Assembly: GCF_000348945.1 (NCBI RefSeq) | Contig: NZ_AOCK01000008.1 | Coordinates: 124,001 to 188,000, forward strand | Length of the DNA stretch: 64,000 nt | Source: Paeniglutamicibacter gangotriensis Lz1y | Lineage (GTDB): Bacteria; Actinomycetota; Actinomycetes; Actinomycetales; Micrococcaceae | Reading direction: 5' to 3' | Shown here: positions 1 through 64,000 of the stretch, one piece after another | Numbering within the stretch: position 1 is the first letter of the stretch | How the letters are laid out: each line of letters starts with the position of its first letter | Translations under genes and position numbers: made by a program | The notes under the pieces: model-generated | Told to the model about the DNA's origin: nothing | The model's database searches: none | What the model saw: only the letters and a program-made list of their open reading frames with translations

Positions 1-416
1 TTTTCGGTTCGGCTCGAGAGGAGTTCACGTATGCACTGTTTGGCTATCCCGCGGCCTCGAAAGTTTTCGTCGACAGCGAGTTCCTGGACAATAACGGTTC
101 TCGAAGGCGAGATTGCCACACCTAGCGTTGGTAGCATTGCGCTTAGTCGTCGCAGCCAGGAGCTGTCCTGGTCAAGCCTCTGAGACAATGCAAAGCCGAC
201 CAGGTGTCCATCGTGTCTAGCCGCGATAAGTCGTCCGCCAGGACTAGCAAGTTGGCCGGGGCCCCATTGATCAATGCTTTGTAGTTTGTCTGGTGATTCA
301 TTGTAAGGAGGGGCCGCGAAGCTCAAGACGAAGAGACTCGCGATCTCAGCCCAAATTTCGTCCGTGGCATCATGCTCGAACCGGACTTAATTAACTTCTT
401 GGTCGATCTCTCTCAT
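1..416 (-). pseudogene. GNAT-type N-acetyltransferase, N-terminal part, in-frame stop, cut by window edge
   Basis: Read on the minus strand from an ATG at 416, the frame gives a short peptide (MREIDQEVN), a TAA at 387-389, and then about 128 codons without a stop to the window edge. That second part contains LIAARHDGHLVGFAL followed by VQELAVDENFRGRGIA, which is the beta4-beta5 and acetyl-CoA pyrophosphate loop (R/Q-x-x-G-x-G/A) of GNAT acetyltransferases. No ATG or GTG is available between the TAA and the start of recognisable similarity; a TTG well inside would remove the first strand. It is therefore either inactivated by the ochre codon or started from an unusual codon. The substrate is unknown and the C-terminus is outside the window. 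Confidence 0.5.
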
Positions 417-870
417 CGTGGCTCAGTCTATGTCGTGTTTCCTCAGGAGCATGCCTGGCGAGGAGCTCCTTGCGGTAGTAGGCACGATGCCGCTCCCGAC
501 AGCGAGATGCCGGGCCCCAGCACCCATCGCCGAGCCCTGAATCGCTTACTTGGCCTTATATGGGTTTCCGCGGTGCAGTATGCGGAAGCCGACTTCAAGA
601 AGAACCGTGGGCGCGGACGTCCGGGAGAGCGTTCCCCTTAAGGACATCATGGGGCAGTGTCGACGCCCTAGGGCGCCCATTGCAGTTGCCTGAGGGAAAT
701 GGCAATCGCCGCCGGGTTCTCGCGCACAGGTGCCCGGAATTCTGGCTTCAGGGGTCAGTAAAGACCGTTGTGTTCGGATGAAGTGACCCGAACCTTGGAT
801 GATCTATCCGAGACATCCGTCACTCCCCTTCCGTAGTGTGAGCTACGTCGTACCCACGGAAGGAACCGCG
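417..870. other. 454-bp intergenic stretch
   Basis: No convincing gene is visible. Short open frames here lack ribosome binding sites and family resemblance. The right end holds an inverted repeat and a TTGGATGAT motif (772-803) upstream of the permease, described separately. The base composition between 417 and 700 is mixed and carries no obvious hairpin. Confidence 0.5.
772..803. promoter_or_regulatory. Inverted repeat and PucR-motif candidate upstream of the permease
   Basis: GTTCGG (772-777) and CCGAAC (788-793) form a 6-bp inverted repeat with a 10-nt gap. TTGGATGAT follows at 795-803. Its complement, ATCATCCAA, occurs again at 5159-5167 and as ATTATCCAA at 5128-5136 in the divergent pucR/aminotransferase promoter. 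The shared motif is a candidate binding site for the PucR regulator at 3570-5120. This rests on motif sharing only. Confidence 0.35.
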
Positions 871-2394
871 ATGACCAGCATTCCCACGCAAGGCAACACT
901 CCTACCCCACAGCTCAAAAAGGTCCTAGGACGGTGGGACACCCTCGCCATCGGCGTTGGGGCCATGATCGGCTTCGGTTGGGTGGTGCTGACCGGTGGCT
1001 GGATCACCACCGCGGGCCCGATGGGTGCCGCCCTGGCGATGGTGGTCGGCGGCGGCATCATGGCAGTGGTCGGGTTGACCTACGCCGAGCTTGTGGCAGC
1101 GATGCCGCGGGCCGGAGGGGAACACAACTACCTGCTGCGGGCCATGGGCGCGCGCTGGTCCTTTGCCGGTTCCTGGGCCATTGTGGGCGGCTACATCACC
1201 ATCGTGGCCTTCGAAGCGGTGGCGTTGCCCAAGACCGCGCTTTATCTTTTCCCGGAGATGAACAAGATCCATCTCTGGGATATTGCCGGCTCCGAGGTCT
1301 ATCTGACCTGGGCGCTGGTCGGGGTGCTCGGCGGCGTGGTGATCACCGCGATCAACATCCGCGGCATCAAGACCGCCGGAGTTGTGCAGACCTTCGTGGT
1401 GCTCTTCCTCTTCGCCATCGGCGCGGTGCTGCTCTTCGGCTCCTTCACCGGCGGATCCACCCAAAACATGGAACCGTTCTTCAGCAACGGTGTTGCGGGG
1501 TTCTTCGGCGTGATGATCATCGTCCCGTTCATGTTCGTTGGCTTCGACGTGATCCCGCAATCGGCCGAGGAGTGCGACATCGAGCCGCGACGCATCGGCA
1601 AGTACGTGGTGATCGCCGTGCTTATCGCCACCGCCTGGTACGTCATGGTCATCCTCGCCACCTCATCAGGCCTGGGCTCGGGCGCACTAGGCGGCTCCGA
1701 ACTGGCAACTGCCGATGCCATGGGTGCACTATTTGGCTCGGAGATGATGGCCAAGGTGCTGATCTGCGGCGGCATCGCCGGAATCCTCACCTCCTGGAAC
1801 TCCCTGCTCATGGGTGCCTCGCGACTGCTCTACGCCATGGCCGCCTCGGGGATGCTGCCGGGCTGGTTCGCCAAACTGCACCCGAAATACCACACCCCGG
1901 TCAATGCCCTGCTGTTCATCGGCGGGCTCTCGGTCCTGGCACCGTTCTTCGGATCTGCCATGCTCGGTTGGCTGGTCGATTCCGGCTCCCCGTCCATCGT
2001 CATCGCCTACCTGCTGGTCGGTGTCGCCTTCGTGATCCTGCGCAAGCGCGAACCGATGATGATTCGTCCGCTGCGCATCGGCGGAAAGGGCAACTTCGGT
2101 AAGGCGATCGGCGTGACCTCGGTGCTGTTCTGTGCCGGGCTGATCAGCCTCTACCTGCCGGGCATGCCCGCTGCCATCGGCATCCAGCCCTGGCTGCTCT
2201 TCGGAGCCTGGTGGGCCCTGGGCTTCATCTTCCTGGTGCGGGTCCCGCGTGGCATCGTGCCCGGGGTCAATGCCGAGGACGAGCTGCTCGCACGATTGGC
2301 CATGCGCAAGGCGGCCAAGGTCAGCCCCCTGCCCGCAACGGCTCCGCAACACACACCTACGCCCAAGACAATCAAGGAATCAGAACGCGCATGA
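871..2394 (+). CDS. APC-family amino acid/amine permease
   Basis: A 507-residue integral membrane protein of the amino acid-polyamine-organocation superfamily. It shows about 12 hydrophobic segments beginning at residue ~25 (LAIGVGAMIGFGWVVLTGGW), matching the TM1 unwound glycine-rich substrate site of APC transporters. The ATG at 871 is chosen because GGAAGGA precedes it; the upstream in-frame extension lacks membrane or family character. The C-terminal tail (about residues 465-507) is soluble and Pro/Thr-rich. The next gene starts inside its stop codon (ATGA), so the two are translationally coupled. Uptake of GABA, 5-aminovalerate, lysine or a related compound fits the neighbours; the substrate is inferred, not read from the sequence. 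Confidence 0.88.
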   Translation: MTSIPTQGNTPTPQLKKVLGRWDTLAIGVGAMIGFGWVVLTGGWITTAGPMGAALAMVVGGGIMAVVGLTYAELVAAMPRAGGEHNYLLRAMGARWSFAGSWAIVGGYITIVAFEAVALPKTALYLFPEMNKIHLWDIAGSEVYLTWALVGVLGGVVITAINIRGIKTAGVVQTFVVLFLFAIGAVLLFGSFTGGSTQNMEPFFSNGVAGFFGVMIIVPFMFVGFDVIPQSAEECDIEPRRIGKYVVIAVLIATAWYVMVILATSSGLGSGALGGSELATADAMGALFGSEMMAKVLICGGIAGILTSWNSLLMGASRLLYAMAASGMLPGWFAKLHPKYHTPVNALLFIGGLSVLAPFFGSAMLGWLVDSGSPSIVIAYLLVGVAFVILRKREPMMIRPLRIGGKGNFGKAIGVTSVLFCAGLISLYLPGMPAAIGIQPWLLFGAWWALGFIFLVRVPRGIVPGVNAEDELLARLAMRKAAKVSPLPATAPQHTPTPKTIKESERA

Positions 2395-3590
2395 GTACCA
2401 ATCGCCCCCTCGAGGGAATCCTCGTCGCCGACTTCTCCCGGGTACTGGCCGGCCCGTTGTGCACCATGACGCTGGCAGACCTCGGTGCCACCGTCATCAA
2501 GGTCGAGCGTCCCGGAACGGGGGATGACACCCGCAGCTGGGGTCCACCGTTCTCCGCCACAGGATCCACATATTTCGAGTCGGTGAACCGCAACAAGCAA
2601 TCAGTCGCCCTAGACCTTGCTGACCCCGCGGACCGAAGGCTGGCCCAGGAGCTGGCGCTGCGCGCCGACGTGCTGGTGGAAAACTTCAAGCCTGGTGGCA
2701 TGACCAAGCTCGGGCTGGGCTACGCGGAGCTATCGGCCATGAACCCGGGGCTCATCTACGCCTCGATCTCCGGCTTCGGTTCCGCGGCAGGAGCGGACCT
2801 GCCCGGCTACGACTTCATCGTCCAGGCCCTCGGTGGGCTGATGTCGATCACCGGTGAGGCGGATGCTGACCCTATGAAGGCAGGAGTGGCGCTGGTGGAC
2901 GTGCTGACCGCCAAGGATGCCACCATCGGTGTGCTGGCAGCGCTGAACGCCCGGAAGACTTCCGGGGCCGGGGCGCACGTGGAGGTCAACCTGCTCTCCA
3001 GCCTGCAGGGGGCACTGGCCAACCAGGGCCAGGCCTACTTGGGGGCCGGCAAGGTCGCTTCGCGGATGGGCAATGATCATCCCTCGATCGTGCCCTACCA
3101 GCTGCTGGCCTGCGCCGACGGTTCCGTCGCGGTGGCCTGCGGCAATGATGGACAATTCGTGCGGCTCTGCGCCGAGATCGGGAAACCGGAGCTAGCCTCA
3201 GATTCCCGCTTCGCCACTAACTCGGCCCGCGTGGCCAACCGAGAGGTGCTCGTCGGGCTCCTTGAGGAAGCCTTGGGTGCAGACACCGGAGCGAACTGGC
3301 AGGCCAGGTTCACCCTGCGGGGTGTTCCATCCGGCAAGATCGCCGGCATCGATGAGGGCCTGGCCTACGCAGAGTCCTTGGGATTGGACCCGGTCATCGA
3401 GGTACACAATTCCGAGGGCATCGCCGTGGGGCGGCAGGTGCGCCACCCCATCACCTGGACCCCGGCGCTTAACCCGCCGACCGCGGCACCGCCGCAACTG
3501 GGAGAACACACCGAGCAGATCCGTGCCTGGCTGGGTAGTGACAGTCACTCCGCGGAAGACCTCGGGGGATTAGCGCGGCAGCGTCCCTGA
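2391..3590 (+). CDS. CaiB/BaiF family III CoA-transferase
   Basis: A 399-residue class III CoA-transferase (Frc/CaiB/BaiF). The N-terminus LEGILVADFSRVLAGP is the usual CoA-binding start. VALVDVLTAKDATIG around residues 165-180 carries the conserved Asp that forms the enzyme-bound anhydride. Full length for the family. It overlaps the permease stop by 4 bp and runs 21 bp into the 3' end of the convergent pucR gene. With a glutaryl-CoA-dehydrogenase-like enzyme nearby, a succinyl-CoA:glutarate CoA-transferase role (as in mammalian SUGCT) is the likeliest reading. Other dicarboxylates such as succinate/itaconate are possible. Confidence 0.85.
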   Translation: MSTNRPLEGILVADFSRVLAGPLCTMTLADLGATVIKVERPGTGDDTRSWGPPFSATGSTYFESVNRNKQSVALDLADPADRRLAQELALRADVLVENFKPGGMTKLGLGYAELSAMNPGLIYASISGFGSAAGADLPGYDFIVQALGGLMSITGEADADPMKAGVALVDVLTAKDATIGVLAALNARKTSGAGAHVEVNLLSSLQGALANQGQAYLGAGKVASRMGNDHPSIVPYQLLACADGSVAVACGNDGQFVRLCAEIGKPELASDSRFATNSARVANREVLVGLLEEALGADTGANWQARFTLRGVPSGKIAGIDEGLAYAESLGLDPVIEVHNSEGIAVGRQVRHPITWTPALNPPTAAPPQLGEHTEQIRAWLGSDSHSAEDLGGLARQRP

Positions 3591-5120
3591 TTCCTCGCGG
3601 CGCAGCGCCAACCACAGGTGCGCGGCGACATCCGGATCATCAAAGTCGATACCCAGCAGGGAGCCCGCCACCGAGATCCGGTGCCGCAAGGAATTTCTGT
3701 GGATGCCCAAGTTTCGGGCGGCATCCTCCCACGTGCCGCGCGCGGCCAGGTAAGCCCTGACGGTTCCCAGCAGATCCGCACGCGGGTAGTCGGCCAGTGC
3801 CTGGACCCATCCTGCGGCGCGGGCGTCCTCGCTGGCGCCCACTGCCACCAGCCGTCCGGCCGGTGCCTTCAACGTCGCTTGGCGCAGCACCGCCAGGTTC
3901 CCCTGGATCTCGCCGAGTCCCACCGGGTCGCCCAGGGCCGCGGCGAGGTCGCCGGAAACCTCCGTGGCAGCTTCCCCGACCAAACCCAGCAACGCGTTTT
4001 CCTCCAGTGTCTCCGCCGTGCCCGAGGTGCCAGCACCCAATCCGGCTGCCGGCAGGATGAGGAACAACAGTGACTCCTCCGCATGGCGCAACACGCATGC
4101 TTCCACCGCCGCACCCAGGACGGGCAGGCCCGCATCCGGCAGCAGGCGGGCCGCGGCGCGGGCCGCCAACCCGGCGTCGTCCCCGGGGGAGAGTCTGATC
4201 CCCAGCAACCGCACCCGGTTGGGTAGCTCTCCCAGTCCCACGTCTTCGGCCACCATGTGTGCGGCCTCGCCCTGACCATGCAGCAGTAACTTGGCCGTCA
4301 CCGCGCCCAGTGCGGTGGTGGTTCCGGTGATGACCTCGCGCTGCCGCGCTCGCAGGGCCAGCAACGTCGAGACCGTCATGATGACCTGCCGGTCGGCCTT
4401 GGTCAGGGTGCGCCCGGAGCCGATGCACAAAAAGCCGTGGATGCGGGTGCCCACCAGGATCGGGTAGAGCACCACCGGCTGGCCGTGGACCTCGAAGGTC
4501 GCAGCCGAGGGCACGCCCGCCTTGTTGAAGCGGATCGATTCTGCGCGCAGATCGCCCACCAAGGCTCCGGCCGAGGCCGGCCATACCGTCTCGCCCCCGC
4601 CGTTCGCCGGCAGGTAGGCAGCCCACCCGCCCAGTGCTTGGGCCAGCCCGCGTACCACCGCAAGGGTGGCATCGGGGCGCATCGCGGCGCGGGCCAAGGC
4701 CGTCTGGGTGCCCAAGGAGTCCATCAGGTTTGAGGTGTCGTCTCTGGCCGCCAAACGCCAGTAGGCGCGGCTGACATGCTGGAAAGGCACCGAGTCAGGG
4801 ACTACTGCCAGTTCAATGCCCGCCGCGGCAGCTGCCTCACGCACGTGATCTGGTACCTCGGTGAGCCAGGGCCCCAGGCCCAGTCCCACCGCGTGCACGT
4901 TCCTGGTGCCCAACCGCTTCATGTAAGCGAACGAGAGAGCGGCCGATTTTGCAAAGGGCATGCCGGTAGTCAGCAGTAGTTCGCCGCCCTCGAGATACGG
5001 GGTCGGGTCCTCCAGTTCGGAAACATGTACGCCAGTGACCGGCTTGGCGCTGAAATCCGCCCCGGGCCCCGGAACCAGCTCGGGTCCGAGCTCAGCACCC
5101 AATTGCAACAAAGAGATCAT
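3570..5120 (-). CDS. PucR-family transcriptional regulator
   Basis: A 516-residue regulator. Residues ~1-125 match the PucR N-terminal domain (LLLTTGMPF). A middle GGDEF-like/CdaR region follows, and residues ~450-510 carry the PucR C-terminal helix-turn-helix (TWEDAARNLGIHRNSLRHRI). PucR/CdaR proteins usually activate nearby purine, amine or GABA catabolic operons in response to a substrate. The gene is divergent from the aminotransferase at 5202 and convergent with the CoA-transferase, so it sits in the middle of the catabolic locus it probably controls. ATG start at 5120. Effector unknown. Confidence 0.88.
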   Translation of the reverse strand: MISLLQLGAELGPELVPGPGADFSAKPVTGVHVSELEDPTPYLEGGELLLTTGMPFAKSAALSFAYMKRLGTRNVHAVGLGLGPWLTEVPDHVREAAAAAGIELAVVPDSVPFQHVSRAYWRLAARDDTSNLMDSLGTQTALARAAMRPDATLAVVRGLAQALGGWAAYLPANGGGETVWPASAGALVGDLRAESIRFNKAGVPSAATFEVHGQPVVLYPILVGTRIHGFLCIGSGRTLTKADRQVIMTVSTLLALRARQREVITGTTTALGAVTAKLLLHGQGEAAHMVAEDVGLGELPNRVRLLGIRLSPGDDAGLAARAAARLLPDAGLPVLGAAVEACVLRHAEESLLFLILPAAGLGAGTSGTAETLEENALLGLVGEAATEVSGDLAAALGDPVGLGEIQGNLAVLRQATLKAPAGRLVAVGASEDARAAGWVQALADYPRADLLGTVRAYLAARGTWEDAARNLGIHRNSLRHRISVAGSLLGIDFDDPDVAAHLWLALRREESGTLPR

Positions 5121-5201
5121 GGGTTGAATTATCCAACAACAGTCACCAAATCGGACGGATCATCCAATGACGCGTGTCACTTCCTGTCCTAACGTGGTTC
5201 T
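5121..5201. promoter_or_regulatory. Divergent pucR / aminotransferase promoter with repeated ATYATCCAA motif
   Basis: The 81-bp gap holds ATTATCCAAC (5128-5137) and ATCATCCAAT (5159-5168) as direct repeats 31 bp apart, about three helical turns. On the + strand TAACGT (5190-5195) is a possible -10 that would place transcription start at or next to the ATG at 5202. No clear Shine-Dalgarno precedes that ATG, which suggests a leaderless mRNA. The second repeat would then overlap the -35 zone. Function is inferred. Confidence 0.4.
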
Positions 5202-6563
5202 ATGACTGAAATCTTGTTGGCTGCAGAGGCCTCGACCGTGACCCAGACCCGCCACCTTGCCACCGCGATCCCCGGCCCGCGTTCCACCGCCCTGCACGCC
5301 GAGCGTACGCAGGAAGTGACCAACGGATTTGGCATCGCGCTGCCGGTCTTCGTGGCTCGCGCCGAAGGCGGCATCATCGAGGACGTCGATGGAAACCGGA
5401 TCATTGATTTCGCCTCCGGCATTGCCGTGACGTCGTTGGGTGCCAGTAACAAGCGGGTCGCCGAGCGCGTCGCCGCCCAGCTGGAGGCCTTCACCCACAC
5501 GTGTTTCATGGTCACCGAATACGATTCCTTCACGCAGGTCTGTAAGTGGCTCAACGCCAACACCCCCGGCGACTTCGAGAAGCGCACCGGGCTGTTCACC
5601 ACTGGCGCCGAAGCCGTGGAAAACGCCATCAAGATCGCCCGTGCCGCCACCGGTCGACCCAGCGTGCTGGTCTTCGACGAGGCCTACCATGGCCGCTCGC
5701 TGCTCACCATGGCCATGACCGCCAAAGTCAACCCGTACAAGCTGAACTTCGGCCCGTTGCCGACCGACGTCGTCCGGGCAGCCTCCGCGAACCCGCTGCG
5801 CCCCGCCGAAGGCCTCGACGCTGGTGCCGCCGCAGCGCTGGAATCCGTGGAGGCCACCATCCTTGAACACGGCGCCGACACGTTCGCCGCCATGGTCATC
5901 GAACCGATCCAGGGCGAGGGTGGCTTCATCGTCCCGGCGCCCGGGTTCATCCTGGGCCTGCGCGCATTGGCCGACAAGTACGGCATCGTGCTGGTCCTCG
6001 ACGAGATCCAGGCCGGCATGGGACGCACCGGCACACTCTTCGCCTCCGAACACGAGGGAGTTGCAGGGGACCTGATCCTCACCGCCAAGGCCTTGGCCAA
6101 CGGAGTCCCGCTTTCCGCCGTCACCGGACGAGTCGAACTGATGAACGCACCGCACACCGGAGGACTAGGCGGCACCTACGCCGGCAATCCACTGGCCTGT
6201 GAGGCAGCACTGGCGGTCTTCGAACAATTTGAGGATGGTTCCTTGCTGGTGCACGCCCGTCGCATCGAAGAGGTCGCTCGCGAAGTCCTCGAGCCACTAC
6301 TGTCCTCCACAAACATCGTCGCGGAGATCCGTGGCCGCGGGGCGATGATCGCCATCGAATTCGCCGATGCCGGTTCTCTGGCCCCGCGCGCGGACCTAGC
6401 CAGGGACATTTCGGCGGCCTGCCACGCAGCTGGCGTACTCACGCTGACCTGCGGCACGCACGGCAACGTCGTGCGCTTGCTGCCGCCGCTGGTCATCGGC
6501 GAAGAGCTGCTGCGCGACGGACTCACCGTCCTGGCCGACGCCATCACCAACGCCGCCAACTAG
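5202..6563 (+). CDS. gabT: 4-aminobutyrate / 5-aminovalerate-type aminotransferase (class III)
   Basis: A 453-residue class III PLP-dependent aminotransferase, GabT/DavT type. Visible family blocks are FTTGAEAVENAIKIAR (PLP phosphate loop), VFDEAYHGRSLLTMAMT, LVLDEIQAGMGRTG (Asp that binds the pyridine nitrogen) and LTAKALANGVPLSAV, whose Lys forms the Schiff base. It transfers the omega-amino group of GABA or 5-aminovalerate to 2-oxoglutarate, giving succinate or glutarate semialdehyde. It heads a co-directional set with the acyl-CoA dehydrogenase (6612) and aldehyde dehydrogenase (7836). The glutaryl-CoA-dehydrogenase-like neighbour favours 5-aminovalerate, but GABA cannot be excluded. Confidence 0.87.
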   Translation: MTEILLAAEASTVTQTRHLATAIPGPRSTALHAERTQEVTNGFGIALPVFVARAEGGIIEDVDGNRIIDFASGIAVTSLGASNKRVAERVAAQLEAFTHTCFMVTEYDSFTQVCKWLNANTPGDFEKRTGLFTTGAEAVENAIKIARAATGRPSVLVFDEAYHGRSLLTMAMTAKVNPYKLNFGPLPTDVVRAASANPLRPAEGLDAGAAAALESVEATILEHGADTFAAMVIEPIQGEGGFIVPAPGFILGLRALADKYGIVLVLDEIQAGMGRTGTLFASEHEGVAGDLILTAKALANGVPLSAVTGRVELMNAPHTGGLGGTYAGNPLACEAALAVFEQFEDGSLLVHARRIEEVAREVLEPLLSSTNIVAEIRGRGAMIAIEFADAGSLAPRADLARDISAACHAAGVLTLTCGTHGNVVRLLPPLVIGEELLRDGLTVLADAITNAAN

Positions 6564-6611
6564 CGGCGCCGACCCCCACACGCACACGCACGACTTTCCT
6601 TGGAGAACACC

Positions 6612-7805
6612 ATGACCCTCACCCTCAATGACCACGAATCCCACCTGTTGGATCCTGCGGATCTGATCAACTTCGATGCGCTACTCAGCGAAAAAGAACT
6701 GGCGCTGCGTTCGAAGGTGCGTTCTTTCGTGGACGAGGCCATTAAGCCGAACATTGCCGCCTGGTACGACAACGCGCATTTCCCGCTGGAGATCGTCCCG
6801 GAGATGGCCAAGCTGGGCCTGTTGGGCATGCATTTGAAAGGTTATGGCTGTGCCGGGGGCACGGCAGTGGAATACGGGCTGGCAGGTTCCGAGTTGGAGG
6901 CCGGTGACTCGGGGCTACGCACCTTTGTCTCGGTGCAAGGCTCGCTGGCCATGAGCGCGATCTACAAGCACGGCTCCGAGGAGCAAAAGCAGGAGTGGCT
7001 GCCCAAGATGGCGGCGGGCGAGGCGATTGGTTGCTTTGGTTTGACCGAGCCGACGGCGGGCTCGGATCCCTCAGCCATGAAGACCTTCGCCCGCCGAGAT
7101 GGCGATGATTGGGTTATCAACGGGACCAAGCGCTGGATCGGGCTGGCCAATGTTGCCCAGGTCGCGGTGATCTGGGCTCAGACGGACGGGGGGATCCGTG
7201 GCTTTGTGGTTCCCACGCAGAGCGCCGGGTTCAAGGCGACCCCAATTGAACAGAAGCTTTCGATGCGTGCCTCGATCCAGTGCGAAATCGAATTGACCGA
7301 CGTGCGCCTGCCGTCCAGCGCGGTGCTGCCGAACGTGGTGGGTCTCAAGGGACCGTTCTCCTGCCTGAACGAGGCCCGCTACGGGATCATCTGGGGTGCG
7401 ATGGGTGCTGCCCGTGATTCCTTCGAGGACGCACTGGCCTATTCGCAGCAGCGCATGCAGTTCGACAAGCCGTTGGCCGGCTATCAGATGACCCAGCAGA
7501 AGCTGGTGGACATGGCGATGGAGATCAACAAGGGCTACCTGTTGGCCCTGCATATCGGGCGGATGAAGGATGCCGGGATTCTGGATCTGCACCAGATCTC
7601 GGTGGGGAAGCTGAACAACTGCCGTGAAGCCATCAAGATCGCCCGTGAGGCCCGCACGATCTTGGGCGGCAACGGGATCACTCTTGAATATTCGCCGCTG
7701 CGCCACGCCAACAACCTGGAATCGGTGCGGACCTATGAGGGCACCGACGAGGTCCATACATTGATCCTGGGTAATAAGCTCACCGGCGTCCCAGCCTTCC
7801 GCTAA
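6612..7805 (+). CDS. gcdH: Acyl-CoA dehydrogenase, glutaryl-CoA dehydrogenase-like
   Basis: A 397-residue FAD-dependent acyl-CoA dehydrogenase. GCFGLTEPTAGSDPSAM is the FAD/substrate block, and GLKGPFSCLNEARYGIIWGA is strongly characteristic of glutaryl-CoA dehydrogenases. YEGTDEVHTLILG near the C-terminus carries the catalytic Glu in the GCDH position. It would oxidise and decarboxylate glutaryl-CoA to crotonyl-CoA with electrons going to ETF. The ATG at 6612 follows TTGGAGAACACC; an in-frame TTG at 6600 overlaps the SD and is less likely. It lies 48 bp after the aminotransferase stop, in the same operon. Confidence 0.85.
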   Translation: MTLTLNDHESHLLDPADLINFDALLSEKELALRSKVRSFVDEAIKPNIAAWYDNAHFPLEIVPEMAKLGLLGMHLKGYGCAGGTAVEYGLAGSELEAGDSGLRTFVSVQGSLAMSAIYKHGSEEQKQEWLPKMAAGEAIGCFGLTEPTAGSDPSAMKTFARRDGDDWVINGTKRWIGLANVAQVAVIWAQTDGGIRGFVVPTQSAGFKATPIEQKLSMRASIQCEIELTDVRLPSSAVLPNVVGLKGPFSCLNEARYGIIWGAMGAARDSFEDALAYSQQRMQFDKPLAGYQMTQQKLVDMAMEINKGYLLALHIGRMKDAGILDLHQISVGKLNNCREAIKIAREARTILGGNGITLEYSPLRHANNLESVRTYEGTDEVHTLILGNKLTGVPAFR

Positions 7806-7835
7806 GCCCCCTACTCTGTTTCCAAGAGGCGAGAA

Positions 7836-9296
7836 ATGACTCAAACCATGACGCACACCGAGACGGTGCAGCTGCGCCTGCTCATCAACGGGCAATGGGC
7901 GCAAGGCGCTGGAAAAGAACTTGCCTCCAGCTCGCCGGCGGACCCGGAGAAGGTGGTTGCCTCAGGTGGCACCGCCACAGTGGAAGACGTGGACGCCGCC
8001 ATGGACGCAGCGCGCACCGCGGCGGCAAACTGGGCTGCGACCCCGATGGCCGAGCGCGGCGCCTATCTGGCCCGCGCGGCAGGGATCATCACCGCCAACG
8101 CCGATGCCTGGGGATCCGAACTGGCTCGGGAGGAAGGCAAGACCTTTGTCGAGGGTCGGGGCGAGGTGCTGCGCGCCGCACAGATCCTTACCTATTATTC
8201 CGCCGAAAGCGACAGACTGGCCGGGGAGGTCTTTTCCTCCCCGCGCCGCGGGGAGCGGATCCTGGTCACCCGCAAACCGCTGGGAGTTCTCGGGGTGATC
8301 ACTCCGTTCAACTTCCCGATCGCGATCCCGGCGTGGAAGATCGCCCCGGCGCTGGTCTTCGGCAACACCGTGGTGTGGAAGCCTGCCTCCACGGTGCCGC
8401 TGCTGGCCATGCGTCTGGCCCAAGGCTTGGTCCAGGCGGGCCTGCCTGACGGTGTGATGAATCTGGTCATCGGCCCCGGGGCACTGGGCGACCGAATCGT
8501 GAACCACCCGGATCTGGATGGACTGACCTTCACCGGTTCCACTCGGGTGGGCAGGAAGCTCGCGGCAACCGCCGCCGAAGCAGGGGTCCCGATCCAGGCG
8601 GAAATGGGTGGTAAAAACGCCTCGGTCGTGCTCGAGGACGCTGATCTGGAACTTGCCGTGGAACAGGTGCTCTTCGGCGCCTTCCGCTCCACCGGGCAGA
8701 AGTGCACGGCGACCTCGAGGCTGATCCTGCAGGAATCGATCGCCGAGGTGTTCCTGACACGGTTGCGTGAACGGCTCTCCGAGTGGAAGACCGGGGACCC
8801 TACGGATCCCTCGGTGCACATGGGGCCAGTGGTCTCGGTATCGGCGGCGGAAGAAATCAGGGCCGGCATTGCAGCATCGATCACCGCCGGTGCAACAGTT
8901 CGCTTCGAGGGCGATGTCGTTGGTCTCGGTGATGCTTTCGTGGCTCCGACGGTCCTTGAGCTGCCGACCGGAGAGAACAACGCCTGGCGAGATGAATTCT
9001 TCGGGCCGGTGCTCGCAGTGCGCCGTGCGGCAAGCACCGCCGAAGCGTTTGCACTGGCCAACGATTCCGCATACGGGCTCAGCTGCGCGGTCTTCACCCA
9101 GGACCTGAGCAAAGTCCTGGAAGCCATGGAAACCATCGATGTGGGGATCCTGCACGTGAACTCCGAATCGGCCGGCGCCGACCCACATGTGCCCTTCGGT
9201 GGGGCCAAGAAATCCGGCTACGGGCCGAAGGAGCAAGGCGGCGCGGCCAAGGAATTCTTCACGCACACCACCACGGTGTATTTGCGCGGGGCCTAA
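7836..9296 (+). CDS. NAD(P)+-dependent aldehyde (semialdehyde) dehydrogenase
   Basis: A 486-residue aldehyde dehydrogenase superfamily member. Blocks seen: VITPFNFPIAIPAWK (cofactor fold), FTGSTRVGRKLA (Gly-rich NAD turn), EMGGKNASVVLEDADL with the general-base Glu, and GQKCTATSR with the catalytic Cys. It is probably the partner of the aminotransferase, oxidising succinate or glutarate semialdehyde to the dicarboxylate. The sequence also resembles 2-oxoglutarate-semialdehyde dehydrogenases, so the exact aldehyde is open. It starts 30 bp after gcdH behind an AGAGGCGAG-type SD. A strong hairpin follows, ending the operon. Confidence 0.87.
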   Translation: MTQTMTHTETVQLRLLINGQWAQGAGKELASSSPADPEKVVASGGTATVEDVDAAMDAARTAAANWAATPMAERGAYLARAAGIITANADAWGSELAREEGKTFVEGRGEVLRAAQILTYYSAESDRLAGEVFSSPRRGERILVTRKPLGVLGVITPFNFPIAIPAWKIAPALVFGNTVVWKPASTVPLLAMRLAQGLVQAGLPDGVMNLVIGPGALGDRIVNHPDLDGLTFTGSTRVGRKLAATAAEAGVPIQAEMGGKNASVVLEDADLELAVEQVLFGAFRSTGQKCTATSRLILQESIAEVFLTRLRERLSEWKTGDPTDPSVHMGPVVSVSAAEEIRAGIAASITAGATVRFEGDVVGLGDAFVAPTVLELPTGENNAWRDEFFGPVLAVRRAASTAEAFALANDSAYGLSCAVFTQDLSKVLEAMETIDVGILHVNSESAGADPHVPFGGAKKSGYGPKEQGGAAKEFFTHTTTVYLRGA

Positions 9297-9308
9297 CAAG
9301 AACCTCGT

Positions 9309-9356
9309 CGGGGCGCCACTTCTCATCTGGTAAGACCGGATGCTGTTGGCGCCCCG
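9309..9356 (+). terminator. Hairpin after the aminotransferase-gcdH-aldehyde dehydrogenase operon
   Basis: CGGGGCGCCA (9309-9318) pairs perfectly with TGGCGCCCCG (9347-9356) across a 28-nt loop. There is no long T tract. It lies 12 bp after the aldehyde dehydrogenase stop and before the next gene, so it probably ends or attenuates the operon. Confidence 0.55.
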
Positions 9357-9433
9357 TCTGGTGTCTAGGATAAACATCGGGCATGGCCGAAAAGGTGAGC
9401 CAGCAAACAATTGACGAAAGTGCGGAGCCAAGA

Positions 9434-10318
9434 ATGAGCGCAGTGACAGGCATCGAGAACATTTCCACCATTCTGGTCATCGGCGCCGGGACCATGGGCC
9501 GGCAGATCGCCATGAGCGCGGCACTGGCCGGATACTCGACCATCATCCAAGACATTTCCGCCGACGGCCTGACAGCAGCCCGCACCGAGCTCGAAGGCTG
9601 GGCCGCCTCACGGGTGGCCAAGGGCAAGCTGGAGCAAGGTGTAGCCGACGCGGCGCTGGAAAAACTGGGCTACAGCACCGATTTAGATACGGCGGCAGCG
9701 ACTGCAGACTTCGTGATCGAGGCAGCCACCGAACGGTTGGACATTAAAACTTCGATCTTTGAGAAGCTCGGCGTGCTGGCGCCGGCCCACGCCATCCTGG
9801 CCACCAACTCCTCAACGCTGGGATCCTCCAAGGTCGCGGACGCCACCGGGCGTCCGGCGCAGGTCTGCAATATGCACTTCTTCAACCCGGCGCTGGTCAT
9901 GAAGTGCGTGGAAGTCGTCCGCCACGAGGCCACCAGCGACTCCACGGTGGAGACCACCATGGAGCTGGCCCGCCGACTGGGCAAGGAACCGGTGCTGATC
10001 AACCGCGAGGTCCCCGGGTTCATCGCCAACCGCCTCATGGGAGCCATCCAGCGCGAAGCGCTCTTCCTGGCAGATCAGGGCATCGCCAGCATCGAAGACA
10101 TCGACACCACCGCGCGCACGGCACTGGGACACCCTATGGGCCCCTTCGCGCTCATGGACATGGTGGGCCTGGACGTTATCGACTTCATTGCCCAGGCCAC
10201 GCACGCGGAAACCGGTGCCGATGAAGACGCGCCGAACCCGCGTGTTGCGTCCCTAGTGGCCGAGGGCAAGCTGGGCCGGAAGTCCGGAGTCGGGTTCTAC
10301 GACTACAGCAACCAGTAG
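9434..10318 (+). CDS. 3-hydroxyacyl-CoA (3-hydroxybutyryl-CoA) dehydrogenase
   Basis: A 294-residue NAD-dependent dehydrogenase. VIGAGTMGRQIAMSAALAG (residues ~12-30) is the Rossmann loop, CNMHFFNPALVMKCVEVV holds the catalytic His, and PGFIANRLMGAIQREAL opens the C-terminal dimer domain. It converts 3-hydroxybutyryl-CoA to acetoacetyl-CoA, the step after crotonyl-CoA hydration. The start at 9434 follows GCGGAG at 7 nt and gives the usual family length. An in-frame ATG at 9383 lies 11 bp after a TAGGAT -10-like box and could be used leaderlessly, adding 17 residues. No enoyl-CoA hydratase is in the window. Confidence 0.87.
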   Translation: MSAVTGIENISTILVIGAGTMGRQIAMSAALAGYSTIIQDISADGLTAARTELEGWAASRVAKGKLEQGVADAALEKLGYSTDLDTAAATADFVIEAATERLDIKTSIFEKLGVLAPAHAILATNSSTLGSSKVADATGRPAQVCNMHFFNPALVMKCVEVVRHEATSDSTVETTMELARRLGKEPVLINREVPGFIANRLMGAIQREALFLADQGIASIEDIDTTARTALGHPMGPFALMDMVGLDVIDFIAQATHAETGADEDAPNPRVASLVAEGKLGRKSGVGFYDYSNQ

Positions 10319-10330
10319 ATCAGGGAGCCG

Positions 10331-10762
10331 CTAGTACGTCTCGGGCTGTTCCCCGAGGCGGAAATGGCGGCCGGAAATGTGTTTGACCTCGATCTTCACC
10401 CAGGATTCCTTCGCCGTGGGAATCCACGGCGAGACCCCGGAGCTGCGTGCCAGCTCGATCTCCGCGCTGGTCTGCAGCTGGTGCGCATTTCCGTGGACCA
10501 CCACCGACCACGCTTCGTCGGAGAGGATGCCGTCGGCCTCGAAGGCCACCGAATCGTGCACTGTCAGTGCCGCTAGTTTTTCGCCCGGGGCGGTGCGAAG
10601 GTAAATGCATTTCTCCAGCAAGCCGAAGTTCACCGGGAAGATGTCGACGGCGCCGCCCACCGCAGTGGCCAACCGGCCGTGTTTGGTTCTTTCCAACAGA
10701 CTCCAGCACTGCTCCTCGGTGAGTACCAGCACGGGCTCGTCTGCATCATGTTCAAACATCAT
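10331..10762 (-). CDS. Pyridoxamine 5'-phosphate oxidase-like flavin split-barrel protein
   Basis: A 143-residue protein of the FMN-binding split-barrel fold (PNPOx-like). LLERTKHGRLATAVGGAVDIFPVNF is typical of the first strands (given here as the family pattern G-R-L-A-T followed by P-V-N-F). EKCIYLRTAPGEKL continues the barrel. Such proteins bind FMN, F420 or heme, and the physiological substrate is usually unknown. It is convergent with the 3-hydroxyacyl-CoA dehydrogenase (12-bp gap). Two adjacent ATG codons could serve as start. Confidence 0.75.
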   Translation of the reverse strand: MMFEHDADEPVLVLTEEQCWSLLERTKHGRLATAVGGAVDIFPVNFGLLEKCIYLRTAPGEKLAALTVHDSVAFEADGILSDEAWSVVVHGNAHQLQTSAEIELARSSGVSPWIPTAKESWVKIEVKHISGRHFRLGEQPETY

Positions 10763-10890
10763 GCTCTCATCATTCTACGAAGCGTAGAAAAATACTAGTG
10801 TGACGCCGATCGCGCGCGAAAACGGGCGGGCACCGCGAATTCATCCTTTTGATCCACACCGTGCCACCGGGCCATGAAAGACTGTCTTTC

Positions 10891-11970
10891 ATGGTCAAGG
10901 AAACTGGAGCGGAGCGTGCCCGGCACATTGCCGCACGCTTCGAGGATCGGCTCTACGAGCTTCGTGCCGAACAGGCCCGCGAACGGGGGTTGGTTCCCAC
11001 CGTGCTGTCATACATCGGGTATGGGCTCTCCGACCCCACCGACGGGTGGGTGCGCATCTTCGCCCGCGTGGTGCTGGCCAAGCCCGGCGCCTTCGAAGAT
11101 GGCCGCCATCGGGCCAAGGTCATTGCCGACGGGGTGCGTGGCTGGCGGAACTTCATGTCCCCGATCCTGCCCCACGGCGAGGTTGAGGTCCACATCAACG
11201 GTGAACGCTTTGAGGTGCAGGCCGATCGCGGCGGGGTGCTCGATGTCCGGGTGAAAGCCTCGCTGGCACCAGGCTGGAACGAGATCAGCCTGCATGTTGA
11301 GGGCGGCACTGCTGTCACCGCCCCGATCCTGGTCGTTGACGGGTCGCAGGAATTCGGGGTGCTCTCGGATGTGGATGACACCGTCGTGGTCACCACGCTG
11401 CCCCGCCCACTGCTGGCCGCCTGGAACTCCTTCGTGCTCTCCGAGCACGCCCGACTGGCCACCCCGGGGATGCCGGTGATGATGGAGCGGCTGCTGCGCG
11501 ACAAGCCCGGAGCCCCCACCTTCTACTTGTCCACCGGTGCCTGGAACGTGGCCCAAACCCTGACCCGCTTCCTCTCACGCAACCTCTACCCACAGGGCCC
11601 CCTGCTGCTGACCGACTGGGGTGCCACCGAGCGTGGCTGGTTCCGGTCGGGCATGCAACACAAGGCCGACCAGTTGCGTCGTCTGGCCGGAGAATTCCCG
11701 ACCATGAAGTGGCTGCTGATTGGCGACGATGGCCAGCATGACCCCTATCTATATGCCGAGTTCGCCCGACGCTTCCCCGAGCACGTCGTGGCCATCGTGA
11801 TCCGCCAGCTCACCCCCTCCGAGGCGGTGCTCGCCGGCGGGCGTAGCCAAGGAATCCTGAACTCCACCCCCGGGGTGCCCTGGGTTTACGAGCCCGACGG
11901 AGCGCGCATCGCCGGGAAACTGGAATCCCTGGGCATCATCAGCCCCGAAGCACAGCAAGGATTGTCCTAG
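10891..11970 (+). CDS. APP1-type phosphatidate phosphatase domain protein (DUF2183)
   Basis: A 359-residue protein with the APP1 catalytic domain, a HAD-like phosphatase. VLSDVDDTVVVTT is the nucleophile motif DxDxTV, TFYLSTGAWNVAQ is the Ser/Thr motif II, and LIGDDGQHDPYLY supplies the acidic motif. Yeast App1 dephosphorylates phosphatidate; bacterial substrates are not established. No signal peptide is seen. I chose ATG 10891 because the in-frame upstream TTG (10849) and GTG (10861) have no SD. A thioesterase gene begins at the base following its stop, so the two are coupled. Confidence 0.78.
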   Translation: MVKETGAERARHIAARFEDRLYELRAEQARERGLVPTVLSYIGYGLSDPTDGWVRIFARVVLAKPGAFEDGRHRAKVIADGVRGWRNFMSPILPHGEVEVHINGERFEVQADRGGVLDVRVKASLAPGWNEISLHVEGGTAVTAPILVVDGSQEFGVLSDVDDTVVVTTLPRPLLAAWNSFVLSEHARLATPGMPVMMERLLRDKPGAPTFYLSTGAWNVAQTLTRFLSRNLYPQGPLLLTDWGATERGWFRSGMQHKADQLRRLAGEFPTMKWLLIGDDGQHDPYLYAEFARRFPEHVVAIVIRQLTPSEAVLAGGRSQGILNSTPGVPWVYEPDGARIAGKLESLGIISPEAQQGLS

Positions 11971-12435
11971 ATGGATGGGAACAAGATCCGCGTCGAGGTC
12001 CCCATGCGGTGGGGGGACATGGACGCATACGGCCACATCAACAACGTGAACCTGGTCCGCATGATGGAAGAGGCACGTATCGCAGGTTTCGGGGTGCCGG
12101 GGGGCACCGGCAAGCCCGGCATCGACCCGCAGGTTGACCTGTTCTCCACGGTTCAGGAGAACACGCAGATCCTGGTGGTCGAACACCGGGTCCGCTACCT
12201 CAAGCCGTTGGACTACCGCAACGTGCCGGCCCACGTGGACGTGTGGATCAGCACCGTCAAGGCCGCAAGCTTTGATATCTGCTATGAATTTCACGATCCA
12301 GTCGACGGCGGAGTGTGCGTGCGTGCCACCACCACCCTGGCGTTCTTCTCGGTGGACACCCAACGGTTGCTGAGGCTCTCGGAGCAGAACAAGTCGGAGA
12401 TGGCGCGCTACGAAGCCCCGCCCCTCTTTCGTTAG
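11971..12435 (+). CDS. Hotdog-fold acyl-CoA thioesterase
   Basis: A 154-residue protein with the 4-hydroxybenzoyl-CoA thioesterase pattern. RWGDMDAYGHINNVNLVRMM near residues 11-30 contains the catalytic Asp, and LVVEHRVRYLKPLDYR gives the central strand. It hydrolyses an acyl-CoA in the cytoplasm; the acyl group is not predictable. It directly abuts the APP1-type gene, so both are probably one transcript. It overlaps the convergent hypothetical gene by 4 bp. Confidence 0.8.
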   Translation: MDGNKIRVEVPMRWGDMDAYGHINNVNLVRMMEEARIAGFGVPGGTGKPGIDPQVDLFSTVQENTQILVVEHRVRYLKPLDYRNVPAHVDVWISTVKAASFDICYEFHDPVDGGVCVRATTTLAFFSVDTQRLLRLSEQNKSEMARYEAPPLFR

Positions 12436-12785
12436 GAAAGCTGCAGAGTGGCCGTCAGGGACTCGAAGTCCCGGGCCAGTTCCTCATCCCGCTCGAAGCT
12501 GCACGGGGCCAACGGCTCGGTGCTGAACGAGAAATAGCTCCGCCCCGCGCTATGCCGCGGATCCGCCGGCAACGCCAGCACGGAATTGTGGAAATTCACC
12601 CGGCCCACCGAGAGCCCCTCGGGACGGCGTGGCGTGATGCGCAACAGGTGCGCGATGGTCGCCAGATCGTGCGCGTGGGCCCTGAGGTGGGTGCCGTGGT
12701 GGTACAGGTGCAGCGTGAGTCCCTCGGTGAGGGACAACATCACTTCCACATCGGCCGCAGACCACAGCGTGGGTCGGGCCATCAT
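12432..12785 (-). CDS. Hypothetical protein
   Basis: A 117-residue protein I do not recognise. It is leucine- and histidine-rich (HLYHHGTHLRAHAHDL) and soluble, with no signal peptide or known motif. The reading frame stays open upstream to 13076, but that part is Arg/Thr-rich and looks non-coding, so I start at the MM pair (ATG 12785). Codon use is normal for the genome. It overlaps the thioesterase 3' end tail to tail. Confidence 0.5.
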   Translation of the reverse strand: MMARPTLWSAADVEVMLSLTEGLTLHLYHHGTHLRAHAHDLATIAHLLRITPRRPEGLSVGRVNFHNSVLALPADPRHSAGRSYFSFSTEPLAPCSFERDEELARDFESLTATLQLS

Positions 12786-13052
12786 GCTCTTGACGGCACG
12801 CGGATTAGCCCGATGGCCGGGGTGGAAGGACGTACAAGAATCGGTGTTGATGACCGGATTGCGCAAGGGACGGCGCCTTTCGTTTGCTCTTGTCCTCCAG
12901 ACAGCGGCTGCTGACAAGGACCGCTTCGTCATCCGAACCACCCGTGAAGCATGGGGTTGGTGCGTGCGCCAGGTCGGAGCCCAAAAACGGCGTACATCTC
13001 GTGAAGCTGGTTTCATCGTACCAAAATCCCTCCGACGATTTAGTGTGGAGCC

Positions 13053-13658
13053 ATGAGACTGATATTGATCCGCCACGGGCAGACCGCTTCCAATCTGGCC
13101 CAGGCACTGGATACGGCGGCCCCCGGGGCACCCTTGGATGAAACAGGAATGGCTCAGGCCGAGGCCCTAGTGGAGCGGCTAGGTGCCGACGAACTCGATG
13201 CGGTGTTCTCCTCGACGCTGCTGCGTGCCAAAATGACTGCCACCCCGTTGGCCCAGGCGCGCGGTTTGGTGGTCGCCGAGCATGTCGGGCTCACCGAAAT
13301 TTCCGCGGGGGACCTGGAAATGCGTAACGACCCGGAGTCCCAGCTGGCCTACAGCGATGCTTTTGTCGGCTGGCTATCCGGTGATCTACGAGCCAAGGTC
13401 CCCGGCGGTGAAGACGCCCAGACGGCACTGGACCGCTTTGACGCGGTGGTCCAAGACGCCAGGAACTCGGGCACAGGGAAGCTGGCGGTGATCAGCCACG
13501 CGGCAATGCTGGTGACATGGCTGGCCATACGGAGCAACAACTTCGACCCGACGCTGCTCTCGCCGCTGCCGCTGAACAACACTGGCGTGGTGACCCTCGA
13601 AGGAGTAGGTTCCTCCGGGTGGAAATTGCGCAGCTGGCAGGATCGGATACTAGATTAA
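13053..13658 (+). CDS. Histidine phosphatase family protein
   Basis: A 201-residue histidine phosphatase (phosphoglycerate-mutase-like branch). LILIRHGQTASN at residues 3-14 holds the phospho-accepting His and RHG motif, and AVISHAAML carries the second catalytic His. It is a cytosolic phosphomonoesterase of unknown substrate, common in actinobacteria. The ATG is preceded by GTGTGGAGCC, a usable SD. It stands alone between divergent and downstream genes. Confidence 0.82.
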   Translation: MRLILIRHGQTASNLAQALDTAAPGAPLDETGMAQAEALVERLGADELDAVFSSTLLRAKMTATPLAQARGLVVAEHVGLTEISAGDLEMRNDPESQLAYSDAFVGWLSGDLRAKVPGGEDAQTALDRFDAVVQDARNSGTGKLAVISHAAMLVTWLAIRSNNFDPTLLSPLPLNNTGVVTLEGVGSSGWKLRSWQDRILD

Positions 13659-13747
13659 AGCTCGGATCCAGCCACCCGTTGTCCTGCCTTCTGCTGACTG
13701 AAGCTAGTTTCATGACGTACTACATTGGCTAAGCCCATGCCAAGTCG

Positions 13748-13773
13748 ATTAGGATAGGGTTATCTTCCCTAAT
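13748..13773. promoter_or_regulatory. DtxR/IdeR-like iron box before the siderophore-interacting protein
   Basis: An imperfect palindrome, ATTAGGATAGGG then TTATCTTCCCTAAT, lies 18 bp before the GTG start at 13792. The 19-mer at 13749-13767 matches 13 of 19 positions of the IdeR consensus as I recall it. The position over the promoter fits iron-dependent repression. Confidence 0.5.
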
Positions 13774-13791
13774 CCAAGAAAGTGGTAATTA

Positions 13792-14640
13792 GTGAGCACG
13801 CAACGCCCCGCACGTCCGGTTCGGCCGCAGGTGGTACTCGAGGTTTTGGCCAGCGAGCGGCTGTCCCCGCACATGATGCGGCTGACATTCGGAGGACCGG
13901 GTTTCGCCAATTTCCAAGATAAAGCCGTCTCCGACCGCTACGTCAAGATCCTCTTCACCAGGCCCGAATTGGGCCTACAGCCGCCCTATGACTTGGACGA
14001 CTTGCGCGAGAAGCTGGCTCCGGAGGACTTCCCGGTGCGCCGGACTTACACGCTGCGCCACGTGGACCTCGAGGCCCAAACCCTACAGATCGACTTCGTC
14101 ATCCACGGGGACCAGGGAATTGCAGGCCCCTGGGCGCTGAACGCCAAGCTTGGCGACCAGATCTGCTTCACCAGCCCCGGTGGCCTCTACACACCGAACC
14201 CGGAGTTCGACAGGCACCTACTTGTCGGTGACGAGTCGGCTCTTCCGGCCATTTCCGCGGCAGTCGAGGACATGACCGAGGACATGATCGGGGATATCTA
14301 CCTGGAAGTCTCCGGCCCCGAGGACGAGGTTCGCCTCGATGCGCCGGCAGGGATCACCGTGCACTGGCTGCACCGCGGCGGCTACTACACTCCGGAAAAC
14401 ACCAAGCTCGAGGAAACGGTACGCAACGCCGAGTGGCATGAAGGGACCCTCCAGGTCTTTGCCCACGGCGAGAGGGAAACCATGAAGTCGCTGCGTGCCT
14501 ACCTCAATGGCGAACGAGGCGTTGACAGGCGCGCGATGTCGCTCTCGGCCTACTGGGCCTACGGACGTGCCGAAGACGAATTCCAGGCCGAGAAAAAATC
14601 TCCCATCGGGCAAATCTACCCCGAGACGCTTAGCGCCTAG
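13792..14640 (+). CDS. Siderophore-interacting protein (FAD-binding ferric reductase)
   Basis: A 282-residue SIP/ViuB-type flavoprotein. FPVRRTYTLRHVD carries the FAD-binding R-x-Y-[TS] motif, and GDQICFTSPGG is the phosphate loop. LLVGDESALPAISA opens the NAD(P)H domain, and SAYWAYGRAEDEF is the C-terminal block of the family. It reduces Fe(III) chelates in the cytoplasm. Start GTG at 13792, downstream of an iron box. It is convergent with hmuV, overlapping by 11 bp, and belongs to the heme/iron locus. Confidence 0.87.
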   Translation: MSTQRPARPVRPQVVLEVLASERLSPHMMRLTFGGPGFANFQDKAVSDRYVKILFTRPELGLQPPYDLDDLREKLAPEDFPVRRTYTLRHVDLEAQTLQIDFVIHGDQGIAGPWALNAKLGDQICFTSPGGLYTPNPEFDRHLLVGDESALPAISAAVEDMTEDMIGDIYLEVSGPEDEVRLDAPAGITVHWLHRGGYYTPENTKLEETVRNAEWHEGTLQVFAHGERETMKSLRAYLNGERGVDRRAMSLSAYWAYGRAEDEFQAEKKSPIGQIYPETLSA

Positions 14641-15415
14641 CGAAGTTGCGGGCAGGGGCCACCCTGACCCGACCATCGACCGGATCGATCCACGTGTCGA
14701 TCCGGGTGCCGTAGACCTCCGAGAGCAGCGCGCTGCGGGCCACCTCCGCAACCGCGCCTTGGGCCACGATGCGGCCGGCATCGAGCAAGATGAGCCGGTC
14801 GGCGTAGGCCGCTGCCGCATCCAGGTCGTGCAGCACTGCCACCACCGCACGGCCCTCGCGGGCCAAATCACGGGCAATTCCCAAGGTGGATTCGGCGTGC
14901 TTGATATCCATCGCCGCCACTGGTTCATCGAGCATCACCACCCGGGTTTGCTGGGCCAACACCCGGGCAAATGCCGTGCGCTGGCGCTCGCCCCCGGAGA
15001 GCGTGGTGACGGTGCGCCCGGCCAATCCGTGCAGCCCCGTGCGAGCCAGGACAGCATTGATAATATGCTCGTCGTCCGCGCCCTGCGGCGTATGACGCCA
15101 GGGGGTGCGCCCGAAACGGACGACCTCGGCGACACTGAATCCGAAGGCGACGTGGGAGTCCTGGTCCATGACCGAACGCAGCCGCCCGGCCTGGGCCGCA
15201 CCCCAAGAACGCAACGGCTTTCCTGCCAGTTCGATGCTTCCGGCATCCGGGCGTACCGAGCCTGCCAGTAGCGAGAGCAGCGTGGACTTTCCGGCCCCGT
15301 TCGGCCCGATGACCACGCAGAGTTCCCCGGCGCGCAGGCGCACATCCAAGGGATGGATGACAGGCTTGCCCTTGATGGAATAGGAAAGATTCTCGGCCTG
15401 AAGCAGGGGATTCAC
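14630..15415 (-). CDS. hmuV: Heme ABC importer, ATP-binding protein HmuV
   Basis: A 261-residue ABC ATPase of the FecE/BtuD/HmuV branch. Walker A is GPNGAGKST (residues ~38-46), the signature is TLSGGERQRTAFARVLAQ, Walker B is VVMLDEPVAAMD, and the switch His is in VLHDLDAAAAYAD. It energises the HmuU permease for uptake across the membrane. It starts inside the last codons of hmuU (4-bp overlap), making T-U-V one translational unit. Heme rather than siderophore is inferred from the heme oxygenase and HtaA protein nearby. Confidence 0.85.
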   Translation of the reverse strand: MNPLLQAENLSYSIKGKPVIHPLDVRLRAGELCVVIGPNGAGKSTLLSLLAGSVRPDAGSIELAGKPLRSWGAAQAGRLRSVMDQDSHVAFGFSVAEVVRFGRTPWRHTPQGADDEHIINAVLARTGLHGLAGRTVTTLSGGERQRTAFARVLAQQTRVVMLDEPVAAMDIKHAESTLGIARDLAREGRAVVAVLHDLDAAAAYADRLILLDAGRIVAQGAVAEVARSALLSEVYGTRIDTWIDPVDGRVRVAPARNFARR

Positions 15416-16506
15416 AGGACACCTTGTTTCTTGAGCGTGGTCCGCAAGAGGATGAAGAACACCGGGCCGCCGACGAGCGCGGTGAAGATGCCGATGGGCA
15501 AATCCGCGTAGGGGATCGCGGTGCGGGAGACCAGATCGGCGACGGCCAGCAGCAACGAGCCGCCAAGTGCCGAGAGCGGCAGCAGCGAGCGGTGCGAGGG
15601 CCCGGTGAACAGACGCAGAGCGTGCGGAACGATCAGCCCCACGAACCCGATCATTCCCGCGTGGGCGACTGCAGCACTGGTCAGCAGCGCCACCGCGATG
15701 ATCGACAGAACCCGGAGCCGGGGCACGTTGACCCCGCTGTGGGAGGCTGCGGAATCGCCCAAAGCCAACAGATCCAGCCGCCCGGCCAACAGCAGCACCG
15801 CAAGGGCTGCCGGTACGACGATCAAGGCGGTAGTGGCAACCGCCGACCAGCTGGCGCCGTTGAGTGAGCCCATTTGCCAGAAGATGACCTGTTCACGGCT
15901 GGAGGTGTCGGCAACAAAGACCAGGAACGAGATCACGGCCCCGGCGACGGCGTTCACGGCGATGCCGGTGAGCACCAGGGTGAGCACCGCCGAAGCTCCG
16001 GACCCGCGGGCCAACCAATACACCAGCAGCGTCACGGCTAACCCCGAGGCGAAGGCAGCCGCCGGGAGGATAAACGGTGACGCGCTGCCAACGCCCAGCA
16101 CGATCACCGTGCAAGCGCCTACCGCGGCACCCGAGCCGATACCGATGACCCCGGGCTCTGCCAGCGGGTTGGCGAAGACACCCTGCATGAGTGCTCCGCC
16201 GAGGCCCAGAGCACAACCGATCAGCAGGCCCAGGACCAGGCGCGGGAAGCGCACGGTCCACAACGTGGCATCCAGCAGTGCCGATTCTTGGGTACCGGTG
16301 CCGGTGACCCCGTGCCAGAACCCGGTGAGTACCTCGCCCGGCGAGGCTGGAAACTGCCCGGATCCGGCCGACAGCACCGAGACCGCTAGCAACGCGGCCG
16401 ACAGCGCGACTCCCGTGGCCCAGACACGTCCGCGGCGTGGGAATATCCGGTGGGCGGATGGGCTTGCCGACGGGGTCCGGACATCGGACAGGGTTTGTTG
16501 GCTCAC
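15412..16506 (-). CDS. hmuU: Heme ABC importer, FecCD-type permease HmuU
   Basis: A 364-residue membrane protein of the FecCD family with about 10 transmembrane segments. PRLVLGLLIGCALGLGGALM and GFVGLIVPHALRLFTGPSHR are the characteristic FecCD blocks. The latter contains the cytoplasmic coupling helix that contacts the ATPase. It overlaps both neighbours by 4 bp. A ~30-residue hydrophilic N-terminus precedes TM1. Confidence 0.87.
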   Translation of the reverse strand: MSQQTLSDVRTPSASPSAHRIFPRRGRVWATGVALSAALLAVSVLSAGSGQFPASPGEVLTGFWHGVTGTGTQESALLDATLWTVRFPRLVLGLLIGCALGLGGALMQGVFANPLAEPGVIGIGSGAAVGACTVIVLGVGSASPFILPAAAFASGLAVTLLVYWLARGSGASAVLTLVLTGIAVNAVAGAVISFLVFVADTSSREQVIFWQMGSLNGASWSAVATTALIVVPAALAVLLLAGRLDLLALGDSAASHSGVNVPRLRVLSIIAVALLTSAAVAHAGMIGFVGLIVPHALRLFTGPSHRSLLPLSALGGSLLLAVADLVSRTAIPYADLPIGIFTALVGGPVFFILLRTTLKKQGVL

Positions 16507-17594
16507 TTGCTGCCCTGGGTGTAGACGGTCTTCGCCAGCGCCAGCAACGCGGCGGGGGTGTTGGGCCCGTAGGAGAGCAGCTGACCATCCGGTGCGTCGA
16601 TGATCCGCCGGTGCTGCCCGGCCGCGGTGTTGGCCACTCCGGGGCGTTTGAACAATCCGTCGATGCCTCCGGTGGATTCCAATCCGTCGCTCATCATCAG
16701 GTACACCTGGGGGTCCAAGGCCGCCAAGGACTCCGCATTGGCGGGCCGGGATCCCTTCAGCCCGGCGTCAGCGGCCACATCGTGGAGCCCCAGCTCATGC
16801 AGGAGATCTTCGGCCCCGGTGCCCGGCCCCATAATGAAGAAAACCCCGGCGGTGCCGCGGACATAAAGCACCGCTGTACGCAGCGGGGACCTGGTGCCTG
16901 AGGACAGCCCGGCGATGGCCGTTCGGGTGCTGGCCAGCTCACCGGCAATCTGCTTGTTGAGTGCGACACCGGCTTCCGGCACGCCCAGGGCCAAGGCCAC
17001 ATCGGTGACCATCTGCGTAATGCCGGCCACGGAGCGGTCAGGGGTGAAGGACACAACAGGTATGCCTGCCGCGGCGATCTGCGCCAGAACTTCCGGGGGA
17101 CCGATGGTGGAGTCGGCCAGCACCACATCCGGACGCATGGCCAGGATTGCCTCGGCATTCAGTTCATGGGCGCCGGCCGTGACCAGCGGCAGGTCCTTGA
17201 GCGAGGCTCCGGTGTTCGAGGCCGTTCGTCCGGCGAGCTTGTCGCCCAGGCCCAGACCAACCACGGTGTCGGCTAGCGTGCCATAGATATCCAGGGCGAG
17301 GATGCGATGGGCCGAGGGAATGGTCACGGACTTATTTTCGTAGTCAGTCACGGTTGTCGGCAACGTTTGAGTGAACGACTCCGAGAGCGGCACGATGTCC
17401 GGAACCAGCGGTGCCGTGGCCGGTCCGCGTAATGTCGAGGCGTCCACGGCCGGGGTCGATGACGAGGCTGAGCTTGTGGGGGAGGCCGCGACGGGTTCCG
17501 GCGCGGGCAGGGGCTCGGGCCCGGCGCTCGCTGTGCAGCCGGCCAGTGATAGGGCGCCGACGCACAAGAAGGCCAGAACGGTTCGACGATTCAC
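16503..17594 (-). CDS. hmuT: Heme ABC importer, substrate-binding lipoprotein HmuT
   Basis: A 363-residue class III periplasmic-binding-fold lipoprotein. Start is GTG at 17594, preceded by AAAGG at 7 nt. The N-terminus VLAFLCVGALSLAGC gives a lipobox with Cys near residue 20, then a Pro/Ala-rich linker. HRILALDIYGTLADTVVGLG and EAILAMRPDVVLADS are the FepB/HmuT blocks. It captures heme outside the membrane and docks on HmuU. A perfect hairpin separates it from the upstream HtaA-type gene. Confidence 0.86.
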   Translation of the reverse strand: MNRRTVLAFLCVGALSLAGCTASAGPEPLPAPEPVAASPTSSASSSTPAVDASTLRGPATAPLVPDIVPLSESFTQTLPTTVTDYENKSVTIPSAHRILALDIYGTLADTVVGLGLGDKLAGRTASNTGASLKDLPLVTAGAHELNAEAILAMRPDVVLADSTIGPPEVLAQIAAAGIPVVSFTPDRSVAGITQMVTDVALALGVPEAGVALNKQIAGELASTRTAIAGLSSGTRSPLRTAVLYVRGTAGVFFIMGPGTGAEDLLHELGLHDVAADAGLKGSRPANAESLAALDPQVYLMMSDGLESTGGIDGLFKRPGVANTAAGQHRRIIDAPDGQLLSYGPNTPAALLALAKTVYTQGSK

Positions 17595-17624
17595 TTGAAA
17601 ACCTTTGGAGAAGTGGAATTGAAC

Positions 17625-17658
17625 GGTGGTGGGTGGGGGCGCGCCCCCACCCACCACC
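17625..17658 (-). terminator. 34-bp perfect palindrome between the HtaA-type gene and hmuT
   Basis: GGTGGTGGGTGGGGGCG (17625-17641) is followed directly by its exact complement (17642-17658). It lies 13 bp after the HtaA-type stop codon on the minus strand and 30 bp before the hmuT start. It probably terminates or attenuates, giving much wall protein and less transporter. No T tract follows. Confidence 0.55.
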
Positions 17659-17671
17659 CCGGGGTGCTGTC

Positions 17672-19918
17672 CTAGTGCGAGCGTATGAAGCGCGGGCGGC
17701 GCAACATCAGCAAGCTGGCGCCGGAGGCGAGCAACAGGACGCCGCCGACCGAGAGCACGATGGCCGATTCGGTGCCGGTGCTGGCAAGGGCGCCAGCTCC
17801 GGATGCCTGGCCGATTTCTGTTCCTGCGTAGATGCCGGTGCCGGCGCTGAGTAGCACCGAGGAGCATCCACTAGCCTTGCCTACTGGGAAGGAGAAACTG
17901 ACAGGGTCAAGAGTCGCACCCGCGTTGTAGAACCCGGCGAAAGCGGCGGCTCCGGCTGCTGTCAACGTGGCAGGGGCTCCCGAAACCGAGACAGAGTTTG
18001 ACGAAACCGATAGGCCGGAGAGATTCAGCGTGGCGAAGGCGACGTTACTGCGGTTGGTCTTTTTTCCGTTGGTGTCACTCGAGGCGACGTTCGCATACAA
18101 CGTCCCGGTCGACGGGCCGCTTTGGACGATGCGGACCTTGGAGAGCTTCAGATCCAAGGTGCCCTCATGCCCGGTGAAGTGAATCGAACCGGGGAAGCCC
18201 ACACTCCCGGTGCGCTTTGTCTTGTCAAAGATGCCCGAACCCGAGGTGAAGCCGAACCTCGAGCCCGAATAGGAAACAGAACCCAATGTCCATCCGCCCT
18301 TGGCGACACCGGAACGGATGTAGTTCCTGAAGGAGGACTTCAGCCCCCAGTCCAGGGTTGCACCGGAGATCTGGTTGGTCGTGCAGATTTCCTTGTAGAC
18401 CGGCTTCTTGGACACGGTTGTTGGGCTTGCCGAGGAGCTGGGCGCAGGCTTGGTTGCCTGTGTGGTGGGCCCGGCCGTGGCACTGGTGTCGGTATCTGGT
18501 TTGCTGCCCGGTGTGGTTTGGGGTGCGGTGCCCGTCTGGGACTGACCGTAGGCGAGCTTAAGCTGGACGTTTTGTGAGGAGTCGTTCACGCCCTGGCCGT
18601 GGGCCTTGGAAGTGTAGAGCGCCAGCGCCGTCTTCGAAGGTGAGGGGACATCGATGGTGACGCTGAAACTGCCGTCGGCGTTCAGCCGTGCGGTGCGACC
18701 AATTGCGGTGGATCCTTCAGTGTTGGTGCGGGAGATATAGACGGTTGTTCCCTCAACGAGCTGCTCCGAGGCCTTGTAGAAATCGGGCAGGCCCGCAGGG
18801 CCCATGCCCAGGTAGATTCCCGGACCGGCGGTGGAGAAGCCAGAACCGGTGACGGTGATCTTGCCGCCCTTAGCCGGCACCTTGGACGTACTGAGTTTGG
18901 GGGACGTGACGACCTTTGTCGGTGCTTTGGTTGGCTTGGTGGTGGGTGCCTTAGTCGGTTCGGGAGTTGGTTCGGTGGTGGGTTCTTCGGACGGTGCTTT
19001 GGTTGGTTTGGTTGGCTTGGTGGGTGCCATGGTCGGTTCGTGAGTTGGTTCGGTGGTGGGTTCTTCGGTTGGTTCCGCGCTCGGCGCGGGTACGGATCCG
19101 ACGGAAAGCTTGGCGTCGAGGCTGGAATCGCTCTTGCCCTGGTTGTGGGCCTTGGAGGTGAATACGGCCAGATCCTCGGTTCCCGCTGGAATAGTGAACG
19201 TGACGGTGAACGAGCCATCGGCCTTCATCGGGGCAGTGCCGCTGTCGGCTGTACGGCTGGGTGAAACCCAAATTACATCCGCACGGTCAATGTGTCCAGA
19301 CTCGAAAGCGGCATAGAAACTACGCGCAGTAACTGGTCCGACACCGATGTAGATCCCCGGCTCCTCGGCGAGGTATCCGCTTCCCGAAATGGTGATCTTA
19401 CCGCCAGCAGCCGGGATTTTGGTGGATACCAGCTTCGGGTCGGCAGCGGGTGTTGGCTCGGCGTAGGAAACCCTGGTTACGGTGTTCTGCGACGGATCGC
19501 TGAAGCCTTGGCCGTGTGCCTTGGAGGTATAGATGGCCAGCCCTGACTCCGGCTTCTTTGGCAGGCTGACGGTAACCGAGAAGCCACCATCGGTCATGGG
19601 CACGGTCTTGCCCATATCAGAATTCCCGACCTCCAGTCCGTCGCCAATGAAGTGTGTGAGGCCATCGATGAGGCTTCCGGCGCCAGCGTAGAACCCGGGC
19701 AGCCCCTGTGGTCCGATACCCAGATAGATACCTGGATCGCCATTGAATCCGGAACCCTTGATAGTGATCGAACCTCCACCGTCAGGTGCCTGGGTTACGG
19801 AAATAGTCGGGACAGGCGCCGCGCTGGCGGGCAAGGCTGTCAATCCGATCGAAGACAAGACTATGACGCCGGCGGCGGCGAGGAGCGCGCGCAATCGGTG
19901 CCGGACAGGGTGGTGCAT
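17672..19918 (-). CDS. Cell-wall-anchored HtaA-domain heme-binding protein with repeats
   Basis: 748 residues. A signal peptide (1-33, ending ALPASA) is followed by repeat 1 (~35-155) and repeat 2 (~160-280). A Pro-Thr-Glu stalk (~282-340), repeat 3 (~340-460) and a Thr/Ser linker come next. One HtaA domain (~510-690) contains SSFRNYIRSG and FTGHEGTLDLKLS, whose Tyr and His sit where corynebacterial HtaA ligates heme. The C-terminus has LASTG (711-715), a hydrophobic segment and RRPRFIRSH, a sorting signal of the LAxTG type used by class E sortases. The three ~110-residue repeats share GGKITxxGSG, GIYLGxGP and YTSKAHGQG. GAAAGAGG precedes ATG 19918. It probably binds heme at the surface and passes it to HmuT. 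Confidence 0.82.
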   Translation of the reverse strand: MHHPVRHRLRALLAAAGVIVLSSIGLTALPASAAPVPTISVTQAPDGGGSITIKGSGFNGDPGIYLGIGPQGLPGFYAGAGSLIDGLTHFIGDGLEVGNSDMGKTVPMTDGGFSVTVSLPKKPESGLAIYTSKAHGQGFSDPSQNTVTRVSYAEPTPAADPKLVSTKIPAAGGKITISGSGYLAEEPGIYIGVGPVTARSFYAAFESGHIDRADVIWVSPSRTADSGTAPMKADGSFTVTFTIPAGTEDLAVFTSKAHNQGKSDSSLDAKLSVGSVPAPSAEPTEEPTTEPTHEPTMAPTKPTKPTKAPSEEPTTEPTPEPTKAPTTKPTKAPTKVVTSPKLSTSKVPAKGGKITVTGSGFSTAGPGIYLGMGPAGLPDFYKASEQLVEGTTVYISRTNTEGSTAIGRTARLNADGSFSVTIDVPSPSKTALALYTSKAHGQGVNDSSQNVQLKLAYGQSQTGTAPQTTPGSKPDTDTSATAGPTTQATKPAPSSSASPTTVSKKPVYKEICTTNQISGATLDWGLKSSFRNYIRSGVAKGGWTLGSVSYSGSRFGFTSGSGIFDKTKRTGSVGFPGSIHFTGHEGTLDLKLSKVRIVQSGPSTGTLYANVASSDTNGKKTNRSNVAFATLNLSGLSVSSNSVSVSGAPATLTAAGAAAFAGFYNAGATLDPVSFSFPVGKASGCSSVLLSAGTGIYAGTEIGQASGAGALASTGTESAIVLSVGGVLLLASGASLLMLRRPRFIRSH
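18964..19068. repeat. Direct 27-bp repeat in the Pro-Thr-Glu stalk coding region
   Basis: The same 27 bases begin at 18964 and 19042, 78 bp apart, inside a wider 18913-19083 tract of EPT/KPT codons. The identity is at the DNA level, so the stalk can lengthen or shorten by slippage or recombination in 78-bp units without losing frame. Confidence 0.7.
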
Positions 19919-19978
19919 GGTTGAAACCTCTTTCGGGTGGCAGGCAATACGGACGATGACCTGAAGTGCAACTCTAGT

Positions 19979-19997
19979 TAAGGTATGCCTAACCTCG
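19979..19997. promoter_or_regulatory. DtxR/IdeR-like iron box between the HtaA-type gene and heme oxygenase
   Basis: TAAGGTATGCCTAACCTCG matches 13 of 19 positions of the IdeR consensus as I recall it, with a strong right half (GCCTAACCT). It sits 61 bp upstream of the HtaA-type gene and 89 bp upstream of heme oxygenase, able to repress both divergent promoters when iron is plentiful. A further TTAGGTT at 20047-20053 may be a half site or a -10 element. Confidence 0.55.
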
Positions 19998-20085
19998 ACT
20001 ATTGGCAAATGAGCATGGTGGCGTGTTCTTATTACCAAAAATATGGTTAGGTTGTGTTTCATGTACCGACGAAAGGTGGCATCAG

Positions 20086-20754
20086 ATGCCCGGCGAACAC
20101 GAACAGACTTTTGCCACCCGGCTACGCGAAGTGACTCAGAAGGACCATAGCGAGGCGGAAACCAGTGAATTCATCACCACCCTGATGGCCGGGTCTAGGA
20201 CCTCACGGGACTATGTGCTGTTGCTGTCGCAATATACGTACTTATATGCCGCGCTGGAATCCGAGGTCCGCGCACTGTCGGCCGACCCGGAACTTTCACC
20301 AATTTTTGACCTGCGACTGGAACGCGCCTCGCACCTGCACCATGACCTCGATTTGTTGCTTCCGGCCCACGGTTTCACCGACGTCCCCGCCCCGGTGGAA
20401 GCGACCGTCGACTATGTCCGGCACATCCGCTACGCAGCGCAGGAGCCTGCGCGACTGGTTGCCCACCACTATCTGCGTTATCTCGGGGATCTTTCCGGTG
20501 GCCAGATCATTGGCAGCCTCGTGGGGCGGCATTACGGCGTCGCTCAGGAGGCGCTCACCATGTGGCGTTTCGAGGGGATCGACAAGCGCAAGACATACAA
20601 GGACGAATACCGCGCAAGGCTCAATGACTACGCGGTGACACCCGAGCGGGCCGAGGCCCTGCTTGAAGAAGCGGCGAAGGGATTCACGCTTAACAAGGCG
20701 CTGTTTAGGGATTTGCTCACCCAATCACAGCTGTCGACGTTGCTGTCGGCGTAG
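20086..20754 (+). CDS. hmuO: Heme oxygenase
   Basis: A 222-residue biliverdin-forming heme oxygenase of the HmuO/HO-1 family. LREVTQKDHSEAETSEF carries the proximal heme-ligand His of the first helix, and YLRYLGDLSGGQIIG is the family signature with the flexible Gly distal helix. It opens the heme ring to release iron, CO and biliverdin in the cytoplasm, completing the uptake locus. ATG 20086 is preceded by AAAGGTGG; the frame is open upstream to 20002 but without an SD. Divergent from the HtaA-type gene across an iron box. Confidence 0.92.
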   Translation: MPGEHEQTFATRLREVTQKDHSEAETSEFITTLMAGSRTSRDYVLLLSQYTYLYAALESEVRALSADPELSPIFDLRLERASHLHHDLDLLLPAHGFTDVPAPVEATVDYVRHIRYAAQEPARLVAHHYLRYLGDLSGGQIIGSLVGRHYGVAQEALTMWRFEGIDKRKTYKDEYRARLNDYAVTPERAEALLEEAAKGFTLNKALFRDLLTQSQLSTLLSA

Positions 20755-20792
20755 CAGCCGCCGGCGGACTCCAATTCCGTCGGCGGGAAGAC

Positions 20793-20826
20793 GGGTCCGC
20801 GGGTTTTGGTAACTCCTCGCGGACCC
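20793..20826. terminator. Bidirectional hairpin between heme oxygenase and alkA
   Basis: GGGTCCGCG (20793-20801) pairs perfectly with CGCGGACCC (20818-20826) around a 16-nt loop, followed by TTCTTCC. The genes on each side converge, so it can serve both. Confidence 0.6.
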
Positions 20827-20834
20827 TTCTTCCG

Positions 20835-21686
20835 TTAACTCGCGGCGTCCGAAGCCCAGAGATGGACCATGGCGTAAGACCTGTACGGTGCCCACGATCT
20901 TGCCAGCGCCGCAGCTTCGCGTTCACTAATCCGTTCCAGGGCCCGACGGGCGACCAGATCCCCTGGCACGAAGGCATCTGGATCGCTGCGGCCACGCATC
21001 TGCAGGTAGTCAGCGGTCCAAGGCCCGACCCCGCGCAACGCCAGCAGTTCATCGCGATCCAACGGAATGCCAGAGGTGCCGGTGAAATTCTTGGCAGCAA
21101 ATTTTTCTGCCATGAGAAACAGGGTGGCGGCGCGACTATTGGTCAAGCCAATGGTTTCGCGCAGGGTGCCGACGCCGAGGGCAACCACTGCCCCGGGTGT
21201 CGGGAATATACGCAAGCCACCGGGGCCGTCGGTGCCGTAGGCGTCAACGAAGCGCCCACCAAAGGTCCTGCCGGCGGCCAAAGAGACCTGCTGGCCCAAG
21301 ATGGTCGTGGCAGCGGCCTCGAATCCATTGAGATAGCCGACCAGACGCAACCATGGACGTGTCCTAATCAAAGGGCCAAGCCGTACGTCCAAGTCGAAAT
21401 GGGCCTGGATGCCGGCGAGATCGGAATCCAAATCCAACCATGCACGCACCGCTGCTTCCAACTGGTCGATATCGGATGCGGCGGCCTCCAAACAAGACAG
21501 CTGCACGCCATCCGAGGCAAACTCCAACTCCACGGCCTTCGGTCCGGATTCGACGGAGATCACCCGGGTATGCCGAAGTGCGGCGGACTCGTGGATATCG
21601 AGGGTGGGGATCGAGTGGATACCCAGCGTGCGCATCATGTGCTCGGGGTCCAAGGATCCATTGGGCTTCAGGAAGCGGGGCCTCAT
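20835..21686 (-). CDS. DNA-3-methyladenine glycosylase II, AlkA-like
   Basis: A 283-residue base-excision glycosylase. The N-terminal ~100 residues resemble the AlkA N-domain. LGQQVSLAAGRTFGGRF starts the HhH-GPD core. LRGVGPWTADYLQMRG is the helix-hairpin-helix, and the Asp in FVPGDLVARRAL is the catalytic residue. It removes alkylated purines. Unlike many actinobacterial AlkA genes it is not fused to an Ada regulatory domain. Its ATG overlaps the tag stop codon by 4 bp, so both glycosylases are co-translated. Confidence 0.85.
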   Translation of the reverse strand: MRPRFLKPNGSLDPEHMMRTLGIHSIPTLDIHESAALRHTRVISVESGPKAVELEFASDGVQLSCLEAAASDIDQLEAAVRAWLDLDSDLAGIQAHFDLDVRLGPLIRTRPWLRLVGYLNGFEAAATTILGQQVSLAAGRTFGGRFVDAYGTDGPGGLRIFPTPGAVVALGVGTLRETIGLTNSRAATLFLMAEKFAAKNFTGTSGIPLDRDELLALRGVGPWTADYLQMRGRSDPDAFVPGDLVARRALERISEREAAALARSWAPYRSYAMVHLWASDAAS

Positions 21687-22279
21687 GCGGGCCAGATCCC
21701 CGAGGTGCCGCGGCGATGCGAGTCCAGAAGGTGGGTGTCCACAATGCCCAGTGCTTCCATGAGCGCAAACATGGTGGTCGGTCCCACGAAGGCGAAGCCG
21801 CGCTTCTTCAGCGCCTTGGACATGGCCGTTGATTCCGGGCTCATGGTGGGGATGTCCTCGAAGATTTGCGGTGCCGGGGTGGACGCAGGGCGAAACGACC
21901 AGATGAACTCGGCCAGCCCGCCGTCCTCGCGCAGGGCAACGGTGGCCTTGGCATTCTTGATGGTCGCAAGGATCTTGGCGCGGTTGCGGATGATCCCCGC
22001 ATTGCCCAGAAGTTCTTCGACTTTTGCCTCGCCGAAGCGCTCGATGACCTCGGGGTCGAAGCCAGCGAAGGCCTCGCGGAAGTTTTCGCGCTTGCGCAGG
22101 ATCGTGGCCCAGGAAAGGCCGGCTTGGAAGGCCTCCAGGCTCAGGCGTTCGAAGACCCCATGCTCATCGCGGACCGGCATGCCCCACTCGGTGTCGTAAT
22201 AGTTGCGCAGCATCGGATCGGTGGCCGCCCAGAGCGGGCGGGCCAGGTTGTCTTCGCCAAGAATTATTCCGGTGCCCAT
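21683..22279 (-). CDS. tag: DNA-3-methyladenine glycosylase I, Tag family, zinc ligands missing
   Basis: A 198-residue Tag-family glycosylase. YYDTEWGMPVRDE, EAFQAGLSWATILRKRENFR and FVGPTTMFALMEALGIVDTH are the family blocks, with the conserved Glu and Trp that bind 3-methyladenine. In E. coli Tag a structural zinc is held by Cys4, His17, His175 and Cys179. Here the matching N-terminal positions read RPLW (no Cys) and YYD (Tyr for His), and the last reads LLDSHR (Ser for Cys), so only one ligand remains. ATG 22279 was chosen from the family start; the frame is open further upstream. Operon with alkA. Confidence 0.88.
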   Translation of the reverse strand: MGTGIILGEDNLARPLWAATDPMLRNYYDTEWGMPVRDEHGVFERLSLEAFQAGLSWATILRKRENFREAFAGFDPEVIERFGEAKVEELLGNAGIIRNRAKILATIKNAKATVALREDGGLAEFIWSFRPASTPAPQIFEDIPTMSPESTAMSKALKKRGFAFVGPTTMFALMEALGIVDTHLLDSHRRGTSGIWPA

Positions 22280-22308
22280 AGTGCAATCCTGCCACGGGTG
22301 AGATGCAT

Positions 22309-22354
22309 TTGAGTTATCGTCAGAATTCGCTATCATCGTAATATGACGATGATA
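22309..22354 (+). promoter_or_regulatory. Promoter-operator of the metal sensor/CDF operon, overlapping the start codon
   Basis: TTGAGT (22309-22314) and TATCAT (22331-22336) form a -35/-10 pair with a 16-bp spacer, putting transcription start at or within a base or two of the ATG at 22343. TATCATCGT (22331-22339) and ACGATGATA (22346-22354) are a perfect 9-bp inverted repeat with a 6-nt gap. The operator therefore covers the -10, the start site and the first codons. No SD exists, so the mRNA is probably leaderless. Confidence 0.6.
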
Positions 22355-22741
22355 AATCGGGTTGACCGCGAGCGGCACGACGCCGTCGAAGGCCATGGGG
22401 CCGCTGCGGCGCTTTTTCACGGGCTTGCGGACCCCACACGGCTGATGATCCTGGCGCACCTGCGCACCGGGGAACACAAGGTCAAGGATCTCACCGAACA
22501 CCTGGGGCTGGCCCAAAGCACCGTCAGCGCCCACCTGTCCTGTCTGCGGGACTGCGGACTGGTGACCTCCCGCGCGCAGGGGCGCGCCAGCATGTATTCG
22601 TTGGCAAACCCTCGATTGTTGCTCGCCCTGCTCGGGGATGCAAACCACTACATCGGCATCAGCGACGAGCACGAACTGGACACCCACGACTTCACCGAGG
22701 TCCACGGACCGGGTCGCGCGCAGCACGTGGTCCGCCCATGA
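22343..22741 (+). CDS. ArsR/SmtB-family metal sensor, CmtR-like
   Basis: A 132-residue winged-helix repressor. GLADPTRLMILAHL and LGLAQSTVSAHLSCLRDCGLV give the DNA-binding core. Cys67 and Cys71 in LSCLRDCGLV occupy the positions of two of the Cd/Pb ligands of mycobacterial CmtR (Cys57, Cys61). The third CmtR ligand (Cys102) is missing; instead the C-terminal 30 residues carry five His (102, 110, 115, 121, 128) and several acids. It probably represses its own operon until metal binds. The downstream CDF gene starts inside its stop (ATGA). Which metal is sensed is not known. Confidence 0.85.
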   Translation: MTMINRVDRERHDAVEGHGAAAALFHGLADPTRLMILAHLRTGEHKVKDLTEHLGLAQSTVSAHLSCLRDCGLVTSRAQGRASMYSLANPRLLLALLGDANHYIGISDEHELDTHDFTEVHGPGRAQHVVRP

Positions 22742-23652
22742 GCCACGATCACGACCACGGTTCGGCGACGACCAACAGAAAGAAGCTGGCCTGGGCCTTC
22801 GGCATCACCGTTACGATCCTGGTGGCCGAAGTCATTGGTGCGTTCCTCACCAACTCCTTGGCCTTGTTGGTTGATGCGGCGCACATGCTCACCGACTCCA
22901 CCGGCCTGCTGTTGGCGCTCACCGCTGCCACCTTGATCATGCGCAAGCCCACGTCCAAGCGCACCTGGGGATTCCGCCGGGCAGAAGTCCTCTCGGCCAC
23001 CCTGCAGTCCACGCTGTTGCTCGGGGTGGGCATCTATGCGCTCGTCGATGGCATTCGCCGGCTCTTCGAACCGACGGAAATTGCCGGGAGTGGGCTGCTG
23101 ATATTCGGCATCATCGGCCTGCTGGGAAATGTCGCCTCCATGGCCATCCTGGCCTCGGGCAGGGACGACAACCTGAACATGCGCGCAGCGTTCCTCGAGG
23201 TCGTCAACGACGCCCTGGGTTCGGTGGCCGTGATTATCTCGGCCATCGTCATTTCCACCACGGGGTGGATGCGCGCAGACTCACTTGCCGCAATGCTCAT
23301 CGCGATCCTGATCATTCCACGGGCCTTGAAGCTGCTGGGGGAGACCACCCATATCCTGCTGGAGTCCACGCCCAAGGGCCTTGACCTCGAAGAGGTACGC
23401 GCCCACTTGGTCGCGCACCCGCAGGTGCTTGCTATCCACGATCTGCATGCCAGCCAGATCGCCACGAATCTGCCGATCCTCTCCGCGCATGTGGTGGTGG
23501 AGGATGAAGCGTTCCACACCGGGGCAGCGGCCACACTGCTCGGTGAACTGCAGTCCTGCGTGGCCGAGCACTTCGTGGTGAGCATCGAACACTCCACCTT
23601 CCAGATCGAGTCATCCAGCCACCAGGCACCGGAGCACGAAGGGCACGACTGA
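22738..23652 (+). CDS. Cation diffusion facilitator (CDF) metal exporter
   Basis: A 304-residue CDF protein with six transmembrane segments and a C-terminal cytoplasmic metallochaperone-like domain. TM2 holds HMLTD, the His-x3-Asp of zinc/cadmium-type CDFs. The TM5 counterpart reads EVVND, so a Glu replaces the usual His of site A. N-terminal SHDHDHG and C-terminal EHEGHD are His-rich ends. It exports Zn, Cd or a similar divalent ion by proton antiport and is controlled by the overlapping sensor gene. Its last 25 codons are repeated at 34046-34121. Confidence 0.87.
   Translation: MSHDHDHGSATTNRKKLAWAFGITVTILVAEVIGAFLTNSLALLVDAAHMLTDSTGLLLALTAATLIMRKPTSKRTWGFRRAEVLSATLQSTLLLGVGIYALVDGIRRLFEPTEIAGSGLLIFGIIGLLGNVASMAILASGRDDNLNMRAAFLEVVNDALGSVAVIISAIVISTTGWMRADSLAAMLIAILIIPRALKLLGETTHILLESTPKGLDLEEVRAHLVAHPQVLAIHDLHASQIATNLPILSAHVVVEDEAFHTGAAATLLGELQSCVAEHFVVSIEHSTFQIESSSHQAPEHEGHD
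23577..23652. repeat. 76-bp direct repeat, copy 1 (3' end of the CDF gene)
   Basis: This segment, ending exactly at the CDF TGA, recurs at 34046-34121 in the same orientation with 74 of 76 identities. The two changes are third-position and synonymous (CAG/CAA, GCA/GCT). It marks the left boundary of the accessory block and is a candidate attachment site. Confidence 0.8.
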
Positions 23653-23679
23653 CAAGCGTGGTGCCGTAAGCAAATCATG

Positions 23680-23712
23680 CCCGTGGTGCAGTCGAAAGGA
23701 CTGCCCCACGGG
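23680..23712 (+). terminator. Terminator of the metal sensor/CDF operon
   Basis: CCCGTGGTGCAGTC (23680-23693) pairs with GACTGCCCCACGGG (23699-23712) with one mismatch and a 5-nt loop, followed by TTTCTTGTCTT. A good Rho-independent terminator 28 bp after the CDF stop. Confidence 0.75.
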
Positions 23713-23719
23713 TTTCTTG

Positions 23720-24127
23720 TCTTGTGGCGGAAGTTGCTCCAGCAAACCCGCGTTTGAAGCGGCTTGGAGTGCGAGTATCGTCCAGGTTGCGGAGCTATCT
23801 CAGTCTTTTGATGACGCTTTTGTGCCATGGATAACATTTGAAAACGAATGTAATGTTCCTTCAATCCAGCCTACCTCCGGTGTGCTCGACAGGCACTTTG
23901 GTGCGAGTTTGGTGAAAACGTTCGATTTTCAGGAGAATTTCGCGCACAAAGTCGGGTTTTCCGATGGTCGCGTAGTTCAATGCTGGCGCCGACAAGAGTA
24001 CGTTCGTAAACCCTTGTCTTATAAATCATTCACTGTTACAGTTTTTCGAGAGCGCACGTGACGAGCATCACGAGGTCCTGTGGCTCTGATCTCTCGATCC
24101 CTCACCGCAACCCAGCAAGGAGTCGTC
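23720..24127. other. ~400-bp non-coding, AT-richer left margin of the accessory block
   Basis: Between the CDF terminator and the permease start no supported gene is seen. A 114-codon open frame at 23717-24061 has no SD, unusual Cys/Ser-rich composition and no family resemblance. The segment is richer in A and T than its flanks. It probably holds the promoter of the permease operon; no clear operator was identified. Confidence 0.5.
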
Positions 24128-25645
24128 GTGTTCGTAGAGTCACGTGAAGCACCCGAGGCCAAGACCCAAGATCTTGATGAGGATGCGGCGCATCTGGCGT
24201 CGCTCGGTTACAAGTATGAAGCTCAGTTCAAGCGTGAAATGACGTTCTGGGGAAACGTCTCGCTGGGATTCACCTATCTCTCGCCCGTCGTAGGGATTTA
24301 TTCCCTGTTCGCAATTGCCTTGGGCACCGCCGGGCCACCGATGATCTGGTCATTGGTCATTGTTGGCGCCGGACAGCTCTTTGTCGCAATGATCTTTGGT
24401 GAAGTGGTGTCGAACTATCCTGTTGCAGGAGGCGTCTACCCATGGTCAAGACGACTGTGGGGCCGCAAATGGGGCTGGATGAATGGTTGGGTTTACCTCG
24501 CCGCGCTACTGACCACCATCGCCTCCGTTGCCTACGGCGCAGGCCCGTACCTCGCAGCATTCCTCGGCCTGGAAAGCAGCGTCAACGCAACAATTCTGGC
24601 AGCGCTGGTGATCATCGCTCTAGCAACTTGCCTGAACCTTCTTGGCACCGGAGTACTGAACAAGGTCGCCATGCTCGGCCTGATCGCGGAACTCGGCGGT
24701 GCCATCGTGGTGGGCCTCTGGCTGATCATTGGCCACCGCAACCACGACCTGTCAGTACTCTTCGACTCTTTCGGCGCCGGTGAAGGATCCGACTACTTCG
24801 TGGCATTCGCCGCTGCCGGACTCATCGGAATTTTCCAGTACTACGGATTCGAAGCATGCGGCGACGTTGCCGAGGAAGTCCCCAATCCCGGCAGCACCAT
24901 CCCCAAAGCAATGCGCATGACCATCTACATCGGGGGAGCCGCAGCAATGTTCGTCTGCCTCTCTCTGATCCTCGCAGTCCCCGATTTCGGCGCCGTGATT
25001 TCGGGCGCTGACTCCGACCCGCTCGTTGGCGTACTGATGGCTGCCTTCGGCCCGGTCGGATACAAAGTCGTCCTCGGAGTCGTCCTGATTTCATTTGTCT
25101 CCTGCGTCTTGAGCCTGCAGGCCGCCGCAAGCCGCCTGACCTATTCAATGGCCCGCGACGGTATTCTGCCGTTCAGCGGATTGCTCGCACGATTCAGTCA
25201 GAAACGCCACGTACCGCCGTATGCGCTGCTGATCGCCGGCATATTTCCCGCGCTCGTTGTAATCGGTTCCAAGATTTCTGAAGACGCGCTGGTCGCCATC
25301 ATCTCCTTCGCCGCTATGGGCATGTACCTGGGCTTCCAGATGGTCGTATTAGCATCCCTGCGTGCCCGGCTCAAGGGCTGGAAGCCAGCCGGCAAGTACC
25401 AACTCGGACGCTGGGGCATTCCCGTGAACGTGATGGCCATGCTCTGGGGCGTACTGGGCATGATCAATATGGCCTGGCCGCGCACACCGGAAGCCGGCTG
25501 GTTCGCCAACTACATCGTCTTGATTTCCTCGATCGTCGTGCTGGGCATCGGTCTTTTGTATCTGGTCCTTCGCAAGCCACATCTCAAGGGCGATGCCCCG
25601 GCCGCGGACGCCATCAAGGGACAGCCATCCACCACCGGCAATTAG
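24128..25645 (+). CDS. APC-family amino acid/amine permease of the accessory block
   Basis: A 505-residue permease with ~12 hydrophobic segments. A ~40-residue acidic N-terminus precedes FWGNVSLGFTYLSPVVGIYS, the TM1 region of the AAT/GABA-permease-like APC branch. YYGFEACGDVAEEVPNPGST is the characteristic TM6 loop. Start GTG 24128 follows AAGGAG at 5 nt; upstream in-frame codons back to 24080 lack an SD. It leads a plus-strand run of eight genes ending at 32162, with modest gaps before and after the P450 gene. It probably imports the amine that the P450/synthetase genes process; the substrate is not established. Confidence 0.85.
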   Translation: MFVESREAPEAKTQDLDEDAAHLASLGYKYEAQFKREMTFWGNVSLGFTYLSPVVGIYSLFAIALGTAGPPMIWSLVIVGAGQLFVAMIFGEVVSNYPVAGGVYPWSRRLWGRKWGWMNGWVYLAALLTTIASVAYGAGPYLAAFLGLESSVNATILAALVIIALATCLNLLGTGVLNKVAMLGLIAELGGAIVVGLWLIIGHRNHDLSVLFDSFGAGEGSDYFVAFAAAGLIGIFQYYGFEACGDVAEEVPNPGSTIPKAMRMTIYIGGAAAMFVCLSLILAVPDFGAVISGADSDPLVGVLMAAFGPVGYKVVLGVVLISFVSCVLSLQAAASRLTYSMARDGILPFSGLLARFSQKRHVPPYALLIAGIFPALVVIGSKISEDALVAIISFAAMGMYLGFQMVVLASLRARLKGWKPAGKYQLGRWGIPVNVMAMLWGVLGMINMAWPRTPEAGWFANYIVLISSIVVLGIGLLYLVLRKPHLKGDAPAADAIKGQPSTTGN

Positions 25646-25720
25646 AACTTCGCATCAATTGAAAACGGCCAGCCGGACCGATCGGTCAAGGCCAACAACA
25701 CAAAACGAGAGGATCGCATC

Positions 25721-26932
25721 ATGAGTGTCGACATCGTCCCGAACCAGTTTGCCGTACCCTACCTGGACATTTCCGATCCGAGCTTCGCCATGCAATCGGA
25801 GGAGCTGCGCAACGCTCGAGAAGCCAGCTGGTACGCAAGAACCAATTACGGCATCGCCGTGCTGCGCTATGAAGAAGTGAGCAAACTGCTGAAGAGCCCC
25901 AAGCTCATCCAAGGCAGCGCCAAGTGGCCGGCACACAACGGCGTGCATGGCGGGTTGTTTTTCGACTGGTGGACCAAGAACCTGCTCGTGTTGGAGGGCG
26001 AGGACCACCACCGGATCCGGCGGCTGCTCAACCCGGCATTCTCCCCACGACTAATCAAGGACCTCGTCCCGCGTTTCCAAGAGCTGGCAAACGAACTGAT
26101 CGACGACTTTATCGAAAAGGGAGAATGCGAATTCATCGGCGACTTTGCCGAGCCGTACGCCACTCGCGTGCTGACCATCCTGTTGGGCATCGACGAAAGC
26201 GAATGGCCCACCATCGCCCGGTTGGCCTCCACCATCGGACTGGCCCTGGGTGTCACCTTCAAGCAGGACCTGGACAAAGTCGACGCGGCAGTGGCCGAGC
26301 TCTACGCCTACGCGGAGGACCTTATCAAGGACCGCCAAGCGAACCCGGGCGAGGACTTCGTCTCTCGACTGGTGCTGGCGAGCAGGGACGGCGACAAGCT
26401 CAACGACGAGGAGCTCCGCAATGCACTGGTACTGCTGATCTTCGGCGGCATGGACACCACCCGCAACCAGCTGGGCCTAGCCATGCAGTCGTTCATGCGC
26501 AACCCGGATCAGTGGGAACTGCTGGCAGAACGCCCCGAGCTCGGACCTAAGGCCGTCGAAGAGGTCATGCGCACCAACCCGACCGTCACATGGGTGACCC
26601 GCGAGGCCGTCGAGGACTTCACCTACCAGGGACTCGAGATCGCCGCGGGCACCACTGTGCACCTGTTCACCCAGGCCTCCGGCACCGACCCGCTCGCGTT
26701 CCCCAACCCCGAACTGGATCTGTTGGGAGAGCACCCGGTCCATTACGGGTTTGGTGGCGGAGTCCACCACTGCCTGGGCCACTTCGTGGCCCGCGCCGAC
26801 ATGAGCGAGGCCCTGCCGCTTCTGGCCAACCGCCTTGCAAATCCACACCTGACTGGCGGGGACGAATGGCTCCCCGACTCGGGCAACACCGGCCCCATCC
26901 GGTTGCCCATTGGATTCACCCAACGCGGCTAA
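25721..26932 (+). CDS. Cytochrome P450
   Basis: A 403-residue soluble bacterial P450. The I helix reads LLIFGGMDTTRNQLG, with the acid-Thr pair for oxygen activation. The ExxR is in EEVMRTNP, and the heme loop is FGGGVHHCLG with Cys351. Its redox partners follow directly: a [3Fe-4S] ferredoxin and a ferredoxin reductase. This P450-ferredoxin order next to a glutamine-synthetase-like gene resembles the mycobacterial piperidine/morpholine (CYP151) loci. CYP151 membership is my inference from context. It would hydroxylate a carbon beside nitrogen to open or dealkylate an amine. GAGAGGA precedes the ATG. Confidence 0.93.
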   Translation: MSVDIVPNQFAVPYLDISDPSFAMQSEELRNAREASWYARTNYGIAVLRYEEVSKLLKSPKLIQGSAKWPAHNGVHGGLFFDWWTKNLLVLEGEDHHRIRRLLNPAFSPRLIKDLVPRFQELANELIDDFIEKGECEFIGDFAEPYATRVLTILLGIDESEWPTIARLASTIGLALGVTFKQDLDKVDAAVAELYAYAEDLIKDRQANPGEDFVSRLVLASRDGDKLNDEELRNALVLLIFGGMDTTRNQLGLAMQSFMRNPDQWELLAERPELGPKAVEEVMRTNPTVTWVTREAVEDFTYQGLEIAAGTTVHLFTQASGTDPLAFPNPELDLLGEHPVHYGFGGGVHHCLGHFVARADMSEALPLLANRLANPHLTGGDEWLPDSGNTGPIRLPIGFTQRG

Positions 26933-26984
26933 GCCCCGCCCAACGCCTTACGTCACCACCAGCACCACAGAAACGAGTACTTCC

Positions 26985-27176
26985 ATGGCACAGATCACCG
27001 TCGACCGCACGCTTTGCGACAACCATGGCCAATGCGCCATTGCGGCTCCAAAGGTCTTTTCGATGAACGATGAGGGGATCCTTGAATACGCGGAAACTTT
27101 CGACGACGCGCTGCTAGACGAGGTCGAGGAAGCCATCGATGTATGCCCGGTCCAAGCCATATTCCTGAAGGACTAG
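26985..27176 (+). CDS. [3Fe-4S]-type ferredoxin
   Basis: A 63-residue ferredoxin with Cys11, Cys17 and Cys54-Pro. The position normally held by the second Cys of a [4Fe-4S] cluster is His14 (C-D-N-H-G-Q-C), the pattern of P450-associated [3Fe-4S] actinobacterial ferredoxins. It carries electrons from the reductase to the P450. ATG 26985 gives the standard length; the frame is open upstream into the P450 gene but without family similarity. It lies 52 bp after the P450 and 2 bp before the reductase. Confidence 0.9.
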   Translation: MAQITVDRTLCDNHGQCAIAAPKVFSMNDEGILEYAETFDDALLDEVEEAIDVCPVQAIFLKD

Positions 27177-27178
27177 CC

Positions 27179-28408
27179 GTGGTCCAGCGGATCATCGTCG
27201 CAGGCGCCTCGCTCGGAGGACTGCGCGCAGCGGAACAGTTGCGGGTAGCCGGCTGGACAGGAGAAATTCTGGTGATTGGCGAGGAAGAGCACCCGCCTTA
27301 CAACCGGCCACCGCTATCCAAGGACGTCCTGGCGGCCCCCGGCACCCCGGAGGAAGCCCTGGCCAAACTGGCCTTCCGTCCTCGGCGCAGCGCCACCGGA
27401 ATCCAGTGGCGGTTGGGAACCCGGATCACCGCGTCCAACCTCGCGGCACGCACCATCACCCTTGATGGCGGGGAGGTTCTCGGCTTTGACGGATTGGTCA
27501 TTGCGACAGGCCTGCGTCCTGCACGGGTGGCGGCACCTGGCCCGCAGGCCGGGCGCCACTTGCTGCGCAGCATCGACGATGCGTTGGCCCTGCACGAAGC
27601 ACTGCGGCCGGGAACCCGGGTGGGCGTCATCGGCTCGGGGTTCATCGGATGCGAAAGTGCAGCCACCGCAGCATTGCTGGGATGCTCGGTGACGCTGGTG
27701 GAAGGGCGTACGGGCCCCATGGAACGCCCGCTGGGCCGTGCGCTCTCCGCCGGAGTACGGGACATGCTCACGCAACGCGGTGTGGACTGCCGACAAGCAG
27801 TGTCCGTGGTCGCCTACCGGGGCGCCGAATCCTGCACCGGTGTGGAGCTTTCCGACGGCGGTGTGATCGACGTCGATGTCGTCGTCGAAGCCGTCGGCTC
27901 CCGTGCCAACGTCGAATGGTTGCAGGGCAACGGACTTGACCTTGTCGACGGAGTGGAATGCGACAGCCACTTACGGGTCCTAGGAGAAGACGGGCAACCG
28001 GTTCCCGGCCTCGTCGCGGTCGGAGACATTGCGAGGTACCCGGACGATCGCAACGGGCTCCCCGCCCGGCGCGTGGAACATTGGGCGACCCCCACCGACA
28101 CCGCCAAGATCGCTGCCCCCGCATTGGTCGCCGGGCTCGTCGGGCGGCCTCCTGCAGAGGCCACCGCTCCGCTCCCGTCATTCTGGACCGACATCTTCGG
28201 GACCCGGATCAACGGCGTCGGTTCACCTGCCTCAGCCGAGGAAACCCGGATTCTGGAAGGCGACCCGGGCCGGCTCCACGCAGGAGTGGCAGTGGGCTAC
28301 TACCGCGGCGACACCCTCATCGGCGTCGTCGATGCTGGCCTTCCGGCATCGAAGCATCTCCATTACCGCCAGCTGGTGCTCGACGCCGGCGCGCTTGTCA
28401 CCATCTAA
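27179..28408 (+). CDS. FAD-dependent ferredoxin reductase (rubredoxin/putidaredoxin reductase type)
   Basis: A 409-residue NAD(P)H-ferredoxin oxidoreductase. IIVAGASLGGLRAAEQLR is the FAD Rossmann loop, YNRPPLSKDVL is the family block, GVIGSGFIGCESAATAA binds NAD(P)H, and VAVGDIARYPD is the second FAD motif. A C-terminal reductase domain ends the protein. Start GTG 27179 follows AAGGA at 7 nt, 2 bp after the ferredoxin stop. It supplies electrons to the ferredoxin and P450. Confidence 0.9.
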   Translation: MVQRIIVAGASLGGLRAAEQLRVAGWTGEILVIGEEEHPPYNRPPLSKDVLAAPGTPEEALAKLAFRPRRSATGIQWRLGTRITASNLAARTITLDGGEVLGFDGLVIATGLRPARVAAPGPQAGRHLLRSIDDALALHEALRPGTRVGVIGSGFIGCESAATAALLGCSVTLVEGRTGPMERPLGRALSAGVRDMLTQRGVDCRQAVSVVAYRGAESCTGVELSDGGVIDVDVVVEAVGSRANVEWLQGNGLDLVDGVECDSHLRVLGEDGQPVPGLVAVGDIARYPDDRNGLPARRVEHWATPTDTAKIAAPALVAGLVGRPPAEATAPLPSFWTDIFGTRINGVGSPASAEETRILEGDPGRLHAGVAVGYYRGDTLIGVVDAGLPASKHLHYRQLVLDAGALVTI

Positions 28409-28436
28409 GACTTCCAACAGAAAAGAGTTGAGTTCC

Positions 28437-29852
28437 ATGACCTTGCAAGCAATCCGCACCGAAACTAACGCCATGATGGACCGCGAAGCCTTCTTCCGTC
28501 ACCAGGCCAGCAACCTCGAGCCTCAGGTCGTCAAGGACCTAGCGGCGAAGATCGAGGCTGCCGGAGTCGAGTACATCTACTACGCGCTGCCAACCATCGG
28601 CTCGCGAGTCGTGGCCAAGATGGTTCCCGCCAACCACTTTCGCCGCAACCTGGAAAAGGGCATCTGCTTCCACCGCACGGCGCTCTCCGACCTGCAGAAC
28701 GACCGCCATGGAAACCTGATCGGCGGAGGCATAGAGGCCCGCGAGTTCTGGGCCCTCCCGGAGCCGGACTCCTTCGTTGTCCTGCCTTGGGACACCTCGG
28801 TGGCCCGGATCTTCTGCACCGCCTACGAGCCCCCGCACCTGCCGGATGTCGGCGGCCGCCCGCTGGCCATCGACACGCGCTCTCTGCTGGCCCGCACTCA
28901 CGCCGCGTTCACCGAACGTACCGGGTTCGAAGTGCGCTCAGGCACCGAGCCCGAAATGACATGGGAAGGACCCGGTCTCGAGGTCGTCAAGCGTCCCGGC
29001 TCCAGCCCTGCCTACCAGGTGGAGAACCTCGAGCGCATGCGCCCGATCTACAAGAAGCTCGTCACCTACTCCAAGGCCATGGGCCTGGACATGATCGAGG
29101 GCGACTACGAAGACGACGGTCAGCTCGAACTGAACTGGATGTACGACCGTGTGGAAAACACCGCCGACCGGTTGGTTACCTACCGACAGATTTGCAAGCA
29201 GGTCGCTCGCGAGTTCGGGGTCACGGCCTCGTTCATGCCCAAGCCCTACAACGGCCAGATGGGCAACGGCTGCCACCACAACCTCAGCCTCTGGGACGGG
29301 GACACCAACGTCATCGAGGACGCCGATCGCGTGGAACTACACGTCTCGGAAACCGCTAGGCACGCCATTGGCGGCATGCTAGCCCACGCCCAAGGATCCA
29401 TGGCCGTGATGGCCTCGACAGTGAACTCATACAAGCGCTTTTGGGACGCGGGTCAGTTCGCGCCTTCAACCGCCAACTGGGGCCTTGACTCGCGCGGCTG
29501 CCTGATTCGAATCTCCGCCAACGGGCGGATGGAATACCGGGTGCCTGACGCCGCGGTAAATCCCTACTTGTCCCACACTCTGCTCATCGCCTCAATGGAG
29601 GACGGAATCAACCGGAAGCTCGAGCCCGGCGCACCTGACGAGGGGTGCGATAGCGCACCCGCACTCGGGGCGCAACTTCCGCTGACCCTCGGCGACGCCA
29701 TCGGGGCGTTCGTCTCGGACACCTACCTGACCTCGCAGCTTCCCGCGGACCTGGTGTCCATCTACACCAAGCTCAAGGAAGAGGAGTGGGCCCGCTACTG
29801 TGGCTCAATCACCGAATGGGACCGCGAAATGTACTGGGAGACGATGCCGTAA
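28437..29852 (+). CDS. Glutamine synthetase-like gamma-glutamylamide synthetase
   Basis: 471 residues of the glutamine synthetase superfamily. SGTEPEMTWEG and EGDYEDDGQLELNW are metal/ATP-site blocks, FMPKPYNGQMGNGCHHNLS corresponds to the FMPKP...GxGxHxH block, NSYKRFWDAGQFAPSTANWG is the ATP-binding segment, and MEYRVPDAAVNPYLSH holds the glutamate-binding Arg. No adenylylation Tyr segment is evident. Members of this branch (PuuA, IpuC) join glutamate to an amine rather than to ammonia. The neighbours (P450, two Puu-type hydrolases, permease) support amine gamma-glutamylation. ATG 28437; its TAA overlaps the next ATG. Confidence 0.87.
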   Translation: MTLQAIRTETNAMMDREAFFRHQASNLEPQVVKDLAAKIEAAGVEYIYYALPTIGSRVVAKMVPANHFRRNLEKGICFHRTALSDLQNDRHGNLIGGGIEAREFWALPEPDSFVVLPWDTSVARIFCTAYEPPHLPDVGGRPLAIDTRSLLARTHAAFTERTGFEVRSGTEPEMTWEGPGLEVVKRPGSSPAYQVENLERMRPIYKKLVTYSKAMGLDMIEGDYEDDGQLELNWMYDRVENTADRLVTYRQICKQVAREFGVTASFMPKPYNGQMGNGCHHNLSLWDGDTNVIEDADRVELHVSETARHAIGGMLAHAQGSMAVMASTVNSYKRFWDAGQFAPSTANWGLDSRGCLIRISANGRMEYRVPDAAVNPYLSHTLLIASMEDGINRKLEPGAPDEGCDSAPALGAQLPLTLGDAIGAFVSDTYLTSQLPADLVSIYTKLKEEEWARYCGSITEWDREMYWETMP

Positions 29853-30574
29853 TGACAACGCTGAAGCTGGCCTGCATCGATGCCGATGCGCCACCGCTCT
29901 TCTCGCTGCTTGACGACGATGGCCAACGCACCGGCTTCGAACCGGCCGCCGCTGAGCTTGTGGCAGCACGCATGGGCCGCACGATCGAATGGGTCGTCAT
30001 GGGTTGGGACGAGATGCTGCCCGCAGTGCGAGACCGCCGGGTGGATGCTGTCTGGTGCGGTCAAGGCATCATTCCCGAGCGCCAAAAGATTGTGGATTTC
30101 ACCCGCCCGTATGCAGTCTTCGACGAAACGGTCCTGGTCCGCAAGGGGGATCCTGCACGCACCCCGGCCGACATGGTCGGATACCGGGTAGCCGCCATCG
30201 AGGGCAGCGCCAATATGGCCCTGGCCCGAACTTTCGACGGTGCGGTCATCGTCCCTTTCAAAGGGGACACTGTCTACGAAGACATGCTCGCGGCCGTCGC
30301 AGACTCGAGCGTTGACGCCATGGTCGACGACGACGTGGTGCTGGTGCCTCTGGGAGCGGACCCGCGCTATGACTTGGCCTTCACCGTGGCCACGCGCAAC
30401 CCATGGGGGATCGGGGTTGCCAAGGACAATCCGAACCTGCGCGAGGAATTCAACGCTGCGCTGGGGGACGTGATCGCTGACGGCAGCCTGCGCGAGGTCT
30501 GGACTACGTGGATGCCCGGGCTTACCTTCCCGATGGATCACAGGGCAAAGGCAGCCCTAGGCATGCTGGCATGA
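29852..30574 (+). CDS. SBP type 3-fold protein without signal peptide
   Basis: A 240-residue protein with the amino-acid-binding SBP_bac_3 fold. LACIDADAPPLFSLLDDDG starts the first lobe, and AVWCGQGIIPERQKIVDFTRPY is the hallmark block. VGYRVAAIEGSANMALA and the hinge follow. It begins directly at the first strand: there is no signal peptide, lipobox or Tat motif, and no cognate ABC permease is nearby. It is coupled to the synthetase by TAATG and to the next gene by ATGA. A cytoplasmic amine sensor/carrier, or an enzyme like cyclohexadienyl dehydratase, are both possible; I cannot choose. Confidence 0.78.
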   Translation: MTTLKLACIDADAPPLFSLLDDDGQRTGFEPAAAELVAARMGRTIEWVVMGWDEMLPAVRDRRVDAVWCGQGIIPERQKIVDFTRPYAVFDETVLVRKGDPARTPADMVGYRVAAIEGSANMALARTFDGAVIVPFKGDTVYEDMLAAVADSSVDAMVDDDVVLVPLGADPRYDLAFTVATRNPWGIGVAKDNPNLREEFNAALGDVIADGSLREVWTTWMPGLTFPMDHRAKAALGMLA

Positions 30575-31341
30575 GTAGCGGGGCAACGGAGGGCCGACGC
30601 CCGTTGATCGGTGTCCCTGGCATGTGGTCGGGAAAGGTCCAGGGGATGCGCTTTGCCGGGACCGCCGTTGCCGTGGAAGTCCTGCGGTCGATCGACAGGG
30701 CAGGAGGAGAGCCCGTAGCCCTGTTCCCGGGGAGCCATGGATCGGGGGTCGAACAGGTTTCGCGGCTTGACGGTGTGGTCATTCCCGGCGGTGCCGACAT
30801 CGATCCACGCCGCTATGGAAGCGAACCCGACGAGCACTACTGGCCGGCAGACTTTGCGGGGCAGGACGATTACGAGGCAGGGATCCTTCGGGCCTGCCTG
30901 GATACGGGAACCCCGACATTGGCGATTTGCCGGGGCTTGCAACTGCTCAACGTTGTTCACGGTGGAACGTTGGTGGGGCATCTGGCATCCGGCACGGTCG
31001 AACACCGCGGTGCCGAACATCCTGTGGTCTGTGAACCGGGCACGCTCCTTGCCTCGGTGTTAGGGGTTACCCCCGTGAATACATCCTCGTACCATCATCA
31101 AGCAGTGGACTTGGTCGGTGAAGGGCTGAAGGTTTCCGCAATGGCCTCTGATGGGGTCATCGAGGGACTCGAGGTTGAGGGTGCCCCCCTGCTGGCCGTC
31201 CAATGGCATCCCGAGGATCTGGCAGCGACCTCATCGACCGACCATGCACTGTTCGCCTGGGTGGTCGAAGCATCCCGGACCCGCAGGAACGAAGTCTTCG
31301 CAACCGATCGAACGAAAACATTGGAGGCCGTAAACCCATGA
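30571..31341 (+). CDS. Class I amidotransferase-fold gamma-glutamyl hydrolase (PuuD-like), copy 1
   Basis: A 256-residue peptidase C26/PuuD-like protein. The nucleophile elbow is LAICRGLQLLN with Cys120, and the partners are His213 and Glu215 in QWHPED. PGGADIDPRRYG is the family oxyanion region. PuuD cleaves the gamma-glutamyl amide of gamma-Glu-GABA; here it would remove glutamate after the amine has been oxidised. Translationally coupled on both sides (ATGA overlaps). Confidence 0.87.
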   Translation: MSSGATEGRRPLIGVPGMWSGKVQGMRFAGTAVAVEVLRSIDRAGGEPVALFPGSHGSGVEQVSRLDGVVIPGGADIDPRRYGSEPDEHYWPADFAGQDDYEAGILRACLDTGTPTLAICRGLQLLNVVHGGTLVGHLASGTVEHRGAEHPVVCEPGTLLASVLGVTPVNTSSYHHQAVDLVGEGLKVSAMASDGVIEGLEVEGAPLLAVQWHPEDLAATSSTDHALFAWVVEASRTRRNEVFATDRTKTLEAVNP

Positions 31342-32162
31342 ACACGGAGATACCCGGAGACTTGATGCTGGGACTGGAAGAGATCATCCCGGAGGGTTTT
31401 GAGTCGCTTTCCCCCGAAGCACCATTGGTTGCGGTGGTGGTCTCGCTGACGTTCCCCGGCATGACCGGCGAAAGTTACGAGATCATGCGTGACTTCACAC
31501 GCAGTGCCTTCGACCAACTCCTGGAAAACGGTGCGAGGGCCATCTTGATCGACAGCTCAGCGGCAAGCCCGCACTCGGCCATTGCTGCTGGGGAAGCCGA
31601 TGCCGTGCTCTTCCTCGGCGGTGGGGACGTGGACGGGGCACTGTACGGGCTCCGGGGTCCCATCCCCAAGGCCTACGGCGTGGATCGCAAAGCCGATGAG
31701 TTCTGCATCGACATGATCCATCGAACCCTTGGGAAGGACCAACCGCTGCTTGCAATATGCCGGGGATCCCAACTTTTCAATGTTGCGCTCGGGGGAACCC
31801 TGGTGCCGGACATCGTTCCATCGGCCCTGCACCAAGGGCAGGCTGGGCAGCCGATGTTCCTCGACGAATCGGTGACTCTGGCCGGAGGCAGCAAGATCAG
31901 GGCCATCTTGGGAAGTGAACGGGTCACCGTACGCTCAGGACACCATCAGGCCGTGGACAAAGTGGCTCCGGGGCTTGTAGTCAGCGCAGTGGCTGATGAC
32001 GGGATCATCGAAGGCGTCGAACATCCGGGGTACACCTGGGCTGTAGCGGTGCAATGGCATCCGGAAGACCGCGATGGATCCGACGAGGACCGTCGGGCTA
32101 TCTTCGGTGCCCTCGTTGCGCAAGCCGTTCTTCGGCGCCGGCAGCTGGCCCGGCACATGTAG
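31338..32162 (+). CDS. Class I amidotransferase-fold gamma-glutamyl hydrolase (PuuD-like), copy 2
   Basis: A 274-residue paralog of the preceding gene, with Cys141 in LAICRGSQLFN and His241/Glu243 in QWHPED. It differs by a ~25-residue N-terminal extension and by FLGGGDVDGALYG at the oxyanion region, where copy 1 has PGGADIDPRRYG. The two are clearly diverged, so different substrates or a heteromeric enzyme are possible. It is the last gene of the plus-strand run, ended by the hairpin at 32175-32209. Confidence 0.85.
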   Translation: MNTEIPGDLMLGLEEIIPEGFESLSPEAPLVAVVVSLTFPGMTGESYEIMRDFTRSAFDQLLENGARAILIDSSAASPHSAIAAGEADAVLFLGGGDVDGALYGLRGPIPKAYGVDRKADEFCIDMIHRTLGKDQPLLAICRGSQLFNVALGGTLVPDIVPSALHQGQAGQPMFLDESVTLAGGSKIRAILGSERVTVRSGHHQAVDKVAPGLVVSAVADDGIIEGVEHPGYTWAVAVQWHPEDRDGSDEDRRAIFGALVAQAVLRRRQLARHM

Positions 32163-32174
32163 ACCGCTTCCTTC

Positions 32175-32209
32175 GGATGGCTGGTCGATGAACAATCGAC
32201 CAGCCATCC
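32175..32209. terminator. Bidirectional terminator of the amine cluster
   Basis: GGATGGCTGGTCGAT (32175-32189) pairs perfectly with ATCGACCAGCCATCC (32195-32209) around GAACA. It lies 12 bp after the second hydrolase and 2 bp before the end of the convergent Cache gene, serving both. Confidence 0.8.
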
Positions 32210-32211
32210 CA

Positions 32212-32916
32212 CTACGCCGGGACCAACATGGAGAAGCCCAGGTGCGTTACGTCCATGGGAACTATGTCGCTTCCGTCGGGAACGATTTTGATTCTCTCTC
32301 CAACAAGGTACGCGCCCGAATTGCCGATGATGACCCGGTTGCTGGCGTTCAATAGCGCCGCGTCCCCGGGAATCGAACGCATCATCGGCAGAAAAATATC
32401 CTCCAGGACCCGCACCGTGACGTCGTAGCCCGCCACACCCGCAAATTCTCCGTGGATATAGAACGGAGCTGTGTGGGTGAGGATGTATTCGTCCGAACCC
32501 AGGTAATCGACATACGGACCCCAAATAGTCTCCTCGCCGGTTCGTTCAGCGGTGGTGAAAAAGGGAAGCCGTTCGTAGTCGTAGAACCGTTCGCCGTCCG
32601 GGTCAAGGTCAAACTGCAACTTCTCGGCTCCCTGTGACCCCGGCGACCACCATTCGAGCAGGCCGTGGCCTTCACCGATGCGTGCAGAGGCGAATGTTGC
32701 TCCGGAACCCACTGTGAACGGGTGATCCTTTAGGAACTCGCAGGCAAGGAGCTTTAAACGGGCGAGATCGTTTTTTCCAACGGGTGCACCGGCAGCCTGA
32801 CCGAGCGTGAAAAGATCGCTGACCGCGGAAGCCAACGCATAGGTGTCCGCCGATGCATCATTGAACCATTTCGCGATGGACCTCAAGGCCACAACTGCCG
32901 GTTGGGAGGGGCTCAT
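32212..32916 (-). CDS. Free-standing Cache (PDC-like) sensor-domain protein
   Basis: 234 residues forming little more than one Cache/PDC sensory domain. FYDYERLPFFTTAERTGEE, WGPYVDYLGSDEYILTHTAP, FAGVAGYDVTVRVLEDIFL and ALLNASNRVIIGNSG are the typical strands. The Asp of GYDV sits where dCache domains bind the ligand amino group. Cache domains normally face outward on membrane receptors, but this protein has no transmembrane segment or signal peptide. It overlaps the FadR-type regulator by 4 bp and is therefore likely to work with it, perhaps sensing the amine inside the cell. That role is inference. Confidence 0.78.
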   Translation of the reverse strand: MSPSQPAVVALRSIAKWFNDASADTYALASAVSDLFTLGQAAGAPVGKNDLARLKLLACEFLKDHPFTVGSGATFASARIGEGHGLLEWWSPGSQGAEKLQFDLDPDGERFYDYERLPFFTTAERTGEETIWGPYVDYLGSDEYILTHTAPFYIHGEFAGVAGYDVTVRVLEDIFLPMMRSIPGDAALLNASNRVIIGNSGAYLVGERIKIVPDGSDIVPMDVTHLGFSMLVPA

Positions 32917-33674
32917 ACGGTCTCCTTTGTTTCGGTCGAGTAGCTAAGTGCCAGCTTCGTGTCGATGAGATGGTGCGTATTGCGCCGGATATGCTCAATC
33001 ACCAGTTGTTGACCTTGCTGGCTACGGTTCTCTGCGATAGCCCGCACCAAGGCAAGATGTTCCGCGGTGGCCCGTTCTGAGTCAAAGTTGCCCGCCAACG
33101 GCGACCACAAGACTTCAACCGTTTCGGCCTGCAAACGAATCTCTGCGTTGGCCAACCGAGTCGATTGCGCTGTCACCGCCAGTTCTATATGAAAGCGGCT
33201 GTCGGCACGAGCCTTCGACTGCGCGTCGGCTGCCAGCACCAATGCGCGAGCCATGTCCTGCAACCTTTCCAATTCATGAGACTCGGCCCGGTCGCACGCC
33301 AACCGAACAGTGGCAGCGGCAACGGCTGACTGTTCGTCGCCCAGATCCCTGATCTCGGCAATCGACGTGGACATCAGCCAAGCCCGCATGGCTTCCAGCT
33401 GGAATTGTGGTTGTTTCAGGATGAACGTTCCACCATTGCGACCACGTCTCGTTTCCACGATCCCGTGCTCGCGCAAGACGGCTAGGGCATCTCGAAGAGT
33501 CGCAACGGCAACCCCGAACATCTCGGACATCTCGAGTTCGTTGGGCAGGCGTTCTCCGACGCGCAACATGCCGAGTGTAATCGCCTTGGAGATGCGATTG
33601 ACAATGGCGTCGGAGCGCTCCAGCTCGGGCAAGGAGCGATAGATCTGCGACTGGAAGGACATGTTCAAAGCCAA
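32913..33674 (-). CDS. FadR/GntR-family transcriptional regulator
   Basis: 253 residues. An N-terminal GntR winged helix (IVNRISKAITLGMLRVGERL, then LREHGIVETRRGRNGGTFI) is followed by an all-helical FCD domain with His/Asp metal or ligand residues (RFHIELAV, HLALVRAI). FadR-type regulators repress catabolic operons until an acid or amine effector binds. Start: TTG 33674 follows GGAG at 8 nt; ATG 33662 lacks an SD and would lose four residues. It is co-transcribed with the Cache gene and lies at the right end of the accessory block, convergent to the genes it probably controls. Confidence 0.85.
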   Translation of the reverse strand: MALNMSFQSQIYRSLPELERSDAIVNRISKAITLGMLRVGERLPNELEMSEMFGVAVATLRDALAVLREHGIVETRRGRNGGTFILKQPQFQLEAMRAWLMSTSIAEIRDLGDEQSAVAAATVRLACDRAESHELERLQDMARALVLAADAQSKARADSRFHIELAVTAQSTRLANAEIRLQAETVEVLWSPLAGNFDSERATAEHLALVRAIAENRSQQGQQLVIEHIRRNTHHLIDTKLALSYSTETKETV

Positions 33675-34244
33675 ACCGGATACTCCAAGCCAAACATTCG
33701 GGAATTCTGCTCAGTCTACCGGCAAAATTGGGCTTGACATTGGGGAACGAGCGCATATTGAGTAGCCCGTGGGGCCACGCTCCGTTACCGGCGGTTCAAG
33801 ATGGTTGGAAAATCGTACGCAGCGTTGAGGCACTACCATCCGTTGCATTGCCCGGAGACTGTGGGTCTGCCGCATCGTATTTCAACGTGAATCGGTGGGG
33901 GACGACTACGGTATCTTGGGTACCGGCTCCGCCTATCCGAGGCCCCGTGGCCGGCCAGCGACGGACCAAATCTTCGTGTTTCGGTAGGCTACCTGAAAAG
34001 CCGAGGCCCGTACCCAAAATATTCGTCTCGCGTCAATAGCGGAGAGGTGAGCATCGAACACTCCACCTTCCAGATCGAGTCATCCAGCCACCAAGCTCCG
34101 GAGCACGAAGGGCACGACTGAATACCCGGTGGTTCTTCGGTATATGGCGTGGTCGATGACCCCGCAAGCAGGGCGCAGCTGCGGCTCTTCGTCGGGGTCT
34201 TGGCCCAGCAGGTGAAGAACCCGGTGGACATGGACCGCGTCGTG
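33675..34244. other. 570-bp intergenic scar at the right end of the accessory block
   Basis: No intact gene is present. The segment contains the promoter side of the FadR-type gene, about 300 bp without recognisable content, and the 76-bp copy of the CDF 3' end at 34046-34121. Sequence on either side of that copy does not resemble the CDF gene or its terminator, so only the tail was duplicated or left behind. Confidence 0.6.
34046..34121. repeat. 76-bp direct repeat, copy 2 (remnant of the CDF gene 3' end)
   Basis: 74 of 76 bases match 23577-23652, in the same orientation and ending at the same TGA. It would encode the last 24 CDF residues unchanged (SIEHSTFQIESSS... EHEGHD). There is no CDF coding sequence before it. 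Candidate attR/attL partner of copy 1. Confidence 0.8.
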
Positions 34245-34823
34245 CTACCGCTGGAGCAATGCTGCGGGGGCGACGGCGATGGCCGGGGTGCGCCGGCTTC
34301 TGGCCACGGACAACAGTGCCCACCCGGCCACGGCCGCAAGGAATCCGCCGGTGGTGTTGGTGATGATGTCGGTGATATCGGAAGCCCGATTATTGCGTAG
34401 CAGCAGCTGGGTCGTTTCGACGCACAGGGAGATCCCCAGCACCAAGGCGGTTGATTTGAGTACCGAGTAGCGACGCCAAGCAAAAGCCAACATCAACGTC
34501 AACGGGGCAAAAAGTCCGAGGTTGGCCAGCATCTCCACGCCCAGGGCGCGTTCACGGTGCGCCATGAACGGAATCCAGTTGAAGGTGCCCGAGGGGATCG
34601 AAGGATCCGGCTGCGGGGCAGAGGGTAGAACCGCAACGGCCAGCCCCAGCGCCCACACCGGGATAACCACCGCCAAGATCCGCCGGATGGCACGGTGATG
34701 GCCCTTCGAATCGAAGTACAGCAACAGCGCCAGCACGGCGCAGCTGGCGGCAAGACCCATGATGATGAGCAGCGTAACGGTGGGAACGGCAAAATAAAGC
34801 ATGATGTAGGCGATCGTATCCAC
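34245..34823 (-). CDS. VanZ-like membrane protein
   Basis: 192 residues with four to five hydrophobic segments. FNWIPFMAHRERALGVEMLANLGLFAPL and ISLCVETTQLLLRNNRASDITDIITN (given as the family pattern: NLGLF...P, then E-x-x-Q...R-x-x-D-x-x-D-x-x-x-N) identify the VanZ family. VanZ proteins raise teicoplanin resistance in enterococci; most homologs have no known role. It is divergent from the ABC exporter across a gap with a perfect inverted repeat. Confidence 0.82.
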   Translation of the reverse strand: MDTIAYIMLYFAVPTVTLLIIMGLAASCAVLALLLYFDSKGHHRAIRRILAVVIPVWALGLAVAVLPSAPQPDPSIPSGTFNWIPFMAHRERALGVEMLANLGLFAPLTLMLAFAWRRYSVLKSTALVLGISLCVETTQLLLRNNRASDITDIITNTTGGFLAAVAGWALLSVARSRRTPAIAVAPAALLQR

Positions 34824-34843
34824 CCTGCCTGTGAAGGTCCTGT

Positions 34844-34861
34844 CTCATACCCGAGTATGAG
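34844..34861. promoter_or_regulatory. Perfect 7-4-7 inverted repeat between VanZ-like gene and ABC exporter
   Basis: CTCATAC (34844-34850) and GTATGAG (34855-34861) flank CCGA. The symmetry and length fit a TetR- or YtrA-type dimer operator in the divergent promoter region. No regulator gene is adjacent. Confidence 0.45.
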
Positions 34862-34929
34862 CCGAAGGTGGGTATAAAGGGGCCCTGCGGATGATCCAGA
34901 ACCATACGGCAGCAACATAACGTTGAACT

Positions 34930-35682
34930 ATGACCATTACTGCACCACACACCAGCACCGACATAGCTGTCCACGCCACGAACCTGAGCAAGATCTACGG
35001 GGCAGGAACCACCCGTGTCGAGGCCCTGCGCGGCGTCGAGGTTTCCTTCGCCCGCGGCAAATTCACCGCCATTATGGGCCCCTCGGGCTCGGGCAAATCA
35101 ACGCTCATGCACTGCCTGGCCGGTCTCGACGATGCAAGCGGCGGATCGATCTACATCGGCGGGACCGACATCTCGAAGTTGAATGACGATGCGCTGACCA
35201 AGATGCGTCGCGAAAAGGTCGGATTCGTTTTTCAGTCCTTCAACCTCGTTCCCACGCTCACCGCCGAGGCAAACATCCTGCTTCCCCTGGCTCTGGCCGG
35301 TAAGAAGCACGATGCGGCTTGGCTAGAAACCATTGTGGCAACGCTGGGCCTGAAGGACCGCTTGACCCACAAGCCCCACGAGCTTTCCGGTGGCCAGCAG
35401 CAACGTGTCGCCGTGGCCCGCGCCCTGCTCACCCGCCCCGAGGTGGTCTTCGGTGACGAGCCCACCGGCAACCTTGACTCGCGCACCGGTGCCGAGGTCC
35501 TCTCGCTGCTGCGCTCCTCCACCCGCGAAATGGGCCAAACCATCATCATGGTCACCCACGATGCCATCGCCGCATCCTACGCGGATACCGTGTTGTTGAT
35601 GAAGGACGGCGAGCTGGTCGGCCAGCTCGAGGATCCGACCGTCGAGTCCGTCACCCAGGCTCTTTCCGGGTTGGGTGTATAA
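34930..35682 (+). CDS. ABC exporter ATP-binding protein (MacB/LolD type)
   Basis: 250 residues. Walker A is GPSGSGKSTLMHCLAGLD, the signature is HELSGGQQQRVAVARALL, Walker B is VVFGDEPTGNLDSRTGAEVL, and the switch His is in IIMVTHDAIAAS. GDEPTGNLDS is the usual text of MacB/LolD-type ATPases that work with FtsX-like permeases. It pairs with the next gene, which begins inside its 3' end (8-bp overlap). The role is probably antibiotic/peptide export or envelope stress response. Confidence 0.88.
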   Translation: MTITAPHTSTDIAVHATNLSKIYGAGTTRVEALRGVEVSFARGKFTAIMGPSGSGKSTLMHCLAGLDDASGGSIYIGGTDISKLNDDALTKMRREKVGFVFQSFNLVPTLTAEANILLPLALAGKKHDAAWLETIVATLGLKDRLTHKPHELSGGQQQRVAVARALLTRPEVVFGDEPTGNLDSRTGAEVLSLLRSSTREMGQTIIMVTHDAIAASYADTVLLMKDGELVGQLEDPTVESVTQALSGLGV

Positions 35683-38236
35683 CTCCGTGCTGCAACTTGC
35701 CCTAGCAAACCTCAAAACGTATTCACGGCGGTTCATTGCCGTGACCTTGGCGGTCATGATCGGTACCGCTTTTCTGGGCGCGACGCTCATGGTCAACGCG
35801 TCGGCCACTGAATCACTGAAAAACAGCATCGGTTCTTCCTACGCCAACTCCGACTTGGTCATCCACGGGGACTATAGCGCGGCCTACGACAACCTCGACG
35901 CCGCTGACACCGACGGGGAACCCGATCCTGTCGGTTACCAACTTGGTGCCAAGGCACTGAAGGCCGTTGAAGGCACAGCAGGTGTTTCGGCCGCACACGG
36001 TGCCGCAGGAACCAGCGTCAGCGTTCATGCCGGAAGCAAGGACTACTTCGCCTCGGTCAGTACCGTTGCCAAGGATCCCCGTCTGACCAGCACCGTCCTG
36101 GAATCTGGCGCCCTGCCCAGCAGCAGCGACCAAGTGGCCGTCGACGCCACCTACGCCGGTGAATACAACATCTCCCGCGGAGACGTCCTGGACGTGGCGA
36201 GCGCGACCGAGGACGGCAAGGAAATCAGCAAGCAGGTCAAGGTCACCGGCATCACCGAAGCCTCCAACGATCCGCTGACCGGCGCGAACATGTCTCTGAC
36301 CGTCAGCCAGTCCCTGCTCGAGGCCTTGTCCGGCCCCGGGGAAACCACCTACCAGAGCATTGCCTTGCTCAGTGTCGGTTCGGTGGATCTGGACACCCTG
36401 AAAACTTCCATCACCTCGGCGCTGGCCAGTGAGGGAATCGAATACACCACGGTGCTGACCCCCGACGAGCAAATCGTCAAGGACGTCGCAAACTTCTCCG
36501 GCGGCAACGACCAGCTGACCATCGTGCTGCTGGTCTTCGCCCTGATCGCCCTGGTCGTCACCGGGCTGGTGGTCATGAACACCTTCGCCGTGCTCATCGC
36601 CCAGCGCACCCGCGAACTGGCCCTCATGCGCACCCTCGGTGCCTTGCGCTCCCAGATCCGCTCCTCGGTGCTCATTGAGGCGCTGCTGGTCGGGCTGCTG
36701 GCCTCGGCTGCCGGCGTGCTGCTGGCCACCGGAATCATGGCTGGGCTGATCGCGATCCTGGGTGCCACCGTTCCCTCGATGTCCTTTGCCATCCTGGCGG
36801 TACCGGTACAAGCCATCGTCGTACCGATCCTGGCCGGCACACTGATCACCCTGGTGGCCGCCTGGGTACCTGCCGGCAAGGCCATGTCAGTCTCCCCGCT
36901 GGCCGCCCTGCGCCCGGCCGACGACGTGGCGATGGGCAACAAGGCCGGCAAGGTACGCATCGTCTGTGGACTGTTGCTGCTGTTCGCCGGGGCCGCGGCC
37001 CTGGCCTACGGCGCCATCGAAGGGGACATCCTCATCGCCTTCGGCGGCGGGATGCTTTCCTTCCCCGGCATCCTGATGCTCGGCTCGCTCTTCCTGCCCA
37101 AGACCGTCTCGGCGATCGGCAACCTGACCTCCGGGGGCACCGTCCCGGGCAAGTTGGCCAGCCTCAACGCAGTGCGCAACCCCGGCCGCACCACCGCCAC
37201 CGCCACCGCGCTGCTGATCGGGGTCACCCTGGTCTCCATGATGATGGTCGGGGCCCAGACGGCCAAGTCCTCCCTGGGTGATGCCCTAGGCAGCGAATAC
37301 CTGGTCGACATCCAGATCCTGGACTACGACCAAAAGGGCTTCTCGACCGACGCCATTGCCAAGGCCGCGACCCTGGACGGGGTCGAGGTCATCACCGAAC
37401 TGGGCAGTGTCGGCACCTCGGCCGAAGGGGAGCTCTACGCAACGGACCCCGCCCTCTTGGCCCGGGTGCTCAACAGCGACAAACAGGTCCCGGGCTCCGG
37501 GGAGATCCTCACCGGCTCCACCCACGAGGCGTCCACGCTTGCGGCCACCAGCTATACGGGAGCCTCCGGCGAGCTGAAGGCACTGGTGTCCGACAGCAAC
37601 TCCTTCCGTCCCGTCATGGGCTGGGACACCGCAGAACGGGTCCTGGGCATCACCCCGGCGGTGGCGGCCGAAGCGACCCAGCATGAGAGCCTGCTGTGGC
37701 TGAAGGCCGATGACAACCTGGATGCCGCGGCACTGCGAACTCTGCAGACCGACCTGGCCGTCGCGCTGGGCGTCGAGGAATTCGCCATCGGCGGCGGCAT
37801 GAAGGAAATGCAGATGTTCAACACCGTCATCGACATGCTGCTGATGATCGTCTCGGGCCTGCTGGCCGTCGCGGTGCTGATCGCGCTGATCGGCGTCGCC
37901 AACACGCTGAGCCTCTCGGTGCTCGAGCGGACCCGGGAGAACTCGCTGTTGCGCGCCCTGGGCCTGACCCGCGGCCAGCTCAAAAAGATGCTGGCCACCG
38001 AGGCAGTGTTGATCGGTGGGGTTGCTGCCCTGCTGGGCGTGTTGCTCGGATCTGCCTACGGACTGCTCGGTGCCCAGTCGGTCATGGGCGCGTTCGGTGC
38101 CATGAGCGTGTCCATCCCGTGGCTGCAACTGGCCGGTGTCATCGCGGTGTCAGTGGTTGCCGCGCTTGCCGCCTCGATCGTCCCGGCACGCCGTGCCGCG
38201 AAGCTAGCCCCGGTGCAGGGGTTGGCCAGCGACTAA
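35675..38236 (+). CDS. FtsX-like ABC permease
   Basis: 853 residues with two FtsX-like halves. TM1 near residues 20-45 is followed by a large extracellular domain, then three TM at ~270-400. A central TM pair lies at ~425-475, a second extracellular domain follows, and three TM close the protein (~705-850). FAVLIAQRTRELALMRTLGA and SLSVLERTRENSLLRALGLT are the paired coupling motifs. It uses the MacB-type ATPase for mechanotransmission or export. GTG 35675 is assumed; GTG 35687 is an alternative, neither with a strong SD. Confidence 0.86.
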   Translation: MYNSVLQLALANLKTYSRRFIAVTLAVMIGTAFLGATLMVNASATESLKNSIGSSYANSDLVIHGDYSAAYDNLDAADTDGEPDPVGYQLGAKALKAVEGTAGVSAAHGAAGTSVSVHAGSKDYFASVSTVAKDPRLTSTVLESGALPSSSDQVAVDATYAGEYNISRGDVLDVASATEDGKEISKQVKVTGITEASNDPLTGANMSLTVSQSLLEALSGPGETTYQSIALLSVGSVDLDTLKTSITSALASEGIEYTTVLTPDEQIVKDVANFSGGNDQLTIVLLVFALIALVVTGLVVMNTFAVLIAQRTRELALMRTLGALRSQIRSSVLIEALLVGLLASAAGVLLATGIMAGLIAILGATVPSMSFAILAVPVQAIVVPILAGTLITLVAAWVPAGKAMSVSPLAALRPADDVAMGNKAGKVRIVCGLLLLFAGAAALAYGAIEGDILIAFGGGMLSFPGILMLGSLFLPKTVSAIGNLTSGGTVPGKLASLNAVRNPGRTTATATALLIGVTLVSMMMVGAQTAKSSLGDALGSEYLVDIQILDYDQKGFSTDAIAKAATLDGVEVITELGSVGTSAEGELYATDPALLARVLNSDKQVPGSGEILTGSTHEASTLAATSYTGASGELKALVSDSNSFRPVMGWDTAERVLGITPAVAAEATQHESLLWLKADDNLDAAALRTLQTDLAVALGVEEFAIGGGMKEMQMFNTVIDMLLMIVSGLLAVAVLIALIGVANTLSLSVLERTRENSLLRALGLTRGQLKKMLATEAVLIGGVAALLGVLLGSAYGLLGAQSVMGAFGAMSVSIPWLQLAGVIAVSVVAALAASIVPARRAAKLAPVQGLASD

Positions 38237-38249
38237 CACTCGCGGCGAA

Positions 38250-38834
38250 TCAGGTCCCAAGAAGGTCCTGCTCGAGTTCGAGCAGGACCTTCTTGGCGTC
38301 CAACCCGCCGAGGTAGCCGCCCAAAGACCCGTCGCTGCGCAAAACCCGGTGGCAGGGCACCACGATCGGCAACGGATTGGTGGCGCAGGCACTGCCCACG
38401 GCACGCACAGCCGTCGGGCGCCCGGTGGCCTCGGCCATCTCCTTGTAGCTGGCAGTGTGCCCGTAGGCGATCCCCGGCAGCGCTAGCTGAACTTCCAACC
38501 GGTAGCCGCTGGACAGCCGATGGTCCAGTGGCAGCTCGAATCCGGTGCGCGAATGCGCGAAGTATTCGTCGAGCTGCATCGCTGCCACATCCAACGGTGC
38601 GGCCCGATGCAGTACCCGCACCCCGATCTTCTCGGCCAGGGATCCGAGAACCGCATCAAAGTCTTCGAGGGCAAAGGCAACGCGCACGATCCCGTGTTCG
38701 GTGGCGGCAAGCAGCAATTGACCCACCGGTGAATCCATCAATCGGTAGGACACGTCGATCAGCCCCTCGGCCGCGGCACGTTCGGCCAGCCGCTGCCTTA
38801 AGGCATCCATTTCATGCATGGCCAGTTCGCTCAT
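38250..38834 (-). CDS. ogt: Methylated-DNA-[protein]-cysteine S-methyltransferase
   Basis: A 194-residue O6-alkylguanine transferase. IVVPCHRVLRSDGSLGGYLGG holds the acceptor Cys, and AVGSACATNPLP is the preceding Arg-finger/Asn-hinge block. It repairs O6-alkylguanine by irreversible transfer to its own Cys. Its ATG overlaps the ECF sigma factor stop by 4 bp. The last ~13 codons lie inside an 18-bp perfect hairpin (38258-38295), so the terminator is part of the coding sequence. Confidence 0.88.
   Translation of the reverse strand: MSELAMHEMDALRQRLAERAAAEGLIDVSYRLMDSPVGQLLLAATEHGIVRVAFALEDFDAVLGSLAEKIGVRVLHRAAPLDVAAMQLDEYFAHSRTGFELPLDHRLSSGYRLEVQLALPGIAYGHTASYKEMAEATGRPTAVRAVGSACATNPLPIVVPCHRVLRSDGSLGGYLGGLDAKKVLLELEQDLLGT
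38258..38295. terminator. 18-bp perfect palindromic terminator inside the ogt 3' end
   Basis: CAAGAAGGTCCTGCTCGA (38258-38275) and its exact complement (38278-38295) flank GT. It encodes the residues before the Ogt stop (KKVLLELEQDLLG) while standing between convergent genes, and probably terminates transcription from both. Confidence 0.7.
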
Positions 38835-39310
38835 GATTCTTCCTCCGCTTCTCGGTGTTGGCTACGCAGGGTCTTGATGCCGTCGGAGGCGGCCCGGCGC
38901 AGTGAGGCGGGGTTGCCGCCCAGAAATGCGGGGATGTCAGCATAGGGGAACCCGAGCAGGTAATGGTAGCCGATCACCTTGCGTTGCAGCTCGCTCAGCG
39001 AGGCCAAGGACTCGATCAGTTCCAGTTGCCCTAGGTCTGCGGGAAATGCCACGGGTTCGGACAATTCGGCCACGGGCACCGGGTGGTTGGCGCGCAGCAG
39101 ATCAATGGCCTTGCGCCGGGCAATGGTGATCAGCCACGCCTCGAGGTTCGCTCCGGGGGCTAGCGCCGGGTAAGCGCGCAGGGCCGCCAAAAACGTTTCA
39201 CTCCAAGCATCCTGCGCGTTAGATCCGGGACCCAGCAGGGCGGTGCACATGCGCAGCACCGCGGTGCCGTGCCGGCGCACCACCATCTCGAAGGCTGGGT
39301 TCGTTGTCAT
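38831..39310 (-). CDS. ECF-type RNA polymerase sigma factor
   Basis: A 159-residue sigma-70 family protein. Region 2 spans NPAFEMVVRRHGTAVLRMCT to LEAWLITIARRKAIDLLR, and region 4 is ELQRKVIGYHYLLGFPYADI with the final helix SLRRAASDGIKTLR. No SnoaL tail or anti-sigma gene is adjacent. It overlaps ogt, so the sigma factor and the repair enzyme are made together; an alkylation or oxidative stress role is plausible. ATG 39310 has GGTGTGGAG directly before it. Confidence 0.83.
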   Translation of the reverse strand: MTTNPAFEMVVRRHGTAVLRMCTALLGPGSNAQDAWSETFLAALRAYPALAPGANLEAWLITIARRKAIDLLRANHPVPVAELSEPVAFPADLGQLELIESLASLSELQRKVIGYHYLLGFPYADIPAFLGGNPASLRRAASDGIKTLRSQHREAEEES

Positions 39311-39464
39311 CTCCACACCATGTAAACGCACCGGAGGACCACTATGTGAGGTTTGAGCAAAAAGTTTCCAGCAGTCTCGATACGGGACGGATGAAAAAAG
39401 CGGCACCTCGCTCCCAGATCATCGAGCAACGGTGCACACATCCTTGCGCTGATTTGAACCGATC

Positions 39465-39500
39465 ACCCACATTTCTGGTTGTCTAACCAGAAATGTGGGT
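39465..39500. terminator. 16-bp perfect hairpin after jetC
   Basis: ACCCACATTTCTGGTT (39465-39480) pairs exactly with AACCAGAAATGTGGGT (39485-39500) around GTCT. It stands 31 bp beyond the jetC stop on the minus strand, showing that the jet operon ends here without a fourth gene. Confidence 0.75.
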
Positions 39501-39530
39501 GGATGGTGCGTTCACAACTTTACTGGCGGG

Positions 39531-42500
39531 CTAGCGCAAAATGATGCTCGTGGCCACGGCCGGGGAGCGGCCCGAGGCTACGAATCCGGAGACGTTGGAC
39601 TCGGGGTGTTTGATGATGTCGCACACCGAACCCAAGTGCCTGGAGAGGTCGATCTTGTCCTCCGGGGCCGCGAGCAGCAACTGGAACCCGAACTCCTGCA
39701 GCGCATTGATGCCTGCCGCGGCATACTCCGAGTTTGCCTGGATGAACGCCTCGTCAATCATCACGGTGCCATAGGCGGTGAACCCAGCAGTGGCAAAGCC
39801 CAACTGGTAGGCCAGGGCCGCGCCCATGATGAAGGAGGTGAAGCGCTGGCCCTCACCGCCGGAGAGCGTGCCGGGTTCCAGCCCGGTCTCGATCTCCCCG
39901 TTGGGCTTGTGCTCGTTGCAGGCAATGGTCACGTGCTGGCGCACATCCAGCACGGTGTCGCGCCAGGCGGCACGCGACGAATCATCCAGCGCATCCACCA
40001 GAGTTTCGAGCGCCTTGTAGCTTTCGCTTAAGGTTCCTGCCCCGCGTGATGAATACGCACCGGCCAAGGCCTCTTTCAGGGCTTGGCGGAAGGCCCGTGC
40101 CTCGTCGGGGACGGTTGTGGATACCTCCAGCGCCAGCTTGGAGCCATGTTCGAAGGGCACGTCGGCGAGGATCTGGTTCAGCGGGGAGATGCGCTCGGCG
40201 ATTGAGCGGCGTTCCTCCTCCAACAGCTGCAAAAGGTCCGAGAAACGTTCGTAGGAGCGGTTGGAGAAGTACTCGCGGAACTCCTCTTCGTGCTGCGGCA
40301 ATCCCTGTTCGATGATGCCCTGATGCAGTGAAACATAGTGTTCGGCCGCCTCGATCCCGGTGCCGTAGCTGGCAGCGGCAGAGTTCCCGAATTCGCGTGC
40401 GAAGGCCTTGAACGTGTCCTTCAGTGCCGCTTCGAGGGTATAGGCCTCGCGTTTGAGTTCGGCCCCCGACTCGGACAGTGACAACGCCAGTGCGTTCAAG
40501 GCAGCTTCCAATTCGGCGGTGTCGACCGCCGAACCCTCGTCCAGACGTTTGATGAGCGGGGCCAACTGCTCGCTGGCGGAAAGCTTCTCCACCGCCCAGT
40601 CTTCGGTGAGTGCCTCGCGCACCGAGGAAGCCCGCAACGCATTGCTGGCTCTGTCTAGCGAAGCCGAAAGCGTGGTGGCCTCGGCTCTTGCTACGGCCAG
40701 GGTGCCCACACACTCCTCGAGCTCCTTGCGGGCCGCATCCAGTGCACGGCGGACGTGGGAGAGATCCCCGGACTTCGACAGCGCCTCGGCCATGCGCGCT
40801 TCCAGGTCCTGCAGGGTATGCAGGGCTCCGGAGGCATCTAGCGAGGCGAAGGAGCGGTTGTCGCTGGCCAGGGTTCCTAGCAGCGCAAACTTGGCGGCCA
40901 ATTGGTCCTTGGCCGCGGTGCGGTCATCGGCCACCGCGGCGGCGCGGGCGGTGTCTTCCTCGAGAGCCGCAAGTTTGGTTTGCAACTCGGAGATCTTCTC
41001 CGCGTTGGTGAACCCCAGCAGGTAATCCGAGGCGGCGACCGGGCGGGTGTCACGTTCGAAAGTGCCCGAGCCGGTCTTGATGGTCCCGGCAAGCGAGATG
41101 GCCTTGTCATGGACGTGCAGCCCGGTGTCGGACTCCACACACGCCAACGGATAATCGGCGGCGATCTTGGCACGAAGCCAGGTCCCGGCGGCCGAATGCT
41201 TGAAGTCGAGTTTGCCGACCAGGTCTCCGGGACCGGAAACTACCTCGCGCGGGGTCCTGGAGATGTCCATCCAACGGATCCGGCCCAAGCCGGACAGCGA
41301 ATCGATGGCTCGGGTGACGGATTTGATGTCTTCCCCGCGCACCAGCAGTGTCGTGGCCAGGGAACGCAGCGCCTTTTCTGCCGAGGGACGCCACTGCCCG
41401 TGGGACGGGGAAAGATCGATCAGCTCGCCGGCGAACGGGAGGTCTTCGATGTCCAGGTTGGTGGATGCGGCGATGGCACGCCGGGCGGCGATGGAACGGT
41501 CATCGATGTTGGAGCCGCGTTTGGCATAGGAATCGATCTGAAGCCGCAGCTTCTTGGCCCGGTCCTTGAGATTCATCACCGAGGCCATGGCTTCGTATTC
41601 CATGGTGCGCGCATCTTTGGCAATGGAGGCAAGGTTCTCGGCGCTGACCGCTGCTTGCCGGCGCATGGCCTGAAGCCCGGAGGCAGTGAAGGTGAAGGTC
41701 AGGCCCACCGCTTCGAAATTATCGCGCAGGGTCTGCAACACCGCTTCGCGGTCGGCCAGGTGCTTGCGTGCGGACTCGGCCTCGCGTTCCAGCAACGCCA
41801 CACCGGCACCCCCGTCGGCTTCATGCTGTTCGGCCAGCGACGCTACCTTGGTCTCAAGCGTTGCCTTGCGGACGCCACTTTCCTCGATCAGCGCGGCGTT
41901 CGTTTCCACCGCCGAAGTCAGAGAGCTGGTTTGGCCCTGCAGGGCACGGGTCGCCAATTGTGCGCCGTAGGCCGGCAGCTGGGTGGAGACCAAGGCGTTA
42001 AGCGTTGCCAGTTCACCGTTGAGCTCGTCGATGCGCAGCTTTTGTTCAGGTACGTCGGAGAGTGCATCGCGTTGGGCGCGGGCCTCTTCGAGCTGGCGGT
42101 GGATGCCGCGAAGGTGGCTGAAGTCCTCGATGGCCCCGGCGGCAGCCTTCATCGTGGCGGGTATTTCCAGCACCTCGTAGCGGAAGAACTGGTTCACGCC
42201 CTTGTCCAGTCCCTTGCCGTTCTGCAAGGTGCGCAGCAGTGAAAACGCCTTGTCGTTGTCGATGCCTAGGCGGCGGCGGAACTTCTCGGCAAAGGAACGG
42301 TGCACGTCGAACGCTTCAAAACCTGGCAGCGATTTCTGCAATGAGGAGGGCGTGAAACGTCTGGCTCCGTGATCTTCCAGGGCTGCAGTGTCCAGCACCC
42401 TGTCACCCATCACATAGTGCTTGCCGACTTGGCCTTCGAGGCCGTTGGCCGGCAAATCGAAGATCGCACCGATGCACACCGAGGAGCCAAGCCCGTCTTC

Positions 42501-42854
42501 GTACACCAGGGCCAAGGCACTCCACGTGGCGCCGGGGCGCTGGTACAGGGTCCCGGCCTCGGTCTTGAAGCGGCGTCCGCGCATATAGGAATAAGTGGTG
42601 CGGCGGTCCTTGCGAGTGGAGGCCTCGTGCGCGGATTCGTTCAGTCGCGGTGCGGCATGGAAAATGTGCCCGATGCCGTCGAAAAGGGTCGATTTTCCCA
42701 CGCCGGGGTGCCCGGTAAGCAAGGTGCCGGAACGGTCCACGTAGAGGGTGTGCCGGCCGTGGAAGGTGCCCCAGTTGATGACCTGGATCTGGGTGAGTCG
42801 GTGCTGTCCGGGATTGACCGCGTCGGAGAGCGGGAGGGTCATTTCAATGCTCAT
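39531..42854 (-). CDS. jetC: Wadjet/Mks condensin ATPase JetC (MksB-like)
   Basis: 1107 residues, SMC-like. Walker A is GHPGVGKST (48-56), followed by STRKDRRTTYSYMRGR typical of MukB/JetC. Long Ala/Glu/Leu-rich coiled-coil arms run roughly 240-480 and 620-900 with a hinge between. The signature is LSGGEGQRF (~997) and Walker B is VMIDEAF (~1031). JetC forms the motor of the Wadjet plasmid-restriction complex, which extrudes DNA loops and lets JetD cut small circles. It overlaps jetB by 4 bp. No jetD follows: a terminator and then a sigma factor gene come next. Confidence 0.88.
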   Translation of the reverse strand: MSIEMTLPLSDAVNPGQHRLTQIQVINWGTFHGRHTLYVDRSGTLLTGHPGVGKSTLFDGIGHIFHAAPRLNESAHEASTRKDRRTTYSYMRGRRFKTEAGTLYQRPGATWSALALVYEDGLGSSVCIGAIFDLPANGLEGQVGKHYVMGDRVLDTAALEDHGARRFTPSSLQKSLPGFEAFDVHRSFAEKFRRRLGIDNDKAFSLLRTLQNGKGLDKGVNQFFRYEVLEIPATMKAAAGAIEDFSHLRGIHRQLEEARAQRDALSDVPEQKLRIDELNGELATLNALVSTQLPAYGAQLATRALQGQTSSLTSAVETNAALIEESGVRKATLETKVASLAEQHEADGGAGVALLEREAESARKHLADREAVLQTLRDNFEAVGLTFTFTASGLQAMRRQAAVSAENLASIAKDARTMEYEAMASVMNLKDRAKKLRLQIDSYAKRGSNIDDRSIAARRAIAASTNLDIEDLPFAGELIDLSPSHGQWRPSAEKALRSLATTLLVRGEDIKSVTRAIDSLSGLGRIRWMDISRTPREVVSGPGDLVGKLDFKHSAAGTWLRAKIAADYPLACVESDTGLHVHDKAISLAGTIKTGSGTFERDTRPVAASDYLLGFTNAEKISELQTKLAALEEDTARAAAVADDRTAAKDQLAAKFALLGTLASDNRSFASLDASGALHTLQDLEARMAEALSKSGDLSHVRRALDAARKELEECVGTLAVARAEATTLSASLDRASNALRASSVREALTEDWAVEKLSASEQLAPLIKRLDEGSAVDTAELEAALNALALSLSESGAELKREAYTLEAALKDTFKAFAREFGNSAAASYGTGIEAAEHYVSLHQGIIEQGLPQHEEEFREYFSNRSYERFSDLLQLLEEERRSIAERISPLNQILADVPFEHGSKLALEVSTTVPDEARAFRQALKEALAGAYSSRGAGTLSESYKALETLVDALDDSSRAAWRDTVLDVRQHVTIACNEHKPNGEIETGLEPGTLSGGEGQRFTSFIMGAALAYQLGFATAGFTAYGTVMIDEAFIQANSEYAAAGINALQEFGFQLLLAAPEDKIDLSRHLGSVCDIIKHPESNVSGFVASGRSPAVATSIILR

Positions 42855-43510
42855 AGCTCTTCTGTCTCCAAGTCGAATTCTTCGGTGTCATCGACGCCAA
42901 CACGTTCAATGGCCTTGATGTAATCGGGAATTTCCTCGATACCGGCAAAGGGCAGGGCGAGGGCCAAAGCCCCGGATACCTTGTATTCGTCGGTGAGTTC
43001 GGTGGGCAGGATGAGTTTGAGGTTCAGCAACCGGGTCAGGGACGCGTCGGTGTTTTCCTCGAGCTTCTTGTCATCGGTGTCCCCGGGGGTGCGGTGCTCG
43101 AGCAGGATCTCGCGGGCCGCCTCCCGGCTGATCACCGCATCGGTGCCGGAGCCTGCATGGCGTTCGAGCAGCAGTCGCAACCGCAGGGCCAACAGAGTTT
43201 CTTCTCGCTTCAGGGCGCGGCGCGGAGCGATTGCGGTGGTGTGCGCCGCCTCCAGATCCACCGGGGACAACAACGCGATCTTGCGGTTGGCATCGACCTC
43301 GAGTTCCAGGAAGATCTCGGCAACGTAGGCGGAGATCTCCGCACGCCGGTCCAACACCAGTTGCCAGAGCCGGGGCTCGGCGACCCCATCCAAATAGGGA
43401 CCACGCAGCAGGCGCACCAAAAGCTGGCGCAGCGGCAGCTCGAAAGACCCGGTGTCGCCCGCAAAAAGGCGGCGCTCATCGACTGCGCCGGTAGGAAGGG
43501 TGCTGCTCAT
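42851..43510 (-). CDS. jetB: Wadjet/Mks accessory protein JetB (MksE-like, DUF4194)
   Basis: 219 residues, matching the winged-helix KITE subunit of Wadjet by position and content (FELPLRQLLVRLLRGPYLDG at the start, DASLTRLLNLKLILPTEL near the end). It bridges the JetA kleisin and JetC heads. ATG 43510 follows AAAGGATCC; the frame is open upstream into jetA. Overlaps jetA and jetC by 4 bp each. Confidence 0.82.
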   Translation of the reverse strand: MSSTLPTGAVDERRLFAGDTGSFELPLRQLLVRLLRGPYLDGVAEPRLWQLVLDRRAEISAYVAEIFLELEVDANRKIALLSPVDLEAAHTTAIAPRRALKREETLLALRLRLLLERHAGSGTDAVISREAAREILLEHRTPGDTDDKKLEENTDASLTRLLNLKLILPTELTDEYKVSGALALALPFAGIEEIPDYIKAIERVGVDDTEEFDLETEEL

Positions 43511-44964
43511 GCTGGATCCTTTGTGAAGCTCATGGCCGGAACCAAAGCGATGCGTGTGGTGCCGTTGACCTGGGTGAAGCTGATTTCCTCGCAAGTGGAT
43601 TCATCGATGGAATCCCCGCCGTTGCGTGCGGTCTCGATCAGGTACCGGAGGGTATTCAGGTGTCGGTGTTCGGCGTCGAGGGAATTGTAGGTGTCCGCCA
43701 ACTTCACCGTGCCGCCGGCTTTGGCCCGCGAGTCGGTGATGGCCCGGTGCAGGACCGGGATGTTGGGACTCGGGGTCGAGGGGGTACGGCGGATGTCGGC
43801 CACCGACAATTGGGGAGGCGCGGCAAGCTTCGGTGGGGCCACATGCTCGTCCGGATCGTAAATACCCAGGGCAGCAATGGACGTGAACCGCGGGGCATAG
43901 AGCTTGATCGGGGCCACCGGGGTGCGGGAGTGCAGGACCCGGGAGGAGGAGACAGCGATTTCCGCTGCACGCACCGCCTCGCGCAGGATCGCAGCCTCCT
44001 TGAACTCGGCCGATTGCACGTAGGCGTGCAGCGACTCGGACAGCCGGCCGTAGGACTGGTGGACCTCTGAGGCCTGGCGGCGCAGCTCACGCAGGAGATT
44101 CGCCAGCGTGTGACGTTCCTGGGCGTCCAAGGAATCGACGAAGTCGCGTTCGAGCACCTCGTTGACGGCCTCGCGAAAACGCACCTGAGCTTCGGGAGAA
44201 TTCAAGAACTCGGTAAAACCACGGAAGGTCTCGCCCTGCGGGGTACTACGCAGTTGCTTGTCACCCTCGAGCACCGCGCCGACCGCGACGCCCTTCACAG
44301 AAGAGGATTCCATGATTTCTCCGCGCAAGGCGTGGAGCATTTCCTGGACGCCGTCGCGCATGCGCTTGAAATCAGCGGGCAGCCCAGAAGCCATGTCGAG
44401 CACCGAACGGGTTGCCGCAAGAGCACCTTCGCGAGGCAGCACCGCCGGGGTGGTGCCATCGCGCAGGGAAGCGATCTTTTCCTGTCGCTGGGTGATTTCC
44501 GCCTCCAGTGCACGGATGCGTGCTTCCGGGTCCGGATCCGTCTCATGGGCCAGAGACTCCAGAGAAGTCAGCAGCGTATTGAGTCGTGAGGAGTTCAGGT
44601 TGGTGCGATCCCCGGAGAAGTCAGCCAAGAACTTGAGCACACGCGAGGTCTGGGCGGTGGGCTCGTAGACGAAGTGTCCATCGACCAGCGGGCGGGCCAG
44701 AAACTGGTTGCGCACCCAAGCGTCGGCATATTGGCTGGCACTCATTGAGTCGTTGAAGGAAGGGTCCTCGGAACGCACGACCTTGAGGAATGATTCGAGG
44801 GAGGCATGGAAAACCTCCAAGCCCACGCGGGGCTTGGCACTGGTGAATTCGGCGCGCAGGAATGCCACGGCCCAAGGGGCGGTGGAAAGCAATTTCCAAG
44901 CTGCGGACGATCTAAATTGTTGCGTCTGACTCCACAGCGGGCTCGCCTGGTGGGTAGGTCGCAT
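43507..44964 (-). CDS. jetA: Wadjet/Mks kleisin JetA (MksF-like, DUF3375)
   Basis: 485 residues of the DUF3375 family. SPLWSQTQQFRSSAAWKLLS begins the N-terminal winged helix, and SQYADAWVRNQFLARPLVDG is a family block. A coiled-coil stretch (EARIRALEAEITQRQEKIAS) lies in the middle. JetA is the kleisin closing the JetC ring. ATG 44964 follows AAAAGGACC at 7 nt; the long upstream open frame is not coding. First gene of the jet operon and divergent from the lipoprotein at 45120. Confidence 0.85.
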   Translation of the reverse strand: MRPTHQASPLWSQTQQFRSSAAWKLLSTAPWAVAFLRAEFTSAKPRVGLEVFHASLESFLKVVRSEDPSFNDSMSASQYADAWVRNQFLARPLVDGHFVYEPTAQTSRVLKFLADFSGDRTNLNSSRLNTLLTSLESLAHETDPDPEARIRALEAEITQRQEKIASLRDGTTPAVLPREGALAATRSVLDMASGLPADFKRMRDGVQEMLHALRGEIMESSSVKGVAVGAVLEGDKQLRSTPQGETFRGFTEFLNSPEAQVRFREAVNEVLERDFVDSLDAQERHTLANLLRELRRQASEVHQSYGRLSESLHAYVQSAEFKEAAILREAVRAAEIAVSSSRVLHSRTPVAPIKLYAPRFTSIAALGIYDPDEHVAPPKLAAPPQLSVADIRRTPSTPSPNIPVLHRAITDSRAKAGGTVKLADTYNSLDAEHRHLNTLRYLIETARNGGDSIDESTCEEISFTQVNGTTRIALVPAMSFTKDPA

Positions 44965-45119
44965 CACGGTCCTTTTGCTGGGGATTGACCCAACAATCCT
45001 AGTCCATCGGCGCGCCCGTTTAGTGTCGGCGCGGAACGGAGTAGGGTCGGTTGAACCACACCGTCGACACCGGCCGGAGCTATGCAATCCGGGACCGGGA
45101 GGAAAGCGAGAGGCACCCG

Positions 45120-46427
45120 ATGAATGCACATTTTCGCCCAGCCGTCGTTGCTGCCGTGTTGACGGTCGCGGGTCTGGCCCTGTCGGGGTGCACCACTCCG
45201 CCCTACATTCCCCCGACAGAGTACGACCCCACCGCCGTTGGTTCGGCCCCGCAGTCGATGGTTTCCCCGAGCGAAGAAGACCAAGGCCCGACCCAGGCCG
45301 AGAAGATCGAAGAAGCACAGAAACTCGCGGCCGGATACGATTACGCGACCGCCAAGAAGGCCTTGGCCGGGTTGGAAGGCGATGACGTCGACGCGGCGCT
45401 GGCTGACATCGAAAAGGCCGCATCCAAGGCAGTGGTGTGGGAAGACAATTCCAAGATCTCCCACCTTTTTGTCCACTCACTGATTGTTGACACCAAGCGG
45501 GCCTTTGACGGCGACGACCGCGAGCAGGGCTACGCGGATTACATGGTCACACTGGACGAATTCAAGGAAATGATCGCGCAACTGTACAAGCGCGGTTTCG
45601 TTTTGGTGAATCCTGCCGACATTGCCGGCGTGGATGCCAAGGGGAAGATGAAGTACAAGGACATCCGCCTGCCCAAGGGCAAGAAGCCGCTGGTGCTCTC
45701 CGAGGACGACGTCAGCTACTACGAGTACATGGACGGCGACGGGTTCGCCACCAAGCTGCTGATCGACAAGGACGGCAAAGTCAAGAACGAATACGAGGAC
45801 GCCTCGGGCAAAAAACACCTCGGCGCCTACGACATGCCCCCGGTGATCGACGAGTTCGTGGCCAAGCACCCTGACTTTTCCTACCGCGGGTCCAAGGGCA
45901 TCTTGGCCTTGACCGGATACAACGGGGTTCTGGGCTACCGCACTTCCAAGAGCCAATACGCCGATTCCAAGACCCTGGAAGCTGATATTGAAACAGCCAC
46001 TAAGGTTGCCACGGCGTTGAAGAAGGACGGCTGGGTCTTCGCTTCCCACGCCTGGGGACACATCAACATGACCGAAAGCTCGATTCCGCGGATCAAGAAC
46101 GACATGTTGCTGTGGGATGAGGAGGTGCGCCCCATCCTGGGGGACACCGACCAATACATCTACCCCTTTGGTGCGGACATTTCCGGGGTGCCGGAGTACT
46201 CGGGCACCAAGTACAACATGCTCAAGAAGGACGGGTTCGACTTCTTCTACGGCGTGGACGGGACCACCCCGGCCTGGATGCAGCTGGGGGACGACTATCT
46301 GCGCCAGGCACGCATCAACATCGATGGGCTGCAATTTGCCAAGGAGAAGCGCGGGGACCGGCCGGTGCTGAAAACCTTCTTTGACGTCAAGGACGTCATC
46401 GACCCGGATCGGCCCAAGTCGAAGTAG
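45120..46427 (+). CDS. Polysaccharide-deacetylase-like lipoprotein
   Basis: 435 residues. VAAVLTVAGLALSGC gives a lipobox, so the protein is anchored outside the membrane. A Glu/Lys-rich helical segment (~55-100) precedes the catalytic-type domain: KPLVLSEDDVSYYEYMDGDG corresponds to the first motif of carbohydrate esterase 4 and KKDGWVFASHAWGHINMTES to the His motif. The first motif reads EDDV rather than FDDG-P, so activity on a usual chitin/peptidoglycan substrate is uncertain. Start ATG 45120 is preceded by GGAAAGCGAGAGG. Monocistronic as far as visible. Confidence 0.78.
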   Translation: MNAHFRPAVVAAVLTVAGLALSGCTTPPYIPPTEYDPTAVGSAPQSMVSPSEEDQGPTQAEKIEEAQKLAAGYDYATAKKALAGLEGDDVDAALADIEKAASKAVVWEDNSKISHLFVHSLIVDTKRAFDGDDREQGYADYMVTLDEFKEMIAQLYKRGFVLVNPADIAGVDAKGKMKYKDIRLPKGKKPLVLSEDDVSYYEYMDGDGFATKLLIDKDGKVKNEYEDASGKKHLGAYDMPPVIDEFVAKHPDFSYRGSKGILALTGYNGVLGYRTSKSQYADSKTLEADIETATKVATALKKDGWVFASHAWGHINMTESSIPRIKNDMLLWDEEVRPILGDTDQYIYPFGADISGVPEYSGTKYNMLKKDGFDFFYGVDGTTPAWMQLGDDYLRQARINIDGLQFAKEKRGDRPVLKTFFDVKDVIDPDRPKSK

Positions 46428-46435
46428 CCGCCGTT

Positions 46436-47434
46436 CTAGGAGGCCGTCGCAAATTCCTCGCTGTCGATGGTCTTTTGCTGGTGGACGTTGTAGCGCGGCC
46501 CGGCGATGGTCGACTGGTTGATGATCTGCCCGGCCTCGGCAAGCTCCGCCGGGGACAGCGCGACGGACAGGGCCCCGAGGTTCTCGGCAAAGTGGTCGCT
46601 GCGCTTGGTCCCGGGAATGGCATGGACGTGCTCGCCCTGGGCCAGCACCCACGCCAGCGACAGTGCCGCTGCGGTGGTTCCCAGCCGTGCGGCAAGCTCC
46701 GCGAGCCGGTCCACCAATTCAAGATTGTGCGCGTAGTTTTCCGTTTCAAAGCGCGGCATGGAATGGCGCATGTCTCCGGCCGGCAGTGAGGCGGTCTCGC
46801 GCAGGTTGCCCGAGAGATAACCACGGTACAAGGGCGAGAAAGCAACGAACGCGGTGCCCAGCTCGGCGCAGGCCTCGAGCACTCCCAACTCGGGATTTCG
46901 GGTGGCCAGCGAGTATTCGTTTTGCACCGCGGCAATCGGGTGCACAGCATGGGCCTCGCGCAGCGTCGCGGCCGAGATTTCTGAGAGCCCGATCCCGCCG
47001 ATCTTTCCCTGTGCCACGGACTCGGCCAGGGCGCCGACGGACTCCTGGACCGGTACCGCGGGGTCCAGCCGGTGCAGGTAATACAAATCGATGTGCTCCG
47101 CTCCCAGGCGCGTGAGCGAAGCATCGACCTGCGCGCGCAGGGTCTCGGGACGTCCGTCGATTTTTCCGCGGCCCGCAACCAGTGCCAGCCCGCCCTTGGA
47201 CGCCAAGAAGTATTCATCTCGGCGCTTCTTCAAGTACTGCCCGATGAGGTTTTCGCTGCGGTGCCCGCCGTAGAGCGTGGCGGTGTCGATGTGATCGACA
47301 CCAGCATCCAGGACCTCGTGCAGCAAACGTCCGGCGTCTTCATCGCTGGGGAAGCTGGAGTAGCCATGGGTGATGTTCATGGCGCCGAAGCCCAAAGGGT
47401 TGACTTTCTTGGAAGCCAATACGCGCGTTGTCAT
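46436..47434 (-). CDS. Aldo/keto reductase
   Basis: 332 residues of the AKR superfamily. VDHIDTATLYGGHRSENLIG holds the catalytic Asp and Tyr, and LASKGGLALVAGRG has the active-site Lys. HIDLYYLHRLDP carries the catalytic His, with IPGTKRSDHFAENLGA as the NADPH-phosphate block. It reduces an unknown aldehyde or ketone using NADPH. ATG 47434 gives a standard start; MHAKNEN at 47455 is an alternative. Confidence 0.86.
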   Translation of the reverse strand: MTTRVLASKKVNPLGFGAMNITHGYSSFPSDEDAGRLLHEVLDAGVDHIDTATLYGGHRSENLIGQYLKKRRDEYFLASKGGLALVAGRGKIDGRPETLRAQVDASLTRLGAEHIDLYYLHRLDPAVPVQESVGALAESVAQGKIGGIGLSEISAATLREAHAVHPIAAVQNEYSLATRNPELGVLEACAELGTAFVAFSPLYRGYLSGNLRETASLPAGDMRHSMPRFETENYAHNLELVDRLAELAARLGTTAAALSLAWVLAQGEHVHAIPGTKRSDHFAENLGALSVALSPAELAEAGQIINQSTIAGPRYNVHQQKTIDSEEFATAS

Positions 47435-47490
47435 GTTTTCATTCTTAGCATGCATGAGCTGGCATGCGAATATCAGGTTGCCGCACTTCG

Positions 47491-47715
47491 TCACGCACTC
47501 ACGTCGGCGGCGCCCAGAGAACGTGGCCCAGCCGCGGAGGAAGCGCCTGGACGGAAATCTGCACAGTCCTTGCCCGGGGACTGCAGGCACTCGGCGGTGT
47601 GTGCCTTTCGTGCCTGAGTTGCCCCGGGGAACACCGAACGGGAGCGCAGCTCGGCGGCCACCGCGCGGGTGGCGAAATCATTGGCGATGAACAGGTGGCT
47701 GCTGGTGATGATCAT
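47491..47715 (-). CDS. Small hypothetical protein
   Basis: 74 residues. AGGAGG stands 12 nt before ATG 47715, and the first 30 codons (SSHLFIANDFATRAVAAELR) use G/C at third positions as real genes here do. The C-terminal half is Ala/Ser/Pro-rich and less convincing. No family recognised. It lies between the nuclease-helicase and the aldo/keto reductase on the same strand. Confidence 0.4.
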   Translation of the reverse strand: MIITSSHLFIANDFATRAVAAELRSRSVFPGATQARKAHTAECLQSPGKDCADFRPGASSAAGPRSLGAADVSA

Positions 47716-47778
47716 GAGCCCAACCTTCCTCCTTTGAGGTGTCTGACCGGTGACCGTGATGTGAAGCCTCTGGTGGCC

Positions 47779-50700
47779 TCAGGCCCCCAGCGCCAGGAAC
47801 GCCCCGAGCTGGGAAAAAGCCGCGGGCGTGGTCGGCAGGAAGTGGGTGAGTGCGGGGGAGCGGACGATCACCGCACGCCACTGTCCGCGCGAAACTGCCA
47901 CGTTGATCCGATTGCGGTTCAGCAGGAAGTCAATGCCGCGGGCGGCATCGTCGGCCGAGGAGCACGCCATGGACACGATCACTACCGGGGCTTCCTGACC
48001 TTGGAATTTATCCACGGTGCCGACCTTCACGTCCTCGAGTCCTGCGGCGTCGAGTTCGGTGCGCAGCAGGTTCACCTGCGCGTTGTACGCGGCGACCACC
48101 AAGATGTCCTGCGCCAGCAGCGGCCGGGGGTCCTGGCCTTCACCACCCACCCAGGACAAACCGATGTGGGTGCGGGCCTGGGTGATGATTTCGTGGGCTT
48201 CCTCGAGGGAAGCGGTGGTGTTGCCGTGGTGTTCGACCATGACCGTGGCGACCCCGGCCGTGACCTCGGAAAGTGATCGCGTGGCGGCCGCCGCTGCCGA
48301 ATGCAGCTTGGAGGAGTAACTCAGAGCCGAGACTTTGGCACAGAGCTCGGGGTGCATCCGCCAGGAGTCAGCCAAGAAATAGCCCAGTTCCTCGGGCAGG
48401 GTGGGATGCCCGGCGCTGAGCCAGCCCAGCGCAGACTCATCCACGGGCTGGGGATGTGAGCCCTGGGTGACCTGTGGCAGCTGCTGCGGATCTCCTAGCA
48501 GCAGCAGGCGGGTGGCCGCACGGGAAACGGCCAGGGTGTTGGCCAGTGAGTACTGTCCGGCCTCGTCGATGACCAACAGGTCGAGTGATCCCTCAGGGAT
48601 CCGTTTGCCGGTCATGGTCCAGGCCGTGCCGCCAATCAACGCACCCTCCTCGGAATCGAGCAGTTCCTCGATGGCGTTGTCGGTGGTGCCGGACCAGGGG
48701 ACCACGGTCTTATCCCCGGCACGTGGCTTCTTGGCTACTTGCTCGGGGTGCACTCCTGCACCGGTGATCGCCTTGGCCAGGACGTTGTCGACCACGGCAT
48801 GGGACTGTGCCACCACCCCGATCTTCCACCCCTTTTTTACCAAGGCCGCGATGACGTGCGAGGCGACAAACGTCTTGCCGGTGCCCGGAGGGCCCTGGAC
48901 GGCAAGGTAAGAATGGTCGAGGTCCTGCAGGGCCTCGATGATGGCCCCGACGATGTTGAGGTGTCCGTCCACGAGCAGTGGAGCCGGCGGGGCGCCAAGA
49001 GTCTTGAAGCGCGGGGGTGACTTGCGCAGGATGTCGATTCCCGGGTGCTTCGGTAGCGAGGGCAGGGCACCGCCGACGGTGCGGGCCAGCTCCGCAAGGG
49101 ATTCGCGCAGCGAAGTGGTGTTGATCGGCTGGTCGGGGGTCAGGGCGATCGGCAGGGTGCCGAACGGTGGGACCATGGTACTGGATTTTTCGGTGATGAC
49201 GAAGCGTTCGTCGTTTTCGCTCACCGTGGCATTGAAGAGGCCTGCCCGGTTGGCGTTGCTGGGTTCCAGCTCAGGAGGCAGCGGGGCGCCGTACATAGCG
49301 AACCAGGAGCTGCCGGGCCGGAAATCGGAGCCTTCGGCCATGGTTCCGTGCAGCTCGGTGAGCCGGGATTCGACCCTGGCCCTGGTGCTGGCCTTATGCC
49401 AGTCTTCGAGCACCTCGGCGTCATCGACAATGAACACGTTGCGGGTATCGGCCCAGACATCGATCGGCTCGTCGAGCCGGTCGAAATGTTCCCACCAGAA
49501 CTGCTTGGCCTCGCGGCGGTGGTAGCCGGTCGCCGCGGCGACCATGGCGATGGCTCGTTCATCGTTGGACAGGGCCCGGTCCGCGGGCAGGGACTCAAGG
49601 TATTGACGCAACGCGATTTCTTCTGCACTGGGCTCGACGTCGTCGACCCCCGGCAGTGCCGCCTCATCCACCCATTCGGGGCGGTCATCGTGCGGGACCA
49701 GGCTCTGCAGCCAGTCGCGCAGCCGCAAGGTCGAGAGGCAGTCGTATTCGTTGTAGTCGCGGATGGATTCCAGGATGTTGGCGGCCTCGGCCGCATCGAC
49801 CTCGAGTTGCTCGGAGTATTTGGCGTAGGCGACCACCGAGGCTCCTGCATCTTTCACGTCTCCGCCGCGTAGGTGCTGGCCCATGTAGAGCGGCTCGAGT
49901 TTCTTGATGGAGTAGGAACGCTCGGAAATCAACAAAGAATGACGGACCGTGTCGTACAGATCGATCAGCAACCCCTCGCGCAACCATTGGTCGATGGTGT
50001 CCTCGGCGACCACATGGCGCAGTGAGAGGTTCCGCAGCGCGCTTTTCTCATACGGTGCGTAGTGGTAGATCTTCATCTTCGGGTATTGCGCTCGGCGGGC
50101 TTCGACGTAGGCGACGAAATCGGTGAAGGCCTTGCGCTCGCCGGCCCTCGAGTGCGCCCAGAAGGGTTTGAACACCGGTTCGCCGGTGTCGATCTCGATG
50201 ACACCGAAGAGATATTCCAGGCCCCAAGAATCGTCAAAGGGATCCTGCCAGAGCGGATCTCCCTCGAAGTCGAAGAAGATGTCTCCGGTGTCGGGTTCCG
50301 GGAGCCGTGAGATGGTTTGCGTGGCGCGGTTGATCTTGTAGGCCACTCCGCCGACCGTGCCGTCGGTGGCCGCCAGCCCGACCTGCATGCGGGCCTGCTC
50401 GGCGAGCTTATGGTGCGGGTCCCGTCCCTTGGTTTCGGACGCGGCGAGCTCATCGATGGTGGTGATACCCGATTCCATGAGCTTCTTGCGCTTGAGCGTG
50501 CTCATCCCTGCCACCAGCAGCAGGTCACGGTGCGCGGCGACCTGCACGGCGCAGTAGTCGCAGCGTCCACACGCGCCAACGCCGTCTTGTCCCCACCTCA
50601 CGGGATCAGTTGCCGTACGGTGGGCGGCCGTCAGGGCCTTGAACCTGGCGCGGCGGTCCCTGAAGACCGGCAGCAGCTCGTGCATCTGGTGCACCGAGTG

Positions 50701-51246
50701 CGATTTATCCCCGAGCACCAAGGTGGTCTGCTCGGCCACAGGGATCCCGTTGGCGAGCAGCTGATCCCCGTAGGCAGCAAGCTGCAGCAGCGCCGTGACA
50801 CGGGCATGCCGGGCGAGCTTGGTGTCCCAGACCGCGTAGGAGCCGTCTTCCTCACGGATCAAGAAGTCTGCGAAGCCTACGAATTCTCCGTCGAAGAACG
50901 TTGCTTGGAAGACGACGTCGGCGCCGTTGAGCAGCGCCTGGTGCGTTTCCTCGTGGGCAGCAATCAACGAAGCCCGGTCGCCGCGGACACCGGCGGCGAG
51001 CATTTTGACGCCGCGGCCGGTGTCCGGGTCGTAGTCGCCGTATTGCTCCCTTAGTTCCTGCAGAACCTTGTGCTCGTGGGCGTCGCCAAGCACTGCGGTG
51101 CGTTCGAGCATCTCGTCGGGGCCAAAGTCGGCCTTGGCACTGCGTCCCAGCCGTTCGTCGAGTTTGGACAGCGAAGCGAATTCACATCCGGCGGCCAGTA
51201 CGAGGTCGGATGCGGAATAGATCAGGTCCTGATCGAGGAAAAACAC
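47779..51246 (-). CDS. TM0106-type RecB-like nuclease fused to UPF1/DNA2-like SF1 helicase
   Basis: 1155 residues. The N-terminal half has the RecB/Cas4-type nuclease: VGFADFLIREEDG (Asp), AVWDTKLARHAR (Asp-x-Lys) and LLQLAAYGDQ. One Cys near residue 20 (AAGCEF) and three in GACGRCDYC make a likely [4Fe-4S] site. A predicted ribonuclease-H-like region follows (IFFDFEGDP). The C-terminal half is an SF1B helicase: VQGPPGTGKTFVA (Walker A), LVIDEAGQ (Walker B), LLLGDPQQLPQV, SWRMHPELC, VGTVDKFQGQEA and NVAVSRGQWRAVI. It would unwind and cut DNA or RNA ends. Start GTG 51246 behind AAAAGGAG. Function in this family is uncharacterised. Confidence 0.85.
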   Translation of the reverse strand: MFFLDQDLIYSASDLVLAAGCEFASLSKLDERLGRSAKADFGPDEMLERTAVLGDAHEHKVLQELREQYGDYDPDTGRGVKMLAAGVRGDRASLIAAHEETHQALLNGADVVFQATFFDGEFVGFADFLIREEDGSYAVWDTKLARHARVTALLQLAAYGDQLLANGIPVAEQTTLVLGDKSHSVHQMHELLPVFRDRRARFKALTAAHRTATDPVRWGQDGVGACGRCDYCAVQVAAHRDLLLVAGMSTLKRKKLMESGITTIDELAASETKGRDPHHKLAEQARMQVGLAATDGTVGGVAYKINRATQTISRLPEPDTGDIFFDFEGDPLWQDPFDDSWGLEYLFGVIEIDTGEPVFKPFWAHSRAGERKAFTDFVAYVEARRAQYPKMKIYHYAPYEKSALRNLSLRHVVAEDTIDQWLREGLLIDLYDTVRHSLLISERSYSIKKLEPLYMGQHLRGGDVKDAGASVVAYAKYSEQLEVDAAEAANILESIRDYNEYDCLSTLRLRDWLQSLVPHDDRPEWVDEAALPGVDDVEPSAEEIALRQYLESLPADRALSNDERAIAMVAAATGYHRREAKQFWWEHFDRLDEPIDVWADTRNVFIVDDAEVLEDWHKASTRARVESRLTELHGTMAEGSDFRPGSSWFAMYGAPLPPELEPSNANRAGLFNATVSENDERFVITEKSSTMVPPFGTLPIALTPDQPINTTSLRESLAELARTVGGALPSLPKHPGIDILRKSPPRFKTLGAPPAPLLVDGHLNIVGAIIEALQDLDHSYLAVQGPPGTGKTFVASHVIAALVKKGWKIGVVAQSHAVVDNVLAKAITGAGVHPEQVAKKPRAGDKTVVPWSGTTDNAIEELLDSEEGALIGGTAWTMTGKRIPEGSLDLLVIDEAGQYSLANTLAVSRAATRLLLLGDPQQLPQVTQGSHPQPVDESALGWLSAGHPTLPEELGYFLADSWRMHPELCAKVSALSYSSKLHSAAAAATRSLSEVTAGVATVMVEHHGNTTASLEEAHEIITQARTHIGLSWVGGEGQDPRPLLAQDILVVAAYNAQVNLLRTELDAAGLEDVKVGTVDKFQGQEAPVVIVSMACSSADDAARGIDFLLNRNRINVAVSRGQWRAVIVRSPALTHFLPTTPAAFSQLGAFLALGA

Positions 51247-51365
51247 GTGGCGGGTGCTCCTTTTGCTGTGGCGTTACCTTGAAACTAGCATCTGGCCCCC
51301 GACAATTGGGATTTGGTGGAGGCCTTGGGGTGCCGCCGGAGTATGTGGCTGCCGGCGCGGGGCGG

Positions 51366-52589
51366 TCAGAGGGCCTCGGGTCCGTCCTCGGCCGGCTGCA
51401 TGGAAGCACCCCGGGTCATGGTGCCCAGAAGCAATGCGGCGATTGAGGAGGCAACCACCATGGTCACGGCCATGGGTACAGCGGATTGCTCGCCGGCAAC
51501 GCCCACCAACGGCGAGGCAACGGCCGCGAGAGTGAACTGCAGTGCTCCGAGCATGGCGGAGCCGGTGCCCGCGTACTTGGTCACCTGGGCGGTGGCCAGG
51601 GCCGTCGCATTTCCCAAGATGAGCCCCAAAGCGGAGACCGTGACAAAGAGCAACACGAGTGTCGGGATCGCCGGGGTGCCGCCCAGGGTGATGACGAGCA
51701 GCAACCCTGCGCTCCCGGCCAGCAAGGTTCCCACGCCGATGAAGGTCAGCCGGATCGGTCCGACCCGGGGTACCACTCTGGCCGAGAGAACGCTGGTGAT
51801 GGTCAGCCCCAGCGCGATGGCAGCGAAGACCAGTGAGTAGGAGGTGGTCCCCAGCCCGATGATGTTCTGCAGGACGAAGGGGGAAGCAGCAATGTAGGCG
51901 AACATCGCGGTCATGGAAAAGGCGAAGGTGAGCGTGAAGCCGAGATAATGCCTGTTGCGCAACACCTGTCCGGCATTCGACACCAGCACCCTGAATCCTC
52001 CGGCGCTGCGGCGTTCCGGTGGCAGCGATTCCTTTACCAAGAGGATTGCGCCGATGATCATCAGCAGGTTCAGCCCCGCCAAGACCCAGAAAACCCCGCG
52101 CCAGCCAAAACCGTGGATGACACCGCTGCCCACCAGAGGCGCGAGGACCGGGGCGATGCCGCCGACTGTCATCATGAGCGAGAACATCTTGGCCGCCTGC
52201 ACGCCTCTGGCGATGTCCGTGATGATGGCCCGTGCCAGCACCACTCCGGCTGCACCGCTGAACCCTTGGACGAAGCGCAGGGCAATGAGCCACTCGATGG
52301 TCGGTGCCAGGGCACACGAGGCACTGGCGACCAGGCACACCACTGTGCCCAGCAGCAACGGCCTGCGGCGGCCGAATTGGTCCGAGAGCGGTCCGATCAC
52401 CAGCTGCCCCACGGCCAGACCCAACATGAACGTGGTCAAGGTGAGTTGCACGGAAGTTGCGGAAGTGTCTAGGTCCGTCATCATCTGCGGAAATGCCGGC
52501 AGATACATGTCGATGGCGAAGGGTGCGATGGCGCTGAGCAGCGCCAGGATGGCCAAGAGCGAGCCCGGGGACTTGGTGGTATTCGTCAT
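51366..52589 (-). CDS. Bcr/CflA-type MFS multidrug exporter
   Basis: 407 residues with 12 transmembrane segments. AIDMYLPAFPQMMTDLDTSA in TM1 and GPLSDQFGRRRPLLLG at the TM2-3 loop are diagnostic of the DHA1 Bcr/CflA drug-resistance branch. FVQGFSGAAGVVLARAIITD is the TM4-5 antiporter motif. It exports drugs or small metabolites by proton antiport. It is monocistronic between convergent or co-directional neighbours. Confidence 0.87.
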   Translation of the reverse strand: MTNTTKSPGSLLAILALLSAIAPFAIDMYLPAFPQMMTDLDTSATSVQLTLTTFMLGLAVGQLVIGPLSDQFGRRRPLLLGTVVCLVASASCALAPTIEWLIALRFVQGFSGAAGVVLARAIITDIARGVQAAKMFSLMMTVGGIAPVLAPLVGSGVIHGFGWRGVFWVLAGLNLLMIIGAILLVKESLPPERRSAGGFRVLVSNAGQVLRNRHYLGFTLTFAFSMTAMFAYIAASPFVLQNIIGLGTTSYSLVFAAIALGLTITSVLSARVVPRVGPIRLTFIGVGTLLAGSAGLLLVITLGGTPAIPTLVLLFVTVSALGLILGNATALATAQVTKYAGTGSAMLGALQFTLAAVASPLVGVAGEQSAVPMAVTMVVASSIAALLLGTMTRGASMQPAEDGPEAL

Positions 52590-52710
52590 GAAGGGGAAGC
52601 GTTTCGCTTTCTCAGTAACGGCGAGGTCTGTGGCATATCCATGCTTTCACATCGGCAAAGGGCGGGCGCATTGCCCGTCATCGTCGGTTCCACGGCCTAA
52701 AGCCGGCGAA

Positions 52711-53379
52711 TCAGTGGGTGGAGAGTCGCCTGCGAATGAAGTCCGCGGTGGCTTCGGCGAGCCCGGCGCCGTCCTCGGAGACGGTACGACCGGAACGAGC
52801 GACCTTGAAGGAATGATCGCCGCCTTCGAACCAGAGCAGTTCGCTGTCGCGGTTCAGCCCGGAGACCACCTGGGTCATGATTTCGCGGTTGGCGAAGGGA
52901 TCGCGGGTGCCTTCAAGAAAAAGCATCGGCACTTGAAGAGGATAAAGATGCTCATCGCGGAGCTTGTCTTCTTTCTTGGGAGCATGCAAGGGGTAACCCA
53001 GGAAGATCAGCGACCGGGTGTCCATGCCGTCGGCGACGGCCATGGATGCCATCCGGCCGCCAAAAGACTTGCCGGCCGCGAAGACCGGAAGTCCACCCGA
53101 AAGGTTTGCTCCGGCCCACTCACGGACCTGTTTCCACACCGCGATGGCAGTAGGAGCCCTGTCCGGAAACTTCTTGCCGGCATCCATAGAGGGGAAGTTG
53201 AAGCGCAGGACCGAGATGCCTTTTTGCGCGATGGCCCGGGCATAGCCGGACATGAAATCGTGGTCCTTGCCGGCACCGGCTCCGTGGGCCAGGATCAAAA
53301 AAGCGCTGGGATGCTCGGCCTCATCAAGCAAAGCAGTGAGGCTTCCGTTGTCCCACGGGATATTCAGTTTCTGATTCAT
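52711..53379 (-). CDS. Alpha/beta hydrolase of the KANL3/Tex30 type
   Basis: 222 residues. LILAHGAGAGKDHDFM is the oxyanion strand-loop, FAAGKSFGGRMASM is the nucleophile elbow with Ser in GKSFGG, LEGTRDPFA holds the acid Asp and EGGDHSFKV the His. A complete catalytic triad and family length. The substrate is unknown. The frame can begin seven codons earlier at ATG 53400; neither start has a strong SD. Confidence 0.8.
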   Translation of the reverse strand: MNQKLNIPWDNGSLTALLDEAEHPSAFLILAHGAGAGKDHDFMSGYARAIAQKGISVLRFNFPSMDAGKKFPDRAPTAIAVWKQVREWAGANLSGGLPVFAAGKSFGGRMASMAVADGMDTRSLIFLGYPLHAPKKEDKLRDEHLYPLQVPMLFLEGTRDPFANREIMTQVVSGLNRDSELLWFEGGDHSFKVARSGRTVSEDGAGLAEATADFIRRRLSTH

Positions 53380-53536
53380 GACTTCAAGCGTAGTTCCCAT
53401 GGGGCAGGGCGTTTGAACCGATCTGGTGAGCCTTCGAGCGGGACTTGTTGGTCTTTCTGGCTATTTCCCATGCGCCGCGTCGCACCCTGATCGGGCGATT
53501 GGATTGTATGCACGGATTGTCTCGTTCCCGGTGACC

Positions 53537-54445
53537 TCATTCGCTCCACTTTTCGGTTCCGGACTCGTCTGTTCCGTCGACCACGACGGTGAGGCTCTCG
53601 ACTGCTTCGGTGGCGAATGCCTTGCTGTTGATCTTCAGCATCATGTTCGACGCGACAAAGTCCACACCGCGCATTGTGTCCGTGTCATAGGTGTTGTCCT
53701 GCCACTCACCCGGGCTCAACGTGACAACGAGTTCCCCTTCAGCGGGGGCTTCCACGGATCCCACGTAGGCATGGGGATCGGTGGGGAGACACTCGCGGTA
53801 TTGTTCCAACTTCTTGATCGTAAATCCGCAGAAGGATTCGTAGGTGTCGTTCATGGCATCGAGCCATTGCACGTATTTCTCGTCGGCCCAAGCATCCAGA
53901 TCGGAGGGGTCAGCCCCGGTCCGGGAGCGGGAATAGGAACCGGATCGGAAGCCGTCCTCGGTCGCTATATCAACGGTTTCCAGTTCGGGTGAATCATCTC
54001 CGATGCTTTCGAACATGACCAGGCCCATGATTCTCAGCTCGTCAGTTGCGGTTTCAAAGTGTTGCGACATTCCATCCCGGTTGAATTCATAGGAGTCGTC
54101 AATGAACAACCGCAGATGTCCGGCCTTGGGCGAATCCCACGAGTTGATGAGATTGTAAGGATAAAGAAAACCTTTGACGGACTTGATCCCCGAGTTGTCG
54201 ACCCAGGCGTTGACTTTTTCGTCGGCCCATTCCTGTCCGCTCGGCGTCGGGCTGGCAGCTGGTATGTCGGGATGCTCCGTGGGTGTACTGGAGCTCTGCA
54301 CCGTCAAGTTTTCATTCGCAGGTGCCACAGCACCGCTACTTTCGCCGGTGCCGATATTGGGGGATGAGCAACCAGACAGAGCCAGTAGCGCCAGAACTGC
54401 GGCGACGGCGAGACGAGTCCGCCTGGAGCCCTTCAGTGAATTCAA
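53537..54445 (-). CDS. Hypothetical lipoprotein
   Basis: 302 residues. RRTRLAVAAVLALLALSGC is a lipoprotein signal with Cys near residue 26, then a Ser/Pro/Thr linker to ~70. The remainder is acidic, rich in Asp/Glu/Trp and with single Cys in ESFCGF and YRECLP that could pair. No family recognised. The start is TTG 54445 with AAGGAA at 9 nt; no in-frame ATG precedes the signal peptide. Flanked by a 274-bp gap with no visible gene. Confidence 0.65.
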   Translation of the reverse strand: MNSLKGSRRTRLAVAAVLALLALSGCSSPNIGTGESSGAVAPANENLTVQSSSTPTEHPDIPAASPTPSGQEWADEKVNAWVDNSGIKSVKGFLYPYNLINSWDSPKAGHLRLFIDDSYEFNRDGMSQHFETATDELRIMGLVMFESIGDDSPELETVDIATEDGFRSGSYSRSRTGADPSDLDAWADEKYVQWLDAMNDTYESFCGFTIKKLEQYRECLPTDPHAYVGSVEAPAEGELVVTLSPGEWQDNTYDTDTMRGVDFVASNMMLKINSKAFATEAVESLTVVVDGTDESGTEKWSE

Positions 54446-54719
54446 TTGATGCCATTCCTTGTGTAGTCCCCGACCTGTGGCAAAACGGTCCGGTGGATTG
54501 AAACAGCGCTTCGGTAGGTTCGCTGTGAATCATCGTACTGACGCGCGGCGGTTGCGATGAAAAACATTGGCAAGTGTCTCCCCGCCGCATCACCACCAAC
54601 ACGACACTGAACACCGCAGGGAAATCCCTGAGTGCATGTGCCCACTCTTGGCCTGTGCCTACCAAACAGGGAAGCGGATCCCACATAGGTCTTGGCGCGG
54701 TGGGGATGAACCGTCGGTG

Positions 54720-56507
54720 TCAGTTCAGCGGGTGGGTCGAGTCCTTGATGTTCGCCTCGACCCGGGTGTAGGCATCACGAGCCAGGGCCTTCCAGAAGCG
54801 CAGGGCCGCGGCCGGGTCCTCGGCCTCCAGCTGGGTGATTGACGCGGCCGAGAGCACCTTGAGGTGCAGCTTGCCCAACGCCGTGACCCGGGTGATTTGT
54901 TCGCCCTCCGCACTCAGCGCGATCTCACCGAAGGTCATCCCTGCCGAGAGCGTGGCCCGGCGCACCGCCTTGCCCGACTCCAGGGTGGAAGTGGCCACCT
55001 TGCCGCCCAGGATGAAGTAGACGCCCCCGAATTCCTGTCCGGGGCGGCGAAGGATCCGGCCGTCCTCGATCTGGCTCTCCTCCATCAGCGACTCGAGCTT
55101 GGCAATGTCGCTGGCGTCCAACGGGGCCAAGGCCGAGAAATCGCGCACCGCCACGGTCTCGGGAACCATATCAGGGCTCCCATGCCTAGCCAGCAGCGTG
55201 CTCTGGGCCCATTCGATGGCCTCGTTGCGGCTGGGAAAGGAACGCAGCGAGGAGAGCTCTTCGAAGGCAAGTTCCTGGACCAACGCCAGGGTGCGTGATT
55301 CGTCGGACAGCTCGCGGGCCAGCTGGTGGATCAAGCGCACCGCGATCTTGTCGATCTCGTCGACCCGTCGCAAATCCAGGATCACCAGTTCCACGTCGTT
55401 ATCCAGAGAGCTGACTTCCCTGACCAACGATTCGGTCCCGGCGAAGAGCAGATCCCCGGCCAGCTCGATGATGCGGGCACACTCGCCGTATTCGGCCAGC
55501 AGCTTTTCGGCGGCATCGGTGTGCCGGATGTGGGTGGGCACCTCGGCGATGGAATAGTTTTCGCGGATCACCGAGCGGCCCAGCCGGGCGGCGCGCACGA
55601 AGTGCAACCCCATGTCCGCGCTGATCCGCTCGCTGGCCTCGACCCCGCGCACCGAGGACCCGTGCGGGTTCAGCGCGGGGGAGTAGATGGCCAGGCCCAG
55701 CTGCCCGGGCAGCACGGCGATCAGCCCGCCGCCCACACCTGACTTCGCCGGCAGTCCCACCGCGGCGATCCAGGAGCCTGCATCGTCGTACATGCCGCAG
55801 GTGGTCATCACCGAGAGCGTGCGCTGCACCGCCTCCTGACCCATCACCTGGGTCCCGGTGATCGGCTGGGTACCGCCGTTGGCCAGCGTCGCGGCCATCA
55901 TCGCCAAATCGCGGGTGTTGACCATAACCGAGCAGGCACGGAAGTAGTCCTCGAGCACCGGGGTCGGGTCGGTCTCGATGATGTCGAAAGAGCGCAGCAT
56001 GTAGGCCAGCGCCCGGTTGCGGTGCCCGGTCAGCGCCTCGGATGCGTAGATCGATTCGCTCACTTCCAGCGATCTGCCGGCGGCGGCGGAAAAGTGTTCA
56101 AGGAGGCGTTCGAACCGGCCGGTGTCCCGATCCCTGATCATCGAGATCGTGGCGATGGCCCCGGCATTGATCATGGCGTTGGCCGGGCGTCCGGAGTCCC
56201 TGGCCAACGAGATCTCGTTGAACGCATCCCCGCTGGGTTCCACGTCGACCTTCTCATCCATGATCTCCAGGCCCATGTCGTCAAGGGCCAAGGCATAGGA
56301 GAAGGGTTTGGAGATGGACTGGATGGAAAATTCCAGCTCGGCGTCGCCCACCTGGTAGACATGGCCATCGACGGTGGCGATGGCGATGGCGAACTTCGAA
56401 TTGTCCGCGTCTTTCATCGCCGGGATGCCCTGGAAGGGGACCCCGGTGTCCAGCCCCAGCAGATCGGCGTGGAGGTCGGCGAGATAGTTGTCGATGGGGG
56501 AGCGCAT
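54720..56507 (-). CDS. glsA: Glutaminase A with STAS and cyclic-nucleotide-binding domains
   Basis: 595 residues in three parts. Residues 1-310 are a serine-dependent glutaminase (FSIQSISKPFSYALAL with the S-x-x-K pair, then PSGDAFNEIS, NAMINAGAI and GVGGGLIAVLPG). Residues ~330-450 are a STAS domain (VILDLRRVDEIDKIAVRLIH). Residues ~465-580 are a cNMP-binding barrel (PGQEFGGVYFILGGKVATST). It hydrolyses glutamine to glutamate and ammonia, possibly tuned by a nucleotide ligand. The barrel lacks a clear cAMP phosphate cassette, so binding is uncertain. Six bp separate it from the SGNH hydrolase upstream. Confidence 0.88.
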   Translation of the reverse strand: MRSPIDNYLADLHADLLGLDTGVPFQGIPAMKDADNSKFAIAIATVDGHVYQVGDAELEFSIQSISKPFSYALALDDMGLEIMDEKVDVEPSGDAFNEISLARDSGRPANAMINAGAIATISMIRDRDTGRFERLLEHFSAAAGRSLEVSESIYASEALTGHRNRALAYMLRSFDIIETDPTPVLEDYFRACSVMVNTRDLAMMAATLANGGTQPITGTQVMGQEAVQRTLSVMTTCGMYDDAGSWIAAVGLPAKSGVGGGLIAVLPGQLGLAIYSPALNPHGSSVRGVEASERISADMGLHFVRAARLGRSVIRENYSIAEVPTHIRHTDAAEKLLAEYGECARIIELAGDLLFAGTESLVREVSSLDNDVELVILDLRRVDEIDKIAVRLIHQLARELSDESRTLALVQELAFEELSSLRSFPSRNEAIEWAQSTLLARHGSPDMVPETVAVRDFSALAPLDASDIAKLESLMEESQIEDGRILRRPGQEFGGVYFILGGKVATSTLESGKAVRRATLSAGMTFGEIALSAEGEQITRVTALGKLHLKVLSAASITQLEAEDPAAALRFWKALARDAYTRVEANIKDSTHPLN

Positions 56508-56512
56508 GGCTC

Positions 56513-57232
56513 CTAGCCTAGGGGCTCGGTCCCGTTAGTGTTTGCATCGGCCACGATGGGTTTGGTGGTCAGGGCCTGACCAATGGCCGCACCCAGGATC
56601 CTGGCGCCGGCGACGTTGGGGTGCACCCCATCCTCGCTCAGGCCTTCGGCAAAGGTGTCTTCTTCGCTGCGCAGCCCGGCGGCGGCGTCAATAAACAACC
56701 ACCCGCGGTCGAGGGCCAACTGCTGCAAAAAGTCGTTGTACCCAACGGTGGCTTCCACCGCATCGTCGCGCGGCGGGACACTGCTCAGCAGCACCCGCGG
56801 GGCCTGCACGATCGAGGTGATCCGAACCAAGTTTTGTGCGATCCGCGCATGCGGGGTGCCGTGGGCCAGATCGTTGGTGCCGGCTAGGAGCACCAATGCA
56901 TCGGCGGATCCGTGGTGCAACGCCGCGGCCATGTCCCCGGACTGGGCTCCGCCCAGCGCCCAGCCACCGGTCCAGGCCAAAGTTGCCGGAGCCCCGGGCG
57001 TGTTCACGTAGTTGACCCAGGAAGCCTCCCCGACATTCCCGGCAGCCACCGTGTGGCTTCCGGCGGCGGTGATGGAATCCCCGGCCACCATGAAGGTGGT
57101 GTGGACTCCGTTGGCGGGCAGCGCAAAGGCCTGTGGTACCGGTTCGTTGGCGCGCGGGCCCCCAGAGAGGCCCAGCAGGCCGGCGAAGAGCGTCAGGCAG
57201 GCGAGTACGAGCAGGGTTTTGCGAGTTCCCAA
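56513..57232 (-). CDS. Secreted SGNH/GDSL hydrolase
   Basis: 239 residues. A signal peptide or anchor (TLLVLACLTLFAGLLGLSGG) precedes the SGNH blocks: FMVAGDSITAAG (Ser), LLAGTNDLAHG (Asn block III) and EDGVHPNVAG (Asp-x2-His block V). It is an extracytoplasmic esterase or lipase of unknown substrate. It is followed after 5 bp by the glutaminase gene on the same strand, so they are probably co-transcribed. Confidence 0.83.
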   Translation of the reverse strand: MGTRKTLLVLACLTLFAGLLGLSGGPRANEPVPQAFALPANGVHTTFMVAGDSITAAGSHTVAAGNVGEASWVNYVNTPGAPATLAWTGGWALGGAQSGDMAAALHHGSADALVLLAGTNDLAHGTPHARIAQNLVRITSIVQAPRVLLSSVPPRDDAVEATVGYNDFLQQLALDRGWLFIDAAAGLRSEEDTFAEGLSEDGVHPNVAGARILGAAIGQALTTKPIVADANTNGTEPLG

Positions 57233-57297
57233 GATAGTGCCCCTTTCCTACCCACAAGCCTAGTGGCCGAGGCTGGGCACTCTGGGCGGAAACGGAC

Positions 57298-58869
57298 TCA
57301 TTCCTGCAACGATTCGCGCTCCCGCAGGATGAAGCGCTGCAACTTCCCCGAGGGGGTCTTGGGCAGCTCCGTGGCGTAGGTGATGCGCCGCGGGTAGGCG
57401 TGGGCAGCGTAGCGGTTCTTGACCAGTGCCTGCAGCTCGGCGGTGAGTTCCGTGCTGCCGGTGGCTTCGTCCTTGAGCACTACGTGGGCCACCAGCACCT
57501 CACCACGCAACTGGTCGGGGACCCCGATGACGGCCGACTCGAGCACCAGTGGGTGTTCGGCCAGCACCGATTCGACCTCGAAGGGGCCGATGCGGTATCC
57601 GGCCATGATGATGACGTCGTCGTCGCGGGAGGAGAAGAAGATGTAGCCGTCCTCATCCATGGTCCCGGCATCTCCGGTGAGGTACCAGCGCCCGTCGGCG
57701 GTGTAGCGTTCGGCGGTGCGTACCGGGTCCGCGGAGTAGCCGTTGAACCAGAGCATCGTGGATCCGGCCACCTCCAGGGCCACCCTGCCGCGAGTCCCGG
57801 CCGGGGCACATTCGTCCGTGTCGGTCAGCAGCACCGCGGCCGAGTATCCGGGCATGGGCCGGCCCATGGACCCGGCCTTGATCGTGTCGATGACTTCGGG
57901 TGCCCAACCGTTGACGATGCACATGCCCATTTCGGTTTGCCCGTAGTGATCGCGCACCGGGACCCCCAGGGTGTCGAGGGACCAGGCGATGGTGGTGGCA
58001 TCGAGCGGTTCGCCGGCCGAGGAGGCCTTGGCCAGTTTCAGCCCGGGAACCCCCTGCGGCTGGGATGCCCGCATGGAACGGATGATGGTGGGGGCCGCGG
58101 CAAGGTTGGTGACAGCGAATTTTTCCAGCACCGCCCAACATAGTTCGGCGCTGAATCCGGTGGCCAGCAACAGGTTCCGGCGTCCGGCAAAGAGCGGGGC
58201 CAAGATCCCGTAGTACAACCCGTACGCCCAGCCGGGGTCTGCGACATTCCAGAAAGTGTCGGTATCTGTGACATCCAGCCCGTACCGGAAGTAGGTGTCG
58301 AAGGCTTCCAGCGCACGAACCGGGACTTGGACGCCCTTGGGGGTTCCGGTGGTGCCCGAGGTGAAGATTTCCACCAGGGGGTCATCCAGCGAGCGGGTGG
58401 CGGGGACAAACCCGGTGGGTTGGGCATCGAGTGCGGCCACCAGTTCGTCGGTGCCCAGCACCGGATAAGCCAGGGAGTCGAGCTTGTGGCGTTGCACCGG
58501 GTCGGCGAGCACCAAGCGCGCGTTGGCACCCTTGAGCCTGACCTCGATGGCGGGGGTGGCAAAAGCGGTGAACAGTGGAACATGCACGGCACCCAGACGC
58601 CAGAGGCCCAGTAGCGCATAGAGCAGCTCGGCGCTCTTGCCCATCAACGTGGCCACACGGTCCCCGGGTTTGATGCCGCGGGCGGCAAATAGCGCGGCGG
58701 CCTGCTCGGAGCGGGTCTTCAGGGTCGCATAATCCAGATCGACCGACGCCAAATCCGCGTCGATGACGGTGAAGGCCACAGAGTCTGCCGGGTGCCTGTC
58801 GCACAGGAGAACCGCTGGCTGCACGTCGCACGGCAGGGTGGAAAGGACCGGGATGTTCAAAGCCTGCAT
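57298..58869 (-). CDS. AMP-dependent acyl-CoA synthetase
   Basis: 523 residues of the adenylate-forming (ANL) family, medium-chain/acetate-like branch. EIFTSGTTGTPKGVQVPV is the P-loop motif, DHYGQTEMGMCIVNGW is the adenine block, YLTGDAGTMDEDGYIFFSSR holds the hinge Asp, and KTPSGKLQRFIL contains the catalytic Lys. It activates a carboxylic acid to its CoA ester through an acyl-AMP. The acid is not predictable. It stands alone. Confidence 0.87.
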   Translation of the reverse strand: MQALNIPVLSTLPCDVQPAVLLCDRHPADSVAFTVIDADLASVDLDYATLKTRSEQAAALFAARGIKPGDRVATLMGKSAELLYALLGLWRLGAVHVPLFTAFATPAIEVRLKGANARLVLADPVQRHKLDSLAYPVLGTDELVAALDAQPTGFVPATRSLDDPLVEIFTSGTTGTPKGVQVPVRALEAFDTYFRYGLDVTDTDTFWNVADPGWAYGLYYGILAPLFAGRRNLLLATGFSAELCWAVLEKFAVTNLAAAPTIIRSMRASQPQGVPGLKLAKASSAGEPLDATTIAWSLDTLGVPVRDHYGQTEMGMCIVNGWAPEVIDTIKAGSMGRPMPGYSAAVLLTDTDECAPAGTRGRVALEVAGSTMLWFNGYSADPVRTAERYTADGRWYLTGDAGTMDEDGYIFFSSRDDDVIIMAGYRIGPFEVESVLAEHPLVLESAVIGVPDQLRGEVLVAHVVLKDEATGSTELTAELQALVKNRYAAHAYPRRITYATELPKTPSGKLQRFILRERESLQE

Positions 58870-58909
58870 GTTCGTTGACCCTTGTCATGTCGGGGACGGT
58901 GAAGCGGGG

Positions 58910-58957
58910 GGTTTTGCTTCCCCGATGCCAAAACTACCAGCGCGGGGAAGCAAAACC
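58910..58957 (-). terminator. 14-bp perfect hairpin after the DUF305/DUF3105 cluster
   Basis: GGTTTTGCTTCCCC (58910-58923) pairs with GGGGAAGCAAAACC (58944-58957) across a 20-nt loop, between the acyl-CoA synthetase start and the small membrane protein stop. It probably ends the cluster running from 60978 to 58971. Confidence 0.6.
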
Positions 58958-58970
58958 ATGGACCGTGAAG

Positions 58971-59267
58971 CTACCTGCGGCGCCCGGCCACCAGTGAGGT
59001 GAGTACAACTGCGGCGGTGACCGTGTTGACCGCCGGCCACGCACCGAGCTTCTTGGCCAGCGGATGCGAGGCTCCGAAAGCCGCAAGATAAAGTCCCGTC
59101 AAGGCTGCGGCACGCGGTGCCCCGACGTTGGCCTTCCAGCCCAGGAAGGCACCGGTGCCCGCAGCGGCGAGCACCGCGCCGCCGGCCGGGCGGCTCTTGG
59201 TGGTGCGAGCGGTGGCGAATCCGCCGATGAGTCCGGTTGCGGCCAGGGCCGAGGGCAGAAATTTCAT
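58971..59267 (-). CDS. Small membrane protein
   Basis: 98 residues, Ala/Gly-rich, with three hydrophobic segments (LAATGLIGGFA, AVLAAAGTGAFLGW, AALTGLYLAAFGA) and an Arg-rich end. No family recognised with confidence. ATG 59267 follows AAAAAGGAG. Last gene of the DUF305/DUF3105 run. Confidence 0.65.
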   Translation of the reverse strand: MKFLPSALAATGLIGGFATARTTKSRPAGGAVLAAAGTGAFLGWKANVGAPRAAALTGLYLAAFGASHPLAKKLGAWPAVNTVTAAVVLTSLVAGRRR

Positions 59268-59295
59268 AGTGTGTTGTTCTCCTTTTTATTCAAGT

Positions 59296-59904
59296 TTAGA
59301 GGCCGACGCCGCCGGTGCAGGGGGCACCGGGCTCGGGGGTCTGTGGTCCTTGGCGGTATTTGGTCACGAAAGCGGCGATGCGCGGGTCATCAGGCGATTC
59401 GACGCTGAGCTGCTCGCCCCAGGCAGAAACTGTGATCTTCGCTCCCTGGTCCGGGTACGGGCTGAGCAGCATGTAGGTTTTTTCCCCCACATCTTGTTTC
59501 AGCGTGGCAAGCTCGGCGTCGGAAATTCCGTCGTAGCTGATCCAGACCGCGCCGTGCTCTAGTGAATGCACCGCATTGTTTTCCGGCACCGGAGCCTCAT
59601 AGATCCCGCAATTGAGCCAGACGGGGTTGTGGTCCCCGCCAACACCGGGGGCCTGATCGTAGCTGACCTGGGTGGTGACATGGTTGGCGGAGGCCACCTT
59701 GTAGGTCTGTACGCCGTCGATGGGCGCCGCTGCCAAGGCTGCTGCTGCGGATTTGTCCCCGGCGGCGCCGGTGAGCACCACTGCGGTGGGGACGATGATG
59801 GCCAGTGCCGCCGCGGCGATGATCGAGACGGTCAGGACCTTGGCGCGTTTTTCCTTGGCCCGGGCCTTGGCGAGGATTTCCTGGGCTTCTTGTCGCTTGT
59901 TCAT
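59296..59904 (-). CDS. DUF3105 membrane-anchored protein
   Basis: 202 residues. A charged N-terminus and one membrane segment (~23-45, VSIIAAAALAIIVPTAVV) precede an extracytoplasmic DUF3105 domain. Its hallmarks are PGVGGDHNPVWLNCGIYEAP and NAVHSLEHGAVWISYDG, with His and Cys residues that look like a metal or redox site. The function is not established. It follows the DUF305 gene by 12 bp, a pairing common in actinobacteria. Confidence 0.85.
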   Translation of the reverse strand: MNKRQEAQEILAKARAKEKRAKVLTVSIIAAAALAIIVPTAVVLTGAAGDKSAAAALAAAPIDGVQTYKVASANHVTTQVSYDQAPGVGGDHNPVWLNCGIYEAPVPENNAVHSLEHGAVWISYDGISDAELATLKQDVGEKTYMLLSPYPDQGAKITVSAWGEQLSVESPDDPRIAAFVTKYRQGPQTPEPGAPCTGGVGL

Positions 59905-59916
59905 TGGGGGAATCCT

Positions 59917-60561
59917 TTAGTTCAGCTGCGCGAGCAGCTGGTTCAGGGCCGAGATCTCGGCCTGTTGGGTCATGATGATTTTGTTGGCGAACACGGTGAC
60001 CATGTGGTTGTTCCCGTGCTGCAGGTAGGCCTGTGCCATCTCGACGCCACCGATGTGGTGGGCGATCATCAGCGTCAGGAACTGGCGGTCGGCCTCGGTA
60101 CCGCGTGCCGCGGTGAGCTCGGTAATCTCTTCGGCGCTGGCCATGCCCATCGAGGCCATGGTGTGCGACTGTCCGGGAGAGATGTTCCCATGACCGGCAT
60201 GGACGGACTCCTCGGTGAGGAGGCCATCCATCCACGTCATCGACTCGCCGGTCTGCGGCAGGGCCCAGGTCTCGAGCCAGGCATACATCTGTCCGGACTG
60301 TTGTTGCTGGGTCAACGCGATGTCATAGGCCATCGAACGCACCGCGTCGTTGGTGGAATGCTTCCTGATGATCATCGAGAGTTGGACGGCCTGCTGGTGG
60401 TGCGTTTGCATATCGCGGGCAAACCCTGCTTCGGGTGAGGCCTCGGAGGGTAAACCACTGCGCGGGTTGGCGGATCCTAAGATCCAGCCGCCGGCGGCCA
60501 TGGCAAGCATAAGCAGTACCACGGCGCCAACCAGGGCGCGTGAGGTCTTGGATTCGGACAT
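59917..60561 (-). CDS. DUF305 (ferritin-like) secreted protein
   Basis: 214 residues. An N-terminal membrane segment (GAVVLLMLAMAAGGWILG) is followed by two DUF305 halves: FARDMQTHHQQAVQLSMII and FLTLMIAHHIGGVEMAQAYL. The His-His-x-x-Ala/Gly-x-x-Met patterns form the four-helix ferritin-like metal site; copper binding has been proposed for the family. It probably lies on the outer face of the membrane. Same operon as DUF3105. Confidence 0.87.
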   Translation of the reverse strand: MSESKTSRALVGAVVLLMLAMAAGGWILGSANPRSGLPSEASPEAGFARDMQTHHQQAVQLSMIIRKHSTNDAVRSMAYDIALTQQQQSGQMYAWLETWALPQTGESMTWMDGLLTEESVHAGHGNISPGQSHTMASMGMASAEEITELTAARGTEADRQFLTLMIAHHIGGVEMAQAYLQHGNNHMVTVFANKIIMTQQAEISALNQLLAQLN

Positions 60562-60636
60562 GGCAAAAGTCCTTGGAAATGAAGAATGCTGTGCACCGCA
60601 AACGGGCGCGCGGACGGCAGAGGGCGAAGCCGTGTT

Positions 60637-60978
60637 CTAAATGCGCGAAATGGAGAGTGCGTGCAGATCCGGGGCGCGGGATTGCTGTGCGGCGGTGGCC
60701 CTCGAATGCTCGAACAGGGTTGCCGGCATCGCACCGAAAGCACCTGAGGAGTCCGGGCGCGGGGCGAGCTGGGTGATAAGGGGCTGCGGATCCGCGGTGG
60801 GTGCGCAGTGCTGCTTGGTCGGAGTATCGAGCGGGCACTGTGTCCGGTCGGCGGCCGGCGAGATCGTTTCCACGCTTGAATGCTGGATCGCCGAAACCTG
60901 CAGGGGCGCAGATACCAGGGTCTGGCACACCGGAAGCAGCACGGTCAGGGCCAGGATCAACCCGAGCAGTCGCTTCAC
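60637..60978 (-). CDS. Small secreted protein of the DUF305 cluster
   Basis: 113 residues. GTG 60978 follows AAAGGG at 7 nt; ATG 61014 is in frame upstream but without an SD. The N-terminus (LLGLILALTVLLP) is a signal peptide, and two Cys in QCPLDTPTKQHCAPT follow. The C-terminal half is Ala/Ser/Arg-rich. No family recognised. It precedes DUF305 and DUF3105 on the same strand, so an extracytoplasmic role with them is likely. Confidence 0.55.
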   Translation of the reverse strand: MKRLLGLILALTVLLPVCQTLVSAPLQVSAIQHSSVETISPAADRTQCPLDTPTKQHCAPTADPQPLITQLAPRPDSSGAFGAMPATLFEHSRATAAQQSRAPDLHALSISRI

Positions 60979-61128
60979 TCCTGCACCCTTTCGATAACGG
61001 AACCCAAGATTCATTGAGGACTCAACAATATAAATGTCTCTTGTGGATTTCCTGTGAGCGTCCTGCGGGAGTGCGGACGGGGCCGTCGCGATGACAATCG
61101 AGACGCGCCGCGGACATAGGGTTGGAAG

Positions 61129-61860
61129 ATGGAAATTATTGACCGGTGGTGGCAGGCGGTGCTGGCCGGATTCGGCGGCTCTGCTCAATTCGTTCCCACC
61201 TTGTGGCCGCTGCTGGGCTTGTTGGCACTGTGCCTGCTGCTGACCGTGCCGCGGGCCTGCTGGCGGATCTTCGGGCTCTATGTGACCTTCGTGCACGAGT
61301 TGGGCCACGCCTTTGCCGCGCTGCTGACCGGGCGCTTCGTCCACGGGTTGAAGATCCGCCTAGACCACTCGGGCGAACTGGTCAGCAGCGGGAAGCCCGG
61401 CTTCTCCGCGGTCTTCAGCGGTTTCTGGGGCTACCCCGCTCCCGCAGTGGTGGGCGCGGGGCTGGTAGCCGCAACGTCCTTCGGCCATGGATCAGCGGCC
61501 CTGTCGATCGGGGCATTGCTGCTACTGGTTTCGTTGTTGTTCCTGCGCAATGCGGTGGGCATCGCCGTGGCATTGTGTTCGGCGCTCGCCGCACAACTGC
61601 TGGTGGTGTTTACCCCGGTGGCGGCGACCAGCTGGGTGGTACTGGGACTGGGCATGATGTTGTTGGTGGGCTCGGTACGCGACCTGTTCAAGGTCATCGG
61701 CGTGCACACCCGCCGGCGCGAACTGGTCGCGTCCTCCGATGCTTACCTCTTGGCCACCCGCAGCTGGTTGCCGGCATGGTTCTGGTTGGCTGGCTTCACC
61801 GTGGTGATAGGTGGTTCAGTGGCGTTCTCGGTCTGGCGGCTGTGGGAGACCTTGGCTTAA
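61129..61860 (+). CDS. M50B-like membrane metallopeptidase family protein
   Basis: 243 residues with about six membrane segments. FVHELGHAFAALLTGR carries the zinc motif HExxH, and the surrounding text matches the peptidase M50B-like family. The second acidic ligand motif of true site-2 proteases (LDG) is not evident, so proteolytic activity is uncertain. GGAAG precedes the ATG. Divergent from the DUF305 cluster. Confidence 0.83.
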   Translation: MEIIDRWWQAVLAGFGGSAQFVPTLWPLLGLLALCLLLTVPRACWRIFGLYVTFVHELGHAFAALLTGRFVHGLKIRLDHSGELVSSGKPGFSAVFSGFWGYPAPAVVGAGLVAATSFGHGSAALSIGALLLLVSLLFLRNAVGIAVALCSALAAQLLVVFTPVAATSWVVLGLGMMLLVGSVRDLFKVIGVHTRRRELVASSDAYLLATRSWLPAWFWLAGFTVVIGGSVAFSVWRLWETLA

Positions 61861-61865
61861 CACGC

Positions 61866-61890
61866 AGTGAATCCGGCCGGCGCATTCACT
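61866..61890. terminator. Short hairpin between the M50-like gene and the small HTH gene
   Basis: AGTGAAT (61866-61872) pairs with ATTCACT (61884-61890), with CCGGCCGG in the loop able to fold further. It lies between convergent genes. Confidence 0.4.
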
Positions 61891-61899
61891 AGCTGGAAA

Positions 61900-62109
61900 C
61901 TACCTGAGGGGCTCCACAAGTTGGTCGCCGACGACACCTTCGAATGGTGATCGTTCCGGTGCGTTCCGATGCAGAAAATGCGAGGCCAATGCCGCCCGAA
62001 TCGCCGGCTCCTCGACGCCATAAGCCTCCGATATCTGGCCCATCGTCCAACCCGCGGTGCGCAATTCTTGCAGCGTCGGATAGGCCGGCATGCCGAGTCG
62101 AGTTCCCAT
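61900..62109 (-). CDS. Small helix-turn-helix-like protein
   Basis: 69 residues. TLQELRTAGWTMGQISEAYGVEEPAIRAAL reads as a helix-turn-helix of the kind in small actinobacterial DNA-binding proteins (pattern: W-T-x-x-Q-I-x-E-x-Y-G-V-x-x-x-x-I). AAGGAG stands 9 nt before ATG 62109. The target is unknown. Convergent with the M50-like gene. Confidence 0.6.
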   Translation of the reverse strand: MGTRLGMPAYPTLQELRTAGWTMGQISEAYGVEEPAIRAALASHFLHRNAPERSPFEGVVGDQLVEPLR

Positions 62110-62273
62110 GGCCCTCAACTCCTTTTCTGTGTGGATCCGTGAGAACACTGAACCACACAGGTAGGACGATTTGGATGCAGGGCAGCTCGGTTCCGAGCCG
62201 GCACGGGGAGAGCCGGGGATTTGGCCTACGGTGGGACTAAGGGACAACACCTCAGGAAACAAGGAGACACACC

Positions 62274-63764
62274 ATGGCCATCTTTGAATATACGACGAAG
62301 CTCCCGTACCCACGGGAAAAGGTCTTCGCATGGTTCTCCCGCCCCGGGGCCTTGCCCCGGCTTTGGGCCCCTTACCTTGGGACAGTCAGCCAGGAACCGG
62401 ATATGGGCCTGGCCGTCGGCTCCCGGGCCGTCCTGGACGTGGCCGCCCCTGGCACCATGGGTACGGCACTGGCCGCTGCCACCGACCTCGGGGCCAGAAC
62501 GCTGGGACTGCCGGCGCGCATCGGCGCGCGGATCCCGTGGCGCGCCAAACACATTTCGCTGAACCCGGGTCACGATTTCACCGACATCATGGAATCCGGG
62601 CCGTTGGCCCGCTGGGAACACCAACATTTCTTTGCCGACGACGACCATCACACGCGCCCGGGCACGGTGATGCGCGATGTGGTCGAATTCGAACTACCGG
62701 TGCTCAGTAGATCCCCGTTCAATCGGGCACGCGCGCTCGCCGAGAAAGCGTTCATGCGTGAGCTGAACCAAGTCTTCAGGTACCGGGAAAGGATGCTGCG
62801 CGCCGACCTGGCCTTCCACGAGAACTACGCCTCCGAGCCCCTGGTGATTGCCGTGGCCGGGGCCTCGGGAGTGATCGGCACCCAGCTCTGTGCCCTCTTG
62901 GGCGGGGGCGGGCACCGCATCATCAAGCTGGTTCGTCACCGCAGCGAGGCCAACGGACACGATGCGGTCTTCTGGGACCCCGAGCGTGGGGTGTTGGATC
63001 CCGAGCAACTGCGCGATGTCGATGCTGTGGTGAATCTGGCCGGGCATACCATCGGCGGCAGGTTCACCGCGGACACCAAGGAAAAGATCTTATCCTCGCG
63101 CGTGCTGGGAACCGAGCTGCTCGCCGGCGCCTTGGCAACACTCGCGGCCGACGGTAAACAGCGCAGCTATATTGTGGCCTCGGGCATCGGAATTTACGGG
63201 GCCGCCCCGCACACCGGAATCCCGGTGCTGCCCCTGGATGAGGACACGGCACCGGGCACAGATTTCCTTGCCGAGGTCTGTACGGCGTGGGAGCAGGCCT
63301 GCGCGCCAGCTGCCGCGGCAGGGGTACGGGTAGTCAATGTCCGCACCGGGTTGGTGCAGACACCGGCCGGCGGCATCCTGGCGCAGATGCTGCCCCTCTA
63401 CGCACTGGGTCTGGGCGGGCCGCTGGGTACCGCTGCCTGGCAGTCCTGGATCGGGCTTGATGATGTGGTGGGGATCTATGCGCACGCGCTGCTCACCGAA
63501 TCACTGGCCGGCCCGGTCAACGCCGTGGCGCCGTACCCGGTGCAGTCAGAAGAATATGCAAGGACCCTAGGCAAGGTGCTGCGCCGCCCGGCCCGGATCC
63601 CGGTTCCCGGCTTCGCTCCCAAGCTTCTGCTGGGCAGCCAAGGAGCAGCGGAACTGGCCTTCTCCGACCAACGGGTGGCCAGTACTAAGATCGAGGCCAG
63701 CGGCTACGGCTTTCGGCAGCCGGAGCTGGAATCGGCGTTGCGCCACGTCCTGGGACATTCCTAG
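62274..63764 (+). CDS. SRPBCC-TIGR01777 epimerase fusion
   Basis: 496 residues. Residues 1-150 look like an SRPBCC/START-type domain (YTTKLPYPREKVFAWFSRPG). From ~190 an atypical SDR follows: IAVAGASGVIGTQLCALLGG is the NAD(P) loop and NLAGHTIGGRFTADTKEKIL the TIGR01777 block. YIVASGIGIYG and VNVRTGLVQTPAGGIL continue it. Proteins of the YfcH/SulA type lack a known substrate. AACAAGGAG precedes the ATG. Convergent with the partial gene at the right edge. Confidence 0.83.
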   Translation: MAIFEYTTKLPYPREKVFAWFSRPGALPRLWAPYLGTVSQEPDMGLAVGSRAVLDVAAPGTMGTALAAATDLGARTLGLPARIGARIPWRAKHISLNPGHDFTDIMESGPLARWEHQHFFADDDHHTRPGTVMRDVVEFELPVLSRSPFNRARALAEKAFMRELNQVFRYRERMLRADLAFHENYASEPLVIAVAGASGVIGTQLCALLGGGGHRIIKLVRHRSEANGHDAVFWDPERGVLDPEQLRDVDAVVNLAGHTIGGRFTADTKEKILSSRVLGTELLAGALATLAADGKQRSYIVASGIGIYGAAPHTGIPVLPLDEDTAPGTDFLAEVCTAWEQACAPAAAAGVRVVNVRTGLVQTPAGGILAQMLPLYALGLGGPLGTAAWQSWIGLDDVVGIYAHALLTESLAGPVNAVAPYPVQSEEYARTLGKVLRRPARIPVPGFAPKLLLGSQGAAELAFSDQRVASTKIEASGYGFRQPELESALRHVLGHS

Positions 63765-63778
63765 GGACGAGGAAGGAG

Positions 63779-64000
63779 CTAACGCCCGGAGCCGTGCCGC
63801 CTGCCGGTCACATAGGCAGCCACGGCACCCAGGGACCCTGCCAACAGACCCCAGGGGATGCCCGGGCCCTGAAGCTTCGATTCGGGGCGCAGCTGGCCTC
63901 CGGCGCGCATCCGCAGCTCGCGGGCTTCATCCCGGTCATCAAGCATCGCCAACTTGGCCTTGGCGATCCCACTGTCGTCGCGGGGCGGCAGCGCCAGCTC
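63779..64000 (-). CDS. Hypothetical membrane protein, C-terminal 73 residues, cut by window edge
   Basis: The minus-strand frame is open from the window edge to a TAG at 63779-63781. It reads a charged helical stretch (DSGIAKAKLAMLDDRDEARE), then IPWGLLAGSLGAVAAYVTG, a membrane segment, and an RRHGSGR tail. Codon use is normal. The N-terminus and family cannot be determined here. It is missed by simple start-to-stop searches because its start is outside. Confidence 0.6.
   Translation of the reverse strand, partial: ELALPPRDDSGIAKAKLAMLDDRDEARELRMRAGGQLRPESKLQGPGIPWGLLAGSLGAVAAYVTGRRHGSGR

Follow-up and report, generated by a model that had tools for sequence, protein, structure and literature searches.

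The window, the whole 64,000-nt stretch of DNA from the soil-type bacterium Paeniglutamicibacter gangotriensis Lz1y analysed here, carries a block of catabolic genes between a cation diffusion facilitator (CDF) gene and a VanZ-like gene (Table 1). Pfam profiles identified in the block a cluster of P450/glutamyl type and a GntR/FCD regulator belonging to it, in agreement with the preliminary description of a P450/gamma-glutamyl cluster that has its own regulator. An NCBIfam cut-off was reached by none of the nine block proteins scanned, the Cache-like protein lying outside that scan. The top PDB match of the glutamine-synthetase (GS)-like ligase is glutamate--methylamine ligase, and the ligase (Gln-synt_C) occurs together with two C26 proteins, as for a gamma-glutamylation amine pathway. 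According to excerpts of PMC11335346, amine catabolism by gamma-glutamylation uses GS-like ligases of the IpuA/PuuA/NpaA1 type. The present cluster has in common with the scheme in those excerpts a GS-like ligase accompanied by an oxygenase, to which it adds C26 hydrolase-family proteins; it differs in having a P450/ferredoxin oxygenase and leaderless SBP-like and Cache-like proteins. No strongly hydrophobic leader was found in the SBP_bac_3-like protein, whose gene probably has its true start near 29850, and no strongly hydrophobic segment was found in the Cache/PDC-like protein.

Table 1. Features from the CDF gene to the VanZ-like gene, in window coordinates
Feature	Position	Strand	Basis or remark
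CDF gene, left anchor	22738..23652	+	304 aa; Pfam Cation_efflux 3.7e-36
Left 76-bp copy (CDF 3′ end)	23577..23652	+	Repeat search
Intergenic DNA; hairpin/T-run after CDF (by eye)	23653..24079		No strand
APC-family amino acid/amine permease	24080..25645	+	Pfam AA_permease_2 6.1e-47
Cytochrome P450	25721..26932	+	Pfam p450 7.6e-25; PDB relatives
Small ferredoxin-like protein	26985..27176	+	Cys pattern by eye; no NCBIfam match
Ferredoxin reductase	27143..28408	+	Pfam Pyr_redox_2 1e-51
GS-like ligase	28434..29852	+	Pfam Gln-synt_C 4.3e-71; start chosen within longer frame
Solute-binding-protein-like (SBP_bac_3)	29786..30574	+	Pfam
Peptidase C26 (gamma-glutamyl hydrolase-like)	30508..31341	+	Pfam 3.6e-48
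Second peptidase C26	31332..32162	+	Pfam 1.3e-41; start chosen within longer frame
Stand-alone Cache/PDC-like domain protein	32212..32916	-	Pfam MCP-like_PDC_1 1.2e-6
GntR/FCD regulator	32913..33674	-	Pfam FCD 3e-11, GntR 3.4e-11
Region upstream of GntR	33675..33762		Homology with carrier G004 ends here
Orphan 283 bp	33763..34045		Family-genome search
Right 76-bp copy	34046..34121	+	Repeat search; putatively the recipient's own CDF tail
97 bp	34122..34218		Aligned to none of 14 relatives
Match to end of small post-CDF ORF of G009	34219..34262	+	DNA alignment
VanZ-like gene, start of conserved right flank	34245..34823	-	NCBIfam vanZ-A 5.6e-12, below cut-off

The CDF 3′ end is repeated on both sides of the block

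A repeat search of the window found the 76-nt end of the CDF gene a second time, in direct orientation and at a spacing of 10,469 (97%). As had been reported, the right copy stops at the same TGA as the CDF gene and differs from the left at two positions (74/76 identical), 49 (G/A) and 52 (A/T). With the codons read from the frame, CAG in the left copy becomes CAA in the right and GCA becomes GCT, both synonymous; a random pair of changes would be synonymous at both positions with P = 0.04, and the pattern weakly favours a pair of alleles over a dead copy that has drifted. The description of the flanks as unrelated also held, the 20 bases on either side of the left copy being dissimilar to those of the right. 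A chance match of the copies is excluded by the E values, about 1e-32 when the two flanks were compared with each other and 9.4e-34 and 4.8e-31 for the only two matches to the CDF tail in a whole-genome search, in which no third copy appeared. Within the 76 bp the best inverted repeat was 4 + 4 bp, equalled or bettered in 263 of 300 shuffled sequences.

To the right of the CDF stop, the DNA from 23653 to about 23756 aligns with carrier G004 and with none of the non-carriers. At the other end, only two among 294 other genomes of the family matched the 283-bp orphan, both from other genera and over no more than 33 and 42 bp, and the 97-bp stretch with its 47-aa frame gave one weak match (37%, E 0.008). 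From 34219 the window aligns with G009 at 72% over 108 bp, running into the VanZ side; at the protein level the small ORF of G009 had no match in the window.

Filled and empty alleles in the genus

We compared the locus in 14 Paeniglutamicibacter relatives. In seven of them the CDF gene leads straight into the VanZ side, which is the empty site that the preliminary description had predicted; an eighth non-carrier has neither the cluster nor the VanZ side. The cluster stands at the same place and in the same orientation in the other six, and in none of these was a second CDF tail found to the right of it. The P450 gene was present in 7 of 15 genus genomes, our own included, and always beside CDF. 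Two carrier/empty pairs, G004/G009 and G014/G010, have their left boundary at the CDF stop and differ in their right breakpoints; the right ends of the cluster vary among carriers and adjoin unrelated DNA. A small ORF follows CDF in three of the eight non-carriers and was not found in the other five. Two carriers, G006 and G004, retain remnants of this ORF on the right side of the cluster, without its 5′ part (11 residues in G004).

Divergence and age of the repeat

Fourfold-site divergence from G004 was 0.275 in the cluster (462/1682) versus 0.38 in the flanks (412/1085; chi-square p 8e-9), a contrast that is only relative since rpoB (0.255) and gyrB (0.190) are no more diverged than the cluster. 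This comparison suggests that the cluster may have moved between lineages. In the core-gene tree (rpoB absent for G011), the window grouped with G004, G005, G007 and G009 with a support of 0.97. The branch separating those four from the window stood at 0.21 in that tree and, in the trees of the left flank, of CDF and of the right flank, at 0.966 to 1.0. In the right-flank tree the window forms a pair with carrier G003 (0.847), and the cluster tree comes close to the same pairing; the right flank could therefore have moved as well.

The age of the repeat was estimated from its two differences, taking the right copy as unconstrained. Against 2 changes in 76 positions, 15.6 would be expected had the copies diverged since the cluster split from that of its nearest relative (P 2e-5), and the slowest clock tried, that of gyrB, still predicts 10.0 (P 0.003). 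The tails are thus more alike than if they had formed at that split, and the most plausible reading of the repeat is a scar of recent date left by ordinary recombination rather than the mark of a dedicated mobile element.

Origin of the repeat

The best reading of these data supports insertion and does not support site-specific integration. Insertion beside the CDF stop, as first proposed, stands on the seven empty sites. We consider it probable, with some reserve, that the insertion was recent, was anchored by homology in CDF and ended illegitimately on the right, leaving the CDF tail of the recipient in place. The cluster would be an old resident of the CDF–VanZ interval in Paeniglutamicibacter, carried by some species and absent from others. 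Recently a close relative outside our sample would have donated a segment comprising a CDF tail and the cluster to an allele that lacked the cluster. The segment would have joined on the left by homology, within the CDF gene or upstream of it, and on the right either illegitimately or through a single crossing-over of a circularised fragment. Because the right join would have fallen 76 bp ahead of the recipient's own CDF stop, the left tail would be that of the incoming allele and the right tail a leftover of the recipient, followed by the recipient's right flank. The right copy is most plausibly the former CDF end of the recipient, since G006 and G004 still have remnants of the small ORF on the right side of the cluster. 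We infer the direction of the event, its donor and a recA-type mechanism; a ComEC-family match is present in the genome, and DNA uptake is therefore conceivable. Several observations count against the insertion reading: the CDF tails of the sampled relatives agree with the left copy at no more than 68 of 76 positions (range 54-68), no identity step marking a crossover was seen within CDF, the right-flank tree gives the pairing with G003, the 283 bp and 97 bp beside the right copy are without a source match, the small ORF lacks a protein match in the window as in five of eight non-carriers, and about 10 kb is large beside the average of about 1 kb in the excerpts of PMC3240628, where such events are also far rarer than homologous recombination.

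A duplicated gene 3′ end with a core of 74/76 at both ends, synonymous differences and empty sites at the same place would also be expected from site-specific integration of a non-autonomous island, with its recombinase supplied in trans or since lost. Our search covered two recombinase families, tyrosine (PF00589) and serine (PF00239). The genome has 19 PF00589 and 7 PF00239 matches that could act in trans, all away from the window's contig (C8), which has none; the earlier remark that the block lacks an integrase agrees with this. Across the 15 genomes, no match to either family was listed closer than 50 kb to CDF, within the reach of the contigs. This, the variable right ends and the failure to find the repeat at the site in any of the six other carriers speak against the integration part of the original proposal, which we now regard as quite unlikely. 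Two results on the tail count against it as well: with the settings used, searches of viral and phage collections did not find the tail, and its best inverted repeat is no better than those of shuffled sequence. That the CDF 3′ end is an attachment site, the island having been moved in trans by a recombinase encoded elsewhere in the genome and the other carriers having lost the right copy, is slightly less probable again. Alternatively, the cluster may already have been resident and the right flank rearranged later, by import of a piece running from CDF tail to VanZ from an empty allele or by placement of a local copy of the CDF tail on the right. The resulting structure would look identical, and fourfold divergence of the cluster from G003, G006, G013 and G014 (0.44-0.48) is about that of the flanks (0.39-0.51), as for an old resident. 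A local copy, however, would have to stop exactly at the stop codon by coincidence, and import from an empty allele is the mirror image of insertion and the same class of event; we hold such later rearrangement to be unlikely, though worth serious consideration. The alternative offered in the preliminary description, a paralogous CDF gene deleted to its tail, appears very improbable. CDF genes with similar tails are found on Arthrobacter-group plasmids (84-94% over 33-49 bp), so paralogues do circulate, but a CDF DNA search gave a single match in each of the 14 relatives, none of which showed the second CDF gene that the preliminary description had named as an outcome contrary to its proposal, and 74/76 is far above both the plasmid tails and those of the relatives. 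An assembly artefact at the repeat might be suspected in a draft genome of 20 contigs, but the longest exact stretch common to both copies, 48 bp from the mismatch positions, is short relative to usual read lengths, and we give this explanation hardly any weight.

Comparison with known recombination events

Homology-facilitated illegitimate recombination is described, in the excerpts of PMC3240628, for Streptococcus pneumoniae, Acinetobacter baylyi and Pseudomonas stutzeri and as rare in Escherichia coli, with inserts averaging about 1 kb, similar deletions and a frequency 100 to a million times below that of homologous recombination. As far as those excerpts go, the present locus has in common with it a non-homologous end, variable far breakpoints and no dedicated recombinase, and would also share one homologous anchor, the left boundary being at the CDF stop in the two carrier/empty pairs; the insert here is, unlike the published ones, about 10 kb. 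A microhomology of 3-10 bp at the join and dependence on RecA would be expected of this kind of recombination. The excerpts of PMC3240628 also report 14 sequenced clones in which circularised DNA had entered by single crossing-over and had left 109-950 bp of the anchor duplicated. Part of the anchor gene is likewise duplicated here (76 bp), in a natural gene cluster as opposed to a laboratory plasmid conjugation. Excerpts of PMC5361080 propose displacement arrays with orphan 3′ genes for the T6SS immunity genes of Vibrio cholerae. There, as is proposed here, the incoming module is anchored on its conserved side and the old 3′ part lies downstream; unlike the arrays in those excerpts, our case concerns a catabolic cluster and a transporter gene tail and has a single remnant.

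The event is best read as ordinary in kind, with a clean scar. A gene 3′ end directly repeated around a block of genes is not proof of an integrase. With the relatives for comparison, the locus shows alleles with the cluster and alleles without it, right breakpoints that vary, and a single scar that appears young. It offers a natural case in which catabolic clusters may be swapped at a constant position in the chromosome with no dedicated mobile element involved, and an example of how such a recombination scar can be dated.

Cluster and CDF tail outside the genus

Other genera have the cluster as well, at different sites and without the CDF-tail repeat, an outcome that the preliminary description had itself named as contrary to its proposal. 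At one such locus (L135 in G021) the cluster has a CDF gene at a distance of about 1.5 kb; the cluster is inverted and has no repeat, and we took the proximity as coincidence. Carriage of the block on plasmids was rejected: megablast, in near mode only, returned four records with a coverage of at most 8%. In the search for a source of the 283-bp orphan, the plasmid matches to the query 33755-34245 fell on its CDF-tail part. In G191 (L141), the cluster stands between the two copies of a 41-bp direct repeat (93%).

Repeat of the CDF gene tail

The preliminary description had claimed that the last 76 bp of the cation diffusion facilitator (CDF) gene recur to the right of the catabolic gene cluster with two synonymous differences, and this is confirmed. 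A repeat search of the window gave two direct copies, 74/76 identical at a spacing of 10,469, with mismatches at positions 49 and 52, each synonymous in the CDF frame. These two places gave the only matches to the 76-bp sequence in a search of the full 4.32-Mb genome of 20 contigs.

Coordinates of features in the window and of related features elsewhere
Feature	Sequence	Coordinates	Strand
CDF gene (304 aa)	window	22738-23652	+
Left 76-bp copy	window	23577-23652	
SBP_bac_3-like protein	window	29786-30574	
Cache-like protein	window	32212-32916	
283 bp beside right copy	window	33763-34045	
Right 76-bp copy	window	34046-34121	
97 bp beside right copy	window	34122-34218	
VanZ-like gene	window	34245-34823	-
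Tyrosine recombinase triplet	C14	47375-49849	
Tyrosine recombinase triplet	C10	5691-8150	
Tyrosine recombinase triplet	C2	505429-507796	
CDF protein, Glutamicibacter ardleyensis	L079	2328-3239	

Among the genomes compared, the repeat around the cluster is particular to the window genome. A CDF-tail search of the right part of the locus gave chance-level matches only (best E 0.009) in the six other carriers, and a right-junction query across the genus found the tail at a single place in each of 13 relatives (in G002, a 36-bp match only, plus a 22-bp chance-level match); G008 gave no tail match at the threshold used. Flanks of up to 3 kb were also compared at 27 cluster loci (7 in the genus, 20 elsewhere), several with rough bounds or short flanks, and a repeat of such size was seen between the flanks in the window only. 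The cluster does occur elsewhere without it, an outcome which the preliminary description had held to count against its proposal: none of the 20 loci outside the genus has a comparable repeat. One other of the 27 loci, L141 (genome G191), has a 41-bp direct repeat (93%), one copy on each side of the cluster.

Probable insertion beside the CDF gene

The CDF gene is present in all 15 genus genomes, the window's own included, with one copy in each of the 14 relatives. Comparison of the regions around it from all 14 placed the cluster between CDF and VanZ in six (G003, G004, G006, G012, G013 and G014; G012 and G013 are near-identical at the locus and count nearly as one). In seven (G001, G005, G007, G008, G009, G010 and G011) CDF meets the VanZ side directly, the empty site envisaged in the preliminary description. 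The eighth non-carrier is G002, where the VanZ side is unaligned. The P450 has matches (E 1e-60 or better) in 27 of 295 family genomes; within the genus they occur in 7/15 genomes and always adjoin CDF. At the 20 loci beyond the genus, all ten genes stand in identical order in 13, the remaining seven being partial or cut by contig ends; the CDF-VanZ setting was found at none of the 20, and at one a CDF gene lies ~1.5 kb from the cluster.

At the relatives' CDF loci (L015-L028) the CDF stop codon is TAG in five of the six other carriers and TGA in G004 and 7/8 non-carriers, as in the window; it is TAA in G008. The CDF protein of L079, from a different genus, is 89% identical to that of the window.

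In trees, the carrier G004 groups with the empty G005, G007 and G009, and the carrier G014 pairs with the empty G010. For both carrier/empty pairs the left divergence point is the CDF stop, and the right breakpoints are unlike. An intact 139-aa ORF directly follows CDF in G009; it is shortened or broken in G005 and G007 and has no match in the other five non-carriers. In G006 (E 6e-13) and G004 (11 residues only), what remains of this small ORF sits on the right side of the cluster. The ORF has no protein-level match in the window, but from 34219 the window DNA aligns to its end as present in G007 and G009, and the alignment extends across the start of the VanZ side (108 bp at 72%, E 2e-12). 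These findings suit an original order of CDF, small ORF and VanZ in the group to which G004 belongs, with the cluster then inserted after CDF. At L016 and L017, ~4.3 kb of extra DNA lies between FtsX-like and ogt-like genes in G009 and G005 relative to the window and G007.

Tests for site-specific integration

Insertion of the cluster beside CDF is supported by the empty sites and the CDF-stop boundary, while its site-specific integration, also proposed at the outset, is not supported by the tests made. The window genome has 19 PF00589 and 7 PF00239 recombinase matches in total, none on the window's contig, C8. Among the matches listed for the other 14 genomes, the closest on a CDF contig is ~75 kb off (G012), within a partial coverage where contigs end <50 kb away on some sides (the G009 and G011 contigs are ~40 kb; G008 and G012 are affected on one side). 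No viral contig contained the tail, searched as an exact degenerate pattern, a phage collection gave no match to it, and the cluster block was not found on the searched plasmids by megablast. Elsewhere in the window genome, tyrosine recombinases stand side by side in three triplets, with similar ones in several relatives; the triplets resemble recombinase-in-trio elements.

Probable exchange of the cluster and estimated age of the repeat

Cluster and flank divergence at fourfold sites was compared between the window and five carriers, G012 being left out. Against G004 the cluster differs at 0.275 (462/1682) and the flanks at 0.38 (412/1085; p 8e-9), while the two are similar against all four others (cluster/flanks 0.445/0.427 for G006, 0.436/0.392 for G013, 0.478/0.465 for G003 and 0.470/0.506 for G014). 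The values for rpoB and gyrB against G004 are 0.255 and 0.190; since these genes are also low (only 0.23-0.28) against G003, G006 and G013, they are not on the same scale as the cluster and flanks. In cluster trees the window joins G004 and next G003, in conflict with the core tree, and in the right-flank tree it pairs with G003 (support 0.847). These divergences and conflicting trees make the cluster look like an old occupant of the CDF-VanZ locus that has been exchanged, and recombination may have involved the right flank as well.

The repeat itself appears younger. If fourfold sites serve as a clock and the right copy is taken to be free of constraint, 15.6 changes between the tails are expected at the cluster rate since the split from G004, and 2 are observed (P 2e-5); other clocks give 24.2 (flank rate), 14.2 (rpoB) and 10.0 (gyrB, P 0.003). 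At the cluster rate, its age comes to less than ~40% of that of the window/G004 cluster split (one-sided 95% bound).

Two routes could have left such a repeat, and PMC3240628 describes events of either type. DNA from a carrier relative would recombine homologously in or upstream of CDF at the left end, with an illegitimate join on the right at a point 76 bp short of the stop of the recipient's CDF; or a circularised fragment bearing the 76 bp would enter by single crossing-over. For the latter, the duplications given in that paper are 109-950 bp, compared with 76 bp here. A similar model is put forward in PMC5361080 for Vibrio immunity-gene arrays. DNA uptake is conceivable in the window genome, which has a ComEC-family match, although such a match proves nothing. 

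Several points count against this reading of the mechanism. The comparisons all involve relatives of other species; no sampled relative's tail comes nearer than 68/76 to the left copy, so the donor would be an unsampled one; and the insert is larger than the average of published cases, which PMC3240628 describes as rare. A search for the source of the 283 bp and 97 bp beside the right copy found none, and no identity step marking a crossover was seen inside CDF. The mirror image, in which an empty right side was imported into a carrier, is also a conceivable history. On the supported reading, insertion beside CDF, the repeat is the well-preserved scar of a recombination event at a locus where gene clusters are exchanged, and the event is of an ordinary kind.

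Content of the cluster

One strand encodes a permease, a P450, a small ferredoxin-like protein, a ferredoxin reductase, a GS-like ligase, an SBP-like protein and two C26 hydrolase-family proteins; the opposite strand encodes a Cache-like protein and a GntR/FCD regulator. Among PDB entries, the ligase best matches glutamate--methylamine ligase. By comparison with the glutamylation pathways outlined in PMC11335346, an amine is probably glutamylated, then oxidised by the P450, after which the glutamyl bond would be hydrolysed. The SBP-like and Cache-like proteins appear leaderless. Each is present in 24/27 cluster loci, with a top mean hydropathy over 19 residues of 1.73 for the former (21 measured, 3 readings being cut short) and 1.63 for the latter (24 measured). 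As cytosolic ligand-binding domains inside a catabolic cluster, they may have a role in sensing or catalysis.
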